Assembly: GCA_017545905.1 (NCBI GenBank) | Contig: JAFWXL010000084.1 | Location: forward strand, 1 to 58,609 | Direction of reading: 5' to 3' | DNA from: Clostridia bacterium | GTDB taxonomy: Bacteria; Bacillota; Clostridia; Christensenellales; Aristaeellaceae | Length of the DNA stretch: 58,609 nucleotides | In this document: positions 1 to 58,609 of the stretch, one piece after another | Position numbering within the stretch: the first letter of the stretch is position 1 | Layout of the letters: every line of letters starts with the position of its first letter | The notes under the pieces: generated by a model | The model's database searches: none | Seen by the model: only the letters and a program-made list of their open reading frames with translations | What the model was told of the DNA's origin: nothing | Program-made: the position numbers and the translations under genes

Positions 1-1526
1 ACAGCAGCGGCGGTCTCGGCAGCAGCTTCCTCAGCCGGAGCAGCCTCAGCGGCCGGAGCGGCAGCGGCAGCAGCCTTCAGCGCATCGTTGATGCCGTTGG
101 AGGTCATCGTCACGCCGGACTTCACATCGATCTGCGCAGTCGCGACATCCTGACCCACCAGCGCGTCAAAGCCCGCAGAGATCAGGTCCGCGCCGAAGCC
201 CGGGGTCTCGTTGTGCTCAACAACATTCACAGCAGTGATCTTGCCGGCCTCATCAACCAGAACCTCTACCTTCATCGGCTGGAAGCCCTTCACGTCGTAG
301 ACGTTACCAGCAGCCGGAGCAGCAGCCGGAACGGCAGCAGCAGTGGTCGCAGAAGACGCAGCATCGGCGGCCTCAGAAGTCTCAACTGCGATGCCATTTG
401 CAGCAGCAGCCTGCTTGAGCGCATCAGCAATAGCATTGGAAGTCATGGTCACGCCGGACTTCATATCAACCTGAGCGGTCGCGATGTCCTGACCAACCAG
501 ATAGGCCAGCGCTTCCTCGGTGAGGATGTCAGCGCCAAAGCCCGGGGTCTCGCCGTGCACCGGCGCATTGATCGCGGCGATCACGCCGTCCTGAACAGCA
601 ACGTTCATGGTGAACTTGCCAAAGCCCTTGACGGTGTACGGATCGGTCGGAACCTGCGGGCCGGCAGCCTTGAGCGCAGCATTGATACCCTTGGAGGTCA
701 TGGTCACGCCAGCCTTGATGTCAATCGCAGCACCGGCGATATCCTGACCAACCAGCGCATCAAAGACCGCGGTATCCGCAATCAGATCCGCGCCGAAGCC
801 AGGGGTCTCGTTGTGCTCAAGCACCTTGACGGAGACGATCTTGCCGGCATCATCAACCGCAACCTCGACCTTCATGGCGCCAAAGCCATTGACATCGTAG
901 GTATTGGTGGTCACAACCGGCTCGGCATTGCCGGCAGCAGCAGCAGCGGCAGCGAGGATCGCTTCCTTATCACCCGCAGCAGGCGCAATACCCAGCGTGT
1001 TCTTAGAATAGGTAAGGATCTCAGAAACAGCACCCACAAAAGCGCTGGAAGAAACAGTCGCGCCGCCGATGGTATCGACGTCATTGCGAAGCGTATCCGG
1101 ATCGGCAGCGATGGCAATGAACTGATCCTTAAAGTCAGGTTCACCCACCTTGGTGCCCAGACCGGCGGTCTCCTGAAGAGCACCGACATAGGTCTGGGTG
1201 ATGTGGCCCTCGGCGCTGATACCGACAGTGATCGGGATCGGTCCGCCGTAGCCCTGCGGAGCAGCGGTCAGCGCGTAGCCGACAACAGCGCCGGAGGCAT
1301 CCTTGGCCTCAAAGATCTCGTCCAGGGAGCTGCCCTCGGCCAGACCTTCATATTCAATCTGAGCATACTCGCAGCCCGGAAGCACGGTGTTGAGCGCTTC
1401 CATCTTGGCAGCGAGCTTCTGAGCCTCGATCGGCCCCTTGGTCACTTCGTTGGTCATCGCCAGCGCGACAGCAGCCACAAGCGCGAACACGAAGAGACGA
1501 AGCGCGAGCTTAAAAATGTCACCCAT
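1..1526 (-). CDS. rnfG: RnfG, electron transport complex subunit G with four FMN-binding domains (partial)
   Basis: Extracytoplasmic flavoprotein subunit of the Rnf ferredoxin:NAD+ oxidoreductase. The frame is open from the ATG at 1526 to the window edge (508 codons, no stop), so the C terminus is missing. Residues about 8-24 form the N-terminal membrane anchor. A normal RnfG domain follows (about 85-172) with the flavinylation-type motif GGATVSS (Thr157). Three further FMN-binding modules follow at about 208-288, 296-372 and 410-486. Each has a GFGAD segment preceded by ETP and the motif A/S-GVTMTS (Thr275, Thr360, Thr473), followed by an Ala/Pro/Glu-rich linker that is still running at the edge. 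By family knowledge the first Thr of such motifs carries covalent FMN added by ApbE; the Ala-to-Val change in the three extra motifs is unusual. The ATG overlaps the rnfD stop (TAATG). Ordinary RnfG has one such domain and about 200 aa. Confidence 0.9.
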   Translation of the reverse strand, partial: MGDIFKLALRLFVFALVAAVALAMTNEVTKGPIEAQKLAAKMEALNTVLPGCEYAQIEYEGLAEGSSLDEIFEAKDASGAVVGYALTAAPQGYGGPIPITVGISAEGHITQTYVGALQETAGLGTKVGEPDFKDQFIAIAADPDTLRNDVDTIGGATVSSSAFVGAVSEILTYSKNTLGIAPAAGDKEAILAAAAAAAGNAEPVVTTNTYDVNGFGAMKVEVAVDDAGKIVSVKVLEHNETPGFGADLIADTAVFDALVGQDIAGAAIDIKAGVTMTSKGINAALKAAGPQVPTDPYTVKGFGKFTMNVAVQDGVIAAINAPVHGETPGFGADILTEEALAYLVGQDIATAQVDMKSGVTMTSNAIADALKQAAAANGIAVETSEAADAASSATTAAAVPAAAPAAGNVYDVKGFQPMKVEVLVDEAGKITAVNVVEHNETPGFGADLISAGFDALVGQDVATAQIDVKSGVTMTSNGINDALKAAAAAAPAAEAAPAEEAAAETAAA

Positions 1527-2470
1527 TACTTCTTAACCTCCCCAAAGCTCTTGTTGCCGGTCACACGCTCAATCAGCGGAGACACGACGTTCATCAGCAG
1601 GATGGCGAAAGAGCACCACTCTGCCGGGGCCTTCTTGCCATAACGGAACCAGAACAGCAGCAGGCCGCAGCCCAGACCGAAGACGATCTTGCCCTTGTTC
1701 GTCGTCGGAGAAGTCGAGTAGTCGGTCGCCATGAAGAACGCACCGAGAATCAGGCCGCCGGAGAGGACCTGATACAGCGTCACGTTCACATTAAAGCCGG
1801 TGAAAATCAGATAGCACGCCGCGAAGGAGCCAATGAAGGCAACCGGGATATGCCAGGAGATCACCTGCTTGTACATCAGGTAGGCAGCGCCCGCCAGCAG
1901 CGCAATCTTGCAGGTCTCGCCGATGGTGCCCGGGATATTGCCCAGCGCGAGCTGCGCCAGCGTGAAGCTGCCATTGGCCACACCGGAAACCGGCGTAACA
2001 GAGGCGATGGTGTCAACACCCGCCAGATTTCCAAACGCCGGAGCTGCGAAGGTATTCATGACATTCGCCCAGGACAGCGCGAGGATCGCACGCGCGCCCA
2101 GCGCCGGGTTGATGAAGTTCTGGCCGATGCCGCCGAAGATCATCTTGCACAGCAGAATTGCAATGATGCTGCCGATCACCGGCATCCAGTAAGGAACGGT
2201 GGAGGGCAGATTCATCGCCAGCAGCATGCCGGTGACCACAGCGCTGTAATCGCCGGTGGTATCCTTGATGTGCGCAGCCTTGCAGTAGAACTTCTCGCTC
2301 AGAACCGCAGCCGCAACGGACAATGCGAGGATGATCGCCGCACGATAGCCGAAGAACAGCACGCCGGCGATGCAGGCAGGCAGCATGGCAAGGCAGACGT
2401 CCTGCATGATGCTCCTGGTGGACACATTATCGCGCAGATGCGGAGAACACGAAACAATATACTTAGACAT
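1526..2470 (-). CDS. rnfD: RnfD, electron transport complex membrane subunit D
   Basis: Integral membrane subunit of Rnf (NqrB/RnfD family), about 314 aa with many hydrophobic segments. It would carry covalent FMN and take part in electron transfer across the membrane and ion translocation. Visible family signatures are the N-terminal SPHLRDN segment, the GGIGQNFINPALGARA segment and the ATDYSTSPTT motif, which holds the expected flavinylated Thr. The ATG at 2470 is preferred over an in-frame GTG at 2476, because the GGAGG Shine-Dalgarno lies nine bases before the ATG but only three before the GTG. It sits 18 bp after rnfC, and its stop overlaps the rnfG start by one base, so it is co-transcribed and probably translationally coupled. 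Confidence 0.95.
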   Translation of the reverse strand: MSKYIVSCSPHLRDNVSTRSIMQDVCLAMLPACIAGVLFFGYRAAIILALSVAAAVLSEKFYCKAAHIKDTTGDYSAVVTGMLLAMNLPSTVPYWMPVIGSIIAILLCKMIFGGIGQNFINPALGARAILALSWANVMNTFAAPAFGNLAGVDTIASVTPVSGVANGSFTLAQLALGNIPGTIGETCKIALLAGAAYLMYKQVISWHIPVAFIGSFAACYLIFTGFNVNVTLYQVLSGGLILGAFFMATDYSTSPTTNKGKIVFGLGCGLLLFWFRYGKKAPAEWCSFAILLMNVVSPLIERVTGNKSFGEVKK

Positions 2471-2488
2471 TTTCACGTTCCTCCGTAA

Positions 2489-3808
2489 TTAAGCCTTGAT
2501 GTTGCCGCCCATGCACTTGGCAACCTTGATGGCCTGCAGCAGTTCGCGCTTGGCCGGGCAGGAATACGTACAGGAGCCGCACTCCATGCAGTTAAGGGCG
2601 CCGATCGCCAGCGCGCCGGCATAATCGCCGTGACGCACGAGCGCATCCATCTTCGCCGGCATCAGGCCCATCGGGCAGGCGCGCATGCAGCGGCCGCAGC
2701 GGATGCAGGCAGATTCTTCCGCGCTGACACTCTCATCGCCCAGAGGCAGGAAAGCGCTGAAATTCTTGGTAATTGGGGTATTCAGGGTGGACATCGTCTT
2801 GCCCATCATCGGACCGCCGCAGATCAGCTTGCGCACGCCCTCAGTCATGCCGCCAGCCTGATCAATGACATCCAGAAGCGGGACGCCGATGCGCACGCGC
2901 AGATTGCACGGATTGGCCACACGGCCGGCGACCGTCACAACGCGGTCGATGATCGGCTGACCCTTGCGCACAGCGTCAGACAGCGCGGCGCAGGTGGCCA
3001 CGTTCATCACAACGCACTGCGCGGCACTGGGCAGCTTGCCGTTGGGCACCTTGCGGCCGGTCAACGCATAGATGAGCATCTTCTCATAACCCTGCGGATA
3101 CTTGGCCGGAAGCGCGACAACCTCGATGCCTTCGGTTGCGGCAGCCTTCATCGCCTCAATCGCGTCAGGCTTATTGTCCTCGATGCCAACCTTGGCGCAG
3201 GAAACGCCGGTTGCCTTCATTGCAAAGCGGATACCGTCCATCACCTGCCCGGCATTTTCAACCATCAGGCGATGATCGCTGGTCAGGTACGGCTCGCACT
3301 CGCTGCCGTTGATCACCAGCGTGTCCGGCTTGGGATCGAGCTTTTCGGTGTTGAGTTTCACAGCAGTCGGGAACGTCGCGCCGCCAAGGCCGACCACGCC
3401 GCAATTGCGCGCAATCGTCATGATGTCCTGCGCGGTGAGCGCATCGACATTCTCGCAGGGCTTCACGGACTCATCCCAGCGGTCCTCAAAGTCGTTTTCG
3501 ATCACGACGGCAGGGACGCTCTTGCCGCCAGCGAGCTCACAAGTCGTCAGCGCGACAACCTTACCGGAAACAGACGCATGAACCGGCGCGGAAATCGCCC
3601 CCTGCGCCTCACCGATGACCTGGCCCATATTGACCACCTGGCCAACCTTCACGCAGCACGCCGCAGGGGCGCCCAGGTGCTGAGCCATGGCGATCGTCAC
3701 TCGAGCCGGAGCAGCCGCGTTCACGATCGGCAGAGACTGGGTTGCATTTTTGCCGTTGCCAATCTCATGCGGATGGATGCCGCCGCCAAATGTCTGGGTA
3801 ATAGCCAC
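2489..3808 (-). CDS. rnfC: RnfC, electron transport complex subunit C
   Basis: Peripheral Rnf subunit that binds NADH/FMN and iron-sulfur clusters. From the N terminus it shows the FGGGIHPHE segment, a barrel-sandwich (biotinyl-like) region with KVGQ/SGKV, a Rossmann-like region with the GLGGATFPTAVKL signature, and a C-terminal pair of 4Fe-4S motifs, CIRCGRCMRAC (about residue 368) and CMECGSCTYSC (about 407). A longer frame reaches a TTG at 3835. The start chosen is the GTG at 3808, because GGGAGG lies nine bases upstream and the protein then begins just before the conserved region (439 aa). It is first in a C-D-G order, and E, A and B are expected beyond the left edge. A sigma-A-like promoter lies at 3874-3901. 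Confidence 0.95.
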   Translation of the reverse strand: MAITQTFGGGIHPHEIGNGKNATQSLPIVNAAAPARVTIAMAQHLGAPAACCVKVGQVVNMGQVIGEAQGAISAPVHASVSGKVVALTTCELAGGKSVPAVVIENDFEDRWDESVKPCENVDALTAQDIMTIARNCGVVGLGGATFPTAVKLNTEKLDPKPDTLVINGSECEPYLTSDHRLMVENAGQVMDGIRFAMKATGVSCAKVGIEDNKPDAIEAMKAAATEGIEVVALPAKYPQGYEKMLIYALTGRKVPNGKLPSAAQCVVMNVATCAALSDAVRKGQPIIDRVVTVAGRVANPCNLRVRIGVPLLDVIDQAGGMTEGVRKLICGGPMMGKTMSTLNTPITKNFSAFLPLGDESVSAEESACIRCGRCMRACPMGLMPAKMDALVRHGDYAGALAIGALNCMECGSCTYSCPAKRELLQAIKVAKCMGGNIKA

Positions 3809-3873
3809 AGACAAGTTCCTCCCTTCACTTTTCAATCCATTACTTAAGGAATTGAAGTAAAATGTTACGCTTC

Positions 3874-3901
3874 ATTATACCATACAAATATGCAAAAGCA
3901 A
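3874..3901 (-). promoter_or_regulatory. Promoter of the rnf operon
   Basis: Read on the minus strand, TTGCTT and TATAAT (-10 at 3874-3879) are separated by 16 bp, about 65 bp before the rnfC start. The -10 is a perfect match and the -35 is a moderate one. The intergenic stretch 3809-3996 holds nothing else recognisable. Confidence 0.6.
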
Positions 3902-3996
3902 AGAAAGTTTTATCCTTTTTTCGTCTGATCGCCGGATGACAGGCGCTTTCCTTTCCAAGCAGTCTGCAAATCTCGCAGTGTTTTTTCAGCAAAATT

Positions 3997-4040
3997 AAGA
4001 GACTATCGGTTTGTTTTTTATTACAAACCGATAGTCTCTT
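3997..4040 (-). terminator. Terminator of spoIVA
   Basis: Perfect 17-bp inverted repeat (AAGAGACTATCGGTTTG at 3997-4013, complement at 4024-4040) with a 10-nt A/T loop. On the minus strand it begins on the base directly after the spoIVA stop codon and is followed by AATTTTG. The downstream U-tract is short, but the stem is very stable. Confidence 0.8.
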
Positions 4041-5519
4041 TTATAGAAGGATACACAGCATGCCGCCGTTCCCCTCATTGATGATCTTTTCCAGCGTTTG
4101 CTGGAGCTTTACCTGCGTTTCCGACGGCATATGCATCAGTTTGTTGGCCAAGCCCTCTCTGACAAGCTCAGACAGCGGCTTTCCAAAGAGGTTGCTCCCC
4201 CACAGCTTTTGCGGATCCTGCTCGAATCCATCCATCAGATACCTGATCATTTCTTCCGATTGCTGCTCTGTTCCGACAACCGGCGAAACTTCCGTCTGGA
4301 TGTCAACGCGGATCATGTGGAGGCTTGGTGCGCTCGCCCGCAGACGGACGCCAAACCGGCCGCCCTGTTTCATGATCTCCGGTTCCTGAAGCGTCATCTC
4401 TTCCAGCATCGGCGCGACAAGTCCATATCCTGTCTCGCGCACTGCGTCCAACGCGCTATGTACCCTGTCGTATTCCTTTTTCGCCGCAACCAGTTCCCGC
4501 AGAAGCGAAAGAAGGTGCGCATCGCTCCTGATTTCTGTTCCGCACTGTTCCGCAAGAATCTGGTTAAAGAGCCCTTCCTGCAGATTCATCTGCCACGAGA
4601 CAATTCCCGTGCCGTGATCCATGCTTTTTTCCAGCATGCTATCGACATACGGATTTTCCATCAGGCCTTCAACCGCCCGCTTTGAATCCCCTATGCATGG
4701 GCTTGCAGGTGTGCTCTGACTCACGCTCTGCGCAAGGCTCTCTACCAGCCAGTGTCTGATGTCCAGCGCTCCTAACCATTCAGGCGTCTGAATATGCAGC
4801 ATACGCAGCGGAAACTGGCCGAGCACTTTCTCCAGTACACCTCTGATATCCTCTTCTTCCATGCGCGCCACATCCAGCGATACCACCGGCACGCCGTATT
4901 CTTCTTCCATGGCGGTTCTCAGTTTCTTTGTCTGGTCTGTAGACGGGTTTTTTGTATTCAGCACCACGGCAAACGGTTTGCCGAGCGCTTTGAGTTCGCC
5001 AATCACCCGTGCCTCTGCCGGTACGTAGCTGTTCCTCGGCAGATCGGTTACACTGCCGTCCGTCGTGATCACCAGACCGATGGTTGAGTGTTCCCCGATC
5101 ACCTTCTGCGTGCCGATTTCTGCAGCACGCTCAAAGGGAATCTCTTCATCAGCCCAAGGCGTATGCACCATGCGCAGCGCCTCGCCCTCCTGCGTGCCCA
5201 GCGCGCCGTCAACCAGATAGCCCACGCTGTCTATCAGCCGCAGGCGCACCCTGTTCTCAGAGGGCAAAATGACCTCTGCAGCCTCGCCCGGCACAAACGC
5301 AGGCTGCGTCGTCATGATCGTTCTGCCGCTGCCGCTGATAGGCAGCTCGTCCTGCGCTCTGAGCCGGACATGCGTGTTTTCTATGCCAGGGAGCACAAGT
5401 TTCTCCATAAACCGGGTGATGAATGTTGATTTTCCAGTCCTCACAGGACCGACAACGCCGATATATACATCCCCTTGTGTCCGTTCAGCAATATCCCTGT
5501 ACAGATCGTAAGCTTGCAT
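4041..5519 (-). CDS. spoIVA: Stage IV sporulation protein A (SpoIVA)
   Basis: ATPase that polymerises on the forespore surface to form the basement layer of the spore coat. The N-terminal P-loop is GPVRTGKS (residues 24-31), followed by segments typical of the SpoIVA GTPase-like domain (LIDSVGYLVDGALG, GTQKVIGEHSTIG, VLNTKNP). The middle and C-terminal domains match the family layout and the protein ends in hydrophobic residues (GGMLCILL). An in-frame ATG 42 bp upstream is rejected: the ATG at 5519 follows AGGAGGGATGAT and gives 492 aa, the family's usual length. It lies downstream of the htrA-like gene and ends directly at a strong hairpin. In Bacillus the gene is under mother-cell sigma-E; I cannot point to such a promoter here. 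Confidence 0.96.
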   Translation of the reverse strand: MQAYDLYRDIAERTQGDVYIGVVGPVRTGKSTFITRFMEKLVLPGIENTHVRLRAQDELPISGSGRTIMTTQPAFVPGEAAEVILPSENRVRLRLIDSVGYLVDGALGTQEGEALRMVHTPWADEEIPFERAAEIGTQKVIGEHSTIGLVITTDGSVTDLPRNSYVPAEARVIGELKALGKPFAVVLNTKNPSTDQTKKLRTAMEEEYGVPVVSLDVARMEEEDIRGVLEKVLGQFPLRMLHIQTPEWLGALDIRHWLVESLAQSVSQSTPASPCIGDSKRAVEGLMENPYVDSMLEKSMDHGTGIVSWQMNLQEGLFNQILAEQCGTEIRSDAHLLSLLRELVAAKKEYDRVHSALDAVRETGYGLVAPMLEEMTLQEPEIMKQGGRFGVRLRASAPSLHMIRVDIQTEVSPVVGTEQQSEEMIRYLMDGFEQDPQKLWGSNLFGKPLSELVREGLANKLMHMPSETQVKLQQTLEKIINEGNGGMLCILL

Positions 5520-5581
5520 ATCATCCCTCCTGCCGTCACGCATAGGTATGCCCGGCAGCAAACGGATATGCCATCTGGCGA

Positions 5582-6718
5582 TTACAACGATGTTTCGGAT
5601 GGCATCTGCAATTCTATTGTGAATTCAAGCTCTTCTCCTTTGGGTACGCGATCCTGAACCGTAAGCTCTGACAGCCCTTCAATCCGATATACTGTCATTA
5701 CCACCTGATCACCCGGCTGCTTGCCCGCAATGTGATTGGTCAGATCCGTATGCAGCATGACACGCTCGCCATCTACGCGTATGATGATGTCATCCGGCAG
5801 AATTCCCGCCTTCTGCGCAGCGCCGCCTTCTGTGACAGCGCTGACATACACGCCTGCCGGAAGCCTTCCAGCTTCCGGTTCCTCGCTTCCGCGCAGCGTC
5901 ATTACAGCGATTCCAAGCTTCGGACGCGTGACTTTTCCATACTGAATCAAGCTGTTGACAACCGGCTGGACCACATCCATAGGGATTGCCATGGCAATCC
6001 CCTCAATGCTGGCAATTCCCCGCCTCCCTGATGCACTGAACTTGAGGGAAGGAATACCGATCAGCTCGCCGCGCGTATTGAACATACCGCCGCCGCTGTT
6101 TCCAGAATTGATAGCTGCATCGGTCTGCAGCATTTTAACGATCGATGATCCATCTATCTCTCGATTGAGCGCGGAAACAACGCCTACCGTGACTGTATCT
6201 GCAAACTGTTTGCCCAAAGGATTTCCGATAACAATTGCCCAGTCGCCCACGCGAACATCAAGCGCATTGCCCATCTTGACTGCAGGCAGTGCGATATCCT
6301 CTGTAACACGCAGCACGGCCAGATCCGTCAGCTCATCCACACCAACGATCTCTGCCTTGAGATACTGTCCCTGCCAGAGCACCTGCACGTCGCTTGCCCC
6401 TTCAACCACGTGATAATTTGTGACCACATGACCCTGCGTGGTGATCACAACGCCGGATCCTGTGGACTGCTCCACCAGCTCTGTCTGTCCGCTGATGATG
6501 CTGTATGTGTTTGCGCGGTTGCTCACGCCAATCACGCACGGCATCACGGCATCGGCGACATCGGCAAACGGGCTGGCTGTTCCGGCAAGAAGCTGAACGT
6601 ACTCTCCCTGTGCATAGACGGTTTTTGCTGCGCCGCCGGTATCTTTGCCGACAAACAGAATTGCAGCGAGCACCCCCATAAGCAGGGCACTCGCTGCAAT
6701 CTCTTTTTTCAGATTCAT
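5582..6718 (-). CDS. HtrA/DegP-like serine protease with PDZ domain
   Basis: Membrane-anchored trypsin-like protease that would act on misfolded or regulatory proteins outside the membrane. One N-terminal hydrophobic segment (about residues 8-24) is a signal anchor. The catalytic triad is visible as His103 (NYHVVEG), Asp132 (TDLAVLRV) and Ser208 (GNSGGG). A PDZ domain follows at about 278-345 and the protein ends at 378 aa, a normal length for single-PDZ Firmicutes HtrA proteins. GGGGTGAG precedes the ATG. Its position between mutS2 and spoIVA could mean a role in spore development, but HtrA proteins are also general stress proteases and the sequence does not decide between these. Confidence 0.9.
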   Translation of the reverse strand: MNLKKEIAASALLMGVLAAILFVGKDTGGAAKTVYAQGEYVQLLAGTASPFADVADAVMPCVIGVSNRANTYSIISGQTELVEQSTGSGVVITTQGHVVTNYHVVEGASDVQVLWQGQYLKAEIVGVDELTDLAVLRVTEDIALPAVKMGNALDVRVGDWAIVIGNPLGKQFADTVTVGVVSALNREIDGSSIVKMLQTDAAINSGNSGGGMFNTRGELIGIPSLKFSASGRRGIASIEGIAMAIPMDVVQPVVNSLIQYGKVTRPKLGIAVMTLRGSEEPEAGRLPAGVYVSAVTEGGAAQKAGILPDDIIIRVDGERVMLHTDLTNHIAGKQPGDQVVMTVYRIEGLSELTVQDRVPKGEELEFTIELQMPSETSL

Positions 6719-6767
6719 ATGCTCACCCCGTCCACAGTTTGGACGGAGCGGCCGGAAAATATGACAG

Positions 6768-9140
6768 CTACTTCAGAGAAACGATGGTTACGCCGGTCTC
6801 ACCCTCGCCGTAGCGGCCAAGGCGGAAACTGCTCACGCACGGATGACGGCGCAGGCAATCCTGAATGCCCGCACGAAGGATGCCCATACCATTGCCATGG
6901 ATAATCGATACCTCGCCAAGCGAGGAAAGCATCGCGTCATCCAGGAACTTCTGCACCTCAGGCAGCGCTTCGTCCAGCGCCATGCCGCGCACATCAAGCT
7001 CCTGACGCACAACGCGGGTCATCACGTCCACGCGCTGTTCTCGCATGGACTTCTTGCGTTCCAGTTTCTTCTGCTCCTTTTTGATCATCTGCTGGGTAGA
7101 GGTCAGCGTACGCAGATCGGACAGCTGCGCGCGCATCTTCATCATGCCCACCTTCAGCTGCACATAACCCTTTGCGTCAGGCGCAGTAACGACCGTCGCA
7201 TCCATGTCCATAGATGCGATATGCACCATGTCGCCTGGCTTTACAGTCTTGGGAATCTCGCCGCCGACTTCCTTCTTTTCAGCCAGCGCTTCCTGTGCCT
7301 GTTCCATCTTCTTTTTCACGCGCTGGATCTCATGCTCCTGCGCGCCGCCAGCCTTCTTCATCGCCCGCAGCTCTGCAATCATGACCTCAGACTCACGGCG
7401 CGTATTCTCAATGATCCGCTTGGCTTCATCCTTGGCCTTCTTGATCGCCCGGTCGCGCTGATCCTCCAGCTTTTTGCGCTCGGCTTCCGCCTGATTGCGG
7501 ATAGCAACCATTTCCTGCCGGGCTTCCTCCGCAATCTGACGTTCTTTCTCTGCCAGCTGGCGGTGATACTCGGCATTGGCGATGACGTCCTCAAATCGGA
7601 CAGCCTCTTTGGAGAGCAGATCCTTCGCCTTGGTGATTACAAATTCCGGCAGACCCAGCTTTCTGGAGATATCAAAAGCATTCGATTTGCCCGGAATGCC
7701 GATGGAAAGACGGTATGTCGGACGTAGTGTGGATACGTCAAATTCCACAGATGCGTTCTCTACATTCGGCGTGGTCAGCGCATATTCCTTGAGCTCGCTG
7801 TAATGCGTTGTGGCAACGCTGCGCGTGCGCATGGTCAGCAGCGTGGAAAGAATCGCCTGTGCAAGCGCTGCGCCCTCTGTCGGGTCAGTACCTGCCCCGA
7901 GCTCGTCAAAGAGTACTAGCGACTCCGGCGTCACATTCTCCAGAATCGAAACGATATTCTTCATATGACCGGAGAACGTGGACAGCGACTGCTCGATGGA
8001 CTGTTCATCGCCGATATCGGCAAATACATCGTCAAATACAGCCAATTCTGTGCCGTATTCAGCCGGCACCTGCAGTCCTGCCTGCGCCATCAGGGTAAAC
8101 AGGCCCGTCGTCTTGAGCGTAACCGTCTTGCCGCCGGTATTGGGTCCGGTGATAATGAGGCTGATAAAGTCATCCCCAAGACGGATATCCAGCGGGACAA
8201 CCTTCTGAGGATCGATCAGCGGATGACGGCCGCGCACGATCTTGATTCTTCCCTCATTATTGATCTTGGGCTCCACCGCAAACATCTCTCTCGCCAGAGA
8301 AGCCTTGGCAAAAGCAAAATCCAGCTGCGCCAGAATTGCCAGATTATCAGCCATTGCCGGAGCATCCGGAGCGATCTGTGCAGAGAGTATTCTGAGAATC
8401 CTCTCAATCTCCGCGCGCTCGCTGGCTACCAGCTGCTTGAGCTCGTTTCCGATTTCGACAACCGACATCGGCTCGACAAAGATCGTCGCACCTGTCGCCG
8501 ACTGATCATGCACAATGCCCGGCACCATCGAGCGATACTCCTGCCTGACAGGCAGCACATAGCGATCGCCGCGCATGGTGATGATCGTATCCTGCAGATA
8601 CTTGGCATAGGTCGGACTATGAATCATGCTGTTGAGGCGCTCGCGTACACGTTCATTGCATGCGCGCATCTTTCGGCGAATGGCAAAAAGCTCAGGACTG
8701 GCACGATCCGCGATTTCATCCTCGCTGATAATCGCGTCGGATATCGCCTGCTCGAGATTGCGGAATGTCGAAAGACGGGAAGCATTGGCCGTAATCATCG
8801 GCGTGCCTTCCCTGTCAGTTACCAGCGCATCGCGGCAGGCTCTTGCCGCACGCAAAGATGCGCCGATATCCATCAGCGCACGCGGAGAAAGCGCTGAACC
8901 GATTTCCGCCAGATGCAGCTGAGCATGAACATCAGAAAACGCAATCATCGGCGTGCCGCCAAGATACGTCAGCACATCATGCGCTTCACGCGTTTCCTGC
9001 TGCATGCGCCTGACATCGTCGATGCGATTGACCGGCAGCAGACTATCGCACAGCGCAGCGCCCATATCCGACACGCAGAACTGTGAGAGCTGCGCTCGGA
9101 TCTTTTGAAATTCCAGAACCCGCAAGGATCTCTCAGTCAT
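6768..9140 (-). CDS. mutS2: Endonuclease MutS2 with Smr domain
   Basis: MutS-family ATPase that in Firmicutes suppresses homologous recombination and acts on stalled, collided ribosomes. Walker A is GPNTGGKT (332-339), with Walker B around FDELGAGTDP. A long Lys/Glu/Arg-rich coiled coil follows (about 510-630), then a KOW-like segment (VKPGDMVHI) and a C-terminal Smr nuclease domain from about residue 715 (LDVRG, HGNGMG at about 748). The mismatch-recognition domain of MutS is absent, as expected for MutS2. A TTG at 9161 opens the frame, but the ATG at 9140 follows AAAGGAG and gives 790 aa, close to family length. It begins 13 bp after the end of the U32 gene. Confidence 0.96.
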   Translation of the reverse strand: MTERSLRVLEFQKIRAQLSQFCVSDMGAALCDSLLPVNRIDDVRRMQQETREAHDVLTYLGGTPMIAFSDVHAQLHLAEIGSALSPRALMDIGASLRAARACRDALVTDREGTPMITANASRLSTFRNLEQAISDAIISEDEIADRASPELFAIRRKMRACNERVRERLNSMIHSPTYAKYLQDTIITMRGDRYVLPVRQEYRSMVPGIVHDQSATGATIFVEPMSVVEIGNELKQLVASERAEIERILRILSAQIAPDAPAMADNLAILAQLDFAFAKASLAREMFAVEPKINNEGRIKIVRGRHPLIDPQKVVPLDIRLGDDFISLIITGPNTGGKTVTLKTTGLFTLMAQAGLQVPAEYGTELAVFDDVFADIGDEQSIEQSLSTFSGHMKNIVSILENVTPESLVLFDELGAGTDPTEGAALAQAILSTLLTMRTRSVATTHYSELKEYALTTPNVENASVEFDVSTLRPTYRLSIGIPGKSNAFDISRKLGLPEFVITKAKDLLSKEAVRFEDVIANAEYHRQLAEKERQIAEEARQEMVAIRNQAEAERKKLEDQRDRAIKKAKDEAKRIIENTRRESEVMIAELRAMKKAGGAQEHEIQRVKKKMEQAQEALAEKKEVGGEIPKTVKPGDMVHIASMDMDATVVTAPDAKGYVQLKVGMMKMRAQLSDLRTLTSTQQMIKKEQKKLERKKSMREQRVDVMTRVVRQELDVRGMALDEALPEVQKFLDDAMLSSLGEVSIIHGNGMGILRAGIQDCLRRHPCVSSFRLGRYGEGETGVTIVSLK

Positions 9141-9153
9141 GTGTTTTTCTCCT

Positions 9154-11499
9154 TTACTCAACGCCGCGGGCCAGGTGTCCCGACGTTGTCTCCTGCGTCA
9201 TATCATGCGCCGCCATGCCGGTATCCAGAATCCGGCGGTAAGACGCAACGATCTCCTTCTGTCTGGAAAGCGGCTCGTCCACGAAGCTCACGCGCAGAGA
9301 AATGCCTGCGTCATACAGTTTCCGGGCAGAGCGCGCCATATCCGTGGGCAGGCTGTTATACAGCCGAACGACACAGCCATGCTCCATCTTCTGCCGCTTC
9401 GCCGGGAATCGGTACCCCTTTCGATCGGTATAGATCTGCGGACAGCCGCCGTTTGCCGCACAGGCATTGCACGCAGCGTCCTGCCTGTCATCGCCGTCCT
9501 TTGTCCTGCGCGGACAATGGCTTAGCAGCATGAGCTGCGTCCGTCCATACGCTTCTATCTCGTAATTTCCGCCGCGCGCCATGAGTTCTCTGAGCTCCTT
9601 GTAGCTGAGTTCGCAGGAAGCCGTGAGGCGCTTCGCCCCGAGTGCCGTGCAGAATGCTGCGCTCTCGTCGTTCATCACGTTAAGACCCTGACCGCCATAC
9701 ACAGGCACAGGCCAGTCGAAGGCCAGCTGGCCAATATTATTGACCACAACACCGGAAAGACGCTGCCGCGCTTCGCTGACAAGCGCATGGATCTGCTCCA
9801 GCTCATCGGTCGCAGCCACATACGGCAGCACAAGCACCGGGCATACATCCGTGTTCTTTTTCAGCTGCTCTCTGATCACCGAAGGAATGAAGAGCTGAGG
9901 CTCCCAGCAGAATACATCTGCACCGGCGCAAAGCAGCTCTGCAGCATCCTCAAGACGCTCGCTCTGCGCAAGGAGCAGCTTCTGCTGCGCAGGCAGCTGA
10001 GCAGGTATATGTCTGGCAGGTGCATCCGCATGGACAATCCTGATTCGCTCCGTCCTCATGGCCTCCAGCGCATCGCGGCGCAGGCTGTTGAGCATGCCAG
10101 CCGTCATGAATGCATTCTCGCTCTCAATCATCAGACGCTCAAGCACATACGGCGTTCCGCCCATTTTGGAGAGCTGTTTGAACGCGTTTTCATGATCCAG
10201 CGCACGCTGCTGGGCAAGCAAAACGTCCTGAGCGCCTTCGACACAGACAGCATGTCCATTCTGATCGCGAAGCATGAGCACCGGCTTTTTATCCGGCATC
10301 GCGATAAGCTTCGCCTCAAGCGGAATCCTGATCTGCTCTTTGGACATCACAGCGCGGATTTCCTCCATCTGCATCGCATCTGTCAGACGATATACCGCAT
10401 CACCCGGCTTGTACCGGCCCGATGCAATGCGCACCGTCGCCTCAGCGCCGCTTGCAGTATCGCTGCCGGAATAGGTGAGATCGATTTCTTCCCTGCCGCG
10501 TACCTGAAGACCGTCGCCGTCATTGAGCGGCTCGTCCAGAAGCACTTTCGCAAGCGGTCCACGCATGGACGTAATCCTGCCCACGCGGATTCCCCAGTGA
10601 TTGGGTCTTTCCCAGCTCATCAGCGCCGCATTGCTCCGGCTCATGACATAGCCCTCGGTGAATCCGCCGCGATTAAAGACCTGCTTGAGATCACGGATCG
10701 TTTTTTCATCCGGCGAATATGGAACGTGCGCCTCAGCCGCATCGAGCGCCTGACGATATGCACGCGTAATAACGCCGACATACTCCGGGCGCTTCATACG
10801 CCCTTCCAGCTTGAAGGAATACACACCGGCATCGCGCATCTGCGGGATCTTATCGATCAGCATCAAATCGCGCGTAGAAAGCAGATAGCCGCTTGTACCG
10901 TCATCCAGCTTATACGGCAAGCGGCACGGCTGCGCGCAGCGTCCGCGATTGCCGCTTCGACCGCCGATCATACTGGAGAAAAGACACTGACCTGAAACCG
11001 CAACACACAGTGCGCCATGCGCAAAAGCCTCGACCTCTACGCCCGTATCAGCCATCTTCTTCAATTCGGCAAGCGAACACTCTCTGGCCGGCACAACACG
11101 CGAAAAGCCAAGATCTCCAAGCAGTCTCGCACCCTGCGCATTATTGACGGCCATCTGCGTGCTGGCATGAAGCGTGAGCTGGGGAAAGCGCTCTCTTGCA
11201 ATCCGCAAAACGCCCAGATCCTGCACGATTGCAGCATCCGCACCAACCTCGCTGAGCATTTCCAGCACGTCACACAGGTCGTCCACCTCGCACTGCTTGA
11301 CGAGCGTATTGACGGTGACATAGATTCTCTTGCCTCTCTCATGGGCGTAATCCAGCGCCTCCTTGAGCTGCTGCGCATCAAAATTGCCCGCGTAGCTGCG
11401 CGCGCCAAAGGCCGTATACCCCAGATACACGGCATCTGCGCCGCAGGAAACTGCGGCAATCAGCGATTCGCGGTTTCCCGCCGGGGAAAGCAATTCCAT
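9154..11499 (-). CDS. U32 family peptidase-like protein (with DUF3656-type C-terminal region)
   Basis: Member of the U32/YrrO-RlhA group, whose better-studied members modify tRNA or rRNA (prephenate-dependent hydroxylation); some were reported as collagenases. It starts with the family sequence MELLSPAGNRESL followed by GADAVYLG. The U32 signature is present (EAFAHGALCVAVSGQCLFSS), with Cys residues continuing in GRCAQPCRLPY, as expected for an iron-sulfur site. The C-terminal part (about 380-781) includes a second Cys-rich patch (CPRRT, CNACAANGGC). GGAGG lies just before the ATG. It lies between zapA and mutS2, an arrangement seen in other Clostridia. Confidence 0.9.
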   Translation of the reverse strand: MELLSPAGNRESLIAAVSCGADAVYLGYTAFGARSYAGNFDAQQLKEALDYAHERGKRIYVTVNTLVKQCEVDDLCDVLEMLSEVGADAAIVQDLGVLRIARERFPQLTLHASTQMAVNNAQGARLLGDLGFSRVVPARECSLAELKKMADTGVEVEAFAHGALCVAVSGQCLFSSMIGGRSGNRGRCAQPCRLPYKLDDGTSGYLLSTRDLMLIDKIPQMRDAGVYSFKLEGRMKRPEYVGVITRAYRQALDAAEAHVPYSPDEKTIRDLKQVFNRGGFTEGYVMSRSNAALMSWERPNHWGIRVGRITSMRGPLAKVLLDEPLNDGDGLQVRGREEIDLTYSGSDTASGAEATVRIASGRYKPGDAVYRLTDAMQMEEIRAVMSKEQIRIPLEAKLIAMPDKKPVLMLRDQNGHAVCVEGAQDVLLAQQRALDHENAFKQLSKMGGTPYVLERLMIESENAFMTAGMLNSLRRDALEAMRTERIRIVHADAPARHIPAQLPAQQKLLLAQSERLEDAAELLCAGADVFCWEPQLFIPSVIREQLKKNTDVCPVLVLPYVAATDELEQIHALVSEARQRLSGVVVNNIGQLAFDWPVPVYGGQGLNVMNDESAAFCTALGAKRLTASCELSYKELRELMARGGNYEIEAYGRTQLMLLSHCPRRTKDGDDRQDAACNACAANGGCPQIYTDRKGYRFPAKRQKMEHGCVVRLYNSLPTDMARSARKLYDAGISLRVSFVDEPLSRQKEIVASYRRILDTGMAAHDMTQETTSGHLARGVE

Positions 11500-11627
11500 A
11501 AAACCTCCGCACGAGGGCCCATGCCCTGAAACTCTCCATATCGCCTGCGTATATCAGCACAGCGCAAGCATGGAAAGCATTTGAAAATACGGCGACACAG
11601 AGCCTTTGCTTGTGCCGCCGCGATTGT

Positions 11628-11888
11628 TTACGCCTTTTTCTCTGATTTGAGCGTTTCAATCTCTCGTTTAAGGCGCGTATTCTCATCCTGTGCACTGAAA
11701 AGCTCGCCCGCAAGCGTCATCGCCGTCAGCATCGGCACCATGGCATCCGAGGCACGGGTTGTAATCGCCACCTCGCGCATCTTGCGGTCGACATAGCGCG
11801 AGATCCGCTGCACCTGACCCACATCCTGATCGGTCAGCAAAGCATATTCGCGTCCCATCAGGCGGATGAAAACCTTGTTCTTCTTCAC
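11628..11888 (-). CDS. zapA: Cell division protein ZapA
   Basis: Small FtsZ-ring-associated protein that bundles FtsZ filaments. The 86-aa product has the ZapA layout: an N-terminal beta-rich head (KNKVFIRLMGREYALLTDQD) followed by a helix and a C-terminal Glu/Lys-rich coiled coil (from about residue 60). It sits 13 bp after the cyclophilin gene and 128 bp before the U32 gene; I see nothing recognisable in that 128-bp gap. Confidence 0.9.
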   Translation of the reverse strand: MKKNKVFIRLMGREYALLTDQDVGQVQRISRYVDRKMREVAITTRASDAMVPMLTAMTLAGELFSAQDENTRLKREIETLKSEKKA

Positions 11889-11901
11889 AGCCGCCTCCGG
11901 A

Positions 11902-12435
11902 TCAGAACCTGCCGCCCTTGATCTTTTCGACCTTGTATTCCACGCCGAAGGTTTCCACGCGGACAGACTTCATTTTCTGATCCTCATACGGCTTATCGTT
12001 GCGGCGGTCACGCGGCGCAGAAACAATCGCGTCAGCGGTCTCCATACCCTCGGTCACCTTGCCGAACGCGGCATACTGACCATCCAGATGCGGCGCATTC
12101 TCAACCATGACAAAGAACTGACTGCCGGCAGAATTGGGCATCATGCTGCGCGCCATAGAGAGCACGCCGCGCGTGTGCTTGAGCGGATTCGGGAATCCAT
12201 TGCGCGCAAACTCGCCCTTAATGCAGTAGCCCGGACCGCCGATACCCTGACCCATCGGATCGCCGCCCTGAATCATGAATCCCGGGATCACACGATGGAA
12301 GATCACGCCGTCATAAAATCCCTTATTGGCCAGCTCGATGAAATTTGCCACGCTGTTGGGCGCAATTTCCGGATAGAGTTCGCCGGTCATCTTCATGCCA
12401 TTTTCCATTTCGATGGTAAAAATCGGATTGCTCAT
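11902..12435 (-). CDS. Cyclophilin-type peptidyl-prolyl cis-trans isomerase
   Basis: Cytoplasmic prolyl isomerase of 177 aa with no signal peptide. The cyclophilin core is complete: ANFIELANKGFYDG, FHRVIPGFMIQGGDP (catalytic Arg and Gln region), GSQFFVMVENAPHLDGQYAAFGKV and a C-terminal insertion typical of bacterial single-domain forms. AGGAGG precedes the ATG, and a promoter-like pair lies at 12462-12490, so this is probably the first gene of the ppiase-zapA-U32-mutS2 run. Confidence 0.95.
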   Translation of the reverse strand: MSNPIFTIEMENGMKMTGELYPEIAPNSVANFIELANKGFYDGVIFHRVIPGFMIQGGDPMGQGIGGPGYCIKGEFARNGFPNPLKHTRGVLSMARSMMPNSAGSQFFVMVENAPHLDGQYAAFGKVTEGMETADAIVSAPRDRRNDKPYEDQKMKSVRVETFGVEYKVEKIKGGRF

Positions 12436-12461
12436 CTTAGTTTCCTCCTGATATACACGAA

Positions 12462-12490
12462 ATTAATATATTGCAAGACAATATGTGCAA
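12462..12490 (-). promoter_or_regulatory. Putative promoter upstream of the cyclophilin gene
   Basis: On the minus strand TTGCAC, a 17-bp spacer and ATTAAT precede the cyclophilin ATG by about 27 bp. The match to sigma-A is moderate, and the A/T-rich island contrasts with the GC-rich surroundings. Confidence 0.45.
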
Positions 12491-12496
12491 GTCTGA

Positions 12497-13507
12497 TCAC
12501 GCTTGCAATGTGTCAGGCCGGCACAGCGCAAGCAGATTTTCACTCAGAAGCCTGCGCACGTCGCGTTCCACCGCGCTGCTTTCGAGCTCATAGCCCGTTC
12601 TTGCCAACGGCAGATATACGTCGCAAAGCGCCTGCCAGATCTTTTCCTTTTCCAGCAGCCAGCGGCCGAGCATCTGCTCCGGCAGCGACGCACAGCTGCT
12701 GTACGGCACAAACCGCGTGCCAAGGCGCTCCAGCGCATAGTCCATCAGTTCAGCGCCGTCAAGACACACAAGCAGCCGTACCCTGCGCACAGCCTCGTCA
12801 ATCAGGCGCTTTTGCGCCTTTTCACAAGCCCTGACAAGCGCGCGCACGCCTTCGAATTCATCCAGCAAAAGCGCAAAGCGCGCGACTTCTTCCTCGTTTT
12901 TCAGATACACATGCAGCGCAAAGCCCCGGTCCTGACACAGCGGAAGCAGACAATAGCGCAGCGTGTAATCATCAAAATGCTCCAGCAGCAGGTTATGCGC
13001 GCCGCACAGGTCAGCCGCCTCGGCAATGCGCTTTGCCGCGCCGGCATAATCCACGCCATAGCGGCCCGGCACAAACCATTCGCCCGCGCAGGACAGCAGC
13101 GGCTCGAATCGATCGTCCTCGAAAGCGGTCTGCGCAGCATCGTCGGCATTCACGCGAACCAGAACGCACATGGCGCGCATCGTATCGAGCACCTCGCGCA
13201 GATATGCCGGGCGCTCATACTGCATTTGCAGCGTATGGGCGCGATCCAGATCCCGGACCGACAGATCCAAGGCATCCAGCGCAGCAAACATCGCACGTGC
13301 ATCGGCCGCAAACGGCGTTTGCTCAGCCGTCGTGCGCTTCAATGCCTCGCCTGGCGTTGCCGCAGGGCGAGCCCACAGATCAAGCAGAGGCTCAACGCCA
13401 ACTTCGCCGTGCGTCACATTAAAATCGAGCAGCGCTTCACATACGCCCGCGCGACGCACCATCTGCTTGACGCAGCGCCGCAATTCCTGTTTATCGCTGA
13501 TGATCAT
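12497..13507 (-). CDS. Hypothetical protein, possible metal-dependent hydrolase/uronate isomerase-like TIM barrel
   Basis: Product of 336 aa with no signal peptide or membrane segment. I do not recognise it with certainty. The C-terminal third (SLPEQMLGRWLLEKEKIW, then ALCDVYLPLARTGYELES and a final DVRRLLSENLLALC) resembles the end of amidohydrolase/uronate-isomerase barrels, and the middle alternates hydrophobic strands and helices (LLLEHFDDYTLRY, GFALHVYLKNEEE, VRLLVCLDG). However, the metal-binding HxH of active amidohydrolases is not evident: the N terminus has DFNVTHGE instead. If related, it may be catalytically degenerate. It starts 7 bp after the hemZ stop and ends just before the cyclophilin promoter, so it is the last gene of the rel-dtd-hemZ run. 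Confidence 0.6.
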   Translation of the reverse strand: MIISDKQELRRCVKQMVRRAGVCEALLDFNVTHGEVGVEPLLDLWARPAATPGEALKRTTAEQTPFAADARAMFAALDALDLSVRDLDRAHTLQMQYERPAYLREVLDTMRAMCVLVRVNADDAAQTAFEDDRFEPLLSCAGEWFVPGRYGVDYAGAAKRIAEAADLCGAHNLLLEHFDDYTLRYCLLPLCQDRGFALHVYLKNEEEVARFALLLDEFEGVRALVRACEKAQKRLIDEAVRRVRLLVCLDGAELMDYALERLGTRFVPYSSCASLPEQMLGRWLLEKEKIWQALCDVYLPLARTGYELESSAVERDVRRLLSENLLALCRPDTLQA

Positions 13508-13513
13508 GAAGCC

Positions 13514-14992
13514 TCACACTCCCCTTTGCACGCCGGCGATGCGCGCCGCCTTTTCTTCAAATGCATCACGCTTGCGGCGCACCATTTCATCCACACGCGC
13601 AATGTACTGCTCGATGTTGGCAATATTCGGTGCGCGCAGGATCTTTTCCTCTTGCCGCATGACACATTTTGAGATACCGCCCGCGCCAAGTGCGAGCACG
13701 CTGGTAGTCTCTTCCATGTTATCGATATTGTAGCGGCAGATGCTGCGTTTTCTGGCATAGCCGACATTCTCAAGGTTTTCGGCCATGTATTTCTGCCTGT
13801 AAAGATAATAAGCCCGCATACCCATTGCATGCGCTGTCTCTCTGCCAAGCGCCACCATGCGCGCAACGTCCTCTTCCTGCTGCCTGTATTTCTGTTCATG
13901 CAGCTTCGAGGAACGCTTGATAGCCAGCGTATGCACGGTCAGGCTGTCCGGATTCAGATCGCGGATGACGTCAAGCGTATGGGTAAACATGGCCAGATCC
14001 TCGCCCGGCAGGGCTGCGATCACATCCATGTTGATATCGTCAAAGCCGAGGCTGCGAGCCATATGATAGCAATCAATCGTCTGCTGCGCGGTATGTGCAC
14101 GTCCGATGATGGATAGCGTCTGATCATTCATGGTCTGCGGGTTGATGGAAATGCGCGTCACAGGATGCATGCGCAGCATGCTGAGTTTCTGCGCATCGAG
14201 CGTATCCGGCCGACCGGCCTCCACAGTCAGTTCGCTAAGGTCGCCAAAGCGCTGATGCATATGGGAAAGCAATCGGTCGAGCTGGGTCGTGCTCAGGCTG
14301 CTGGGTGTACCGCCGCCAATATAGCCCACACGGATGTCCAGCCCCATGTCCCGCGCCATCTCGCTGCACAGGTCAATCTCGTGAAACAGCGCCTCAAGAT
14401 ACGGCTCTACCAATCTACCATTGCCGATCTCGCCGGACGAGAACGAGCAGTAAGCACAGCGTGTCGTGCAGAACGGAATGCCGATATACAGATCGCAGGC
14501 ATTGACCGGTCGCTGAATCAGTCCGTCCTGCGCATCGATGATCTCATCAAGCAGATCGAGCTTTTCATCGGACAAATCAAACAGCTCCGAAAGCGCAGCC
14601 CTCGCTTCCTCGCGGGTCTTTCCTCTTTCCATCTGCTGATAGTAAAGTCTCGTCGGTCTGATGCCGGTCAGTGATCCCCATGCAGGCCGCCTGCCGGTAT
14701 ACTCCTTGAACAGGCGGTAGCAGCAGCGCTTGATCAGGCGCTTGAGCTGCCGCTTCTCTTCCAGACCGCCGCAGGTCACCGCTGCGCCTCTCAGTGTTAC
14801 GGTATGCGCGCGCCCGGCGATGAGCTCAAAGCGCTCGATCCACTCGCCGTTTTCATGCTCATGAGAATGAACAAGCTGAGCATCATGGTTTTCTTCCAGC
14901 GTCACCGCTGCGCCTTCGCCATAGAACAGACGCACGACATCAGCGATATCGTTCACAAAACCATCAAACGGCGTTCTGATAGCGATTTTCAC
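13514..14992 (-). CDS. hemZ: HemZ, coproporphyrinogen III oxidase-like radical SAM protein
   Basis: Radical SAM enzyme of the HemN/HemZ family. HemZ is described as an oxygen-independent coproporphyrinogen dehydrogenase, though many HemN-like paralogues are haem chaperones or have other roles. The cluster motif CTTRCAYC lies at Cys175, Cys179 and Cys182, followed by the YIGGGTPSSL segment. The N-terminal 165 residues are the HemZ-specific extension with the SLTGIRPTRLYY motif. The GTG at 14992 is preferred to an ATG at 15013: GGGGGA lies seven bases upstream of it, and it overlaps the restored stop of the upstream MBL gene as GTGA. Product 492 aa. Confidence 0.92.
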   Translation of the reverse strand: MKIAIRTPFDGFVNDIADVVRLFYGEGAAVTLEENHDAQLVHSHEHENGEWIERFELIAGRAHTVTLRGAAVTCGGLEEKRQLKRLIKRCCYRLFKEYTGRRPAWGSLTGIRPTRLYYQQMERGKTREEARAALSELFDLSDEKLDLLDEIIDAQDGLIQRPVNACDLYIGIPFCTTRCAYCSFSSGEIGNGRLVEPYLEALFHEIDLCSEMARDMGLDIRVGYIGGGTPSSLSTTQLDRLLSHMHQRFGDLSELTVEAGRPDTLDAQKLSMLRMHPVTRISINPQTMNDQTLSIIGRAHTAQQTIDCYHMARSLGFDDINMDVIAALPGEDLAMFTHTLDVIRDLNPDSLTVHTLAIKRSSKLHEQKYRQQEEDVARMVALGRETAHAMGMRAYYLYRQKYMAENLENVGYARKRSICRYNIDNMEETTSVLALGAGGISKCVMRQEEKILRAPNIANIEQYIARVDEMVRRKRDAFEEKAARIAGVQRGV

Positions 14993-15596
14993 GCGTAGTT
15001 CCCCCGTTCCCATGCGATCTTTGTCTTCATCCCATGGCCCGGATAAGCAACCGTCTCGCCGGGCAGCGCCATCAGTCGCGTAAGCGATGCAATCATCTCG
15101 CCAGCATCCCCGCCGGGCAGATCGAGCCTGCCATAGCTGCCATAAAACAGTGTATCTCCTGAAACAGCGTACAGCCGTTTTGAAAGCAGACGCCGCCGGG
15201 CGTGTGTCCGGGCGTATGCAGCACGGTCAGCTCCACACCGGCCTCGCGCACCACATCTCCCTCGTGAAGCAGCACATCGGCCGCTGGCAGAATGAGCTGC
15301 GTATTGACAACACTGCTGAGATTGAGCGACGGGCTGCGAAGCGCAGGCGCATCCAGTTCATGCACATAGAGCTTTGCGCCCAGATCGAGCCAGTGTCCGG
15401 CAAAAAGCATGTGGTCAAAATGTCCATGGGTGAGCAGTACGGCGCAAACTCTGCGATTGCCAACAGCAGATGCAACCTTCTGAACCTCTGCGCCGGGATC
15501 GATCACCAGACAGCCCTCGTCGCCCTGCACGCCGACCACATAGGTATTGACCTCCAGCGGCCCGCCGGGCACAATGCGGATATCAAGCTGTTCCAT
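14989..15596 (-). pseudogene. MBL-fold (glyoxalase II-like) hydrolase interrupted by a single-base frameshift
   Basis: Metallo-beta-lactamase-fold hydrolase. The N-terminal 137 residues are normal, with the metal motif THGHFDH and HTPGHTPGGV. The uninterrupted frame then degenerates and stops at 15093 (167 aa). In the -1 frame the family sequence resumes at once (RLYAVSGDTLFYGSYGRLDL, then PGGD and AYPGHG) and ends with a TGA at 14989-14991 that overlaps the hemZ GTG. Adding one T to the minus-strand run TTTCAAAAC (near 15178-15186) restores about 203 aa, the usual family length. As written, the product lacks the third metal ligand region (SGDTLF) and the last His (PGHG). The start overlaps the dtd stop (TGATG). 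A sequencing error or a recent mutation are both possible. Confidence 0.85.
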
Positions 15597-16045
15597 CAGA
15601 ATGTCCTCCTGGAATCCAGCAGCATCGTCACCGGGCCGTCATTGATGAGCGAAACCTTCATATCAGCCTGAAAAATACCCGTCTCCACATGGATACCCTT
15701 TTCGCGAAGTCCCTTACAATAGGCTTCATACATCGGCACAGCCACATCCGGACGCGCCGCCGTGGAAAAACTCGGACGGCGTCCATGGCGCGCATCGCCA
15801 TGAAGCGTGAACTGCGAAATCGCCAGAATCTCGCCGCCATCATCCATGATCGAACGGTTCATCTTACCGGCCTCGTCCTCAAAAATGCGCAGACCGGCTG
15901 TCTTTTCCACGCAGTATTTCACATCATCAAGCGTGTCGCCCTGTTCCACGCCGCACAGAACCATGAAGCCCTTGCCGATGGAGCCGACAACATTGCCGTC
16001 CACCTTCACGCTGGATTCAAGCACCCTCTGTATAACCAGTCTCAT
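15596..16045 (-). CDS. dtd: D-aminoacyl-tRNA deacylase (Dtd)
   Basis: Proofreading enzyme that releases D-amino acids (and Gly) from mischarged tRNA. The product is 149 aa from the ATG at 16045, which follows AGGG at seven bases and begins with the family start MRLVIQRV; a TTG two codons upstream is less likely. Family signatures are SQFTLHGD in the middle and GPVTMLLDS near the C terminus (the Gly-cisPro active-site loop). It lies between rel and the MBL hydrolase, the standard clostridial order. Confidence 0.96.
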
Positions 16046-16137
16046 GATCAATCCCTGCTTTCGTTATCGTATAATCGCGGCAGTCCATCCCGTACAGATG
16101 CGCATGGCAGCAGCCGCTCAGGATGCAAGCCTGCCGG

Positions 16138-18324
16138 TCAGACGCGGAAAATCTCAATGGTATCCTGCCGCTTGGCAATCTGCTTGATTACCCAGTCAAG
16201 CTCCTGCTTGCTGGCAACCTGCAGCGTAAGCTCAATGGTGCAGGTCTGATTGCTGTTGACACGCGCATTGAGCGCACAGACAGTCACCTTCTGCGCAGAC
16301 AGGTAGCTCATCAGATCGGCCAGCAGGTTGCTTCTGTCAACGGCAAGAATCTGGATGGAACCGTTATAGGACGAATGCGTCGTATCGGACCATTCCGCTT
16401 CAATCCAGCGCGCCGGATCATGTGAGTCATTCACATTCACGCATTCGCGGGAGTGAATCGTCACGCCGCGTCCTCTTGTGATATAGCCGATGATCTCGTC
16501 GCCCGGCAGCGGGGTACAGCACTTGGCAAAATGCACCTGGCAGCCCGGAAGCCCCGCCACGCGGATACCCATGTCATCCTTGGATGCGGATTTTCCGCCC
16601 TTGGGTGCTGGCTGCTCGGTCGCAACGCGCGGGAGCACGGGAACGAGCGGCTTTTCATGGCTCTTTTGCTCCTCGCGAAGGCGCGTGATCACATGGGCCG
16701 CCGTGATGCCGCCGCAGCCGACCGCCGCGTAGAGATCATTGAGATCGGCGAAGGAGAACTTGCGCAGAATCGGCTCTGCATACTCCGGCTTCATGAGCAC
16801 GGACAGGGTCGATGACTGACGCTTTGCCTCCGCATCCAGCATGGACTTGCCAGTGGCGATGTTCTCATCCTTGAGCTCTTTTTTATAGAAATTGCGAATC
16901 TTTGCCTTGGCCTGAGAGGTCTTGACGATCTTCAGCCAGTCGCGGCTGGGGCCCTTGCTGTTCTGCTGGGTGATGATCTCGACAAAATCGCCCGTATCCA
17001 GCTGGGCGTCAAGCGTCACAATTCGGCCGTTGACCTTCGCGCCGACACACTTATTGCCGACGGCGCTGTGGATACGGTAAGCAAAGTCGATGGGCGTCGC
17101 GCCGCGGGGCAGATCAACGATCTCACCTTTGGGTGTAAAAACGAAGATTTCATCGCTGAACAGATCGACCTTGAGCGAGGAAATAAACTCCTCAGAATCA
17201 CGCATATCGTTCTGCCAGTCCAGAATCTGACGCAGCCAGTATAGCTTGTTATCCATGCTGCTGGCTGCCTGCTTGCCCTCTTTGTAGCGCCAGTGCGCCG
17301 CAATGCCGTATTCTGCGATGCGATGCATCTCATGCGTACGGATCTGCACCTCAAATGGCATGCCGTTTTCGCCAATGACCGTCGTATGCAGCGACTGATA
17401 CATGTTCGGCTTGGGCATGGAGATATAATCCTTGAAGCGATTGGGAATCTGCTTCCAGAGCGTATGCACGACGCCGAGCACTGCATAGCAATCCTGCACG
17501 CTGTCTACCAGCACACGCAGGGCAATCAGGTCAAAAATCTGCTCAAACGGCTTATGCTGAAGCACCATCTTGCGGTAAATGCTGTAGAAATGCTTCGGAC
17601 GGCCATCAATTTCGAACTTGATGCCCATTTCGGCGATTTTATCGCCCAGCGTCTTCATAAAAACCTGAATATACGCCTCACGCTCCGAGCGCTTCATGCC
17701 GACCTTGTTGATCAGATTCTGATATCCTTCCGGATCCAGATAGCGCAGACAGAGATCCTCAAGCTCCTGCTTGATCTTGTACACGCCAAGGCGGTGTGCC
17801 AGCGGCGCATAGATATCCAGCGTCTCCTGTGCGATGCGGCGCTGACTCTCGGGCTTCTGCGCCTTGAGTGTGCGCATGTTGTGGGTGTGGTCTGCCAGCT
17901 TAATGAGCACGACGCGGATGTCCTTGCTCATCGCCAGAATCATCTTTCGGATGGACTCTGCCTGCTGCTCCACGCGCGAGGAAAAATCAAGCCGCTTGAG
18001 CTTTGTGACGCCATCGACAAGCAGCGCAACCTCCTGACCAAACTCCTTGGTGACAACCTCGAGGGTTACTTCCTCGCAATCCTCTACCGTATCGTGCAGA
18101 AGGCCGGCAGCAATCGTCGGCGGGTCCAGCATAAGGCGGGCAAGAATGCCAGCAACCGTGAGCGGATGGAAGAAATACGGCTCGCCGGATTTGCGCATTT
18201 GTCCCTCATGTGCCTTTTGGGCAAAATGGTACGCCTTTTCGACCATCGCGACGTCGGATTCCGGATGATATTTGACCACAATCTGAATCAATTCTTCCAG
18301 GCTTCTGCATTCTTCGTGTGTCAA
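16138..18324 (-). CDS. rel: Bifunctional (p)ppGpp synthetase/hydrolase (Rel)
   Basis: Long RelA/SpoT homologue that makes and degrades the alarmone (p)ppGpp. Its domains in order are an HD hydrolase domain with His53 and the HD pair at 77-78 (LLHDTVED), which suggests hydrolase activity is retained; a synthetase domain with RFKDYISMPKPNMYQSLHTT and EVQIRTHEMHRIAE; a TGS domain (DEIFVFTPKGEIVDLPRGAT); and a C-terminal region with a Cys pair (AKCCTPLPGDE) and an ACT domain. The length of 728 aa is normal. It starts 14 bp after recJ. The apt gene often found between recJ and rel in Clostridia is missing here. Confidence 0.96.
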   Translation of the reverse strand: MTHEECRSLEELIQIVVKYHPESDVAMVEKAYHFAQKAHEGQMRKSGEPYFFHPLTVAGILARLMLDPPTIAAGLLHDTVEDCEEVTLEVVTKEFGQEVALLVDGVTKLKRLDFSSRVEQQAESIRKMILAMSKDIRVVLIKLADHTHNMRTLKAQKPESQRRIAQETLDIYAPLAHRLGVYKIKQELEDLCLRYLDPEGYQNLINKVGMKRSEREAYIQVFMKTLGDKIAEMGIKFEIDGRPKHFYSIYRKMVLQHKPFEQIFDLIALRVLVDSVQDCYAVLGVVHTLWKQIPNRFKDYISMPKPNMYQSLHTTVIGENGMPFEVQIRTHEMHRIAEYGIAAHWRYKEGKQAASSMDNKLYWLRQILDWQNDMRDSEEFISSLKVDLFSDEIFVFTPKGEIVDLPRGATPIDFAYRIHSAVGNKCVGAKVNGRIVTLDAQLDTGDFVEIITQQNSKGPSRDWLKIVKTSQAKAKIRNFYKKELKDENIATGKSMLDAEAKRQSSTLSVLMKPEYAEPILRKFSFADLNDLYAAVGCGGITAAHVITRLREEQKSHEKPLVPVLPRVATEQPAPKGGKSASKDDMGIRVAGLPGCQVHFAKCCTPLPGDEIIGYITRGRGVTIHSRECVNVNDSHDPARWIEAEWSDTTHSSYNGSIQILAVDRSNLLADLMSYLSAQKVTVCALNARVNSNQTCTIELTLQVASKQELDWVIKQIAKRQDTIEIFRV

Positions 18325-18338
18325 GCAGGTATACCCCC

Positions 18339-20726
18339 TTATCCCTTCATGCTTTTGAGTCCGCGGCGCAGCACGCTGGATTCCAGCGATACCTTCCCGC
18401 TGGGAATCATCCTGTAATGCAGCGGTTCACGGGTAAACTCCAGCAGCTTCAGCTCGCTGAACACATTCAGTGCAAAGAGCACCTTGCTCTCGGTCAACCC
18501 TGTTTCGGCAGCAAGTATGCCCATTGAGCATTCCATTTTCTCCCTCTGGCGGAGCACACGGAAAATCGCGCGCAGATCATCGTCGCTGCACAGCAGCCTG
18601 TCCGCCGCCTGTGCCTGATGGGACGCCATGTCCGTCACCTCAATGATGCGCGCCTGAGGGAACCGCCTGATTGCCTCGCTGCGCTCACCTTCGCTGACAA
18701 AGCCATCCAGCGCAACAATCGCAGCGGGATGGCAGTTGAGCTTTTCCCAGTCAGGCGCCATAACCAGCGTATTGAAGCTGCGGATGTCATCCAGAGCATT
18801 GACAGCATAGTCCAGCTGCGCATGCAGAATGGCCAGATGAATATTGAGCATCTTCAGCGCCGAAAGGGAGTGCACGCAAAGAAGCGTTCCCTGATAGCCT
18901 GTGAGCAATTCACCGGCGAGCACAAGCTTCGCCTGTTCAAGCGTCATGCGCTGAATGCACTCAGCAGCGCACCGTTCTTCCGGCAGCATCAGAGAACGGA
19001 TCACCGCCTCGTCAACATCCGTCATCCTGCGCTGGCACTCGGCCAAAAACGCCTTTGCAGGCATATACGCCTGAAGCTGGCGAAGCTCGCACTGCACGCT
19101 CCTGCGATCCTGCCAGACATTGATCGAAAGGCCAACAACCGCTTCCACAACCTCGGGCATCGATCTTGCTCTGTCGCCCATACGAAAGCCGATTGCATTG
19201 CGCATTTCGCCGCTGCCGGACAGACGCATGCGAAGATGCGCGCCCTCCTTGCCGATCGTGCGCACATCCGTTGTATGCACGCCGCGCACGCAGAACACCG
19301 GTGCAGGATTGCCGAAGCCGGTTGGCTGCATCGATGAAAATGCATTGACCAGTTCCTCAGTCATATCGCTGAGTTCCAGTTCCAGATCATATTCTTCCGT
19401 CGGAATAAACGCTTCAGGCTCAGACTGGGCAAGAATGGCCTGCGTCAGACGACGCCTGAATTCTGCAACATGCTTTTTCTCGATGGTCAGACCTGCCGCC
19501 TGTGCATGGCCGCCGAAGCGGACAAACAGATCCCGGCACGTCGCCATGGCCTGATGAATATCCACGCCCGGAATCGAGCGCGCAGAACCCACGCAGAGCT
19601 CGCCGTCCTGCGCAAGCAGGATGGCCGGCCATTTGTATTTTTCAACCAAGCGAGAAGCGGCAAGACCGATCACGCCGGGATTCCACCCTTCGCCGCACAC
19701 AACAATAGCGCGCTCGCTCAGGAAATCGATTTCGTTTCTTGCTTTTTCATCCGCCTGCGCGAATATCTCCAGCTCAATCTCACGGCGCTTGGTATTATCC
19801 TGATCCAGCTCCGACGCGATCTCCCTCGCAGTATCGATACGGCGCGTGGTCAGAAGATCCACGCCGCGCGAGGCCAGCGCCAACCGGCCGCCTGCATTGA
19901 TGCGCGGCGCCATGCGGAACGCCACATCGGACGCAGAGACGTTTGCCGGATCCACGCCGGCAGACTCCATCAGCGCAATCAGACCGGGACGCTGAGACAA
20001 CGCCATGGCCTTGAGACCAAAGGAAACGATCACCCTGTTTTCATCCAGCAGCGGAACGATATCGGCGATAGTCGCAAGCGCGGCAAGCTCCCACAGAGAT
20101 GAAATGGCCTCCATGCCGCCAAGCGCCTGCACGAGCTTGAATGCAACGCCCGCGCCGCAAAGCCGGCGGAACGGATAGCTGCCCAGCAGCGGATTGAGCA
20201 CAGCAGAGCACTGCGGCAGCTCAGGCCCCAGCTGGTGATGATCCGTGACGATCACGCGCATACCAAGTTCGATCGCACGCGCCACTTCATTCGGACAGGT
20301 GATGCCGCAGTCCACAGTGATGAGCAGTCTGGCATGCGAAGCGATCTGCTCAACCGCGGCAATATTCAGTCCATAGCCCTCTCCGTGGCGATCCGGGATA
20401 TAATAATCCACCTTCGCCCCCTGCTTTCGCAGATAGGTGAGCAAAATGGCTGTGGCAGTAACGCCATCCACGTCATAATCGCCGAAGACAACGATTTCTT
20501 CACCTTTTCTGATGGCATCGCGGATCACAGCAACAGCCTTATCCATGTCCTGCATGAGCATCGGATCGTATAGATCATCCATCTTCGGATGCAGATATTT
20601 TTCGATCTTTTCTTTTGTATCGATACCGCGGTCGAGCAGCAGACAAAGAAGCTGATCCGGCACACCCAGCGTTTTCAGCTCTTCCGGAATCTCCTGCTGC
20701 TGATGCTTGGGCATAAATCTGAGCAT
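18339..20726 (-). CDS. recJ: Single-stranded-DNA-specific exonuclease RecJ
   Basis: 5'-3' ssDNA exonuclease of the DHH family used in recombination and mismatch repair. Motif I is DYDVDG (83-88) and motif III is DHH (162-164); the DHHA1 domain and an OB-fold region with GFGNPAPVF follow, and the C-terminal extension of about 200 aa is typical of Firmicutes RecJ. The frame opens 63 bp earlier, but the ATG at 20726 follows AAAGGAGG and gives 795 aa. The gene lies downstream of secF, separated by a terminator, so it likely has its own promoter in 20727-20833; I see no clear -35/-10 pair there. Confidence 0.95.
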   Translation of the reverse strand: MLRFMPKHQQQEIPEELKTLGVPDQLLCLLLDRGIDTKEKIEKYLHPKMDDLYDPMLMQDMDKAVAVIRDAIRKGEEIVVFGDYDVDGVTATAILLTYLRKQGAKVDYYIPDRHGEGYGLNIAAVEQIASHARLLITVDCGITCPNEVARAIELGMRVIVTDHHQLGPELPQCSAVLNPLLGSYPFRRLCGAGVAFKLVQALGGMEAISSLWELAALATIADIVPLLDENRVIVSFGLKAMALSQRPGLIALMESAGVDPANVSASDVAFRMAPRINAGGRLALASRGVDLLTTRRIDTAREIASELDQDNTKRREIELEIFAQADEKARNEIDFLSERAIVVCGEGWNPGVIGLAASRLVEKYKWPAILLAQDGELCVGSARSIPGVDIHQAMATCRDLFVRFGGHAQAAGLTIEKKHVAEFRRRLTQAILAQSEPEAFIPTEEYDLELELSDMTEELVNAFSSMQPTGFGNPAPVFCVRGVHTTDVRTIGKEGAHLRMRLSGSGEMRNAIGFRMGDRARSMPEVVEAVVGLSINVWQDRRSVQCELRQLQAYMPAKAFLAECQRRMTDVDEAVIRSLMLPEERCAAECIQRMTLEQAKLVLAGELLTGYQGTLLCVHSLSALKMLNIHLAILHAQLDYAVNALDDIRSFNTLVMAPDWEKLNCHPAAIVALDGFVSEGERSEAIRRFPQARIIEVTDMASHQAQAADRLLCSDDDLRAIFRVLRQREKMECSMGILAAETGLTESKVLFALNVFSELKLLEFTREPLHYRMIPSGKVSLESSVLRRGLKSMKG

Positions 20727-20833
20727 ATTTGCGGCCTCCTTTCCATCAAAATGTGGATGAATAACTTCTGCTTGGGGATGAGCATGCACTTCAAGCGCAT
20801 CTCCAAACAGAAAAACTGAAAAGAATGAAAGAC

Positions 20834-20864
20834 CGTAAGGGCGGGATGCGCTCCCGCCCTTACG
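20834..20864 (-). terminator. Terminator between secF and recJ
   Basis: Perfect 13-bp inverted repeat (CGTAAGGGCGGGA at 20834-20846, complement at 20852-20864) with a 5-nt loop, about 12 bp after the secF stop. On the minus strand it is followed by a T-rich stretch (GTCTTTCATTCTTTT). Confidence 0.85.
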
Positions 20865-20875
20865 ATACGGTTTTG

Positions 20876-21769
20876 TTACGCCTTCTTGCCTTTGGTTCGC
20901 AGATCCATCAGCAGCGCCCAGACATAGCCATTGATCAGGTTCGCGCTGTATACGCCGGCGATCATGCCGATAATCAGCGGAAGCGCGAACTGCTTGATGG
21001 AGTCGACGCCCAGGATATACAGGGTGACGACCGTCAGCAGCGTGGTGATGGTGGTGCTCAGCGTACGCGGCAGGGACTCTGTCACAGACAGATTGACGAT
21101 CTGCTCACGCGGCAGCTGACGCACGCCCTGCTTGCGGGAATTCTCGCGGATGCGGTCAAAGATGATGATGGTGTTGTTGATGGAATAACCAACAATCGTC
21201 AGCAGAGCGGCGATGAAGGTCGTTTCCACGCGGATAAAGCCGCGCAGGATCACGACGAAGGACATCATGATCGCCACGTCATGCATGAGGCCGATAATCG
21301 CAGCCAGACCGGAATACAGGTCAAAGCGGAACGCGATGTACACCAGCATGAGCACGGCAGCTAGCGTCAGGGACTTGATCGCATTGTTGATCAGCTCGCC
21401 GCCGACGACAGCGCCGACGCGGGTGATGTCAACATACTCGATCGCCGGATACGTCGCGGCGAGCTTCTCTTCCAGCTGGGTACGCAGGTCGTCGGTGTTC
21501 TCGACATCCTTGATACGGATTTGAACCTGCGTATTGCCCTCGCCGGTCGCAGCGATCTGCGCGTCGGCGATGCCGCACTCGCTGAGCGCTGCCTTGACAT
21601 CGTCAGAAACGAATTCCTGACCGAGGTTATAGGTCATCAGGGTACCGCCGGTAAAGTCAATACCCAGATTCATGCCCATGCCCATCATGGTCATGACCAG
21701 CGCGATAACCATGATCGCGATGGAAAGCGCCGCGCAGGGCTTGAGGCGATTCTTCATTTCGAATTTCAT
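20876..21769 (-). CDS. secF: Protein translocase subunit SecF
   Basis: Membrane subunit that with SecD drives late steps of Sec-dependent export using the ion gradient. The product is 297 aa with an N-terminal membrane segment, the GIDFTGGT motif and a six-segment membrane region containing the conserved GYSINNTIIIFDRIREN. Length is normal. GGAGG lies before the ATG, and secD ends 18 bp upstream. In this genome secD and secF are separate genes rather than a fusion. Confidence 0.96.
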   Translation of the reverse strand: MKFEMKNRLKPCAALSIAIMVIALVMTMMGMGMNLGIDFTGGTLMTYNLGQEFVSDDVKAALSECGIADAQIAATGEGNTQVQIRIKDVENTDDLRTQLEEKLAATYPAIEYVDITRVGAVVGGELINNAIKSLTLAAVLMLVYIAFRFDLYSGLAAIIGLMHDVAIMMSFVVILRGFIRVETTFIAALLTIVGYSINNTIIIFDRIRENSRKQGVRQLPREQIVNLSVTESLPRTLSTTITTLLTVVTLYILGVDSIKQFALPLIIGMIAGVYSANLINGYVWALLMDLRTKGKKA

Positions 21770-21787
21770 GATACTATCCTCCCCGCC

Positions 21788-23047
21788 TTAGCGCACGTAG
21801 AGCTTCTGGTTCTTGATGCCAAGATCGGCAAAGATGTCCAGCAGCTTATGGGTGACAAAGATCGCGGTGAACATGGAAGTCGCAACGCCAATGCCCAGCG
21901 TAAGCGCGAAGCCGCGGATGGTACCGGTACCAAAGGCATAGAGCACGACAGCAGCGATGATCGTGGTGACGTTCGCGTCGATGATCGCTGAAAGCGCATG
22001 AGAGAAGCCCTTCTTGATGGAAGACGGCAGCGGACGACCCACAGCCAGCTCCTCGCGGATGCGCTCGAAGATGACGACATTCGCGTCGACAGCCATGCCG
22101 ATGCCAAGGATGATACCCGCAACGCCCGGCAGAGTCAGCTGCGCGCCGGTGAGCGCCAGCAGCAGCACGACGATCATGATATAGATGGTGAGCGCGATAT
22201 CAGCCACGAGGCCGCACAGGCGGTAACGCAGCAGCATGAAGAGCATGACCAGCGCAACGCCGATCACGCCGGCAAGAACCGCCTTGTCCAGCGCTTCAAC
22301 GCCCAGCGTCGCAGAAATCGCGCTGACCTCCAGCTGGCTCAGATTCAGCGGCAGCGCGCCGGAGAGAATCAGCGTCGCCAGATTCTTGGCCTCATCAGCA
22401 GTGAAATCACCGGTGATCTGGCCCTGGCCGCCCGCGATCACGGAATTGACGGTCGGCGCAGAAATGACCTCGCCGTCAAGGGTGATGGAGATGGTCTTGT
22501 GCAGATTGGCAGCAGTCGCCTCGGCAAAGATCTTCGCGCCCTCATCGCTGAGCTCGAAGGCCACGCACGGCAGGCCGTTCTCGTCCTGAGAAGCGGCGGC
22601 GTTCTTGATCATGGAGCCTTCCATGAGCACAGCGCCAGCCTCGTCAACGAAGTTCAGCTGCGCCGGAGTGCCGATGATGCGCAGGATTTCATTGGGATCG
22701 GAGACGTTCGGAATCTCCACACGGATGCGGTCGGTGCCCTGACGGGTAACGGTCGCCTCGGTGAAGCCCTGACGGGTCAGACGGCTGGTGAGGATGGAAA
22801 CGGTGGAGCTCATCTTCGTCTCGAAGTCGGCAGAGCCATCGTCATCCGCAGCGTAGACGGTGTACACGCCGCCGCGCAGATCCAGACCCAGGGAGATCGC
22901 TTCGCCCCAGGGCTTGAGGTAGTGAATCATCGAGCCCTTGCCGATACCAAACAGCGCCACGTATCCGCAGACAGCGACAACTACCAGGATGGCAACGAGC
23001 GAGACGATCGCGCGCGTGCGCGGGTTCTTCACATTTTTGTTCGCCAT
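21788..23047 (-). CDS. secD: Protein translocase subunit SecD
   Basis: Partner of SecF. From the ATG at 23047 (AGAGAGG upstream) the product is 419 aa. It has an N-terminal hydrophobic segment, the GLDLRGGV motif, a periplasmic-type P1 region (external here) and a C-terminal membrane domain with GIVLGIGMAVDANVVIFERIRE-type residues (LGIGMAVDANVVIFERI). A longer frame to 23197 lacks a ribosome site and overlaps the upstream 118-aa gene, so it is rejected. Confidence 0.96.
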   Translation of the reverse strand: MANKNVKNPRTRAIVSLVAILVVVAVCGYVALFGIGKGSMIHYLKPWGEAISLGLDLRGGVYTVYAADDDGSADFETKMSSTVSILTSRLTRQGFTEATVTRQGTDRIRVEIPNVSDPNEILRIIGTPAQLNFVDEAGAVLMEGSMIKNAAASQDENGLPCVAFELSDEGAKIFAEATAANLHKTISITLDGEVISAPTVNSVIAGGQGQITGDFTADEAKNLATLILSGALPLNLSQLEVSAISATLGVEALDKAVLAGVIGVALVMLFMLLRYRLCGLVADIALTIYIMIVVLLLALTGAQLTLPGVAGIILGIGMAVDANVVIFERIREELAVGRPLPSSIKKGFSHALSAIIDANVTTIIAAVVLYAFGTGTIRGFALTLGIGVATSMFTAIFVTHKLLDIFADLGIKNQKLYVR

Positions 23048-23102
23048 AGTGATTTTCCTCTCTTTATCTTGTTTGATCGGTTCTGAAGAAACAGGATGCT
23101 TC

Positions 23103-23459
23103 TTAAACAAAACCGTCTCCCAGCGCAAAGGACTGATACACCGAGCGCATATACGTCCTGGAGCCCAGGATGTTGCCGTTGGCATCGCTGAGCGCACGGT
23201 GACTCAGCATCCGATCCTGCCGCTCGGGCGTCACCTGTATATATGGCGCGCTATGCTCGCGCCGTATCACAAGGCTGCTTTCTATCCGCTGTGCAATTAC
23301 CCGCGAGAGCTCTGCACAGATGGATTCAGGCGGCCTGAGCTGCATGGGTTTCTCCTGAATTTCGGAGCCGATCAGGCGTGAACCTCCGCTCAAAAGCAGG
23401 CAGACAAAGACGAAAAGCATGCATACAAGCAGCAGCGATCGTTCGCTCTTTTTCGCCAT
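23103..23459 (-). CDS. Small membrane-anchored protein of unknown function, first gene of the secDF operon
   Basis: The 118-aa product starts at the ATG at 23459, preceded by GGAGGAGG. It has a short basic N terminus (KKSER), one strongly hydrophobic segment (about residues 9-26), then a soluble, charged tail of about 90 residues. I do not recognise the family. The frame opens upstream to 23675, but that part overlaps the neighbouring gene and carries no ribosome site. The gene lies where yajC is often found before secD, but the sequence does not look like YajC, whose tail is shorter. A strong sigma-A promoter 55-83 bp upstream supports expression. Confidence 0.7.
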   Translation of the reverse strand: MAKKSERSLLLVCMLFVFVCLLLSGGSRLIGSEIQEKPMQLRPPESICAELSRVIAQRIESSLVIRREHSAPYIQVTPERQDRMLSHRALSDANGNILGSRTYMRSVYQSFALGDGFV

Positions 23460-23513
23460 GACATCCGCCTCCTCCCACGCAAGGTTAGGATAACCCATAA
23501 TCGAATACATTCT

Positions 23514-23542
23514 ATTATATGCATAAAATCGCATATCGTCAA
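23514..23542 (-). promoter_or_regulatory. Promoter of the 118-aa gene-secD-secF operon
   Basis: On the minus strand TTGACG, exactly 17 bp, then a perfect TATAAT (-10 at 23514-23519). This is one of the best sigma-A matches in the window. Confidence 0.85.
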
Positions 23543-23572
23543 GATTGATCCGGGCAAACACAGGCTTCATGG

Positions 23573-23606
23573 ATAAAAAAACGCCGCTTTCCATACGAAA
23601 AGCGGC
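23573..23606 (-). terminator. Terminator of the yicC-coaBC operon
   Basis: Stem GCCGCTTT/AAAGCGGC (23583-23590 with 23599-23606) followed on the minus strand by seven T residues. It lies 20 bp after the coaBC stop and is a classical rho-independent terminator. Confidence 0.9.
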
Positions 23607-23625
23607 AATTACCTGATAATTCTGT

Positions 23626-24849
23626 TTATTTGCGCAGGCTGATGATCCCATCCAGAATGTGTTCCGCAACAGCATCCTTGGTCAGCAGCGGCAGCGACAC
23701 CATATTTTCCTTCGTGATCAGGGTCACGATATTGGTATTCACGTCAAATCCGGCGCCCGGCGCCGTGACATCGTTGGCGACGATCATGTCCAGATTCTTT
23801 TTGGCAAGCTTGCCTCTTGCATGCTCGAGCACGTCGTTGGTCTCGGCAGCAAAGCCGACAAATGTCTGATCGGCCCGCTTCCCCGCGCCAAGCGTCGCCG
23901 CCACATCGGGATTCTCCACCAGCTCGATCACCATATCTGCACCGCCGCGTTTTTTCATCTTCTGTGGCGCAATCTCCTTCGCCCTGTAATCTGCCGGCGC
24001 AGCAGACTGGATGATAATATCCTGCTCAGCCACATGCGCCAGCGACTTTTCCAGCAGATCCTGCGTAGTCAGAAACGGCACAACCTGAACGCCCTGCGGC
24101 GGCTCGATGGCAACCGGACCGGTGAGCAGCGTAACTTTCGCGCCGCGCCTTTGGGCGGCACGCGCGATGGCATAGCCCATCCTGCCGGAGGATCTGTTGG
24201 AGATATAACGCACAGGATCAAGCGCCTCGCGCGTGGGACCCGCGGTCACCATGATGGAAAGCCCTTCCAGATCGCGCTTGCGGTTAAGCACATCAAGCGC
24301 CCGCTCAGCAATCACGGATACATCTTCCAGCTTGCCCGCGCCGCTGTCGCCGCAGGCCAGATGGCCGGTCGCTGGCGCGACAACATGTACGCCGCGCGCC
24401 TCAAGCGTTCTGATATTCTGCTGTGTCGCAGGATTCTGCCACATGCCGGTATTCATTGCCGGCGCGATCATCACAGGCGCTTTGGTCGCCATGACGGTGG
24501 TGGAGAGCATGTCGTCGGCGATGCCATTGGCCATCTTGCCGATGATATTCGCTGTTGCAGGCACGATCAGGAACAGATCCGCCCGCTTGGCCAGCGCAAT
24601 ATGCTCAACCTCCCATGTCGCCGGCCGCTCAAACGTATCGACGGCGACAGGATGACCGGAAAGCGTCTCAAACGTCAGGGGCGCGACAAACTGGCACGCA
24701 TGCTTCGTCATCACCACATACACATCCATGCCCTGCTTTTGCAGCAGGCGAAGCAGCTCACATGCCTTATATGCAGCAATGCCCCCGGTGACACCGAGGA
24801 CAATGCAGGTATTCTTTTTACTTGACATCGATGTCGGCGCTGCGCTCAT
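23626..24849 (-). CDS. coaBC: CoaBC, phosphopantothenoylcysteine decarboxylase/phosphopantothenate-cysteine ligase
   Basis: Bifunctional coenzyme A synthesis enzyme. The N-terminal CoaC flavoprotein half shows GGIAAYKA, VEHIALAK (catalytic His), PATANIIGKMANGIADD and PAMNTGMW. The C-terminal CoaB half starts near TAGPTREALDPVRYISNRSS and carries the MGYAIA and AAPADYR motifs. The start is uncertain: the ATG at 24849 lies inside rpoZ (32-bp overlap), and an in-frame ATG at 24828 is also inside rpoZ; neither has a clear Shine-Dalgarno. Length about 400-407 aa, normal. Confidence 0.95.
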   Translation of the reverse strand: MSAAPTSMSSKKNTCIVLGVTGGIAAYKACELLRLLQKQGMDVYVVMTKHACQFVAPLTFETLSGHPVAVDTFERPATWEVEHIALAKRADLFLIVPATANIIGKMANGIADDMLSTTVMATKAPVMIAPAMNTGMWQNPATQQNIRTLEARGVHVVAPATGHLACGDSGAGKLEDVSVIAERALDVLNRKRDLEGLSIMVTAGPTREALDPVRYISNRSSGRMGYAIARAAQRRGAKVTLLTGPVAIEPPQGVQVVPFLTTQDLLEKSLAHVAEQDIIIQSAAPADYRAKEIAPQKMKKRGGADMVIELVENPDVAATLGAGKRADQTFVGFAAETNDVLEHARGKLAKKNLDMIVANDVTAPGAGFDVNTNIVTLITKENMVSLPLLTKDAVAEHILDGIISLRK

Positions 24850-25039
24850 AGGTGATCAGGCCGCGATCGACCTCGTCCACCGCGATGGAGACGGGCATAT
24901 TCTCCTTGTCCTTGGCGTCGATAAGCGGCGGAATGCCGTCCATAAGCTGACGGGCACGCTTGGAAACCTCAACCACGAGCGTATAGCGGCAGTCAGCCTT
25001 CTCCAGAAGCTGCAGAATGTTGGGATTGGTCATAGACAT
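24818..25039 (-). CDS. rpoZ: RNA polymerase omega subunit
   Basis: Small RNA polymerase assembly subunit, 73 aa. Signatures are NPNILQLLEKADCRYTLVVEVSKRARQL near the N terminus. AGAGGAGG precedes the ATG. Its place between gmk and coaBC is the standard Firmicutes order and supports the call. Confidence 0.93.
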   Translation of the reverse strand: MSMTNPNILQLLEKADCRYTLVVEVSKRARQLMDGIPPLIDAKDKENMPVSIAVDEVDRGLITYERSADIDVK

Positions 25040-25097
25040 ATTCAGAATCCTCCTCTGCGGGCTGTGCCCGCTTCCATGTCAGAATGTGTTAACGATT

Positions 25098-25679
25098 TTA
25101 AGCACGGTTCGTTTCCTTCAGGTAGATGCTGCGCAGTTCCTGGTAGGCGGCTTCAAGATCGCCGCCATTGACAATGCGATACTTGTAACGCCCGGCGTAT
25201 TCCAGTTCACCGCGCGCGGTTTCAAGGCGCTTGAGAACCTTTTCCTCGGTCTCAGTGCCGCGTCCGCGCAGGCGGCGCTCCAGCTCCTCAAAGCTGGGCG
25301 GCAGCACAAAGATGCTCACGCAATCGGGCATGCGCTCCATGACCTGCATCGCACCCTGCACCTCAATCTCGAGCAGAACATTCTTGCCCTGATCGAGCAA
25401 GCTCATGACGTATGACTTCGGCGTGCCGTAGCAATTTCCGGCAAACTGCGCATACTCCAGAAAATCATTATTCGCGATGCGCGATTCAAACTCCTGCTTG
25501 CTGATGAAAAAGTAGTGCTTGCCGTCGATCTCGCCCTCGCGCGGCGCACGCGTCGTTGCAGAAACCGAAAACGCCATCTGTTCGCCAAACTCCTCAAAGA
25601 GCTTCGCATTGAGCGTGCCTTTGCCCACGCCGGACGGGCCGGAGAACACAAACAGCGTTCCTCTCTCTTGCGTCTGCAT
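25098..25679 (-). CDS. gmk: Guanylate kinase
   Basis: Converts GMP to GDP with ATP. The P-loop GPSGVGKGT lies at 14-22. The GMP-binding segment is present (SATTRAPREGEIDGKHYFF, then FLEYAQFAGNCYGTPK), as is the LEIEVQGAMQV segment. The length of 193 aa is normal. The start overlaps the remA stop (TGATG), so translation is probably coupled. Confidence 0.96.
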   Translation of the reverse strand: MQTQERGTLFVFSGPSGVGKGTLNAKLFEEFGEQMAFSVSATTRAPREGEIDGKHYFFISKQEFESRIANNDFLEYAQFAGNCYGTPKSYVMSLLDQGKNVLLEIEVQGAMQVMERMPDCVSIFVLPPSFEELERRLRGRGTETEEKVLKRLETARGELEYAGRYKYRIVNGGDLEAAYQELRSIYLKETNRA

Positions 25680-25954
25680 CAGGCTTCTTCCTCCTCCACA
25701 ATCGTGGTATTGTCCTTGACGTCGAAGCGATGCGCTATCGTCTCAGGCTGCACAGCCGAGAGAATCACGTGGTCGCTGTCGGAAATGATCACCGCGCGCG
25801 TGCGGCGGCCGTAGGTCGCGTCGATGAGACGGCGCTCCTCTTTGGCCTCCTGAATGATGCGCTTGACCGGCGCAGATTCCGGGCCGATGATCGCAATGAT
25901 GCGGCTGGAGGAAATGAAATTTCCATAGCCGACGTTGATGAGCTTGATATCCAT
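25679..25954 (-). CDS. remA: RemA (DUF370) DNA-binding regulator
   Basis: Small protein of the RemA/DUF370 family, 91 aa. In Bacillus RemA is a DNA-binding activator of biofilm-matrix and osmoprotection genes; the role in Clostridia is less clear. The signature [16 protein letters not shown] and the [15 protein letters not shown] segment are intact. GGAGG precedes the ATG. It lies between yicC and gmk, as in many Firmicutes, but here it is separated from yicC by a 207-bp region filled with a repeat element. Confidence 0.94.
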
Positions 25955-25970
25955 AGTTCCTCCGAGGTCG

Positions 25971-26150
25971 GGGGACGTTGAGGCTGCCGCCTCAAACTCC
26001 GCCTGAGGGATATCATCCCTCAGACTCCCTTCTTCCGCTTCGCGGCTGTTTTAAGCAATTCTATCTTATCCCTCCGCTGCGCGTACGCGCAGCGATGAAG
26101 GGGTTCGGGGACAATGTCCCCGGGCGGGTCTTAGGGCGGCAGCCCTAACG
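25971..26150. repeat. Modular hairpin intergenic element, copy A (full)
   Basis: Fills most of the gap between yicC and remA. Consecutive inverted repeats are m1 TTGAGGC-TGCC-GCCTCAA (25978-25995); m2, 9-bp stem CTGAGGGAT with loop ATC (26003-26023); m3 CCGC-TTC-GCGG (26035-26045); a linker with TTTTAAGCAA and TCTATCTTATCCCTC; m4, perfect 20-nt palindrome with half CGCTGCGCGT (26075-26094); m5 CGGGGACA-A-TGTCCCCG (26106-26122); m6 TTAGGGC-GGCA-GCCCTAA (26131-26148). Copies C and D share the order and linker; copy B has only the left half. The gap contains nothing else recognisable. Confidence 0.9.
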
Positions 26151-26161
26151 TCTCCCCCGCT

Positions 26162-27034
26162 TTACTCCACGTTTTGCACCTGCTCGCGCAGCTTCTCGAT
26201 TTCGCCCTTGGCAGAGACGACCGCCTGAGCGATCATCGTATCGGAAGCCTTGGAGCCGATGGTATTGACCTCGCGGTTAAGCTCCTGTACAAGGAAGTCC
26301 AGCTTACGGCCAACAGGCTCGGTAAGCTCAACGGTCTCGCGGATTGCAGCGATATGGCTGAGCAGACGAACGAGCTCCTCATCGATCGCAGCGCGATCGG
26401 CAAAGATAGCAACCTCGGTGATCAGCCTCGCCTCATCGATCTCGCCCTCAGTCAGCGCGGCAATGCGCTGATGCAGCTTATCGCGATACTCCTCCACCAC
26501 CAGCGGCGCGCGTTCAAGCACGCGTTCGCGGATAGAGGCAATATTGGCAATTTTCTCAAGGATGTCCGCACGCATGCGCGCGCCCTCCTGCTCGCGCATG
26601 ACGATCAAACCGTCCAGCGCGCCGCAAAGCGCACGCTCAAACAGCTCGCGCACAGCCTGCTGGTCCTCTTCCTTCTCCTGAACCGTCAGCACGTCCGGAA
26701 GGCGGGCATAATCGGTCAGCGGCACGTCGGCATTCTTGCCTACAGCGCCTGCCAGTTCGCAAAGCGCCTTCTGATAGGCCACTGCCAGCGCGGTATCAAC
26801 GCGAACCTCCTTGGCGTCCTGACGATGGTTCGCATAACTGACGAACACGTCGACATGACCGCGCGACAGCCTCGCGCCGACGCCCTTGCGCACTGCGTCA
26901 TCCAGAAACGACAGCGTGCGCGACAGCCTGTAGGAAATATCCAGAAAGCGGTGATTAACGCTCTTGACCTCCACGGTCATCTCGCGTCCATCCTCTTCAA
27001 TATGGCATCGGCCATAACCGGTCATGCTCTTCAC
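26162..27034 (-). CDS. yicC: YicC family endoribonuclease
   Basis: YicC/YloC family protein of 290 aa; characterised members are endoribonucleases acting on small RNAs and mRNAs. The family start KSMTGYGR is present, with EVKSVNHRFLDISYR and the C-terminal GRKLDFLVQELNREVNTIGSKA segment. The start is a GTG at 27034 preceded by GAAGGAG. It is the first gene of the yicC-remA-gmk-rpoZ-coaBC run, under the promoter at 27078-27106. Confidence 0.95.
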   Translation of the reverse strand: MKSMTGYGRCHIEEDGREMTVEVKSVNHRFLDISYRLSRTLSFLDDAVRKGVGARLSRGHVDVFVSYANHRQDAKEVRVDTALAVAYQKALCELAGAVGKNADVPLTDYARLPDVLTVQEKEEDQQAVRELFERALCGALDGLIVMREQEGARMRADILEKIANIASIRERVLERAPLVVEEYRDKLHQRIAALTEGEIDEARLITEVAIFADRAAIDEELVRLLSHIAAIRETVELTEPVGRKLDFLVQELNREVNTIGSKASDTMIAQAVVSAKGEIEKLREQVQNVE

Positions 27035-27077
27035 AGCAGGAACACTCCTTCTTCTTGTGCAGGTAAGCTATCGGATA

Positions 27078-27106
27078 ATTATATCATTTCTGCAGGAAAT
27101 TGGAAA
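27078..27106 (-). promoter_or_regulatory. Promoter of the yicC operon
   Basis: On the minus strand TTTCCA, 17 bp, perfect TATAAT (-10 at 27078-27083), about 44 bp before the yicC GTG. Confidence 0.7.
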
Positions 27107-27167
27107 GATGAAACCGCGTGATTTCGTTTGATTTTCCTGCTTTTTATACCGTTATGCGCAAATCCGG

Positions 27168-29216
27168 TTACATTTTGAGCAGATCGTCCATGCTCACCTG
27201 CGCGGCATCGTCTGCTTTGGGCGCAGGCTGCCTTTCACCTCCGACAAGCGACAGGAATTCCGCTTCATCCATGATGCGAACGCCCAGCTTCTGCGCCTTT
27301 TCCAGTTTGCTGCCGGCGCTCTCGCCCGCCAGCACAACACTCGTCTTTTTGGATACGCTGCCAGCAGCCTTTCCGCCGTTTCTGCGGATGATCTCCTCCG
27401 CCTGTGTACGCGTTAGCGTGGGAAGCGTACCCGTGAGCACGAATGTCATACCCGCAAAGCGATCTCCTGCGGTTTCTTCCTGATGCATCTGCGGGCGCAC
27501 GCCGCACTCAAGCAGCCTGCGCACAAAAGCGTTGTTTTCCTCATCGGCAAAGAATTCGACAATCGACGCCGCGACAATGCCGCCCACATCATCCAGGCTG
27601 ACAAGCTCCTCTTCGTCCGCCTGCATCAGGGCCTCCAGCGAGCCGAAATGCTCCATCAGGTCGCGCGCTGTTTTTCTTCCGATATTGGGAATGCCGATAG
27701 CAAACAGGAACGCATCCAGCTCGCAGGACTTGCTCTTTTCCAGCTCGGAGAGCAGCTTATCCGCTTTCTTCGCGCCAAATCCCTTGAGTACCAACATGCT
27801 CGCCTTATCAAGCGTATACAGATCAGCCGCACTGCGCACGCCGAGGTGATCGTAGAAGAGTTCAGCCGTCTTCTCGCTGAAGGCCTCGATATCCATACCC
27901 TGACGCGAGGCAAAATGCGCCATACGGGCAATCGCCTGCGGACGGCAGGTCTTTCTGTTCAGACAGAAGATATGCGCGCCGCGCTGAGTGAGCGCCTGAC
28001 CGCAAGCCGGACAGACGTCAGGCGGGAGAATATCGGTTTCGGGCGCCTCGCCCTCGCCAGTCCATACGACGCCCATGATCTCCGGAATGACGTCGTTGGA
28101 TCGGCGCACCCATACATCGCTGCCCACGCGCACGCGCTTTCGGCAGATGTCGCCGTAGTTATTGAGCGTTGCGCGCTTGACCGTTACGCCGCAGATATCC
28201 ACCGGAACAAGATGCGCCAGCGGTGTAAGCTTTCCCGTACGACCAAGCTCCCACGAGACGTCTTCAAGCTTTGTGACCGTCTCCTGCGCGGCAAATTTGA
28301 ATGCAATCGACCAGCGCGGGAATTTATCCGTCGTGCCCAGCACCTCACGCGTGCGCATATCGGTGAGCTTGATCGTCGCGCCGTCGATGAGAAAATCAAG
28401 CGTATCGCGAGCCGATTCGATCTGATGAACAAGCGCCATCGCTTCATCTATGGTATTTGCCATGCCCGAAAACGGGCTGACAGGCAGACCATTTTCCCGA
28501 AGAAAGGCCATCATCTCCTGCTGAGAGGCAAAGCTCTTTCCTTCGATGTAACCCACCTGATAAAACAATGCGTCCAGATTCCTGCTGGCTGTCACCTTCG
28601 GATCCAGATTCCGCAGCGCGCCGGCAGCGGCATTTCGCGCATTTTTAAGCGGTTCATCGGCTGTTTCGTTGTACTTTTCCAGCTCGGAGAGCTTCATGAT
28701 GCACTCGCCCTGTACTTCCATACGGCCTGTGAACGGAATCGAATGCGGAATGCAGCGGATGGTCTTCGCCTGCGGCAGAATACCTTCTCCCGTCTCTCCG
28801 TCTCCGCGCGTGGCGGCCTGCACAAGCCTGCCGCCATCGTAGGTCAGGTTGAGCGTGAGGCCGTCGAGCTTATATTCGACGCAGTATGTGTTATCAGGCA
28901 GTCCGCCGGCTTCCTGCGTCAGCTTCTCGCAGCGCTGCGCCCATGCGATGATTTCCTCTTCGCTCTGCGCCTTGTCCATGCTCCACAGGCGCGCAATGTG
29001 CCGGTGCGGCCTGAAGCCTTCGAGCACCTCGCCGCCCACGCGCCGGGTTGGTGAATCCGCAAGCCGCTCGCCGGTCTCCTCTTCCAATTGTCTGAGCTGG
29101 GCATACATTGCATCCCACTCGTCATCGGACATGATGGCGTCGTTTCCATCGTAATAGACCTTCGACGCGGCATTCAGCTTTTGAATCAGCTCCTGCATGC
29201 GCTGCAGCTTGTCCAT
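27168..29216 (-). CDS. ligA: NAD+-dependent DNA ligase LigA
   Basis: Replicative DNA ligase, 682 aa. In order: the Ia domain with LDSP-type and YYDG segments, adenylation Lys116 in EYKLDG, the OB domain with GRTGKLTPLA, a four-Cys zinc finger (CPACG, then FCLNRKTC), helix-hairpin-helix region (GIPNIGRKTARDL) and a C-terminal BRCT domain (about 590-660). GGAGGG precedes the ATG. Its start lies 3 bp after pcrA, so the two are co-transcribed. Confidence 0.97.
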   Translation of the reverse strand: MDKLQRMQELIQKLNAASKVYYDGNDAIMSDDEWDAMYAQLRQLEEETGERLADSPTRRVGGEVLEGFRPHRHIARLWSMDKAQSEEEIIAWAQRCEKLTQEAGGLPDNTYCVEYKLDGLTLNLTYDGGRLVQAATRGDGETGEGILPQAKTIRCIPHSIPFTGRMEVQGECIMKLSELEKYNETADEPLKNARNAAAGALRNLDPKVTASRNLDALFYQVGYIEGKSFASQQEMMAFLRENGLPVSPFSGMANTIDEAMALVHQIESARDTLDFLIDGATIKLTDMRTREVLGTTDKFPRWSIAFKFAAQETVTKLEDVSWELGRTGKLTPLAHLVPVDICGVTVKRATLNNYGDICRKRVRVGSDVWVRRSNDVIPEIMGVVWTGEGEAPETDILPPDVCPACGQALTQRGAHIFCLNRKTCRPQAIARMAHFASRQGMDIEAFSEKTAELFYDHLGVRSAADLYTLDKASMLVLKGFGAKKADKLLSELEKSKSCELDAFLFAIGIPNIGRKTARDLMEHFGSLEALMQADEEELVSLDDVGGIVAASIVEFFADEENNAFVRRLLECGVRPQMHQEETAGDRFAGMTFVLTGTLPTLTRTQAEEIIRRNGGKAAGSVSKKTSVVLAGESAGSKLEKAQKLGVRIMDEAEFLSLVGGERQPAPKADDAAQVSMDDLLKM

Positions 29217-29219
29217 GGG

Positions 29220-31661
29220 TTATCCCTCCATCTTGATGATCGGTGCGATGGAGAGCGCGAATTCCTTCACGCCCACGCGCGTATCGTCAAACCTGATCAT
29301 AATCCGGCTGTCTGAGCCGGTTCCCGTGACGCGGACGACCGCGCCCCTGCCGAATTTCTTATGCATGACATGATCGCCTGCGGCAAAGATCGACGGACTC
29401 ACGCTCTCATGCGCCGAAGAACGGATCACCTTCGGTTCCGCACGCTGCGCCATGCCGCGCTGTACACCGGATACATTTGTGCTGCCCACACGCTCCGTAT
29501 TGCCCATACCAACGCCGCTTCCCTGGCTCCAGGACAGATAGCTCTGCTTCTGTCCGGCAGGCACTGCGGTCTGATAGGCGGTTTTCGGCTTCCATGCGCC
29601 GCCTGCGCCCTGCTGCTCACCGGCAGCAAATGCGCTTGATTTGCTCCATGCCGGCTGACGCCATGCGCCGTCCTGCTGAGCAGCGCCCCTGTAAGCACCC
29701 CTGTGCTCGCCCACCGGCATGCCGAACGGATCGCGGCGCTCGGAAACATCCTCCATCACGCGCGGCGGAATATCGTCGATAAAGCGGGAACGATCATTGA
29801 ACTGCATCTGATTATAGAGCATTCGCCTTGAGGCATGGGTCAGATACAGCCGCTCTCTTGCGCGCGTGATGCCGACATAGCAGAGCCTGCGCTCCTCTTC
29901 CATGCGCGCCGTATCATCCTTGCTGCGCATGGACGGGAAGAGATTCTCCTCCATGCCGACCATGAATACATTCGGAAACTCCAGACCTTTGGCGCTGTGC
30001 AGCGTCATCATCGTCACCGCGCCGCCATCTTCTGTCATCGCATCCAGATCAGACACAAGCGCGACGTTTTCCAGATAATCGGCAAGCGTCGGGTTGTCTG
30101 CCTTCTCCTCAAACTCCTTCACTGCGCCGACAAACTCACGGATGTTCTCAACGCGGGACCGGTTTTCATCATTGTCTTCCTTGGTATACTGGCTTTCCAG
30201 GCCGGTGGTATCGATGACATACTGCACAAGCTCGGTCAGTGTCATCGTCTCCGCCATCATGGAAAGGCCCATCATCAGCTCGGAGAATTTCTCCACGCTC
30301 TTACGCCCTCTGGAGCCGATGGTTTCCGGAATATCCATGCAGGCTGTGAGCAGCGGCATCTCCTGCTCGGCAGCATAACGGGCAAGCTCAGTGACCGTCG
30401 TATCGCCGATCGAGCGCTTGGGCACGTTGATGATGCGCCTGACGGAGATATCGTCCGCAGGATTGATCATCACACGCAGATACGCCAGAATATCCTTGAC
30501 CTCTTTGCGGTCGTAGAACCGCAGGCCGCCGTACATGCGGTATTTTACGCCGCTCTGCACAAACGCCTCTTCAATGACGCGCGACTGCGCATTGGTGCGG
30601 TAAAGCACAGCAAAACGGGCATAATCCTCGCCCTGCACGGAAAGCGCACGGATCTGCTGGCACAGCCATGCAGCTTCCTCGCGCTCATCGCCTGCGCGGT
30701 AAAGTCGGATCATTTCGCCCGGGCCTTCATTGGTCCACAGCGCCTTATCCTTTCGGTTTTCATTGAGCGCAATCACCTGATTGGCTGCGTCGAGAATATT
30801 GGCGCTGGAACGGTAATTCTGTTCGAGCTTGATGACCTTTGCATCCGGAAAATCCTTTTCAAAATCGAGGATATTGCGGATATCCGCGCCGCGCCATCCA
30901 TAGATTGACTGATCATCATCGCCGACAACGCACAGATTGCGGCTGTGCTGGGCCAGCAGGCGCACGAGCATATACTGCGCGTAGTTGGTATCCTGATACT
31001 CGTCCACGTGGATATAGTGCAGCTTGCGCTGATATGCCTCCAGCACCGGCGGGTGATTGGCAAACAGTTCCAGCGTTTTGACAATCAGATCATCGAAATC
31101 CAGCGCATTGGAGCTCTTGAGCTTTTCCTCGTAGGCGCTGTAAACGTCCTGCACCATCTGGCAGCGATAGTCCCGGTCGGATTGGGCAAACCATTCTTGC
31201 GGACCGAGCAGCTTATTCTTGGCGTCAGAGATTTTAGATTTAATCTCGCGCGGCGGCAGGAATTTCTCATCGATATTCAGACGCTTGAGAATCTCTTTGA
31301 GAGCGCTCATCTGATCGTCGTCGTCATATATCGTAAACGAACGCGTGTAACCCAGCTTTTCAATGTCGCGGCGCAGAATCTTCGCGCAGCCTGCATGGAA
31401 CGTGGATACCCATACATCCGCAGCAGACGGACCGACAAGCTTTTCTATGCGCTCGCGCATCTCAGCTGCCGCTTTATTGGTGAACGTGATAGCCATGATC
31501 GTCCACGGCGGCACACCATGATCAATGAGATTCGCCACGCGATAGGTCAGCGCGCGCGTCTTGCCCGACCCTGCGCCCGCAAGCACCAAAAGCGGCCCCT
31601 CAAGCGTTTCCGCCGCGAGCCGCTGTTCTCTGTTCAGATCATTCAGATTTATGGACGGCAT
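29220..31661 (-). CDS. pcrA: ATP-dependent DNA helicase PcrA (UvrD/Rep family)
   Basis: Superfamily 1A 3'-5' helicase for repair, plasmid replication and removal of recombinase filaments. It has an N-terminal Q motif (LNREQRLA), Walker A GAGSGKT (29-35), HVDEYQDTN, VVGDDDQSIYGWRGAD, and TMMTLHSAKGLEFPNVF followed by GITRARERLYL. The C-terminal tail from about 650 is Gly/Ala/Gln-rich and ends in a Tudor-like segment (GDHVMHKKFGRGAVV), as in PcrA. The length of 813 aa is slightly long because of that linker. The gene order yerC-pcrA-ligA supports the call. Confidence 0.96.
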   Translation of the reverse strand: MPSINLNDLNREQRLAAETLEGPLLVLAGAGSGKTRALTYRVANLIDHGVPPWTIMAITFTNKAAAEMRERIEKLVGPSAADVWVSTFHAGCAKILRRDIEKLGYTRSFTIYDDDDQMSALKEILKRLNIDEKFLPPREIKSKISDAKNKLLGPQEWFAQSDRDYRCQMVQDVYSAYEEKLKSSNALDFDDLIVKTLELFANHPPVLEAYQRKLHYIHVDEYQDTNYAQYMLVRLLAQHSRNLCVVGDDDQSIYGWRGADIRNILDFEKDFPDAKVIKLEQNYRSSANILDAANQVIALNENRKDKALWTNEGPGEMIRLYRAGDEREEAAWLCQQIRALSVQGEDYARFAVLYRTNAQSRVIEEAFVQSGVKYRMYGGLRFYDRKEVKDILAYLRVMINPADDISVRRIINVPKRSIGDTTVTELARYAAEQEMPLLTACMDIPETIGSRGRKSVEKFSELMMGLSMMAETMTLTELVQYVIDTTGLESQYTKEDNDENRSRVENIREFVGAVKEFEEKADNPTLADYLENVALVSDLDAMTEDGGAVTMMTLHSAKGLEFPNVFMVGMEENLFPSMRSKDDTARMEEERRLCYVGITRARERLYLTHASRRMLYNQMQFNDRSRFIDDIPPRVMEDVSERRDPFGMPVGEHRGAYRGAAQQDGAWRQPAWSKSSAFAAGEQQGAGGAWKPKTAYQTAVPAGQKQSYLSWSQGSGVGMGNTERVGSTNVSGVQRGMAQRAEPKVIRSSAHESVSPSIFAAGDHVMHKKFGRGAVVRVTGTGSDSRIMIRFDDTRVGVKEFALSIAPIIKMEG

Positions 31662-31663
31662 GA

Positions 31664-31972
31664 TTACGCCTCCCCGGAAGTATCGTCAGGCATCCGGCTG
31701 AGCACCAGCTGATAACCGCCCGCACCATATGTCAGGCTGCGGTTGACGCGGCTGATGGTCGCCGTGCTGGCGCCGGTACACTCGGCGATATCCTGATAGG
31801 TCACCTTTTTCTTGAGCAGGCGCGCCACAGCCAGGCGCTGAGCGACAGCCTGAAGCTCCTTGATGGTAAAAATATCTTCAAAGAACAGGAAGACCTCCTC
31901 ACGGGTACCGAGCGTAAGCATCGCATCGGCCAGCTCTTCGATCTGTTCGTTATTAACACGTTCGTCCAACAT
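31664..31972 (-). CDS. yerC: YerC/YecD family TrpR-like DNA-binding protein
   Basis: Small helix-turn-helix protein related to the Trp repressor fold. The HTH is visible as TYQDIAECTGASTATISRVNRSL. An upstream GTG/ATG series extends the frame to 32002, but the ATG at 31972 follows GGAGG at five bases and gives 102 aa, close to the Bacillus protein. It heads the yerC-pcrA-ligA operon, with an extended -10 promoter 31-39 bp upstream. The regulon is not known from this sequence. Confidence 0.92.
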   Translation of the reverse strand: MLDERVNNEQIEELADAMLTLGTREEVFLFFEDIFTIKELQAVAQRLAVARLLKKKVTYQDIAECTGASTATISRVNRSLTYGAGGYQLVLSRMPDDTSGEA

Positions 31973-32002
31973 ATGTACCTCCATATGACCATCGATTGAC
32001 AT

Positions 32003-32011
32003 ATTATATCA
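32003..32011 (-). promoter_or_regulatory. Extended -10 promoter of yerC-pcrA-ligA
   Basis: On the minus strand TGATATAAT (TG-n-TATAAT, an extended -10). The position of the -35 is occupied by the T-run of the upstream terminator, which fits an extended -10 promoter that does not need a good -35. Confidence 0.6.
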
Positions 32012-32024
32012 CATCCCGGGCAGG

Positions 32025-32060
32025 AAAAAAAGGCGAAGGCATCATTCCTTCGTCTTTTTT
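32025..32060. terminator. Terminator after the SSB-like gene
   Basis: Stem GGCGAAGG/CCTTCGTC (32032-32039 with 32047-32054, one G-T pair) flanked by A7 on one side and T6 on the other. It serves the minus-strand SSB-like gene ending at 32102 and could work in both directions. Confidence 0.85.
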
Positions 32061-32101
32061 GTATAGTAAGCAGTTTTGCCAGGCGCATACGCTTCTGCCG
32101 C

Positions 32102-32782
32102 TTACTGCGGCATCATGGCATTGGCCTGAAAATCGCCTCTGGCGGCCTGAGCCGGATCGGATATGGCGCTTTCGCCGTCGATCAGCTCCAGATGGCCGAC
32201 AGAAACCTCGTATGCGGTCTTTTCCACCACCGTACCGTCGGGCATCTGCTTCTGATACGCACGCGACTGGAGGCGTCCGGTCAGCGTAATCCTGTCTCCC
32301 ACGCAGAGCTTGGCGGCAAAGCGCGCGCTGCGCCCCCACGTAATGCACGGAATATAGTCGCTCTTGCCATAAGCCCGGTTCACGGCGAGCATCATATCCG
32401 CAATCTCGCGGCCGAACGGTGTGGTCCTGTAGGCAGGCGCCTTGCACAGCGTGCCGGTGAGCTGGATCTGATTGGGGTTTTCACGCTCGTCAAGCTCCAC
32501 GATCTTCTGAGCAAACGCCGTGATCAGCAGTCTGCCTGCGCCCTCGATGATCTTATTGTAGGAGCGCACCTGACCTTCAATGGCAAGCTCGTCGCCGTCC
32601 TTGAGCATCGCGCCGTCAAGCAGGCGCTCAGAGAGCGTAACCGGCAGGTGATCCATCGCCCCGGAAAGGCGCGGCACGCCCAGCGTCAGATAGTAAAACT
32701 TTTCGCCGAAGGCCTCGTGTCCCACGACGGGCGTGCCGATCACCTTGCCGCTCAAATGCAGTGTGTTAATGACGTTTTCCAT
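32102..32782 (-). CDS. Tandem OB-fold single-stranded DNA-binding protein
   Basis: SSB-family product of 226 aa containing two OB folds in one chain: about 1-100 (NTLHLSGKVIGTPVV, DELAIEGQVRSY) and about 104-205 (NQIQLTGTLCKAPAYRTTPFG, then DYIPCITWGRSARFA and DRITLTGRLQSRAY). The second fold is the more canonical. The usual acidic SSB tail tip (DDDIPF type) is absent; the protein ends in ANAMMPQ. Bacterial SSB normally has one OB fold and works as a tetramer, so this is a separate paralogue, possibly dimeric. AAGGAGG precedes the ATG and a terminator follows. Confidence 0.85.
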   Translation of the reverse strand: MENVINTLHLSGKVIGTPVVGHEAFGEKFYYLTLGVPRLSGAMDHLPVTLSERLLDGAMLKDGDELAIEGQVRSYNKIIEGAGRLLITAFAQKIVELDERENPNQIQLTGTLCKAPAYRTTPFGREIADMMLAVNRAYGKSDYIPCITWGRSARFAAKLCVGDRITLTGRLQSRAYQKQMPDGTVVEKTAYEVSVGHLELIDGESAISDPAQAARGDFQANAMMPQ

Positions 32783-32840
32783 TGTACGTCCTCCTTATTT
32801 CGTTGCTTCGCGTTATGACGATGCGTCCTGTGCGCCGGCG

Positions 32841-33635
32841 TTATGCCGATGGTGCGGGCGCGGGTGCTGGCGTACACAGATGCTGCCTGCCCGTGTGGTC
32901 GATCCATGTTTCGCCCTCAAGCAGCAGCTGCGATACTGGAATTATTTTGTATCCTGCCTGCGTGTAATATTCAAGAATCTCAGGAAGTGCCTCCAAAATG
33001 TATTTGGAGTCATTGTGGAACAGTACGATGTCGCCGGGATTCACGCTTTTCGTGCACTGGCGCACCATGTTTTCCCGGCCCAGATTCTTCCAGTCAAGCG
33101 AGTCTACATTCCACTGCACGCATTCATAGCCCAGCTCGCGGCTGACAAGCACAACATCATTGTTGTACTCGCCGTAAGGCGGACGAAAGAGCGTGGTCGG
33201 CGTGCCCGTGATGGACTTGACCAGATCCGAGCAGCGGCGCAGCTCCTCGGCAATCTGTGCGCGGGAGAGCTGCGACATGTGCGGATGGGTTGCGGAGTGA
33301 TTGCCGATCTCATGGCCGCGGCTGACAATCTCGCGTACCAGATCCGGGTGCTTCTCCGCCCAGAAACCCACAAGAAAAAACGTGGTCTTGACATCGTATT
33401 GATCCAGAATATTCAGGATCTCCTGCGTATTTGCGCGCCCCCATGCCGCATCAAAGCTGATGGAAAGCACTTTTTCATCTGTATCGACGTTATACACCGG
33501 CAATTCTCGCGTCTTTGCCGCCGTCATCACTGCCGGCGCCGAATGCATGGGTACATAGACCAGCAGCACCGCGCCGAGCAGCAGCACCGGGATCGCCCGC
33601 TTGAGAGCATGCGGATCGAGGCGCTTTTTCTTCAT
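32841..33635 (-). CDS. Polysaccharide deacetylase family protein, PdaB-like
   Basis: Membrane-anchored NodB-fold protein, probably acting on spore or cell-wall peptidoglycan. A basic N terminus is followed by a single hydrophobic segment and then the NodB domain: SFDAAWG (motif 1), HEIGNHSATH (motif 2 His pair), RPPYGEYN (motif 3), NVDSLDWKN and IVLFHND. In motif 1 the second Asp of the usual FDDG is Ala, as in PdaB-type sporulation proteins, so ordinary metal-dependent deacetylation is not assured. The start at 33635 (Met-Lys-Lys-Lys) is taken because GGAGG lies 11 bases upstream; an in-frame GTG lies at 33653. The C-terminal tail is Pro/Ala-rich. Confidence 0.85.
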   Translation of the reverse strand: MKKKRLDPHALKRAIPVLLLGAVLLVYVPMHSAPAVMTAAKTRELPVYNVDTDEKVLSISFDAAWGRANTQEILNILDQYDVKTTFFLVGFWAEKHPDLVREIVSRGHEIGNHSATHPHMSQLSRAQIAEELRRCSDLVKSITGTPTTLFRPPYGEYNNDVVLVSRELGYECVQWNVDSLDWKNLGRENMVRQCTKSVNPGDIVLFHNDSKYILEALPEILEYYTQAGYKIIPVSQLLLEGETWIDHTGRQHLCTPAPAPAPSA

Positions 33636-33814
33636 TCTTCGCATCGCCTCCACTCATTCCTTCGCAGATTTTATATGAGCGGACAGCAGGTTTTAGAACG
33701 CTTCAAGCCGGTTTCATCCATAAGACGATGCCCATGTCCGTTTTCTTGCGCAAAATGAAAAGTTTCACATTCTTGCCATATTTATTCAGGTCAATTGACA
33801 GCATCCGATGCAAG

Positions 33815-33846
33815 CAAAAAGTGCGAAGGCAACTGCCCACGCACTC
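33815..33846 (-). terminator. Terminator of the parE-parC operon
   Basis: Nested stem AGTGCG/CGCACT (33820-33825 with 33840-33845), with an inner GGC/GCC, followed on the minus strand by TTTTT. It lies 20 bp after the parC stop. The rest of the gap 33636-33814 holds a possible TATAAA-like box before the deacetylase gene but no convincing promoter. Confidence 0.85.
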
Positions 33847-33865
33847 TTTTGAAATACTTATTTGA

Positions 33866-36325
33866 TTATTGAGTGACGGCTGCATCCGTGACCACATCGT
33901 CCAGCAGCACACTCAGAAGCATCTGTCCCTTTCCACTTCTGCGCTCCACGCCAATTTCATACATGCCCATCATCGTCTGATGTCCATGCTTCTGGGTAAA
34001 TGTCACCTGCTGCGCGCGGGTGACGTCCAGCACGGCGGCAAGCTGCGTGCCGGTGTCGCCGGATTTTGTCATCGGAAGAAGCTTCTGTCCCTTTGCAGCA
34101 CGCTTTTGACGATCGACGTCGTCAGCCATCATGCGCTTGCCAAAACCGCGGTCGCTGATCACCAGCAGCATATCGCCAGCCTTCGGAAGGAAATGCCAGA
34201 TAAGCTCATCCCCTTCAGCAAGATCGATACCCTTCACACCAGCCGTCGCGCGGCCCGTAGAAGATATCTCGCTGAGCTTAAAGCGGACAGCCATGCCCAG
34301 TTTCGAAACCAGCATCAGATCGCCCTTGTCATTTTCGCTGACGGGCATCATCGTCAGAACCTGATCCTCGCCCTTGAGGTTAATCGCGGCAAAACGCGCA
34401 CGGCGAATACCGTATTCAGCAGCAGAGGTACGCTTGACCATGCCGTTCTTTGTCATAAAGAGCAGATCGCCAAATTTGCCCATCTCGTCGCTCTTTGCAC
34501 AGATCATATTCACAGCTGTTTCGCCGTCGGCAAGGCCGGCGACGAGGCCAGTCAGCAGGCTGCCGCGCTCCTTGAGGCGCATGGTTTCCGGAATCTTCGC
34601 AACATCAAGCATGAAGCAATTGCCCATGTTCGTAAAGATATACAGGGATTCGTCCGTGGCGGTCTGGATCGTCTGCACGACCAGCGAAGCCATGCCCTCC
34701 TGCTGGATGAACTTATCCACCATGCGCGGGCTCATGCGCCGGATCTGGCCGTCGCGAAGCTGCACGATCGCCGTATCTTCCGCAGCGGGCTTATTCTCTA
34801 CCACGGGCATCTTCGCGCTGTCATCCTCGATGAGCTCAGTGCGCCGCGCATCGCCGTATTGATCGCGGATTGCGCTCATCTCATCCTTGATGACGGCAAT
34901 CAGCTTCTTTTCGCTCTTGAGAATTCCCTCCAGCCTGCGGATGGTTTTGAGAATCGCTTCATACTCTCTGCGCAGCGCTTCGATTTCAAGGCCGGTCAGG
35001 CGCTGGAGGCGAAGATCGAGAATAGCCTGTGCCTGAATGTCGGAAAGGCCGAAGCGGTTCATGAGCTGCTCCTTGGCCTCTTTGGGATTCTTGCTCTTAC
35101 GGATGATGGCGATGACCTCGTCGAGGTTATTGACCGCCACCATCAGACCTTCGAGGATATGCTCCCTTGCCTTTGCCTGCGCGAGTTCGTACTTTGTGCG
35201 CCTTGTGATCACGCGTTTCTGGTGATTGATATAATAGGAAAGCATCGACTTGACGCCCATCTGCACCGGACGTCCCTCTGCGATGGCAACCATATTCACG
35301 CCGAACGTGACCTGCAGGTCGGAATACTTGTAAAGCACGGAAAGGATCTGCATCGGATCGACGTCGCGCCTGAGTTCAATCACAGCTCTAAGGCCTTCGC
35401 GGTCACTCTCGTCACGGATATCATAGATGCCGCCGAGCTGCACCTTCTTTTCCTCACTGAGCCTGAGGATCTTCTCAAGCATCGCCGCCTTGGGCACCTG
35501 ATAGGGCACCTCTGTGATGACAATCAGCTTTCTGCCGGCGCTGCCATCCTCGATATGCACCTTTGCGCGCAGGGTCAGCTTGCCGCGGCCCGTCTCATAG
35601 GCACGCACGATCTCTTCATTATTGATCAGGCGGCCGCCGGTCGGGAAATCAGGCGCAGGCATGACCTGCATGATCTGCTGCAGCGTGGCGTCCGGATTAT
35701 CCATGAGCAGGATCGCCGCTTCAATCGTTTCTCTGAGGTTATGCGGCGGTATATTGGTCGCAAGACCGACTGCAATGCCGGACGCGCCATTGACCAGCAG
35801 ATTCGGATAGCGGGCGGGAAGCATGTCCGGCTCTTTGAGAGAGTCGTCAAAGTTGAAGCTGAAAGGCACGGTATCCTTATCGATATCGCGCAGCATCTCC
35901 ATCGCCAGCGGCGCCATGCGCGCTTCCGTATATCGCATCGCCGCGGCGCTGTCGCCGTCGATGGAGCCGAAATTGCCGTGGCCGTCCACCAGAACACCGC
36001 GCAGGCTGTAGGGCTGCGCCATTCGCACCATCGCATCATAGACAGAGCTGTCGCCGTGCGGATGATACTTACCCAGACAGTCGCCGACAATTCGCGCACA
36101 CTTCTTATGCGGTTTATCAGGCGTGATGCCCAGCTCATTGAGCGTAAAGAGAATGCGGCGCTGCACAGGCTTAAGGCCGTCCTCCACACGCGGCAGCGCG
36201 CGCTCAAGAATGACATGCTCAGCATACGGGATCATGGAGATGTGCATGACCTCTTCCATCGGCCGCTGGATGATCTCGTAATGCGGCCTGGCCGGCGCCT
36301 GCTCAGGCGTCTTTTTTCGTGCCAT
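33866..36325 (-). CDS. parC: Type II DNA topoisomerase subunit A (ParC/GyrA family)
   Basis: Cleavage/religation subunit, 819 aa. Signatures are [31 protein letters not shown] and the catalytic Tyr132 in AAMRYTEAR. The positions matching the quinolone hot spots are Ser93 and Asp97, the sensitive type. The C-terminal beta-pinwheel is present (repeats such as [20 protein letters not shown] and [15 protein letters not shown]), but at the place of the GyrA box (QRRGGKG) the sequence is QKRAAKG. That favours topoisomerase IV or a third paralogue rather than true gyrase, which is why the ParC name is used; this is an inference. It starts directly at the end of parE. Confidence 0.85.
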
Positions 36326-38296
36326 TTACTTCCCCACCTTTCCTTCCTGCGCCAGGAACGTATCCACTTTATTGAAATCTGCGTACGTGGTAATGTAATC
36401 GCGGCGCGGCTCGACCTTATCGCCCATCAGCAGCGTAACCAGACGCTCTGCCTCGGCCACATCCTCCAGCGTCACCTGCATGAGCTGGCGGTTATCCGGA
36501 TTCATGGTCGTCTCCCAGAGCTGAGACGGATCCATCTCGCCCAGACCCTTGTAGCGCTGGATCGTATATCCGCGTCCGATAGAAGCCGTCACCTTCGAAA
36601 GCTCCTTATCGTCATAGGCATAGTTGATCTTGTCGCCCTTGGCCACGCGATACAGCGGCGGCATGCCGATATAGACATGGCCCTCGGTGATCAGCGGGCG
36701 CATATAGCGATAGAAGAACGTGAGCAGGATAGCGCGGATATGCGCGCCGTCCTGATCGGCATCCGAGAGAATGATGACTTTATGATACTTGAGCGCCTTG
36801 ATATCAAAATCCTCGCCGATGCTCGTGCCCAGCGCCGTGATGATGGAGCGGAATTCCTCGTTGGCCAGCACCTGATCGATGCGCTTTTTCTCGACGTTGA
36901 GGGGCTTGCCGCGGATCGGCAGGATCGCCTGAAACCGGCGGTCACGGCCCTGCTTGGCGCTGCCGCCTGCAGAATCGCCCTCAACGATGAACATTTCGTT
37001 GAGTTCCGCCTTCTTGCCCGTGCAGGAAGAAAGCTTGCCCACCAGCGGAGCAGCCTCCAGCTGGTTTTTTGCGCGGGCGACCTCCTTTGCCTTTCGCGCT
37101 GCCTCGCGGACCTTGCTCGCCTTGACGGCCTTTTCCACGATACCCTGTGCAACATCCTGATTCTTGAGATTCTCCAGATACTCGGTCATACGCGCATAGA
37201 CAAATGCTTCGACCGCCGGTCTCACCTCAGTATTGCCGAGCTTGCCCTTGGTCTGGCCTTCAAACTGCGGATTACGCACAAAGGTCAGCAGCACCGCTGT
37301 GACGCCCTCGCGGTAATCCTCGCCCATGAGGTTGTTATCCTTTTCCTTGAGCACGCCGGTCTTTCTGGCATAATCGTTAAGCGCACGGGTAAAGCCCGCC
37401 TTAAAACCCATCTCATGCATGCCGCCTTCGGCTGTCGGGATATTATTGACATAGGAGAAGATGCTCTCCGAATAATCGTCCGTATGCTGCAGAGCCAGAG
37501 AGATACGCACGTCTTCCTGCATGCCCTCGAGCATGATGACGCTGTCATACAGGGCATTTTTGTCGCGATTGAGGTATCTGACATAGTCGGCGATGCCGCC
37601 TTCAAAGCGGAACGTCTGCTCGCGCTTGTGTTCATCCTTTTCGCGCTCGTCGACAAAGACGATCTCAAGGCTCTTATTCAGATACGCCAGCTCTCGCAGG
37701 CGGCGGCGCACGGTTTCCGAATTGAACTTCGTCTCTTCAAATACGGTATCATCCGGCATAAACGTCACGCGTGTGCCGTGGCGGCGGGTTGCGCTCACGC
37801 GTTCAAGCGCCGTCACCGCACGGCCGGAGGCGATCTTCTTTTCAGCCGGGTCATAATTGCTCTCAAAGCGCATGCGGTATTTGCCGCCGCCCGTGCAGAC
37901 GTCAACCGTCAGCCATTTGGAAAGCGCATTGACCACGGACGCGCCAACGCCGTGCAGGCCGCCGGAATAGCTGTAGTTTTCATGATCGAACTTGCCGCCG
38001 GCATGCAGACGGGTGAAGATCATCTCCACGCCGGTGATGCCGAGCTCCGGGTGAATATCCACCGGCATGCCGCGGCCGTCGTCTTCAACAGTCGCGCTGC
38101 CGTCTTTATGCAGCTCCACGCGGACGATTCTGGCATAGCCGTTGGCCACCTCGTCGATCGCATTGTCCACGATCTCCCAGAGCAGGTGGTGCAGGCCGCG
38201 GGAACCCGTGGAACCGATGTACATGCCCGGACGCATCCGGACTGCATCGAGACCCTCGAGCACCTTGAGCATGCTGGCGGAATACGTTTTTGCCAT
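36326..38296 (-). CDS. parE: Type II DNA topoisomerase subunit B (ParE/GyrB family)
   Basis: ATPase subunit, 656 aa from the ATG at 38296 (AAGGAGG upstream); the frame extends further to 38425 without a ribosome site. GHKL ATPase motifs are EIVDNAIDEVANGY, DDGRGMPVDIHPE and GGLHGVGASVVNALS. The TOPRIM motifs are EGDSAGGSAKQGRDR and DADQDGAHIRA, and the C-terminal domain has RYKGLGEMDPSQLWETTMNP. It is paired with parC one base downstream. Its length and pairing fit ParE or a clostridial extra GyrB. Confidence 0.87.
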   Translation of the reverse strand: MAKTYSASMLKVLEGLDAVRMRPGMYIGSTGSRGLHHLLWEIVDNAIDEVANGYARIVRVELHKDGSATVEDDGRGMPVDIHPELGITGVEMIFTRLHAGGKFDHENYSYSGGLHGVGASVVNALSKWLTVDVCTGGGKYRMRFESNYDPAEKKIASGRAVTALERVSATRRHGTRVTFMPDDTVFEETKFNSETVRRRLRELAYLNKSLEIVFVDEREKDEHKREQTFRFEGGIADYVRYLNRDKNALYDSVIMLEGMQEDVRISLALQHTDDYSESIFSYVNNIPTAEGGMHEMGFKAGFTRALNDYARKTGVLKEKDNNLMGEDYREGVTAVLLTFVRNPQFEGQTKGKLGNTEVRPAVEAFVYARMTEYLENLKNQDVAQGIVEKAVKASKVREAARKAKEVARAKNQLEAAPLVGKLSSCTGKKAELNEMFIVEGDSAGGSAKQGRDRRFQAILPIRGKPLNVEKKRIDQVLANEEFRSIITALGTSIGEDFDIKALKYHKVIILSDADQDGAHIRAILLTFFYRYMRPLITEGHVYIGMPPLYRVAKGDKINYAYDDKELSKVTASIGRGYTIQRYKGLGEMDPSQLWETTMNPDNRQLMQVTLEDVAEAERLVTLLMGDKVEPRRDYITTYADFNKVDTFLAQEGKVGK

Positions 38297-38330
38297 GGTA
38301 CGAACCCTCCTTGCGGTAATACAGCCTCTT

Positions 38331-38359
38331 ATTTTAGCAGATATTTTTTCGTTTTGCAA
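38331..38359 (-). promoter_or_regulatory. Promoter of parE-parC
   Basis: On the minus strand TTGCAA, 17 bp, TAAAAT (-10 at 38331-38336), about 35 bp before the parE ATG. The 165-bp divergent gap to the DUF1614 gene also must hold the plus-strand promoter, which I could not pick out. Confidence 0.7.
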
Positions 38360-38461
38360 GAATTGGCAGCAACTCGTTTTTCTTTGTAGAGACATGAGGA
38401 TAAAACGCCGCGTCAGACAGCACAATAAACATATTCAAGAAACAGAAAGCGGGGTTTTCTC

Positions 38462-39115
38462 ATGTCCATCGGCATGATCGTGCTTCTTGTGCTGGGGCTT
38501 TTGATTCTCTTTGGCATGCTTCAGCGTGTACTGGACCGTATGGCGCTCACAGACAGGCAGGCACTTGTGATCGTCGCGGCAATTTTCATCGGCGGCTGGC
38601 TGCCCGAAATCGATCTGGGCCTTTTCACCTTCAACATCGGCGGCGCGCTGATACCTCTGATCGTGTGCGTCTATCTACTGCTGAATGCTGGAACCGCCAA
38701 GGAACGCGTGCGGGCGCTGGTCTCCGCCGGCCTGACCGCAGCAGCCGTATTCGTCATCAGCCTGATCATGCCCGCCGACCCAGCGCGCATGCCCATGCTT
38801 GATCCTATGATCCTTTACGGCGCAGCAGGCGGCGTAATCGCGTGGCTGCTTGGCCGCTCGCGCAGAAGCGCCTTCATTGCCGGCGTACTGGGTGTGATTG
38901 CGGCAGACGTGATCACAGGCGTCTCCCTGTGGATGCGCGGCGTGAATCAGGTGACGCATCTGGGCGGCGCAGGCGCACTGGATGCGGTGGTGCTCGCCGG
39001 CGTAACCGGCGTGCTGTGCTGCGAGCTGTGGGGCGAGATCATAGAACGGATTCAGACGGGAAAAGCCCGCACGCCGCATGAGGACGGTGCAATCGAAGGA
39101 GGCAGCCGGGCATGA
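38462..39115 (+). CDS. DUF1614 family membrane protein
   Basis: Integral membrane protein of 217 aa with about six hydrophobic segments, including IGMIVLLVLGLLILFGML at the N terminus, and a cytoplasmic charged tail. It matches the DUF1614 pattern (GGWLPEIDL early, GGVIAWLLG and VTHLGGAGALDAVVLAGVT later). The function is unknown. Its stop overlaps the spoIIP start as ATGA, which suggests translational coupling and a possible role with SpoIIP at the membrane during sporulation. The ribosome site is weak (GCGGGG). Confidence 0.85.
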   Translation: MSIGMIVLLVLGLLILFGMLQRVLDRMALTDRQALVIVAAIFIGGWLPEIDLGLFTFNIGGALIPLIVCVYLLLNAGTAKERVRALVSAGLTAAAVFVISLIMPADPARMPMLDPMILYGAAGGVIAWLLGRSRRSAFIAGVLGVIAADVITGVSLWMRGVNQVTHLGGAGALDAVVLAGVTGVLCCELWGEIIERIQTGKARTPHEDGAIEGGSRA

Positions 39116-40266
39116 AGAAACGATGGCTCCTCCTGATGATTGCTTTTTCCCTCTTTCCTGCCGCTGCATCGGCGCAAGCGAATCCAGGCGACGTCGTCTG
39201 CACCGCCGTGGATGAAAGCGGACAGACGCTGTTTGCTATCGCTGGTGAGATCAGCGAAGGCGACGAATACATCAGCAAAGACAACATCCTCTACCGGATT
39301 GACAGCGTGAACGGCGCGACCGCCATCGCCGTTCGCATCGGCGAGGAAGACATGCCGGATGTGAGCTGGCTGGATGCAGGCGAGGCGCAGGCCGTGTTTG
39401 CCGGCATGGATACAGGCATACCGGCTGCAGCAAAGAACACGGATGCAGCAGACAGCAGAAAGCTGATCGCCATGTATGTAACCCACAGCGACGAGAGCTA
39501 CATTCCCTCCGACGGCACGCAGAGCATCGAGGGGCAGGGCGGTATATACGACGTAGCCCGCTCTTTCCGCGACGCGCTGCAGGCAAAGGGCATCGATGTC
39601 ATTCTGGATGAATCCACCCATCTTCCGCACGATTCCGGGGCATACCGCAGAAGCAGGCGTACAGCCGAACGCCTGCTTCAGAAGCGGCCTGACGCCATCA
39701 TCGACATCCACCGTGACGGCATACCCGATCCTGCAGAATACACGACCACCATTCAGGGCGAAAATGCATCGCAGGTCCGCCTTCTGGTGGGGCGCGGCAA
39801 TCAGAACAGCGACGTAAACCGCGCCTTTGCCAAGCAGATCAAGGCGGTGGCCGACAGGAAATATCCGGGGCTGATCAAAGACATCTTCATTGGCAAGGGC
39901 AATTACAATCAGGATCTTTCCCCCAACGCCATCCTGCTTGAATTCGGCACACACACCATCAGCAAGGAACGCGTACTCAATTCCACGGACGTGATGGCGG
40001 ATGTGGTTTCCTCTACGCTTTACGGTCCGGAAACCGGCAGTGCAAAAAGCAGCGACGCCGTCTCAGGCAGCGCAGCCATGAAAGAAAAGAACAAAGGTTC
40101 CTTGTCCGGCATCATGCTCCTTGGCGCAATCGTGATCATCGGCGTCGTCGCCTTTGCCTGTATCCAGACAGGCTCTGTCAAAGGCATGGGTACAAAGATC
40201 GGCAGAAATATCCGCGAAATGACAGGCGGTCTGATCGGCAAAGCAAAAGAAAAGTACAAAAAATAA
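39112..40266 (+). CDS. spoIIP: Stage II sporulation protein P (SpoIIP)
   Basis: Peptidoglycan hydrolase (amidase and endopeptidase) that with SpoIID and SpoIIM thins the septum and drives engulfment. It has an N-terminal signal segment (about 4-22), then a variable region, then the hydrolase core: VTHSDESY (His125), IEGQGGIYDV (Glu140), THLPHDSGAYRRSRRTAE, DIHRDG and LEFGTHT. A C-terminal membrane segment (about 343-362) follows, an unusual second anchor, then a basic tail. Length 384 aa, normal. In Bacillus the gene is under sigma-E. Confidence 0.95.
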   Translation: MKKRWLLLMIAFSLFPAAASAQANPGDVVCTAVDESGQTLFAIAGEISEGDEYISKDNILYRIDSVNGATAIAVRIGEEDMPDVSWLDAGEAQAVFAGMDTGIPAAAKNTDAADSRKLIAMYVTHSDESYIPSDGTQSIEGQGGIYDVARSFRDALQAKGIDVILDESTHLPHDSGAYRRSRRTAERLLQKRPDAIIDIHRDGIPDPAEYTTTIQGENASQVRLLVGRGNQNSDVNRAFAKQIKAVADRKYPGLIKDIFIGKGNYNQDLSPNAILLEFGTHTISKERVLNSTDVMADVVSSTLYGPETGSAKSSDAVSGSAAMKEKNKGSLSGIMLLGAIVIIGVVAFACIQTGSVKGMGTKIGRNIREMTGGLIGKAKEKYKK

Positions 40267-40369
40267 ACAAATCAGCCGGATGCTGAAACATTGCGGCAAC
40301 ACTTGTATGATAAGGTGGGAACGGATGCAGGCCAGACGCTGATCCGACGCCCATCTTTTCATTTATTGC

Positions 40370-40398
40370 TTGACTTTTCTTCCTGCATTGTGGATAAT
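40370..40398 (+). promoter_or_regulatory. Promoter of the DUF512-der-plsY operon
   Basis: TTGACT, 17 bp, GATAAT (-10 at 40393-40398), about 38 bp before the DUF512 ATG. The preceding 100 bp after spoIIP shows no clear terminator. Confidence 0.75.
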
Positions 40399-40436
40399 AA
40401 GTTGGGTTTATTTTGAAACAGAGGTGTATTGCATTC

Positions 40437-41744
40437 ATGTCCCAGCGCATTGTCAGCGTATTCCCCGGATCCCTGGCCGCAAGGCATGGCATTGAATCTG
40501 GCGAAACGCTTATCTCTATCAGCGGCACGCCGGTGCTTGATCTGGTGGATTATCAGTATCTGACTGCGCGGCCCTCGCTGGAGATTCTCCTCGAGCGGGA
40601 AGACGGTACGCAGCACAGCGTGCATGTACGCAAGCGCAGCGAGGATCCTCTGGGCCTGACGCTTGAATCCTCGCTGATGAGCTGCCCGAAGACCTGTGCC
40701 AACCACTGCGTATTCTGCTTCATCGAGCAGATGCCTCCGGGTATGCGTCCCAGCCTGTATGTACGCGACGACGACTGGCGTCTTTCGCTGATGGCGGGCA
40801 ATTTCGTCACGCTGACCAATCTGCCCAGGACAGAGATGGACCGCATGATCGAGCGCAAAGCCAGCCCGATCTATGTCAGCGTGCATACGACCAACGGCGA
40901 GCTTCGCAAGAAGATGCTCTCGCACGTCCACGCCGACAGGATCATGGAGCATCTGACGCGCTTTGCGCAAAACGGCATGAGCTTCCATTGTCAGGTAGTG
41001 CTCTGTCCCGGCATCAACGACGGCGACGAGCTCACGCGGACGCTGACCGATCTGGCTTCCCTTGCCCCGCATGCGCTGACCGTTGCGCTGGTGCCTGTGG
41101 GCCTGACACGCTATCGCGAGCATCTGTTCCCGCTTCGCCCCTATACAAAGGAAGAAGCGCTGGCAGTCGTCCGTCAGGCGGAGGCATTCCAGACGGATAT
41201 GCTCGCCAGACACGGTACGCGTTTCGTATTCCCTACCGACGAATTCTACATGATCGCCGGGCTGCCGATTCCAGAAGCTGAGAGCTACGAGGGCTTCCCG
41301 CAGTTTGAAAACGGCGTGGGCCTTCTGGCACAGCTTCGCGACGAGTTTGAATCCGCCGTGCGCTTTGATCCGGACGATGGAAACAACAAAACCCGCCGCG
41401 TAATCATGGCCACGGGCACGTCGGTTGCGCCCTTCATGCGAGAGATGCTTGAAAAGCATCCCATTTCCGGCGTGGAGATCACCGTAAAACCCATTGTAAA
41501 CCGCTTTTTCGGCGAGACGGTCACCGTCTCCGGGCTGATCACCGGTCAGGATCTGGTAGCGCAGCTCAAGGGCGAAGAAGCAGACGAGATTCTGATTACC
41601 AAAAGCATGCTCCGCGAGGGAGAAGACATCTTCCTTGACGATATGACGCTTGAACAGGCGCAAAGCGAACTGGGCATTCCGATTCATCCCGTCCATAACG
41701 ACGGCGCGGATCTGCTCTACGCCCTGCGCGGAACGGAGGACTAA
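40437..41744 (+). CDS. DUF512 radical SAM protein with N-terminal PDZ domain
   Basis: Cytoplasmic protein of 435 aa. An N-terminal PDZ-like segment (about 1-60, with SGETLISISG) is followed by the Cys motif CPKTCANHCVFC (Cys83, 87, 91, 94), a radical-SAM-like barrel (NFVTLTNL, YVSVHTTN, QVVLCPGINDGDEL) and the C-terminal DUF512 region (PTDEFYMIAG, ATGTSVAPF, GLITGQDL). The substrate is unknown. The ATG at 40437 is used; an in-frame TTG at 40413 lies before the ribosome site AGAGG. It lies six bases upstream of der, a pairing that is common in Clostridia and points to a housekeeping role. Confidence 0.9.
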   Translation: MSQRIVSVFPGSLAARHGIESGETLISISGTPVLDLVDYQYLTARPSLEILLEREDGTQHSVHVRKRSEDPLGLTLESSLMSCPKTCANHCVFCFIEQMPPGMRPSLYVRDDDWRLSLMAGNFVTLTNLPRTEMDRMIERKASPIYVSVHTTNGELRKKMLSHVHADRIMEHLTRFAQNGMSFHCQVVLCPGINDGDELTRTLTDLASLAPHALTVALVPVGLTRYREHLFPLRPYTKEEALAVVRQAEAFQTDMLARHGTRFVFPTDEFYMIAGLPIPEAESYEGFPQFENGVGLLAQLRDEFESAVRFDPDDGNNKTRRVIMATGTSVAPFMREMLEKHPISGVEITVKPIVNRFFGETVTVSGLITGQDLVAQLKGEEADEILITKSMLREGEDIFLDDMTLEQAQSELGIPIHPVHNDGADLLYALRGTED

Positions 41745-41749
41745 GTACC

Positions 41750-43081
41750 ATGGCAAAGCCCCTTGTCGCCGTCGTCGGCCGTCCGAACGTCGGCAAATCC
41801 ACTTTCTTTAACAAGATCGCCAAGAAGCGCATCTCCATTGTCGAAGATACGCCCGGCGTTACCCGCGACCGCATCTACGCGGACTGCGAATGGCTCAATT
41901 ACAAGTTCACCCTGATCGATACCGGCGGTATCGAGCCGCGCACGGACGACATCATGCTCAAGCAGATGCGACGTCAGGCTGAAATCGCGATCGAGACCTG
42001 CGACGTGATTCTCTTTTTCACCGATGGCCGCACCGGCATGACAGCCGATGACGAGGAAGTTGCGGTCATGCTGCGCAAGAGCGGCAAGCCGGTCATTCTG
42101 GTCGTCAACAAAGTGGACAACCAGAATATGAACGACAACATTTACGAGTTCTACAATCTGGGACTGGGCGATCCGTTTGCGATTTCCTCTGTAAACCTGC
42201 TGGGGCTGGGCGATCTGCTGGATGAAATGGTGAAATACTTCCCCGATGACAGCCTGAATCAGGAAGAGGAAGAGCATACCATTCAGATTGCCGTCGTCGG
42301 CCGCCCGAACGTGGGCAAGTCCAGCCTTGTCAACAAGATCCTCGGCCAGGAGCGCTCCATGGTCTCCAATATCGCCGGTACGACCCGCGACGCCATCGAT
42401 ACCGCGTTCACCCGCGAGGGCCAGCGCTACAACATCATCGACACCGCCGGCATCCGCCGCAAGCGCGCCATCGAGGAGGAATCCATCGAGCGCTACTCCA
42501 TCGTGCGCGCGCTGACCGCCGTTCGCCGCTGCGACGTGGCGCTGATTGTGATCAACGCGGAAGACGGCGTCACCGAGCAGGACACCAAGGTTGCCGGTTA
42601 CGTGCATGAAGAAGGCAAAGCCGCCATCATCGTCGTCAACAAGTGGGACGCCGTTGAAAAGGACACCAATACCATGGAGGCCTACCGCAAGCAGGTCATT
42701 GAAGATCTGAAGTTTATGGACTATGCTCCGGTAATCTTCATCTCTGCGCTGACCGGCCAGCGCGTGCCAAAGGTACTGGAAAACGTGAAGGCTGTTTACG
42801 AGCAGACCTCCCGCCGCATCACCACCGGCCTGCTCAACGATGTGCTCGCCGATGCAACCGCCGCGCTGCAGCCGCCCTTCTCTGCCGGCAGGCACCTGAA
42901 GATCTATTATGCAACTCAGCAGAGCGTCTGCCCGCCGACGTTTGTTTTCTTTGTCAACGATGAGAAGCTGATGCACTTCGCCTATCAGCGCTATCTTGAG
43001 AATCAGTTCCGCAAGTCGTTCGGCTTTGAGGGTACGCCGCTCAAGTTTATCCTTCGCCAGAAAAACCAGAAGGAGGATTAA
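41750..43081 (+). CDS. der: Ribosome-associated GTPase Der (EngA)
   Basis: Tandem GTPase needed for 50S ribosome maturation. The first G domain has GRPNVGKST at 10-18, DTGG and NKVD. The second has GRPNVGKSS near 181, DTAG and NKWD, followed by a KH-like C-terminal domain (from about 350, with GTPLKFILRQKN). Length 443 aa, normal. A run of CGC/ATC/GCC-rich codons in the second G domain is the most GC-rich stretch of the operon. It starts five bases after the DUF512 gene. Confidence 0.97.
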   Translation: MAKPLVAVVGRPNVGKSTFFNKIAKKRISIVEDTPGVTRDRIYADCEWLNYKFTLIDTGGIEPRTDDIMLKQMRRQAEIAIETCDVILFFTDGRTGMTADDEEVAVMLRKSGKPVILVVNKVDNQNMNDNIYEFYNLGLGDPFAISSVNLLGLGDLLDEMVKYFPDDSLNQEEEEHTIQIAVVGRPNVGKSSLVNKILGQERSMVSNIAGTTRDAIDTAFTREGQRYNIIDTAGIRRKRAIEEESIERYSIVRALTAVRRCDVALIVINAEDGVTEQDTKVAGYVHEEGKAAIIVVNKWDAVEKDTNTMEAYRKQVIEDLKFMDYAPVIFISALTGQRVPKVLENVKAVYEQTSRRITTGLLNDVLADATAALQPPFSAGRHLKIYYATQQSVCPPTFVFFVNDEKLMHFAYQRYLENQFRKSFGFEGTPLKFILRQKNQKED

Positions 43082-43087
43082 TCCCCC

Positions 43088-43645
43088 ATGCTTCATATGA
43101 TTCTCACCGTTGTCATTGGTTATCTGCTGGGCAGCATTTCCACCGGCGTTGTGCTTTCCAAGCTCTTTGCCAAGACCGACATCCGCAGCCAGGGCAGCGG
43201 AAATGCCGGCACGACCAATATGCTGCGCGTGCTTGGCCGCAAGATGGCGCTGCTGACCTTTGCGGGCGATATGCTCAAGGGCATCATCGCGGTGTTCATC
43301 GGCAAGTGGCTGATCGGCGGCGAATTCGGCGGTCTGATGGGCGTGATCGGCGCTGTGCTCGGCCATTACTACCCGCTGTATTTCGGCTTCAAGGGCGGCA
43401 AGGGCATCGCCACCAGCTTTGGCAGCATGCTGTTTGTCTTCCCTGTTCAGGCGATTCTTGCGTTCACCGTGTTCCTGATTCTCGTCGGCGCGACCCACTA
43501 TGTCTCTGTCGGTTCCATCGCTGCCGCTGCGGTGCTGCCGCTGCTGGTGGTCATCACCCGCTTCAATCAGCCGGTGCTGTGGATCATCACCGTCTGTCTT
43601 GGCGCATCCGTCATCTGGCGGCACAGCGCAAACATCTGCGCCTGA
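43088..43645 (+). CDS. plsY: Glycerol-3-phosphate acyltransferase PlsY (C-terminal frameshift)
   Basis: Membrane enzyme that acylates glycerol-3-phosphate from acyl-phosphate in phospholipid synthesis. It has about five membrane segments and the conserved motifs GNAGTTN, FKGGKG and a C-terminal IWRHSANI. After NI the frame reads Cys-Ala-stop (185 aa). In the other frame the family tail continues at once (RLINHTESKLDFSKLKG) and ends with a TAA at 43702-43704. Adding one base at 43637-43639 (for example C, turning TGCGCC into TGCCGCC) gives about 205 aa, the usual length. The catalytic core is intact either way; the short form lacks only the cytoplasmic tail. Confidence 0.93.
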   Translation: MLHMILTVVIGYLLGSISTGVVLSKLFAKTDIRSQGSGNAGTTNMLRVLGRKMALLTFAGDMLKGIIAVFIGKWLIGGEFGGLMGVIGAVLGHYYPLYFGFKGGKGIATSFGSMLFVFPVQAILAFTVFLILVGATHYVSVGSIAAAAVLPLLVVITRFNQPVLWIITVCLGASVIWRHSANICA

Positions 43646-43712
43646 TCAATCACACCGAAAGCAAGCTCGACTTCAGCAAGCTCAAGGGAAATAAAAACGC
43701 ATAATACCGGCA

Positions 43713-43739
43713 AAAGGGACTGCGGATTGCAGTCCCTTT
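43713..43739. terminator. Bidirectional terminator between plsY and the LysM gene
   Basis: Perfect 11-bp stem AAAGGGACTGC (43713-43723) with its complement at 43729-43739 and a 5-nt loop, placed between two convergent genes. It is followed by T3 on the plus strand and preceded by A4, giving a T-run on the minus strand. Confidence 0.8.
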
Positions 43740-43750
43740 ATGTATACGTT

Positions 43751-44398
43751 TTACATGTTCATATCTTCGCTTTCTATCTGCTCGCTGCCGCCTCGCCTGC
43801 GCGTGGGCAGACAAATCACCTGACCTGCGACAAAGTCGCTCGGCAGCAGATTGGGATTGAGACGCAGCATCTGCTCAACTGTCGTACCATTGAGCGCAGC
43901 GATCTCGTCGAGCGTGTCGCCCTCCTGAATGCGGTACACCGGACCGCCATTTTCGCACAGGCCACGATCGCCTCCCGGCGGAACGCACAGTACGTCGCCC
44001 GGACGCAGCGCAGTCAGGCGGATATCCTCGTTATACTCGCGCAGAGCACGCAGGGACACATTTGACGCAAGCATGACGTCCACGACGCTCTGTCCCGGCT
44101 GCACAGTATAGGCCGAAGAGCCGATCGGACAGGATCTTCCCTCGCCCGTGGGCACGCACAGGATATCTCCCACCAGCAGCCTGCCCGCAGCAATGCTCGG
44201 ATTTGCATTCATCAGCGAGCGTACACTGACCCCAAACTTGCGCGCGATCAGATAAAAGCTGTCGCCGCGCTGCACGCGATAACTCTGACTGCCGGACGGA
44301 CAGCTACCCTGCGCTGCATCCAGCGCCGTCTGATTGATCACGTCATCATTTGCAGCGTACATGCCGCCATTCGCAGCGCCTTGATGATTGGTTTCCAT
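43751..44398 (-). CDS. Triple LysM domain protein without signal peptide
   Basis: Product of 215 aa with three LysM peptidoglycan-binding domains at about 40-82, 97-139 and 155-197. Each is preceded by a Cys-containing C-x2-G-x3-Y type unit (SCPSGSQSY, SCPIGSSAY, LCENGGPVY), and a second Cys ends each domain (LCVP, LCVP, ICLP), so one disulfide per domain is likely. The N-terminal 32 residues are polar and no signal peptide is visible. That fits a mother-cell-made spore coat or cortex protein (as with SafA), which reaches the forespore from the cytoplasm; this is an inference. The ATG lies behind a hairpin that pairs with its ribosome site (44409-44450). Confidence 0.85.
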   Translation of the reverse strand: METNHQGAANGGMYAANDDVINQTALDAAQGSCPSGSQSYRVQRGDSFYLIARKFGVSVRSLMNANPSIAAGRLLVGDILCVPTGEGRSCPIGSSAYTVQPGQSVVDVMLASNVSLRALREYNEDIRLTALRPGDVLCVPPGGDRGLCENGGPVYRIQEGDTLDEIAALNGTTVEQMLRLNPNLLPSDFVAGQVICLPTRRRGGSEQIESEDMNM

Positions 44399-44408
44399 AA
44401 TAAGAACA

Positions 44409-44450
44409 GCCCCTTTCGACGTTCTGGTGTATCCTATGCGCCGAAGGGGC
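44409..44450 (-). promoter_or_regulatory. 5' hairpin that covers the Shine-Dalgarno of the LysM gene
   Basis: On the minus strand GCCCCTTCGGCG pairs with CGTCGAAAGGGGC, giving 12 bp with one bulge and one G-T pair and a 17-nt loop. The 3' arm contains AAAGGGG, the only plausible ribosome site, 11 bases before the LysM ATG. The structure would keep the gene poorly translated unless opened, or it may simply be the terminator of the upstream phosphoribosyltransferase; no U-run follows it. Confidence 0.55.
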
Positions 44451-44470
44451 CGTTTGTGTCTTCAATTCGT

Positions 44471-44577
44471 GGGGAAGACGTTGGGGCGTCTGCTCCAAAC
44501 CCTGACAAGGGACTTCGCCCCTTGACTCCATGCTCGCTTCGCGGCTGTTTCAAGCAGTTCTGTCTTTATCCCTCCGC
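44471..44577. repeat. Modular hairpin intergenic element, copy B (left half only)
   Basis: Contains m1 TTGGGGC-GTCT-GCTCCAA (44481-44498), m2 CAAGGGACTTCGCCCCTTG (44506-44524, identical to copy C), m3 CGC-TTC-GCG (44535-44543) and the linker (GTTTCAAGCAG, then TGTCTTTATCCCTCCGC). It stops exactly where m4 should begin, next to the stop codon of the phosphoribosyltransferase gene. It fills the rest of the gap 44451-44578. Confidence 0.85.
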
Positions 44578-44578
44578 C

Positions 44579-45139
44579 TTACGCCAGGACCTCGCCCTGC
44601 GCATCAAAGAGCGGGAGCTTCTCCAGATAGATCAGATCTTCACGATCCTGCGCATCACCCTCGGCCAGAATCGCCATACGGCCGCAGATTTCGCCGCCGG
44701 CCTTGTCGACCAGCTCTTCCAATGCGCGAAGGGATTCTCCTGTAGAGATGACGTCGTCAACAATCAGGATCTTCTTGCCATGCATGAGCTTGGCGTCCTC
44801 TCCGTCCAGATACAGCTTCTGCACATGGTCGGTGGTAATGGAGCGCACCTCGACGCTGAACAGGTCCTTCATGTAGAGCTTGGCGCCCTTGCGCGCAAGC
44901 AGCCACTTCTTCGCGCCGATCTGGCGGGCCATCTCGTAAGCCAGCGGAATGCCCTTGCTCTCAGCGGTGATGATGTAATCAAACTCAGGCGCACGCTTGA
45001 GCAGCTCGGATGCGCAGGCGACGGTCAGCTCGCAGTCACCAAAGATGACAAAACCGGCGATGCAGAGCTTATCATTGAGCGGGCAGATGGGCAGGTCGCG
45101 CTCGCAACCTGCAATTGTCATATGATAATGCGTCTTCAT
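44579..45139 (-). CDS. Phosphoribosyltransferase family protein (adenine phosphoribosyltransferase-like)
   Basis: Type I phosphoribosyltransferase of 186 aa. The PRPP loop is ILIVDDVISTGESL (about 124-137), preceded by the ITAESKGIPLAYEMARQIGA segment expected of Apt-like enzymes. It probably salvages a purine base, but the substrate cannot be told from the sequence, and xanthine or orotate are alternatives. The classical apt between recJ and rel is missing, so this gene may replace it. A good promoter lies 59-87 bp upstream. No purine riboswitch is recognisable in the short leader, which has only a 6-bp GGCGC hairpin. Confidence 0.8.
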   Translation of the reverse strand: MKTHYHMTIAGCERDLPICPLNDKLCIAGFVIFGDCELTVACASELLKRAPEFDYIITAESKGIPLAYEMARQIGAKKWLLARKGAKLYMKDLFSVEVRSITTDHVQKLYLDGEDAKLMHGKKILIVDDVISTGESLRALEELVDKAGGEICGRMAILAEGDAQDREDLIYLEKLPLFDAQGEVLA

Positions 45140-45197
45140 GATCTATTCCCTCTTTCATTTCTCACAGGCGCAAGCGCCTTTGTATTCAGACAGTTTT

Positions 45198-45226
45198 ATT
45201 ATGGCATCAATTGCCTCTGTTGTCAA
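45198..45226 (-). promoter_or_regulatory. Promoter of the phosphoribosyltransferase gene
   Basis: On the minus strand a perfect TTGACA, 17 bp, CATAAT (-10 at 45198-45203). The leader to the ATG is about 50 nt. Confidence 0.8.
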
Positions 45227-45358
45227 TGAACTGCATCGCGGAAATACAAACCGACCAAAAGTCTTTTTATAGTCATCAGCAGGCTGATCCTGTGCTTCCA
45301 GAACATGATTCGGTCTGTATTCTGATTTATGAAGCTTTCTTCATATTTGCATTTTGGC

Positions 45359-45388
45359 TTGACGCGTATATGGCTTTCATGATAAGAT
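45359..45388 (+). promoter_or_regulatory. Putative promoter of nrdD
   Basis: TTGACG at 45359-45364, with GATAAG (16-bp spacer) or TAAGAT (18-bp spacer) as the -10. The pair lies just upstream of the two NrdR-box-like sites, so a bound repressor would sit at or after the start of transcription. Confidence 0.45.
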
Positions 45389-45400
45389 TGTCACCATGGC

Positions 45401-45448
45401 GAACTAAATATTGTGCTCGAGAAATATTTAACACGCAAGATATAGTGG
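45401..45448 (+). promoter_or_regulatory. Tandem NrdR-box-like operators
   Basis: Two 16-bp sites, GAACTAAATATTGTGC (45401-45416) and ACGCAAGATATAGTGG (45433-45448), match the NrdR consensus acaCwAtATaTwGtgt at 12 and 13 of 16 positions, including the invariant C, A, AT, T and G. Their starts are 32 bp apart, about three helical turns, the arrangement known for NrdR. NrdR represses ribonucleotide reductase genes when dATP is high, and the sites lie directly before nrdD. The nrdR gene itself is not in the window. Confidence 0.75.
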
Positions 45449-45493
45449 TTATGCATACCAATTCCCTACAAGATCTGCAGAAGGAGGATGCCG

Positions 45494-47611
45494 ATGTACA
45501 TCATTAAAAAGGACGGCACCAGGGATCCATTCAACGTAAACAAGGTAGTTTCAGCGGTCAATAAGAGTGCCGAGCGCGTGCTTTATCAATTTTCTGAGGA
45601 AGAGCTGTCCTTCATCTGCCGCTTCGTAACCGAGAAATGCGAAGCGCTCGGCAGTGAAGGCGTGCATATCCTGCAGATGCACAACATTGTTGAAGGTGCG
45701 CTTGACGCCATCAGCCCTGCAGTTGCAAAATCCTACCGTGATTACCGCAACTACAAGACGGATTTCGTACAGATGCTCGATACCGTTTACAAAAAGAGCC
45801 AGTCGATCATGTACATTGGCGACAAGGAGAATTCCAACGCAGACAGTGCGCTGGTTTCCACTCGCCGCAGCCTGATCTTCAATCAGCTCAACAAACAGCT
45901 CTACCAGAAGTTTTTCCTCAATGTCGAGGAGCTTCAGGCGCAACGCGACGGATACATCTACATTCACGACATGTCTGCCCGCCGGGACACGATGAACTGC
46001 TGCCTCTTCAACGTCGGCGAGGTGCTCAAGGGCGGCTTTGAGATGGGCAATCTCTGGTACAACGAGCCCAAGACGCTCAACGTCGCCTTTGACGTGATCG
46101 GCGATATCGTACTTTCCGCCGCCAGCCAGCAATACGGTGGTTTCACTGTTTCCTGCGTGGACGAGCTGCTCGACCCCTATGCCGAGCGCAGCTATGTGCT
46201 TTTCCTCGACCGCTACCGCTCGCTCGGTCTTTCTGATGACCGCGCGCACGAGGAAGCCATGAAAGATATCGTCAATGATTTCGAGCAGGGCTTTCAGGGC
46301 TGGGAATACAAATTCAACACGGTAGCCTCCAGCCGCGGCGACTATCCGTTCATCACCATGACACTGGGCCTCGGCCAGACGCGCATGGCCAAGCTGGCCA
46401 GCAAACTGTTCCTCAAGGTACATGCCGGCGGTCAGGGCAAGAAGAACAACAAAAAGCCTGTTCTCTTTCCCAAGCTCGTTTTCCTCTATGACGAGAATCT
46501 GCATGGTCCGGGCAAGCCGCTTGAAGACGTCTTTGAGGCCGGCATCGACTGCTCGTCCAAGACGATGTATCCCGATTGGCTGAGCCTGACCGGTGAAGGC
46601 TATGTCTCCTCGATCTACAAGAAATACGGCAAGGTCATCAGCCCGATGGGCTGCCGCGCGTTCCTGAGCCCGTGGTTTGAGCGCGGCGGCATGGAACCTG
46701 CCGATGAAAACGACACGCCCGTATTCGTGGGCCGCTTCAATATCGGCGCAGTGTCGCTGCATCTGCCGCTGATCCTTGCCAAGGCGCGCAAGGAAAGCCG
46801 CGATTTCTACGAGGTGCTCGACTATTATCTGGAGCTGATCCGCAAACTGCACATCCGTACATACGCCTATCTGGGCGAGATGCGCGCAAGCACGAACCCT
46901 CTGGCCTATTGCGAGGGCGGATTCTACGGCGGTCACCTCGGTCTGTATGACAAAATCAAGCCGCTGCTCAAATACGCCACCGCCTCCTTTGGCTACACCG
47001 CGCTCAACGAGCTGCAGGAGCTCTACAACGGCAAGAGCATCCGTGAGGACGGTCAGTTCGCGCTGGAAGTGATGCAGCATATCAACGACAAGATTGCCCA
47101 GTTCAAGAAAGAAGACGGCAACCTCTACGCCATCTACGGCACACCGGCCGAGAGCCTGTGCGGCCTTCAGATTGAGCAGTTCCGCAAGCTCTACGGCATT
47201 GTGGAGAACGTTTCGGACCGTCCGTACGTGTCCAATTCTTTCCACTGCCATGTGACCGAGGAAATCACGCCGATCGAAAAGCAGAACAGTGAAAAGCGCT
47301 TCTGGGACCTGAGCAACGGCGGCAAGATCCAGTATGTCCGCTACCCGATTGGCTACAACAAGGAAGCTATCCGCACGCTTGTCCGCCGCGCAATGAAGCT
47401 GGGCTTCTACGAGGGTGTAAACCTGTCTCTGGCATACTGCGACGACTGCGGTCATCAGGAGCTGGAGATGGACGTGTGCCCCAAGTGCGGCAGCACGAAC
47501 CTCACCAAGATTGACCGCATGAACGGCTATCTCTCCTATTCCCGCGTGCACGGCCAGAGCCGCCTCAATGACGCAAAGATGGCCGAGATCGCCGAGCGCA
47601 AGAGCATGTAA
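45494..47611 (+). CDS. nrdD: Anaerobic (class III) ribonucleoside-triphosphate reductase NrdD
   Basis: Glycyl-radical enzyme that reduces NTPs to dNTPs without oxygen. An N-terminal ATP-cone (about 1-90, KKDGTRDPFNVNKV) provides allosteric control. The catalytic barrel follows. Near the C terminus is a zinc site with Cys649, 652, 662 and 665 (CDDCG, CPKCG), then the radical loop RMNGYL with Gly678; this reads MN where VT or TC is more usual. The ATG at 45494 is chosen because AAGGAGG lies six bases upstream; an ATG at 45488 touches the ribosome site. Product 705 aa. The gene is separated from its activase nrdG by a repeat element of about 190 bp. Confidence 0.96.
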   Translation: MYIIKKDGTRDPFNVNKVVSAVNKSAERVLYQFSEEELSFICRFVTEKCEALGSEGVHILQMHNIVEGALDAISPAVAKSYRDYRNYKTDFVQMLDTVYKKSQSIMYIGDKENSNADSALVSTRRSLIFNQLNKQLYQKFFLNVEELQAQRDGYIYIHDMSARRDTMNCCLFNVGEVLKGGFEMGNLWYNEPKTLNVAFDVIGDIVLSAASQQYGGFTVSCVDELLDPYAERSYVLFLDRYRSLGLSDDRAHEEAMKDIVNDFEQGFQGWEYKFNTVASSRGDYPFITMTLGLGQTRMAKLASKLFLKVHAGGQGKKNNKKPVLFPKLVFLYDENLHGPGKPLEDVFEAGIDCSSKTMYPDWLSLTGEGYVSSIYKKYGKVISPMGCRAFLSPWFERGGMEPADENDTPVFVGRFNIGAVSLHLPLILAKARKESRDFYEVLDYYLELIRKLHIRTYAYLGEMRASTNPLAYCEGGFYGGHLGLYDKIKPLLKYATASFGYTALNELQELYNGKSIREDGQFALEVMQHINDKIAQFKKEDGNLYAIYGTPAESLCGLQIEQFRKLYGIVENVSDRPYVSNSFHCHVTEEITPIEKQNSEKRFWDLSNGGKIQYVRYPIGYNKEAIRTLVRRAMKLGFYEGVNLSLAYCDDCGHQELEMDVCPKCGSTNLTKIDRMNGYLSYSRVHGQSRLNDAKMAEIAERKSM

Positions 47612-47614
47612 GTG

Positions 47615-47800
47615 GGCGGGGGTACGTTGGGGCGGCTGCCCCAATCCCCGCCAAGGGACTTCGCCCCTTGACCCCATACTCGCTTCGCGCCGGTTTTAAG
47701 CAACACGGTCTGATTCCCTCCGCAGCGCGCATGCGCGCTGCGATGACGGGGTCTGGGGATGAATTCCCCAGGCAGGTCTTAGGGCGGCAGCCCTAACATC
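47615..47800. repeat. Modular hairpin intergenic element, copy C (full), between nrdD and nrdG
   Basis: m1 TTGGGGC-GGCT-GCCCCAA (47627-47644); m2 CAAGGGACTTCGCCCCTTG (47652-47670); m3 CGC-TTC-GCG (about 47691-47699); linker GGTTTTAAGCAA and TTCCCTC; m4, a perfect 22-nt palindrome with half CGCAGCGCGCA (47721-47742); m5 CTGGGGA-TGAAT-TCCCCAG (47753-47771); m6 TTAGGGC-GGCA-GCCCTAA (47779-47796, identical to copy A). It starts three bases after the nrdD stop and fills almost the whole gap. Confidence 0.9.
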
Positions 47801-47841
47801 TCCCCCCGTCTCCCAAATACGTCAGAACAGGGGTCTTTCCC

Positions 47842-48330
47842 ATGAATTATCATAACATTACCGTAGACGATATGCTCAATGGCGACGGCCTGCGCACAGT
47901 GCTTTGGGTTGCAGGCTGCGATCATCGCTGTCCCGGCTGCCAGAATCCCGAAACCTGGTCTGAAAACAGCGGTATACCGTTTGACGAGGCTGCCAAGGCT
48001 GAGCTGTTCGAGGCGCTCTCTCGCGACTATATGACCGGTATCACATTTTCCGGCGGCGATCCGCTGTTTTGTGCGAACCGCGAAACCGTCGGCGCGCTGA
48101 TCGCCGAGATTCGCGAGAAGCTGCCGCAGAAGACGATCTGGCTCTATACCGGCAGCCTGTTTGAAGACATCCGCACCCTCCCCTTCGTGCCGATGATCGA
48201 TGTGATTGTGGATGGCCCGTATATTCAGGCGCTGCGCGATGTACAGCTTCACTGGAAGGGCAGCAAAAACCAGCGTGTCATCGACGTAAAGCGCACGCTC
48301 GCCGAGGGTCGCATCGTCCTGTGGGCATGA
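47842..48330 (+). CDS. nrdG: NrdG, anaerobic ribonucleotide reductase activating enzyme
   Basis: Radical SAM activase that puts the glycyl radical on NrdD. The cluster motif is CDHRCPGC (Cys26, 30, 33), followed by FSGGDP for SAM binding. The length of 162 aa is normal. The ribosome site is AGGGG, nine bases before the ATG and close to the end of repeat copy C. The gene continues to dut 12 bp later. Confidence 0.96.
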   Translation: MNYHNITVDDMLNGDGLRTVLWVAGCDHRCPGCQNPETWSENSGIPFDEAAKAELFEALSRDYMTGITFSGGDPLFCANRETVGALIAEIREKLPQKTIWLYTGSLFEDIRTLPFVPMIDVIVDGPYIQALRDVQLHWKGSKNQRVIDVKRTLAEGRIVLWA

Positions 48331-48342
48331 TGGAGGAACAAT

Positions 48343-48858
48343 ATGCTTCGCATCGCTAAATTTGAAAAAGTATCCGTTAAGCAGTTTGTAAATGATTGGA
48401 TTTCTACGTTTCCCCAGCAGAGCATTGAGCAGGCCGTGATCGCCTATGAGCATATTCAGCTGCCGTGCCGCGCCACCAGCGGCTCTGCCGGATACGATTT
48501 CTTCGCGCCTGTCGGCTTTGAGCTGCCTGCCGGCGGCAACATCAAAGTCCCCACCGGCATCCGCGTCATCATTGAGGACGGCTGGGTGCTGACCCTCTAT
48601 CCGCGCAGCGGTCTGGGTTTCAAATTCCGGTTCCAGCTGGACAACACCGTCGGCGTCATCGACAGTGACTATGCGCGCTCAGACAACGAGGGCCATATCT
48701 TCCTGCGCATGACCAATGACAACCGTGAAGGCAAGGGGCTGCGCGTGCCCGCCGGCACGGCCTTTGCGCAGGGTATCTTCCTGCCCTTTGGCGTGACGGT
48801 TGACGATGACGTGCAGGACAAGCGCAACGGCGGCTTCGGCTCCACGACGAGGGACTGA
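48343..48858 (+). CDS. dut: dUTP diphosphatase (Dut)
   Basis: Trimeric dUTPase that removes dUTP and supplies dUMP for thymidylate. Visible motifs are I SAGYDFFA (48-55), II PRSGLGFK, III NTVGVIDSDY, IV near GTAFAQGIFLPF and V RNGGFGST at the C terminus, the flexible arm that closes the active site. The N terminus has about 30 extra residues before the usual start of the fold. GGAGG precedes the ATG. Its place after nrdD-nrdG gives a coherent dNTP-supply cluster. Confidence 0.95.
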   Translation: MLRIAKFEKVSVKQFVNDWISTFPQQSIEQAVIAYEHIQLPCRATSGSAGYDFFAPVGFELPAGGNIKVPTGIRVIIEDGWVLTLYPRSGLGFKFRFQLDNTVGVIDSDYARSDNEGHIFLRMTNDNREGKGLRVPAGTAFAQGIFLPFGVTVDDDVQDKRNGGFGSTTRD

Positions 48859-48867
48859 GCGAGAACA

Positions 48868-49047
48868 GGGGGCGCGGGGCTGCCGCCCAGACCCGCTGAG
48901 GGATATCATCCCTCAGACTCCCTTTCTCCGCTTCGCGGCGGCTTTAAGCAAGTCTATCTTATTCCCTCCGCTGCGCGCATGCGCGCAGCGATGAAGGGTG
49001 CAGGGACAATGTCCCTGCCAGGGGTCTGGGGACAGCGTCCCCAGACG
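48868..49047. repeat. Modular hairpin intergenic element, copy D (full, variant right end)
   Basis: m1 reduced to GGGC-TGCC-GCCC (48877-48888); m2 identical to copy A (48896-48916); m3 CCGC-TTC-GCGG (48928-48938); linker CTTTAAGCAAGTCTATCTTA; m4, perfect 22-nt palindrome with half CGCTGCGCGCA (48969-48990); m5 CAGGGACA-A-TGTCCCTG (49001-49017); a different m6 with 9-bp stem TCTGGGGAC and loop AGC (49025-49045). It lies between dut and the fRMsr gene and ends 12 bases before that gene's ribosome site. Confidence 0.9.
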
Positions 49048-49069
49048 CCCCCCGAAAGGAGAGCTCGTT

Positions 49070-49579
49070 ATGTCCTTCGCTTCTGTTACTTATCCCGAGG
49101 ATAAGGCCGCAAGATATGAGATGATGACCGGACAGATCCGCGCACTGACCGATGGGATTTCGCATCCCATCTCCAATCTGGCAAACACCGCCGCGCTGCT
49201 CTGGCAGGGCATGCCGGATATCAACTGGTGCGGCTTCTATCTGATGGACAAGGGCGCGCTGATGCTTGGCCCCTTCTGTGGGCTGCCTGCATGCATCCGC
49301 ATTCCGCTTGGGCGCGGCGTATGCGGCACAGCTGCACAGATGGATGAAACCCAGCGCGTATATGATGTGCATCAGTTTCCCGGGCATATCGCCTGCGACA
49401 GCGCGTCAAATTCCGAGATTGTGATCCCGATCCACTTCGGCGGCCGCGTAATCGGCGTGCTGGATATCGACAGCCCGCTGACCGGCCGTTTTGACGAGAC
49501 GGATCAGGAAAAGCTGTCGCAGCTCGTGCGTTATCTGGAAAAATGCTGTGACTGGTCACAGACGGGATATACGCTTTGA
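49070..49579 (+). CDS. msrC: Free methionine-(R)-sulfoxide reductase (GAF domain)
   Basis: GAF-fold enzyme that reduces free Met-R-sulfoxide. The three conserved Cys are Cys75, Cys85 and Cys109 (GLPACIRIPLGRGVCG and HIACDSASNSE), with the family spacing of 10 and 24. The ATG at 49070 follows GAAAGGAG and gives 169 aa; the frame opens earlier inside the repeat element, which is rejected. A strong terminator follows. It is the only oxidative-damage repair gene in this cluster. Confidence 0.93.
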   Translation: MSFASVTYPEDKAARYEMMTGQIRALTDGISHPISNLANTAALLWQGMPDINWCGFYLMDKGALMLGPFCGLPACIRIPLGRGVCGTAAQMDETQRVYDVHQFPGHIACDSASNSEIVIPIHFGGRVIGVLDIDSPLTGRFDETDQEKLSQLVRYLEKCCDWSQTGYTL

Positions 49580-49602
49580 TGCGAAAATTGCTGTAAGTCA
49601 AG

Positions 49603-49640
49603 CGACGCTCCTCCGTTTTTTGGAGGAGCGTCGTTTTCTT
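49603..49640 (+). terminator. Terminator of the nrdD-nrdG-dut-msrC cluster
   Basis: Perfect 12-bp stem CGACGCTCCTCC (49603-49614) and complement (49622-49633) with a T-rich 7-nt loop, followed by TTTTCTT. The rest of the convergent gap up to 49724 holds nothing recognisable. Confidence 0.92.
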
Positions 49641-49723
49641 GTGATGGTATTGCGCATCAAACCTTGCCGCAGATGCATCGTTTTCAGGATGTAAGTATTT
49701 CAGTAGCGGAAGCGCTGATGCTG

Positions 49724-50854
49724 CTATCTGAGCAGTGAGAATACAGGATTCCGCCTGATCTCTATATCCGTCTTCGGGCAGAGTTCCTGACAGCAGTAGC
49801 ACCGGATGCACCTCTTTACATCGACCTGCGGCTTGCGGCGGGCATCCATCACGATTGCCTTGGCAGGGCATGCGCGGATGCATGTGCCGCAGCCATCGCA
49901 CTTTTTATGCACGAATACAGGGCGCGGGCGGAATGCCTGCGGCAGCCTGTTCATTATTCGCACCCAGCTGCCGCGCCTGAGTCCCATGGGAATGTCAAAA
50001 TCCCGGATGATCATAGGCTCTATCGGATCACCAACGATCACAAAATCCGGCAGAAGCCCCCTGCGTTTGGCTGCCTCCAGCGTGGTCACCTGATCAGCGC
50101 TGAGGCCGATCAGCCGGGCGGCCAGCGCATCAGCTGCGTGCGGATTTTCACTGCCGATCAGCGCGCCGATTTCGCGCGGTCTGCCGCCTGACGGCCCTTC
50201 GCCCTCCATGCCGATCACTGCATCCACAATGGCAAAGCAGGGTTTCACACAGGCACAGATATCCAGCAGCATATCCGAAAACAGGCGTACATCCTGATAA
50301 CGGGCATGGTATTCAACCTTAGTGGTGCCAGGCACCGTGCCATACAGGTTTTTCACACAGCCGGTCATCGTCGTCAGGCCGTGTGTTTTAAGCTTGCCGA
50401 CGGTGATCACCGCGTCAACATGATCAAGCACGCCAATCAGATCAAGCCGGCGGGCAGCTTTGCCCTCCGGCAGATAGCGCGTCGTTGTGGAAAAATCATC
50501 ATTGAGCTGGCATCCCGTCTTTTCCGCCACAGCTTTCATGCCGCAGGCCTCGTATACGCCAGCGAGCATTCCCTTGGTGTAAGGGCCTCCCGGGCTGTCG
50601 GCAAGGACAGGCGTCGCACCTGCGCGCTGAACTGCACGCACGATCGCCTCAGCGACCGCAGGATGCGTCGTCGTCGCCTGGGCAGGATCCCGTTTCATGA
50701 GCAGATTTAGCTTGACAAGCACCCGCTGGCCGGGCTTAACAAAGCGCTCTATGCCGCCGCAAAGCGCAAAAAGCGCGTCAATGGCCGGCTGCACATCCTT
50801 GCTGTCATAGGTGCGGCAGGCTTTCACAGCGGCTTTCACAACACGTTCAGACAT
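49724..50854 (-). CDS. DUF362 protein with two C-terminal 4Fe-4S motifs
   Basis: The 376-aa product starts at the ATG at 50854 (AGGAGA six bases upstream). The DUF362 domain (about 40-290) includes GQRVLVKLNLLM, LADSPGGPYT and VKNLYGTVPGTTK. It is followed by two ferredoxin motifs, CDGCGTCIRACP and CIRCYCCQELCP. DUF362-ferredoxin proteins are common in anaerobes; the reaction is unknown and an electron-transfer role is only inferred. No signal peptide is seen. The start overlaps the stop of the HAD gene by eight bases. Confidence 0.88.
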   Translation of the reverse strand: MSERVVKAAVKACRTYDSKDVQPAIDALFALCGGIERFVKPGQRVLVKLNLLMKRDPAQATTTHPAVAEAIVRAVQRAGATPVLADSPGGPYTKGMLAGVYEACGMKAVAEKTGCQLNDDFSTTTRYLPEGKAARRLDLIGVLDHVDAVITVGKLKTHGLTTMTGCVKNLYGTVPGTTKVEYHARYQDVRLFSDMLLDICACVKPCFAIVDAVIGMEGEGPSGGRPREIGALIGSENPHAADALAARLIGLSADQVTTLEAAKRRGLLPDFVIVGDPIEPMIIRDFDIPMGLRRGSWVRIMNRLPQAFRPRPVFVHKKCDGCGTCIRACPAKAIVMDARRKPQVDVKRCIRCYCCQELCPKTDIEIRRNPVFSLLR

Positions 50855-51698
50855 GCTCATTCTCCTGACTGGCCAGCACCCGATGTATGATCTCCGCCAC
50901 GCCGCATTCGTCATTGGTCGCTGTGACATAGCGGCAGCAGGCGAGCACATCAGGCGTCGCATTGCCCATCGCGACGCTGTGATACGCGTATTCCAGCATA
51001 TTCAGATCGTTGCCCGCATCGCCGACCGCCATAACATTCTCATGCGTGATGCCGAGACTGTTTGCCAGCTGCGCAAGCGCAGTTCCCTTTCCCGCATGCG
51101 CAGAGATGACCTCCACATTGCCCGGCGCAGAGCTGGTGATCTGCAGATGCGGCATCTCTTCCATGAGCTTCCTGCGGACAGGCTCGACGCGCGGATCGTA
51201 GACATCCCCGGCAAATCCATCGCCAACGGCAAAGATCTTCATGATGCCCCTGTCCGCCGCCCTGCGGATTTCTTCCTCGCCGTAACGATCCTCGATCAGG
51301 CCGCGATAGACCAGATGATACTTCCTGCCGGAGCCGTTGTCCACGGTATTGACGATGCCATCCTCAAATCCATGGATCGCAAGCCCGGTGGGCAGCAGAA
51401 GATCGAGTACGCGGTGCGCATCTTCGGACTCAAGATTGCAGCGATATATCCATTGTCCGCCCGGCATCGGCCCGCTGCACGCACGCGCGCCATTGGCTCC
51501 GATCAGCATACACGGCAGATCATACCGGCAGATAAAGTCGCTCGCATCCTCAATCATACGTCCCGTGCTGATCGCTACACGAATGCCGCGGCTATGTGCA
51601 AGACGAATGGCGTCGATATTCTCCTTCGGAACAGTTTGATGATCGCTGGCAAGGAGCGTACCATCCATATCCAGCGCAATCAGACGTACTCGATTCAT
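50847..51698 (-). CDS. Cof-type HAD-superfamily hydrolase
   Basis: Cytoplasmic HAD phosphatase of the Cof (IIB cap) subfamily, 283 aa. Motif I is LDMDGTLL (Asp10 nucleophile, Asp12), motif II ISTGR, a Lys in the GKGTALAQLANSLGI segment (motif III) and motif IV GDAGNDLNMLEYA. Typical substrates are sugar phosphates or flavin-type phosphates; the sequence does not reveal which. GGAGAAG precedes the ATG. It lies between rluA and the DUF362 gene in one run. Confidence 0.92.
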   Translation of the reverse strand: MNRVRLIALDMDGTLLASDHQTVPKENIDAIRLAHSRGIRVAISTGRMIEDASDFICRYDLPCMLIGANGARACSGPMPGGQWIYRCNLESEDAHRVLDLLLPTGLAIHGFEDGIVNTVDNGSGRKYHLVYRGLIEDRYGEEEIRRAADRGIMKIFAVGDGFAGDVYDPRVEPVRRKLMEEMPHLQITSSAPGNVEVISAHAGKGTALAQLANSLGITHENVMAVGDAGNDLNMLEYAYHSVAMGNATPDVLACCRYVTATNDECGVAEIIHRVLASQENEHV

Positions 51699-51722
51699 CG
51701 CTATCTTCTCCTTTTGTGCATG

Positions 51723-52610
51723 TCAGAACGGGCAATCCACGTAAAAACTGCGGCCATTGAGATACGACAGGACGCCTTTTGCCTCAAAAACCAGACGCGT
51801 CGCCCACAGCTGCTGGCGCTTCACGCCAAGAGCGCGATTGAGCAGGCGGTCGCCGTATTTGTCATCGCCCAGAATGGGATGCCCGATATGCGCCAGATGC
51901 GCTCGGATCTGATGCGTACGCCCGGTGATCAGCTCCACCTCCAGCAGCGCATGCTCGCCGCCTTTCAGAACGCGGTAGCCTGTGGTGATCTCCATCGCCC
52001 CGCGTGCAGGATAATCTGTCACGCTGACGCGGGAAATCTGCGCATCCTTGCGCAGATACGCATGCATGACAGCCTCACGCTTCGCCGGACACCCCTTTAC
52101 GCGGCAGGTATAGAATTTCTGAAACGACCGTTCGGAAAAGGCCTGCACGGCCGATTCAAACGATTCGTCATCCTTGACAAACAGAAGCAAACCGCCGGTC
52201 TGAACATCCAGCCTATGGCAAAGATGCACATGGTCGGTTTCTTCGCCCTTCCCCTTGAGATAGGCAACCACACGGGTCAGCGCGCTGTCTCCCGCAAGCG
52301 GATGGTCCTCATTCTGACTCTGAATGCCCTGGGGCTTATTGATGAGCAGAATATGCGCGTCCTCATAGACGATTTGAGGCGCAGGCAGCGTCTTTTCCTG
52401 CTGCGCGCTTACAACCGACTTGGGCCAGAATACACGAACCTCCTGTCCGCTGTGTACACGTATATCGCCGCTGATACGCACGCCGTCCACACGCACATCA
52501 CGCTTTTTTATCGCTTCTTTAATAGCCCACATCGGCACGTCCGCCGCCGTCTGCTTCAGCAGCTGCGAGAGCATGAGGCCATCCTTCTCCTCGGGCACGG
52601 TCATCTGCAT
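51723..52610 (-). CDS. RluA family pseudouridine synthase
   Basis: Converts uridine to pseudouridine in rRNA or tRNA. An N-terminal S4 RNA-binding domain (about 13-70) is followed by the catalytic domain with HRLDVQTGG (catalytic Asp) and ELITGRTHQIRAHLAHIGHPILGDDKY-type residues (GRTHQIRAH, GDDKYG). The length of 295 aa is normal. Several RluA-type paralogues exist in Clostridia, so the exact target base is not assigned. GAGG precedes the ATG. Confidence 0.92.
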   Translation of the reverse strand: MQMTVPEEKDGLMLSQLLKQTAADVPMWAIKEAIKKRDVRVDGVRISGDIRVHSGQEVRVFWPKSVVSAQQEKTLPAPQIVYEDAHILLINKPQGIQSQNEDHPLAGDSALTRVVAYLKGKGEETDHVHLCHRLDVQTGGLLLFVKDDESFESAVQAFSERSFQKFYTCRVKGCPAKREAVMHAYLRKDAQISRVSVTDYPARGAMEITTGYRVLKGGEHALLEVELITGRTHQIRAHLAHIGHPILGDDKYGDRLLNRALGVKRQQLWATRLVFEAKGVLSYLNGRSFYVDCPF

Positions 52611-52648
52611 ATCTGTTTCCTCGCTTCATCTTCGTGTGTTGGCTTATC

Positions 52649-53680
52649 CTACTGCAGTGCATCGCGTTCGCAGGATTCGATCCACTTTGGCATACTATAG
52701 TACATATTCGCCAGCGCGCCGCGCATTCCTGTGCTGGCATATACAATCAGCGTACTTTGCAAAACGCCGATCATCTCATGCAGAGGCGCTCCTTGTTTGC
52801 ACAGAAATCTCAGGCTTCTGGCAACATCCTCTGCACGGTATCCATCGCGAAGTGCACCGTGGATGGCTCTTTCCAGATCGCGCTGCAGAGGAATCTCCTC
52901 AGGAAGAATATCCATGATCGCAGAGAATGCCCCCTGCGGCGGAAGAAGAGGCTTTCTTCTGCACGAGGCAATCAGATGATGCGGATCAGCCAGCGCGCTG
53001 TGAACGAGCATCACGCCACCGCTGTAATCCACACAGTCGCAGCTCGCCCACAGATACCGTCTTGAAAGAAGCGCAAGCTGCTCACGATCCGGATAGGATC
53101 CCAGCACGTCATCCAGAAGCACCTGCTGCGGCTGACGGTCATCAATCGCCCCATTTCGATACAGCACGCCTGTGAGCCATGCCTGAAAGCTTTCAAGCTT
53201 ATGTCGGATTTGCTCATGCTCATCACGCGCAAAAGCCCTGGCTACGGGTTCAAGAACGGGCGTTTCCAGCTCGATATACGGCTTGCCTGATACAATGCCC
53301 ATGCTCGCCCACAGGCGCAGCGAGAGGGCCCGCGCAGCCTCAAGTTCCTGAGCATCCTCAATCTGCACACTGCCGCCAAGAATCAGCGCGCGCTCCACCA
53401 GTTCATGCTCCTCATGCGAGAGGCAATCCGCCTGAATATCGATGCTGCCCAGAACACTCTTCCAGATCTGTGCCATCTGTTGAGCGCGCATGGGCTTGCG
53501 CTCCACGTCCTGCCAGCACTGCTCCAGCTTGCGCTCAAAGCTGCCGGGCGGCAATTCCTCCAGCCGATTCGCTCCCAGCGGCGGAAGCTGCGCAATCTGC
53601 TGCTCAAACCGCCGCCGCTGCATGGACTCGATCGTTTTCTCCCGCCATCCGCCGACAAACACTTCTTCCTGCCTGAACAT
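52649..53680 (-). CDS. Hypothetical protein
   Basis: Product of about 344 aa with no signal peptide or membrane segment and no motif that I recognise. It is helical and charged in the N-terminal third (FRQEEVFVGG, RRRFEQQIAQL) and has a middle region rich in Leu/Ala. The C-terminal part has scattered Cys (SCDCVDYSGG, LCKQGAP, SCERDA) without a metal-site pattern. Codon use resembles the neighbours. Two ATGs two codons apart compete for the same ribosome site GGGAGGAG; the second gives better spacing. It is the first gene of a run with rluA (38 bp later), the HAD gene and the DUF362 gene. Confidence 0.75.
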   Translation of the reverse strand: MFRQEEVFVGGWREKTIESMQRRRFEQQIAQLPPLGANRLEELPPGSFERKLEQCWQDVERKPMRAQQMAQIWKSVLGSIDIQADCLSHEEHELVERALILGGSVQIEDAQELEAARALSLRLWASMGIVSGKPYIELETPVLEPVARAFARDEHEQIRHKLESFQAWLTGVLYRNGAIDDRQPQQVLLDDVLGSYPDREQLALLSRRYLWASCDCVDYSGGVMLVHSALADPHHLIASCRRKPLLPPQGAFSAIMDILPEEIPLQRDLERAIHGALRDGYRAEDVARSLRFLCKQGAPLHEMIGVLQSTLIVYASTGMRGALANMYYSMPKWIESCERDALQ

Positions 53681-53739
53681 GAACATGCTCCTCCCATGAT
53701 GCTGCTATTCCCGTAAACAGGGATAATCCACTGCATAGC

Positions 53740-53770
53740 AATGGCACCCGTGATGGACATGGGTGCCATT
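53740..53770. terminator. Hairpin terminator after ilvE
   Basis: Perfect 10-bp stem AATGGCACCC (53740-53749) with complement at 53761-53770 and an 11-nt loop, 50 bp after the ilvE stop. No U-run follows, so termination may be inefficient. Confidence 0.6.
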
Positions 53771-53819
53771 TGCATGCGTTTATCTTTGGAAAATCAGTGG
53801 TTCACATTCGTATTGAGTA

Positions 53820-54890
53820 TTAGTCGATCCTGACCACCCAGCCAAACGGATCTTCAACTTCACCGAGCTGAATGCCCGTGAGCGTATCATAGAACTTCTG
53901 GGTATAGGCGCCGATTTCGCCGCCGGAAATGGTGATTTCCTGATCGTTCCACGCAAGGCGGCCAACCGGAGAGACAACCGCAGCTGTGCCGGAGCCGAAA
54001 GCCTCCTCAAGCTCGCCCTTTTCTGCCGCCTCAAACACATCCTGAACGGTCAAACGGCGCTCTTCAACACAGATGCCCATGTTCTGTGCGAGCTTGATGA
54101 TGGAATCGCGCGTAATACCCCCAAGAATCGAGCCCAGCAGCGGCGGCGTCACCAGCGCATCCTTGAACTTGAAGAACATGTTCATCGCACCGACTTCCTC
54201 GATGTACTTGTTCTCCTTGCCGTCAAGCCAGAGCACCTGCTCATAGCCCTTCTTCTTGGCCAGCTCGCCGGCAAGAATAGAGGCTGCGTAGTTGCCGCCG
54301 GTTTTGGTGAAACCAACGCCGCCCTTCACAGCGCGAACGAGTTCAGGCTCGACATAGATGCCAACCGGCGCAAGGCCCTTCGGATAGTACGCGCCGACCG
54401 GAGAGCAGATGATGTAGAAGCGATAGGTATGCGAGGCATGCACGCCCAGCATGACGTCGGTAGCGATCATCGTCGGGCGGATATACAGAGAGGTGCCCGG
54501 CGCGGACGGAACCCAGTCAGCATCCGTCCTGATCAGCTCAATCAAACCCGCGAGCGCCTGCTCAACGTCGATATCGGGCATGCCCATACGCGCAGCAGAA
54601 CGATTCATACGCTCGAAATTATCGCGAGGACGGAAGAGCTGCAGACCACCGTCCTTGCGGCGGTAGCATTTCATGCCCTCAAAAATCTCCTGCGCATAAT
54701 GGAGAACCGTACACGCAGGATCCATCACAAACGGACCGTATGGCACAACACGCGCATCATACCAGCCGCGGCCAACCTCATAGTCCATGATAAACATATG
54801 ATCGGTAAAAATCTTGCCAAAGCCGAGCTTGCTCTCATCAGCAGGCTTGGTCTTCGGGTTTTTCGTCAGCGTTACAGGGATATCGTACAT
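53820..54890 (-). CDS. ilvE: Branched-chain amino acid aminotransferase (IlvE)
   Basis: PLP-dependent fold IV transaminase for Val, Leu and Ile, 356 aa from the ATG at 54890 (GGAGG eight bases upstream). Family signatures are VLHYAQEIFEGMKCYR, FRPRDNFERMNRSAARM, GFTKTGGNYAAS (the PLP region), EVGAMNMFF and GTAAVVSPVG. A clear promoter lies upstream. The leader is only about 60 nt, too short for a T-box, so the control is not visible. It belongs to the long eukaryote-like BCAT type (about 350 aa) rather than the 300-aa E. coli type. Confidence 0.96.
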   Translation of the reverse strand: MYDIPVTLTKNPKTKPADESKLGFGKIFTDHMFIMDYEVGRGWYDARVVPYGPFVMDPACTVLHYAQEIFEGMKCYRRKDGGLQLFRPRDNFERMNRSAARMGMPDIDVEQALAGLIELIRTDADWVPSAPGTSLYIRPTMIATDVMLGVHASHTYRFYIICSPVGAYYPKGLAPVGIYVEPELVRAVKGGVGFTKTGGNYAASILAGELAKKKGYEQVLWLDGKENKYIEEVGAMNMFFKFKDALVTPPLLGSILGGITRDSIIKLAQNMGICVEERRLTVQDVFEAAEKGELEEAFGSGTAAVVSPVGRLAWNDQEITISGGEIGAYTQKFYDTLTGIQLGEVEDPFGWVVRID

Positions 54891-54961
54891 CGCTATTTCC
54901 TCCATCAAAGTTCGATTCTCTGCGAACTCTGGGGCCTATCGCCTCAAATCGTAGTAGTATT

Positions 54962-54990
54962 ATTTTATCCTCAACCATACACGCTGTCAA
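54962..54990 (-). promoter_or_regulatory. Promoter of ilvE
   Basis: On the minus strand a perfect TTGACA, 17 bp, TAAAAT (-10 at 54962-54967), about 70 bp before the ilvE ATG. The stretch between this and the glpK terminator (54991-55116) is A/T-rich and shows nothing else. Confidence 0.85.
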
Positions 54991-55116
54991 GAGTCAGCGA
55001 TGCTGTTTGTGTCGAAAAGTTGAATGTATTGCAGGATGATAAAGAAAATTCTTCATCTTTTCTGCTATATTCTTGAATTTACGCCATCATTCGGCACAAT
55101 TCAAAAAGCAAGCAAT

Positions 55117-55151
55117 CAAAAAGGCGTACAGCCGTCATGGCCATACGCCTT
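55117..55151 (-). terminator. Terminator of glpK
   Basis: Stem AGGCGTA/TACGCCT with an inner GCC/GGC pair (55122-55150), followed on the minus strand by TTTTTG. It lies about 40 bp after the glpK stop. Confidence 0.88.
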
Positions 55152-55189
55152 GTCTGTTTACTGCGGAAATCTGCGATGAACCTGTGCAA

Positions 55190-56695
55190 TCACATCTGAT
55201 CGTTCTCCTCCATGATCCAGTTCATGCTGCGGCTTACCGCCTTATGCCAGCCGCGCAGAAGCTTGGCGCGCTCCGGCTCACTCATCAGCGGCGTGAGACT
55301 AAGGTCCATCTTCCAGATGCGGCTGATTTCATCCATATCCTTCCACACGCCTACAGCCAGACCAGCCAGCAACGCAGCGCCAAGTGCCGTCGTTTCGATC
55401 ACGGCAGGACGGATGACGTTACAACCCAGAATATCGGACTGGAACTGCATGAGGAACTGGTTTGCGCTGGCACCGCCATCCACGCGCAGTTCGCGCGGCT
55501 TTCTGCCGCAATCCGTGGACATGGCGCCCACCAGATCGGCAGACTGGTAGGCAATCGCCTCAAGCGCAGCACGCACAATATGCGCACGGCCTGCGCCGCG
55601 GGTCAGGCCCACGATCGTACCACGGCTGTACATATCCCAATACGGGGCACCAAGTCCGGTAAACGACGGAACAAGGTATACGCCTGCCGTATCCTTGACA
55701 GAATTGGCAATCATTTCCGTCTCAGATGCGCGCTCGATGAGCTTCATTTCGTCGCGCAGCCACTGAATCACTGCGCCGCCGACAAACACGCTGCCCTCCA
55801 GCGCATAGGTCGTCTCGCCGCCGATCCGCCATGCAATCGTAGAAACCATACCGCTCTTACTGGTGACCGGGAGTTCTCCCGTGTTCATGAGCAGGAAGCA
55901 GCCGGTACCGTAGGTATTCTTCATCATGCCCGGCTTGAAACAGCCCTGACCGAAGAGCGCCGCATGCTGATCGCCGGCAAGCGCAGCAACCGGAATGGCG
56001 CGGCCAAGGATCTTGGTATCCAGCATACCGATCACGCCAGAGGTATCGACAACCTCCGGCAGAATCTCGCGCGGGATATTGAGCGCCTTGAGGAGGGTTT
56101 CATCCCAGTCGTTCTTGTGGATATCATAGAGCATGGTGCGGCTGGCATTGGTCGCATCCGTGACGTGCGGATGACCGGTAACCAGATTCCATGCAAGGAA
56201 AGAATCGACCGTGCCAAAGCAGAGTTCGCCGCGTTTTGCGCGCTCATGCAGATTCAGCTTGTCCAGCAGCCAGTTGAGTTTCGTGCCGGAGAAATAAGCA
56301 TCGGGCACCAGACCGGTCACCTTGCGGATATGCTCCTCATAGCCCTCATCGCAAAGGCGCTTGACGATCGGCGCCGTGCGTCGGCATTGCCAGACAATGG
56401 CATTGTGCAGCGGCTGTCCAGTCGCTCTGTCCCAGACCAGCGTGGTCTCGCGCTGATTGGTGATACCGATCGCAGCAATCTCTTCCACAGAAATCCCACT
56501 GATACGCACCACTTCACGCAGAGAATCTATCTGTGTATTGAGAATAGCCGCCGGATCATGCTCCACCCAGCCGGGCTGCGGATAAATCTGCTCATACTCG
56601 TAGCTCTTCATCGCCACAACCTGCGCTTCTTCATTGAAGATAACCGCGCGTGAGCTGGTCGTGCCCTGATCCAGGGCGATGATATACTTATGCAT
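55190..56695 (-). CDS. glpK: Glycerol kinase
   Basis: Phosphorylates glycerol to sn-glycerol-3-phosphate, feeding glycolysis and also phospholipid synthesis (PlsY substrate). The FGGY fold has LDQGTTSSRAV at the N terminus, NQRETTLVWD, GDQHAALFGQG, GTGCFLL, and a C-terminal VDGGASANQFLMQ. The ATG at 56695 follows GAGGAGG and gives 501 aa, the usual length. No glpF, glpO or glpD lies next to it. A His residue of the PTS-controlled type is not assigned. Confidence 0.97.
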   Translation of the reverse strand: MHKYIIALDQGTTSSRAVIFNEEAQVVAMKSYEYEQIYPQPGWVEHDPAAILNTQIDSLREVVRISGISVEEIAAIGITNQRETTLVWDRATGQPLHNAIVWQCRRTAPIVKRLCDEGYEEHIRKVTGLVPDAYFSGTKLNWLLDKLNLHERAKRGELCFGTVDSFLAWNLVTGHPHVTDATNASRTMLYDIHKNDWDETLLKALNIPREILPEVVDTSGVIGMLDTKILGRAIPVAALAGDQHAALFGQGCFKPGMMKNTYGTGCFLLMNTGELPVTSKSGMVSTIAWRIGGETTYALEGSVFVGGAVIQWLRDEMKLIERASETEMIANSVKDTAGVYLVPSFTGLGAPYWDMYSRGTIVGLTRGAGRAHIVRAALEAIAYQSADLVGAMSTDCGRKPRELRVDGGASANQFLMQFQSDILGCNVIRPAVIETTALGAALLAGLAVGVWKDMDEISRIWKMDLSLTPLMSEPERAKLLRGWHKAVSRSMNWIMEENDQM

Positions 56696-56813
56696 CTTCG
56701 TCCTCCTCATCGATTCATGAAATGTCGTTCAAACAAACCGGCGCGCCGCCGGAAGCATTGCCATGGAAGGATTTACACACCTGTCTTCAGAAATATTCAC
56801 GCCGCAAAGCAAA

Positions 56814-56844
56814 GATGCCGCTGCGGATATCCCGCAGCGGCATC
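56814..56844 (-). terminator. Terminator of the PQQ-repeat protein gene
   Basis: Perfect 13-bp stem GATGCCGCTGCGG (56814-56826) with complement at 56832-56844, 23 bp after the stop codon. It is followed on the minus strand by CTTTGCTTTG. Confidence 0.8.
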
Positions 56845-56866
56845 CGCTGTTGCAACAAAATTCAGT

Positions 56867-58609
56867 TTACTTCACTTCAACGAAGTAGAGCATACCGCCC
56901 GTCGTACCGACGACAACCTTGTTGCCATAGGCAGCCGGAGAAGCCTGAATCGGGCTGCCGAGCTTCACAAAGTGAATCGTGGAGCCGGTATAGCCGTCCA
57001 TCAGACGGAGCGTGCCGCCGTCATCGCCCATGACCAGATAGCTTCTGCCGTCCGGCTCATACATGGCAATCGGAGAAGAAACGGACTGAACGTCAATCGG
57101 CTGGCTCCAGACCTCTTCACCGGTCAGCTTATCAAGCGCATAGACAACCGCGTAGTTCTCCTTGCCGTCGACAACGTTATTGACGTTGAAGATGACCAGA
57201 TCGCTGATATCGCCCTCGCCGACCAGCGGCGCTGCCATCAATCCGGCGTAGATGCCCGCCTTCGCCGCAGCGCTGGTATACTTGCCCTTGATCTCATTCT
57301 GGCATTCCCAGATAATCTCGCCGGTCATCGCATTGAGCTTCACCAGACGGATCTGGCTGCTCTTGGCGCGCTTATTGACCACGTTGCCCGCGTAGAGATA
57401 AACCTCTTCATCCTCTCCGATCTCCAGAGAGACGGGCGCGACAACGCTGTCGCCCATGTCGATCGCCCAGACGGGCTTCATGGTATTGAGGTCCAGACAC
57501 TGAATCGAACCGGCATAATCGCCGAAGAAGACATAATCGCCGTAAGCGGCCACGCTGGAGGTGATGTTGTACTGCTTGCTGTTCTTGATCTTGGTCTTGT
57601 ACGCGTAGGAGGAGAGCTCCGGAGACACGGAAATCTCGCCCTTTTCAAGATCAAACCTGGTATTCATCGCAAGCGTATTGATCGTGCCGTTTTCAGAGGC
57701 ATAGATCAGCGTATCGGAAGCGGCTTCCACAAGCGCAGAAGTACGGATGGAGCCCTCCTCATTATTCGCCTGAGAGAGCATGCTCGGCACAAACGCAGCC
57801 ATGCTCTGATCAATCAGGCTGTATACGCGCATACCGATGATGCCCTTGTGGCTGCTGAGGGTATCTTCACTCTGGCCGACATAGAGCAGCGGGTAGCCAT
57901 ACGGGTTGACGCTGGCGGTAGCCTGCATCGGATAACCGACATTGATGGGATCACGGCTGTAGGTCTGAGTATCCAGATCGAAGAAATAGATGCGGCCGTC
58001 GCTGGACGGATAGATGACTTCCTTCATCGCCGTGGTCGTCTTCGCGGCATCGCTGAGGTTCATCATCTCGCGGATATTCTTATACCACTTGACAATCAGC
58101 GGCTGAGAACCATAGCCATAGCCCATGTACTTGCCGTCAAGAGACGTGGTGCGGATACCGCGCAGCACAGAAAGCTCCTCGGTTTCCAGCTCGATGGTGC
58201 CGTAAGCGCCGTTCTGACGCAGCGGACCGCCGCGGTAAGTCAGCAGGCCGCCCTGAGCGGTATAGTGATCCGGATCACCCATACTCACATCCGTATTGCG
58301 GGCATAGCCCTCGCTCACCTGCTCGTCGCCGATGATCACAAAGCTCTCCTTGATCACATTAGCCGGATCGCTCGCCTCGGCAGCACTTGCCGTGCTGGGC
58401 GTATACGGCGTGGGAGACGGAGTCGGGGTGGGCGTCGGGGTCGGAGTAGGCGTCGGAGTGGGCGTTGGCGTCGGCGTCGGGGTGGGCGTCGGCGTCGGAG
58501 TGGGCGTCGGCGTCGGAGTGGGCGTCGGCGTCGGAGTGGGCGTCGGCGTCGGAGTGGGCGTCGGCGTCGGAGTGGGCGTCGGCGTCGGAGTGGGCGTCGG
58601 CGTCGGAGT
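56867..58609 (-). CDS. PQQ-like beta-propeller repeat protein with Thr-Pro-rich stalk (partial)
   Basis: The frame is open to the right edge, so the N terminus is missing. About 65 in-window residues at the N-terminal side are nearly pure Thr-Pro repeats, followed by a short [20 protein letters not shown] segment and then a beta-propeller of about 495 residues. Propeller blades show the PQQ_2 pattern ([67 protein letters not shown]). PQQ-enzyme ligands are not evident; such propellers usually act in binding or scaffolding. A cell-surface protein, with the stalk crossing the wall, is inferred. A GTG within the frame at 58357 is not the real start. A terminator follows. Confidence 0.88.
58409..58609. 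repeat. 18-bp tandem repeat coding for Thr-Pro
   Basis: The plus-strand unit GGCGTCGGCGTCGGAGTG is repeated without change from about 58490 to the edge, with diverged copies (including GGGGTGGGCGTC) back to 58409. On the minus strand each unit reads Thr-Pro three times. All steps are multiples of 3, so length changes keep the reading frame. Confidence 0.9.

Follow-up and report, generated by a model that had tools for sequence, protein, structure and literature searches.

A high-copy three-hairpin intergenic repeat of uncultured Clostridia whose stems and neighbouring tracts change together, possibly as short intrastrand triplexes

The pneumococcal BOX is a modular stem-loop intergenic repeat in a Firmicute, and the element described in the following can be likened to it in this respect, by description alone. 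REP sequences, in the sections of Di Nocera et al. 2013 cited here (PMC3733652), are high-copy intergenic palindromes of 20-40 bp that carry an unpaired GTAG or CGTC tag. BoxC, PIT elements and TM_ECO are interspersed bacterial repeats with three consecutive G/C-rich segments, and in the case of TM_ECO these segments could adopt a purine-motif intrastrand triplex whose loops are short, with inverted copies occurring too (Holder et al. 2015, PMC4666352, here and below for the parts cited). TM_ECO follows one fixed pattern of class II (Y-R-R) with 9-nt stems, belongs to Proteobacteria and is linked to local instability. According to the same source, the E. coli triplex motif, of another class than the one considered here, folds in vitro, is seemingly minor or temporary in the cell and marks unstable loci, and purine-motif triplexes are reported not to form in RNA. 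The main text of that paper contains no mention of Clostridia or Firmicutes, nor of covariation or compensation.

The repeat analysed here shares features with each of these systems. Like REP, BIME and REPIN sequences (PMC3733652), it consists of high-copy intergenic palindromes, often in opposite-orientation pairs, that lie downstream of genes and for the most part in tandem or convergent gaps. Unlike REP, its unit is a three-hairpin arm of ~76 nt and not a 20-40-bp palindrome, it has no unpaired GTAG or CGTC tag, and many of its hairpins stand beside a matched third segment. Like BoxC, PIT elements and TM_ECO (PMC4666352), it is an interspersed repeat with three consecutive G/C-rich segments; as in TM_ECO, these could form an intrastrand triplex of the purine motif, joined by short loops, and inverted copies occur. 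Unlike TM_ECO, the motif is of class I (R-R-Y) on the G-rich strand, comprises 3-6 triads, occurs up to twice per arm, is variable in sequence with a mostly matched third segment, and is found in Clostridia; the exact TM_ECO pattern, with no mismatch allowed, was absent from 409134 bp of the genome under study (G000). Altogether, the repeat is real and its general kind is known (REP-like, intrastrand-triplex-like), the family is new, and the three-way matching of stem and tract is the new part that is worth following. We propose, with a probability of roughly 0.4, that this is a non-coding, REP/BIME-like interspersed repeat whose tracts would be kept as third strands of short intrastrand triplexes.

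The window, i.e. the whole stretch of 58,609 nucleotides that was analysed, is contig C96 of the 115-contig, 2.53-Mb assembly G000 (completeness 77.78%). A preliminary description of it had given four intergenic regions (A to D) the common layout m1-m2-m3-linker-m4-m5-m6. The sequences described there were found at their coordinates, and this layout was recovered in A, C and D, whereas B is a single arm with core that lacks m4-m6. Modular hairpins were indeed present, but they are not six separate modules, since m4-m5-m6 are the opposite-strand counterparts of m3, m2 and m1: A, C and D each consist of a ~76-nt arm (hp1-hp2-hp3) and its inverted partner around a core of ~30 nt. In left-arm orientation, an arm reads ACG, hp1 (TTAGGGC/GCCCTAA and variants), a tract, hp2 (CTGAGGGAT/ATCCCTCAG and variants), a second tract, hp3 (CGCTTCGCG) and GCGGTTTTAAG. 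The perfect palindrome reported for m4 was found again by reading, with 20 nt in A and 22 nt in C and D. Scores in the following list are those of covariance-model matches.

25975..26056, plus strand: left arm of A (71.2 bits)
25978-25995, 25997-26000 and 26003-26023, plus strand: hp1, tract and hp2 of the left arm of A (by reading)
26025-26030 and 26036-26044, plus strand: second tract and hp3 of the left arm of A (by reading)
26075..26094, no strand: m4 of A, 20-nt perfect palindrome and hp3 counterpart of the right arm (by reading)
26081..26151, minus strand: right arm of A (77.4 bits)
26100-26103 and 26106-26122, plus-strand coordinates: tract and hp5 of the right arm of A (by reading)
26126-26128 and 26131-26148, plus-strand coordinates: tract and hp6 of the right arm of A (by reading)
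44478..44555, plus strand: single arm of B (82.2 bits)
47624..47701, plus strand: left arm of C (92.5 bits)
47729..47799, minus strand: right arm of C, including the 22-nt palindrome (75.1 bits)
48874..48949, plus strand: left arm of D (63.3 bits)
48970..49047, minus strand: right arm of D, including the 22-nt palindrome (41.2 bits; absent from the 150 G000 matches listed)

Region A is flanked by yicC (26162-27034) on one side and on the other by a small gene (25679-25954), beyond which comes a guanylate kinase gene. B adjoins a phosphoribosyltransferase gene (44579-45139, minus strand; Pfam Pribosyltran). C sits between nrdD (end 47611) and nrdG (start 47842; Pfam NRDD and Fer4_12), and D between a dUTPase gene (end 48858) and a GAF-domain gene (start 49070; Pfam dUTPase and GAF).

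A covariance model was built from 18 arms. The genome-wide search for further copies that the preliminary description had proposed yielded at least 150 arms in the assembly (of 1769 candidates, 150 were scored, and each of these matched). At least 150 arms were likewise found in the sister species G123 (150/150 scored) and at least 136 in the genus mate G032 (136/150 scored), while none of 150 scored candidates from the genus mate G116 matched the model. A sequence profile located 179 arms in 0.41 Mb of G000 and 173 in 0.69 Mb of G123, in stretches picked around matches. Family-wide, 34 of 120 genomes, G000 included, had a match at E<=1e-4; order-wide, under stricter filters, 7 of 151 did, four of these from the same family. 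Other genera carry diverged arrays with the same plan. In one of them, G067, a related three-hairpin array matches 101 times, in many cases with equal score (loci L162, L191, L197, L204), as if recently amplified. Thirteen named relatives, found via a window protein, are MAGs labelled Clostridia, Clostridiales, Lachnospiraceae or Candidatus Ventricola, and the labels of four name the rectum of sheep, goat or water-deer. Identity with part of a named record was seen for one genus-mate locus (Candidatus Ventricola gallistercoris) and for one G123 locus (SIG360). The repeat, with its single or inverted ~76-nt arms, belongs to the uncultured Clostridia genus that holds Candidatus Ventricola gallistercoris.

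The earlier impression that no named element has this layout was borne out in so far as no Rfam family fits. At the gathering threshold, Rfam gave no match in the window, and in a search of six loci (E<=5) the only match above threshold was a THF riboswitch outside the arms (RF01831, 36.9 bits, L022:1857-1963, ~270 nt from an arm). Matches to RF02937 (E 1.5-2.5, 19-20 bits against a threshold of 58.6) were judged to be chance. One 24-base exact pattern of the element had no hit in viral_contigs. In literature searches for an earlier account or for triplex covariation, the element was not recognised among the matches listed, which for broad searches were a small share of the hits.

We then considered the pairing of the stem strands. 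That the arms change together, as had been noticed initially, is clear from 31 double-change cells (shuffled mean 8.9; 0/500 shuffles as high). In the alignment of 18 arms, standard pairs make up 95.9% of pair cells (88.1% on average in shuffles, 0/500 as high), compared with 30-51% for slid partners, and 7 of 18 pairs show a double change (shuffled 4.2; 2/500 as high). Further pair types showed no excess (13 against a shuffled 13.7; 415/500), so that four of five covariation measures exceed the shuffles and one lies within them. In the arms of G000 and G123, 619 of 656 hairpins parsed perfectly. Single stem faults, read on the C-rich strand, comprise 16 distinct A.C, 5 distinct G.T and 14 other cases; the common CAAGGG-ACTTCGC-CCCTTG variant, an A.C fault by reading, parsed as perfect with a 7-nt loop and stands outside the 16. 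As A.C on the C-rich strand corresponds to G.U on the other strand, the asymmetry between A.C and G.T faults (p=0.027) points to RNA.

Beyond these paired arms, most hp2 copies have a third covarying segment, since the tract that follows the hairpin varies together with the stem. Usually located 3-4 nt past the C/T run of the hairpin, it is that run read backwards, as in GAGGG..CCCTC-AGA-CTCCC, CCCC-AGA-CCCC and CCC-TTGA-CCC, and once in TCTCC-AGA-CCTCT. For hp2 of G000 and G123 (352 arms, 294 parsed, 290 used), an exact mirror tract was present in 211/290, against a shuffle mean of 87.5 and a maximum of 112 in 2000 shuffles. The 79 exceptions include 26 copies of the CAAGGG-ACTTCGC variant, where the parser put the fourth C in the loop; the others are stems running into the spacer and some real exceptions, such as window copy B with a CTCC tract after a CCCC run. 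Asymmetric hp2 stems had a mirror tract in 77 of 87 cases and a direct copy in none of the 87. Such a mirror copy, neither direct nor inverted, is what a third strand needs in an intrastrand triplex; the mirror rule was read from the sequences first and the published motif rules were applied afterwards.

For the GGGG and GAGGG stems (n=191), the information shared by stem class and tract amounts to 0.90 of 0.97 bits, against 0.14 bits for stem class and the intervening outer pairs and 0.19 bits for outer pair and tract. Among distinct modules, with 76 hp1 and 6 hp2 copies without detectable tract omitted, the match lies above all 1000 shuffles at offsets 3-5 for hp1 (n=148) and at offsets 1, 3 and 4 for hp2 (n=184). 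From the loop on, agreement falls inside the shuffle range, with hp2 still over the shuffle mean. Both GGGG and GAGGG states were seen on 13 of 60 outer/inner/loop backgrounds, and on 12 of these 13 each state has at least one copy with a matching tract (tract-matched copies 58/66 and 56/61; several backgrounds have one copy per state). Of 22 orthologous arms with a changed stem class, 18 have tracts that agree with their own stems in each of the two species; where the class is unchanged, 16 agree, and 10 arms were unparsed.

In the case of hp1, a CCCC run in stems ending A-T is followed by CCCCT in 58 copies, CCCCG in one and other sequences in 18, and in stems ending C-G by CCCCG in 29, CCCCT in two and others in 12. 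The G after the hp1 tract had been considered as a contradiction of the triplex and was set aside: because T stands there mainly when the stem ends A-T, the G is read as the start of the constant linker. CCC runs of hp1 keep the rule less well, with CCCG in 78 copies and CCT in 74, and the GGGG stems paired with CCC tracts in hp1 of G032 are exceptions to it. In other genera, 81 of 125 distinct modules (40 loci) match at offset 3 against a shuffle maximum of 80, which is weaker support, and of 13 interrupted runs five have a full mirrored tract (L157, L172, L182, L194, L201), two a partial one and six none. Because modules are replaced, copies are not independent, and the mirror figures are not counts of independent three-way changes.

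In the classification of Holder et al. 2015 (PMC4666352), the order R2-loop-R1-loop-Y on the G-rich strand is a class I purine motif. Applying the motif rules given there (stems of 6-15 triads, loops of 1-6; here with no mismatch), 46 strict class I motifs of at least 6 triads were found in the arms and their 25-nt flanks (~21 kb), versus 2 in the remaining 388 kb. With at least 5 triads, the counts in G000 are 161 in arms and 19 outside, such a motif being present in 133 of 179 arms; 115 of the 161 have just 5 triads, under the published minimum of 6. Five letter-shufflings of the arms gave no class I motif. The mirror rule may be kept because the adjacent tract can serve the hairpin as third strand, forming a putative purine-motif triplex of 3-6 triads when the G-rich strand is single-stranded, e.g. 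during replication, transcription or supercoiling. By stalling polymerases or causing template exchange, such folds could account for a turnover of modules; this turnover would fit the report of unstable loci for the E. coli motif and is no proof of it. That the three-stranded fold itself is under selection, with stem and third strand in step across copies, sites and partly genera, we regard as rather unlikely on the sequence patterns at hand. At the RNA level, capping or separation of transcripts may be a further role of the hairpins. Hints of selection on RNA count against the triplex, since purine-motif triplexes are reported absent in RNA, and so does the RNA energy model of region A, which favours a long rod with side hairpins. 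RNA hairpin and DNA triplex may both hold, or the triplex reading may be wrong.

Site occupancy was compared between genomes of the genus. At site C, the element is present in 2 (G000, G123) of 15 genus genomes with both flanking genes, 12 lack it and have gaps of 5-101 nt, and in G032 a different repeat occupies a 334-nt gap. At site D, it is present in 2 of 21 genus genomes, the two sister species, other gaps measuring up to 252 nt. Absence at C and D was judged by gap length and reading, with a model scan of L046-L057 where these are the same loci. An arm stands at the same place in G123 for 46 of 50 G000 sites with both flanks in one G123 stretch, a figure biased upward as the G123 stretches were picked for their arms. 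Among 40 parsed orthologous arms, 34 have hp2 stems that differ between the two species (8 further arms unparsed, 12 differently arranged sites omitted, at least one of the 34 a parsing slip). At site C, core and flanks are near identical and hp1, hp2, hp5 and hp6 all differ; in L105/L298, the hairpins have changed in one arm only. A differing stem at a shared site looks like another member of the same repertoire, and as stems seem to be drawn from one repertoire, gene conversion between copies would be the simplest cause. Stems at shared sites differ but retain strand complementarity and, in most hp2 copies, a tract that is the mirror of the stem's pyrimidine strand. For the initial view that paired change means a conserved structure, this implies that stem strands do stay complementary, but the differences at shared sites (34/40) probably go beyond base-by-base compensation. 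Slower evolution of cores was also considered: it holds by eye at some sites, e.g. C and L105/L298, and found no overall support (median identity 0.65 in the arm, 0.67 in the next 40 nt; n=38).

Gene context was classified with a crude custom ORF caller. The 139 clusters of G000 comprise 101 single arms at the cut-off used and 28 +- pairs, and 11 lie inside crude predicted ORFs. Classified sites were 73 tandem, 27 convergent and 3 divergent in G000 (n=103; 11 in-ORF and 25 unclassified omitted), and 62, 38 and 8 in G123 (n=108; 4 in-ORF and 22 unclassified omitted). Compared with 237 tandem, 84 convergent and 75 divergent background gaps in the G123 stretches (n=396; element gaps included, stretches picked for elements), divergent gaps are avoided, with p=1e-5 in G000 (3/103) and 0.003 in G123 (8/108) against 75/396. 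The gaps of the window alone are 27 tandem, 0 convergent and 2 divergent (n=29). In tandem gaps, the median distance from the upstream stop to the element is 20-25 nt. The element thus has the REP/BIME-type preference for tandem and convergent gaps and opposite-orientation pairs. Tandem single arms have the G-rich strand in the mRNA in 64 of 97 cases (G000 38/53, G123 26/44; pooled p=0.002, G123 alone p=0.29), which points to RNA. A script search for terminators between paired arms found 1/28 and 5/19, a low count because the A-run/T-run hairpins that can be seen by eye in several cores escape the script.

Several of these observations can also be read without a third strand. An ordinary REP/BIME-like 3'-UTR hairpin repeat, in which tracts match stems through joint copying of modules, is a serious possibility at less than even odds. 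It accounts for sister-species stems that differ at the same site like whole-module swaps (sites C and D; 34/40), for the REP-like gene-end location and inverted pairs, for the RNA-type G.U asymmetry, and for the failure of the mirror rule in 74 hp1 copies and in 6/13 interrupted stems of other genera. Joint copying is harder to reconcile with a stem class that shares 0.90 bits with the tract and 0.14 with the outer pairs between them, with both states standing on 12 backgrounds with matching tracts, with a mirror that ends near the loop, and with the same rule on other outer pairs or loops in other genera (L172, L194, L201). A pairing of another kind, in which the tract is the alternative Watson-Crick partner of the stem (a bistable RNA switch) or G-tracts form a G-quadruplex, is very improbable: each arm has several G3-5 tracts on the G-rich strand and, by reading, GGGG/CCCC tracts could re-pair, but a switch would require the tract to be a direct repeat of the stem strand (0/87 asymmetric stems), and a quadruplex does not require, by reasoning, that the tract match the A inside GAGGG.

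The mode of spread was weighed in the same manner. A miniature transposon (MITE) with the arms as ends, moved by some non-Y1 transposase, is suggested by inverted arms around a short core, by sites occupied in one species and empty in another (C and D; L316 vs L101) and by the relative in G067 with its many equal scores among 101 matches. We consider it improbable, as 101/139 G000 clusters are single arms at the cut-off used and neither C, D nor L316/L101 has a clean target duplication, no empty site being close enough to read one. High copy number, palindromes, intergenic location and frequent opposite-orientation pairs would also agree with a REP family mobilised by a RAYT (TnpA-REP) transposase, the partner suggested in the preliminary description. 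This is largely refuted for these genomes and hardly credible for them. A profile search for PF01797 in 16 genomes gave matches in five, partial in G071, G116 and G115 and near full-length in G058 and G001, and nothing in seven, namely G000 (77.8% complete), G032 and G096 (94 and 96% complete), G067, G014, G024 and G062. In addition, GTAG/CTAC stands near an arm end in 1 of 179 arms; the 5' ends of 87 arms are ACGTT in 51, ACGTC in 15 and other in 21, the TC being part of the stem by reading.

If tracts do serve as third strands, the repeat would offer evidence from evolution, in the form of three-way covariation, that intrastrand DNA triplexes occur naturally, and module exchange may be driven by the folds themselves. 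The E. coli motif, being one fixed pattern, says little about which interaction is kept. The many natural variants with matched stem and tract can serve directly as test sets in biophysics and allow compensatory events to be counted, and the repeat could make natural triple-stranded DNA testable. Apart from this, the analysis characterises a repeat occupying gene ends in an uncultured genus with MAGs from sheep, goat and water-deer rectum among its named relatives.

Some minor observations concern sequences within or near the element. An A-run/T-run hairpin, by eye a bidirectional terminator, is located in some paired-arm cores (L105, L095, L133, L298, L307, L315), and GGACGCAGGAAATATCCTGCGTCC recurs unchanged in five G123 cores. 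The last part of the window (58364-58609) is a GTCGG-type tandem repeat, mostly 18-nt spaced, reaching the contig end. The nrdD-nrdG gap of G032 (L239) contains repeat units with GCGGCCTGTGGCCGC, GTTAGGTG and CGCACGAGG, so that this gap seems to attract or tolerate unrelated repeats. Finally, a second repeat, CCTTCCCC..GGGGAAGG..CGGATGAGGTCC..GCAGGCG, adjoins an arm in both G000 and G123 (L118, L311, L304, L306, L295).
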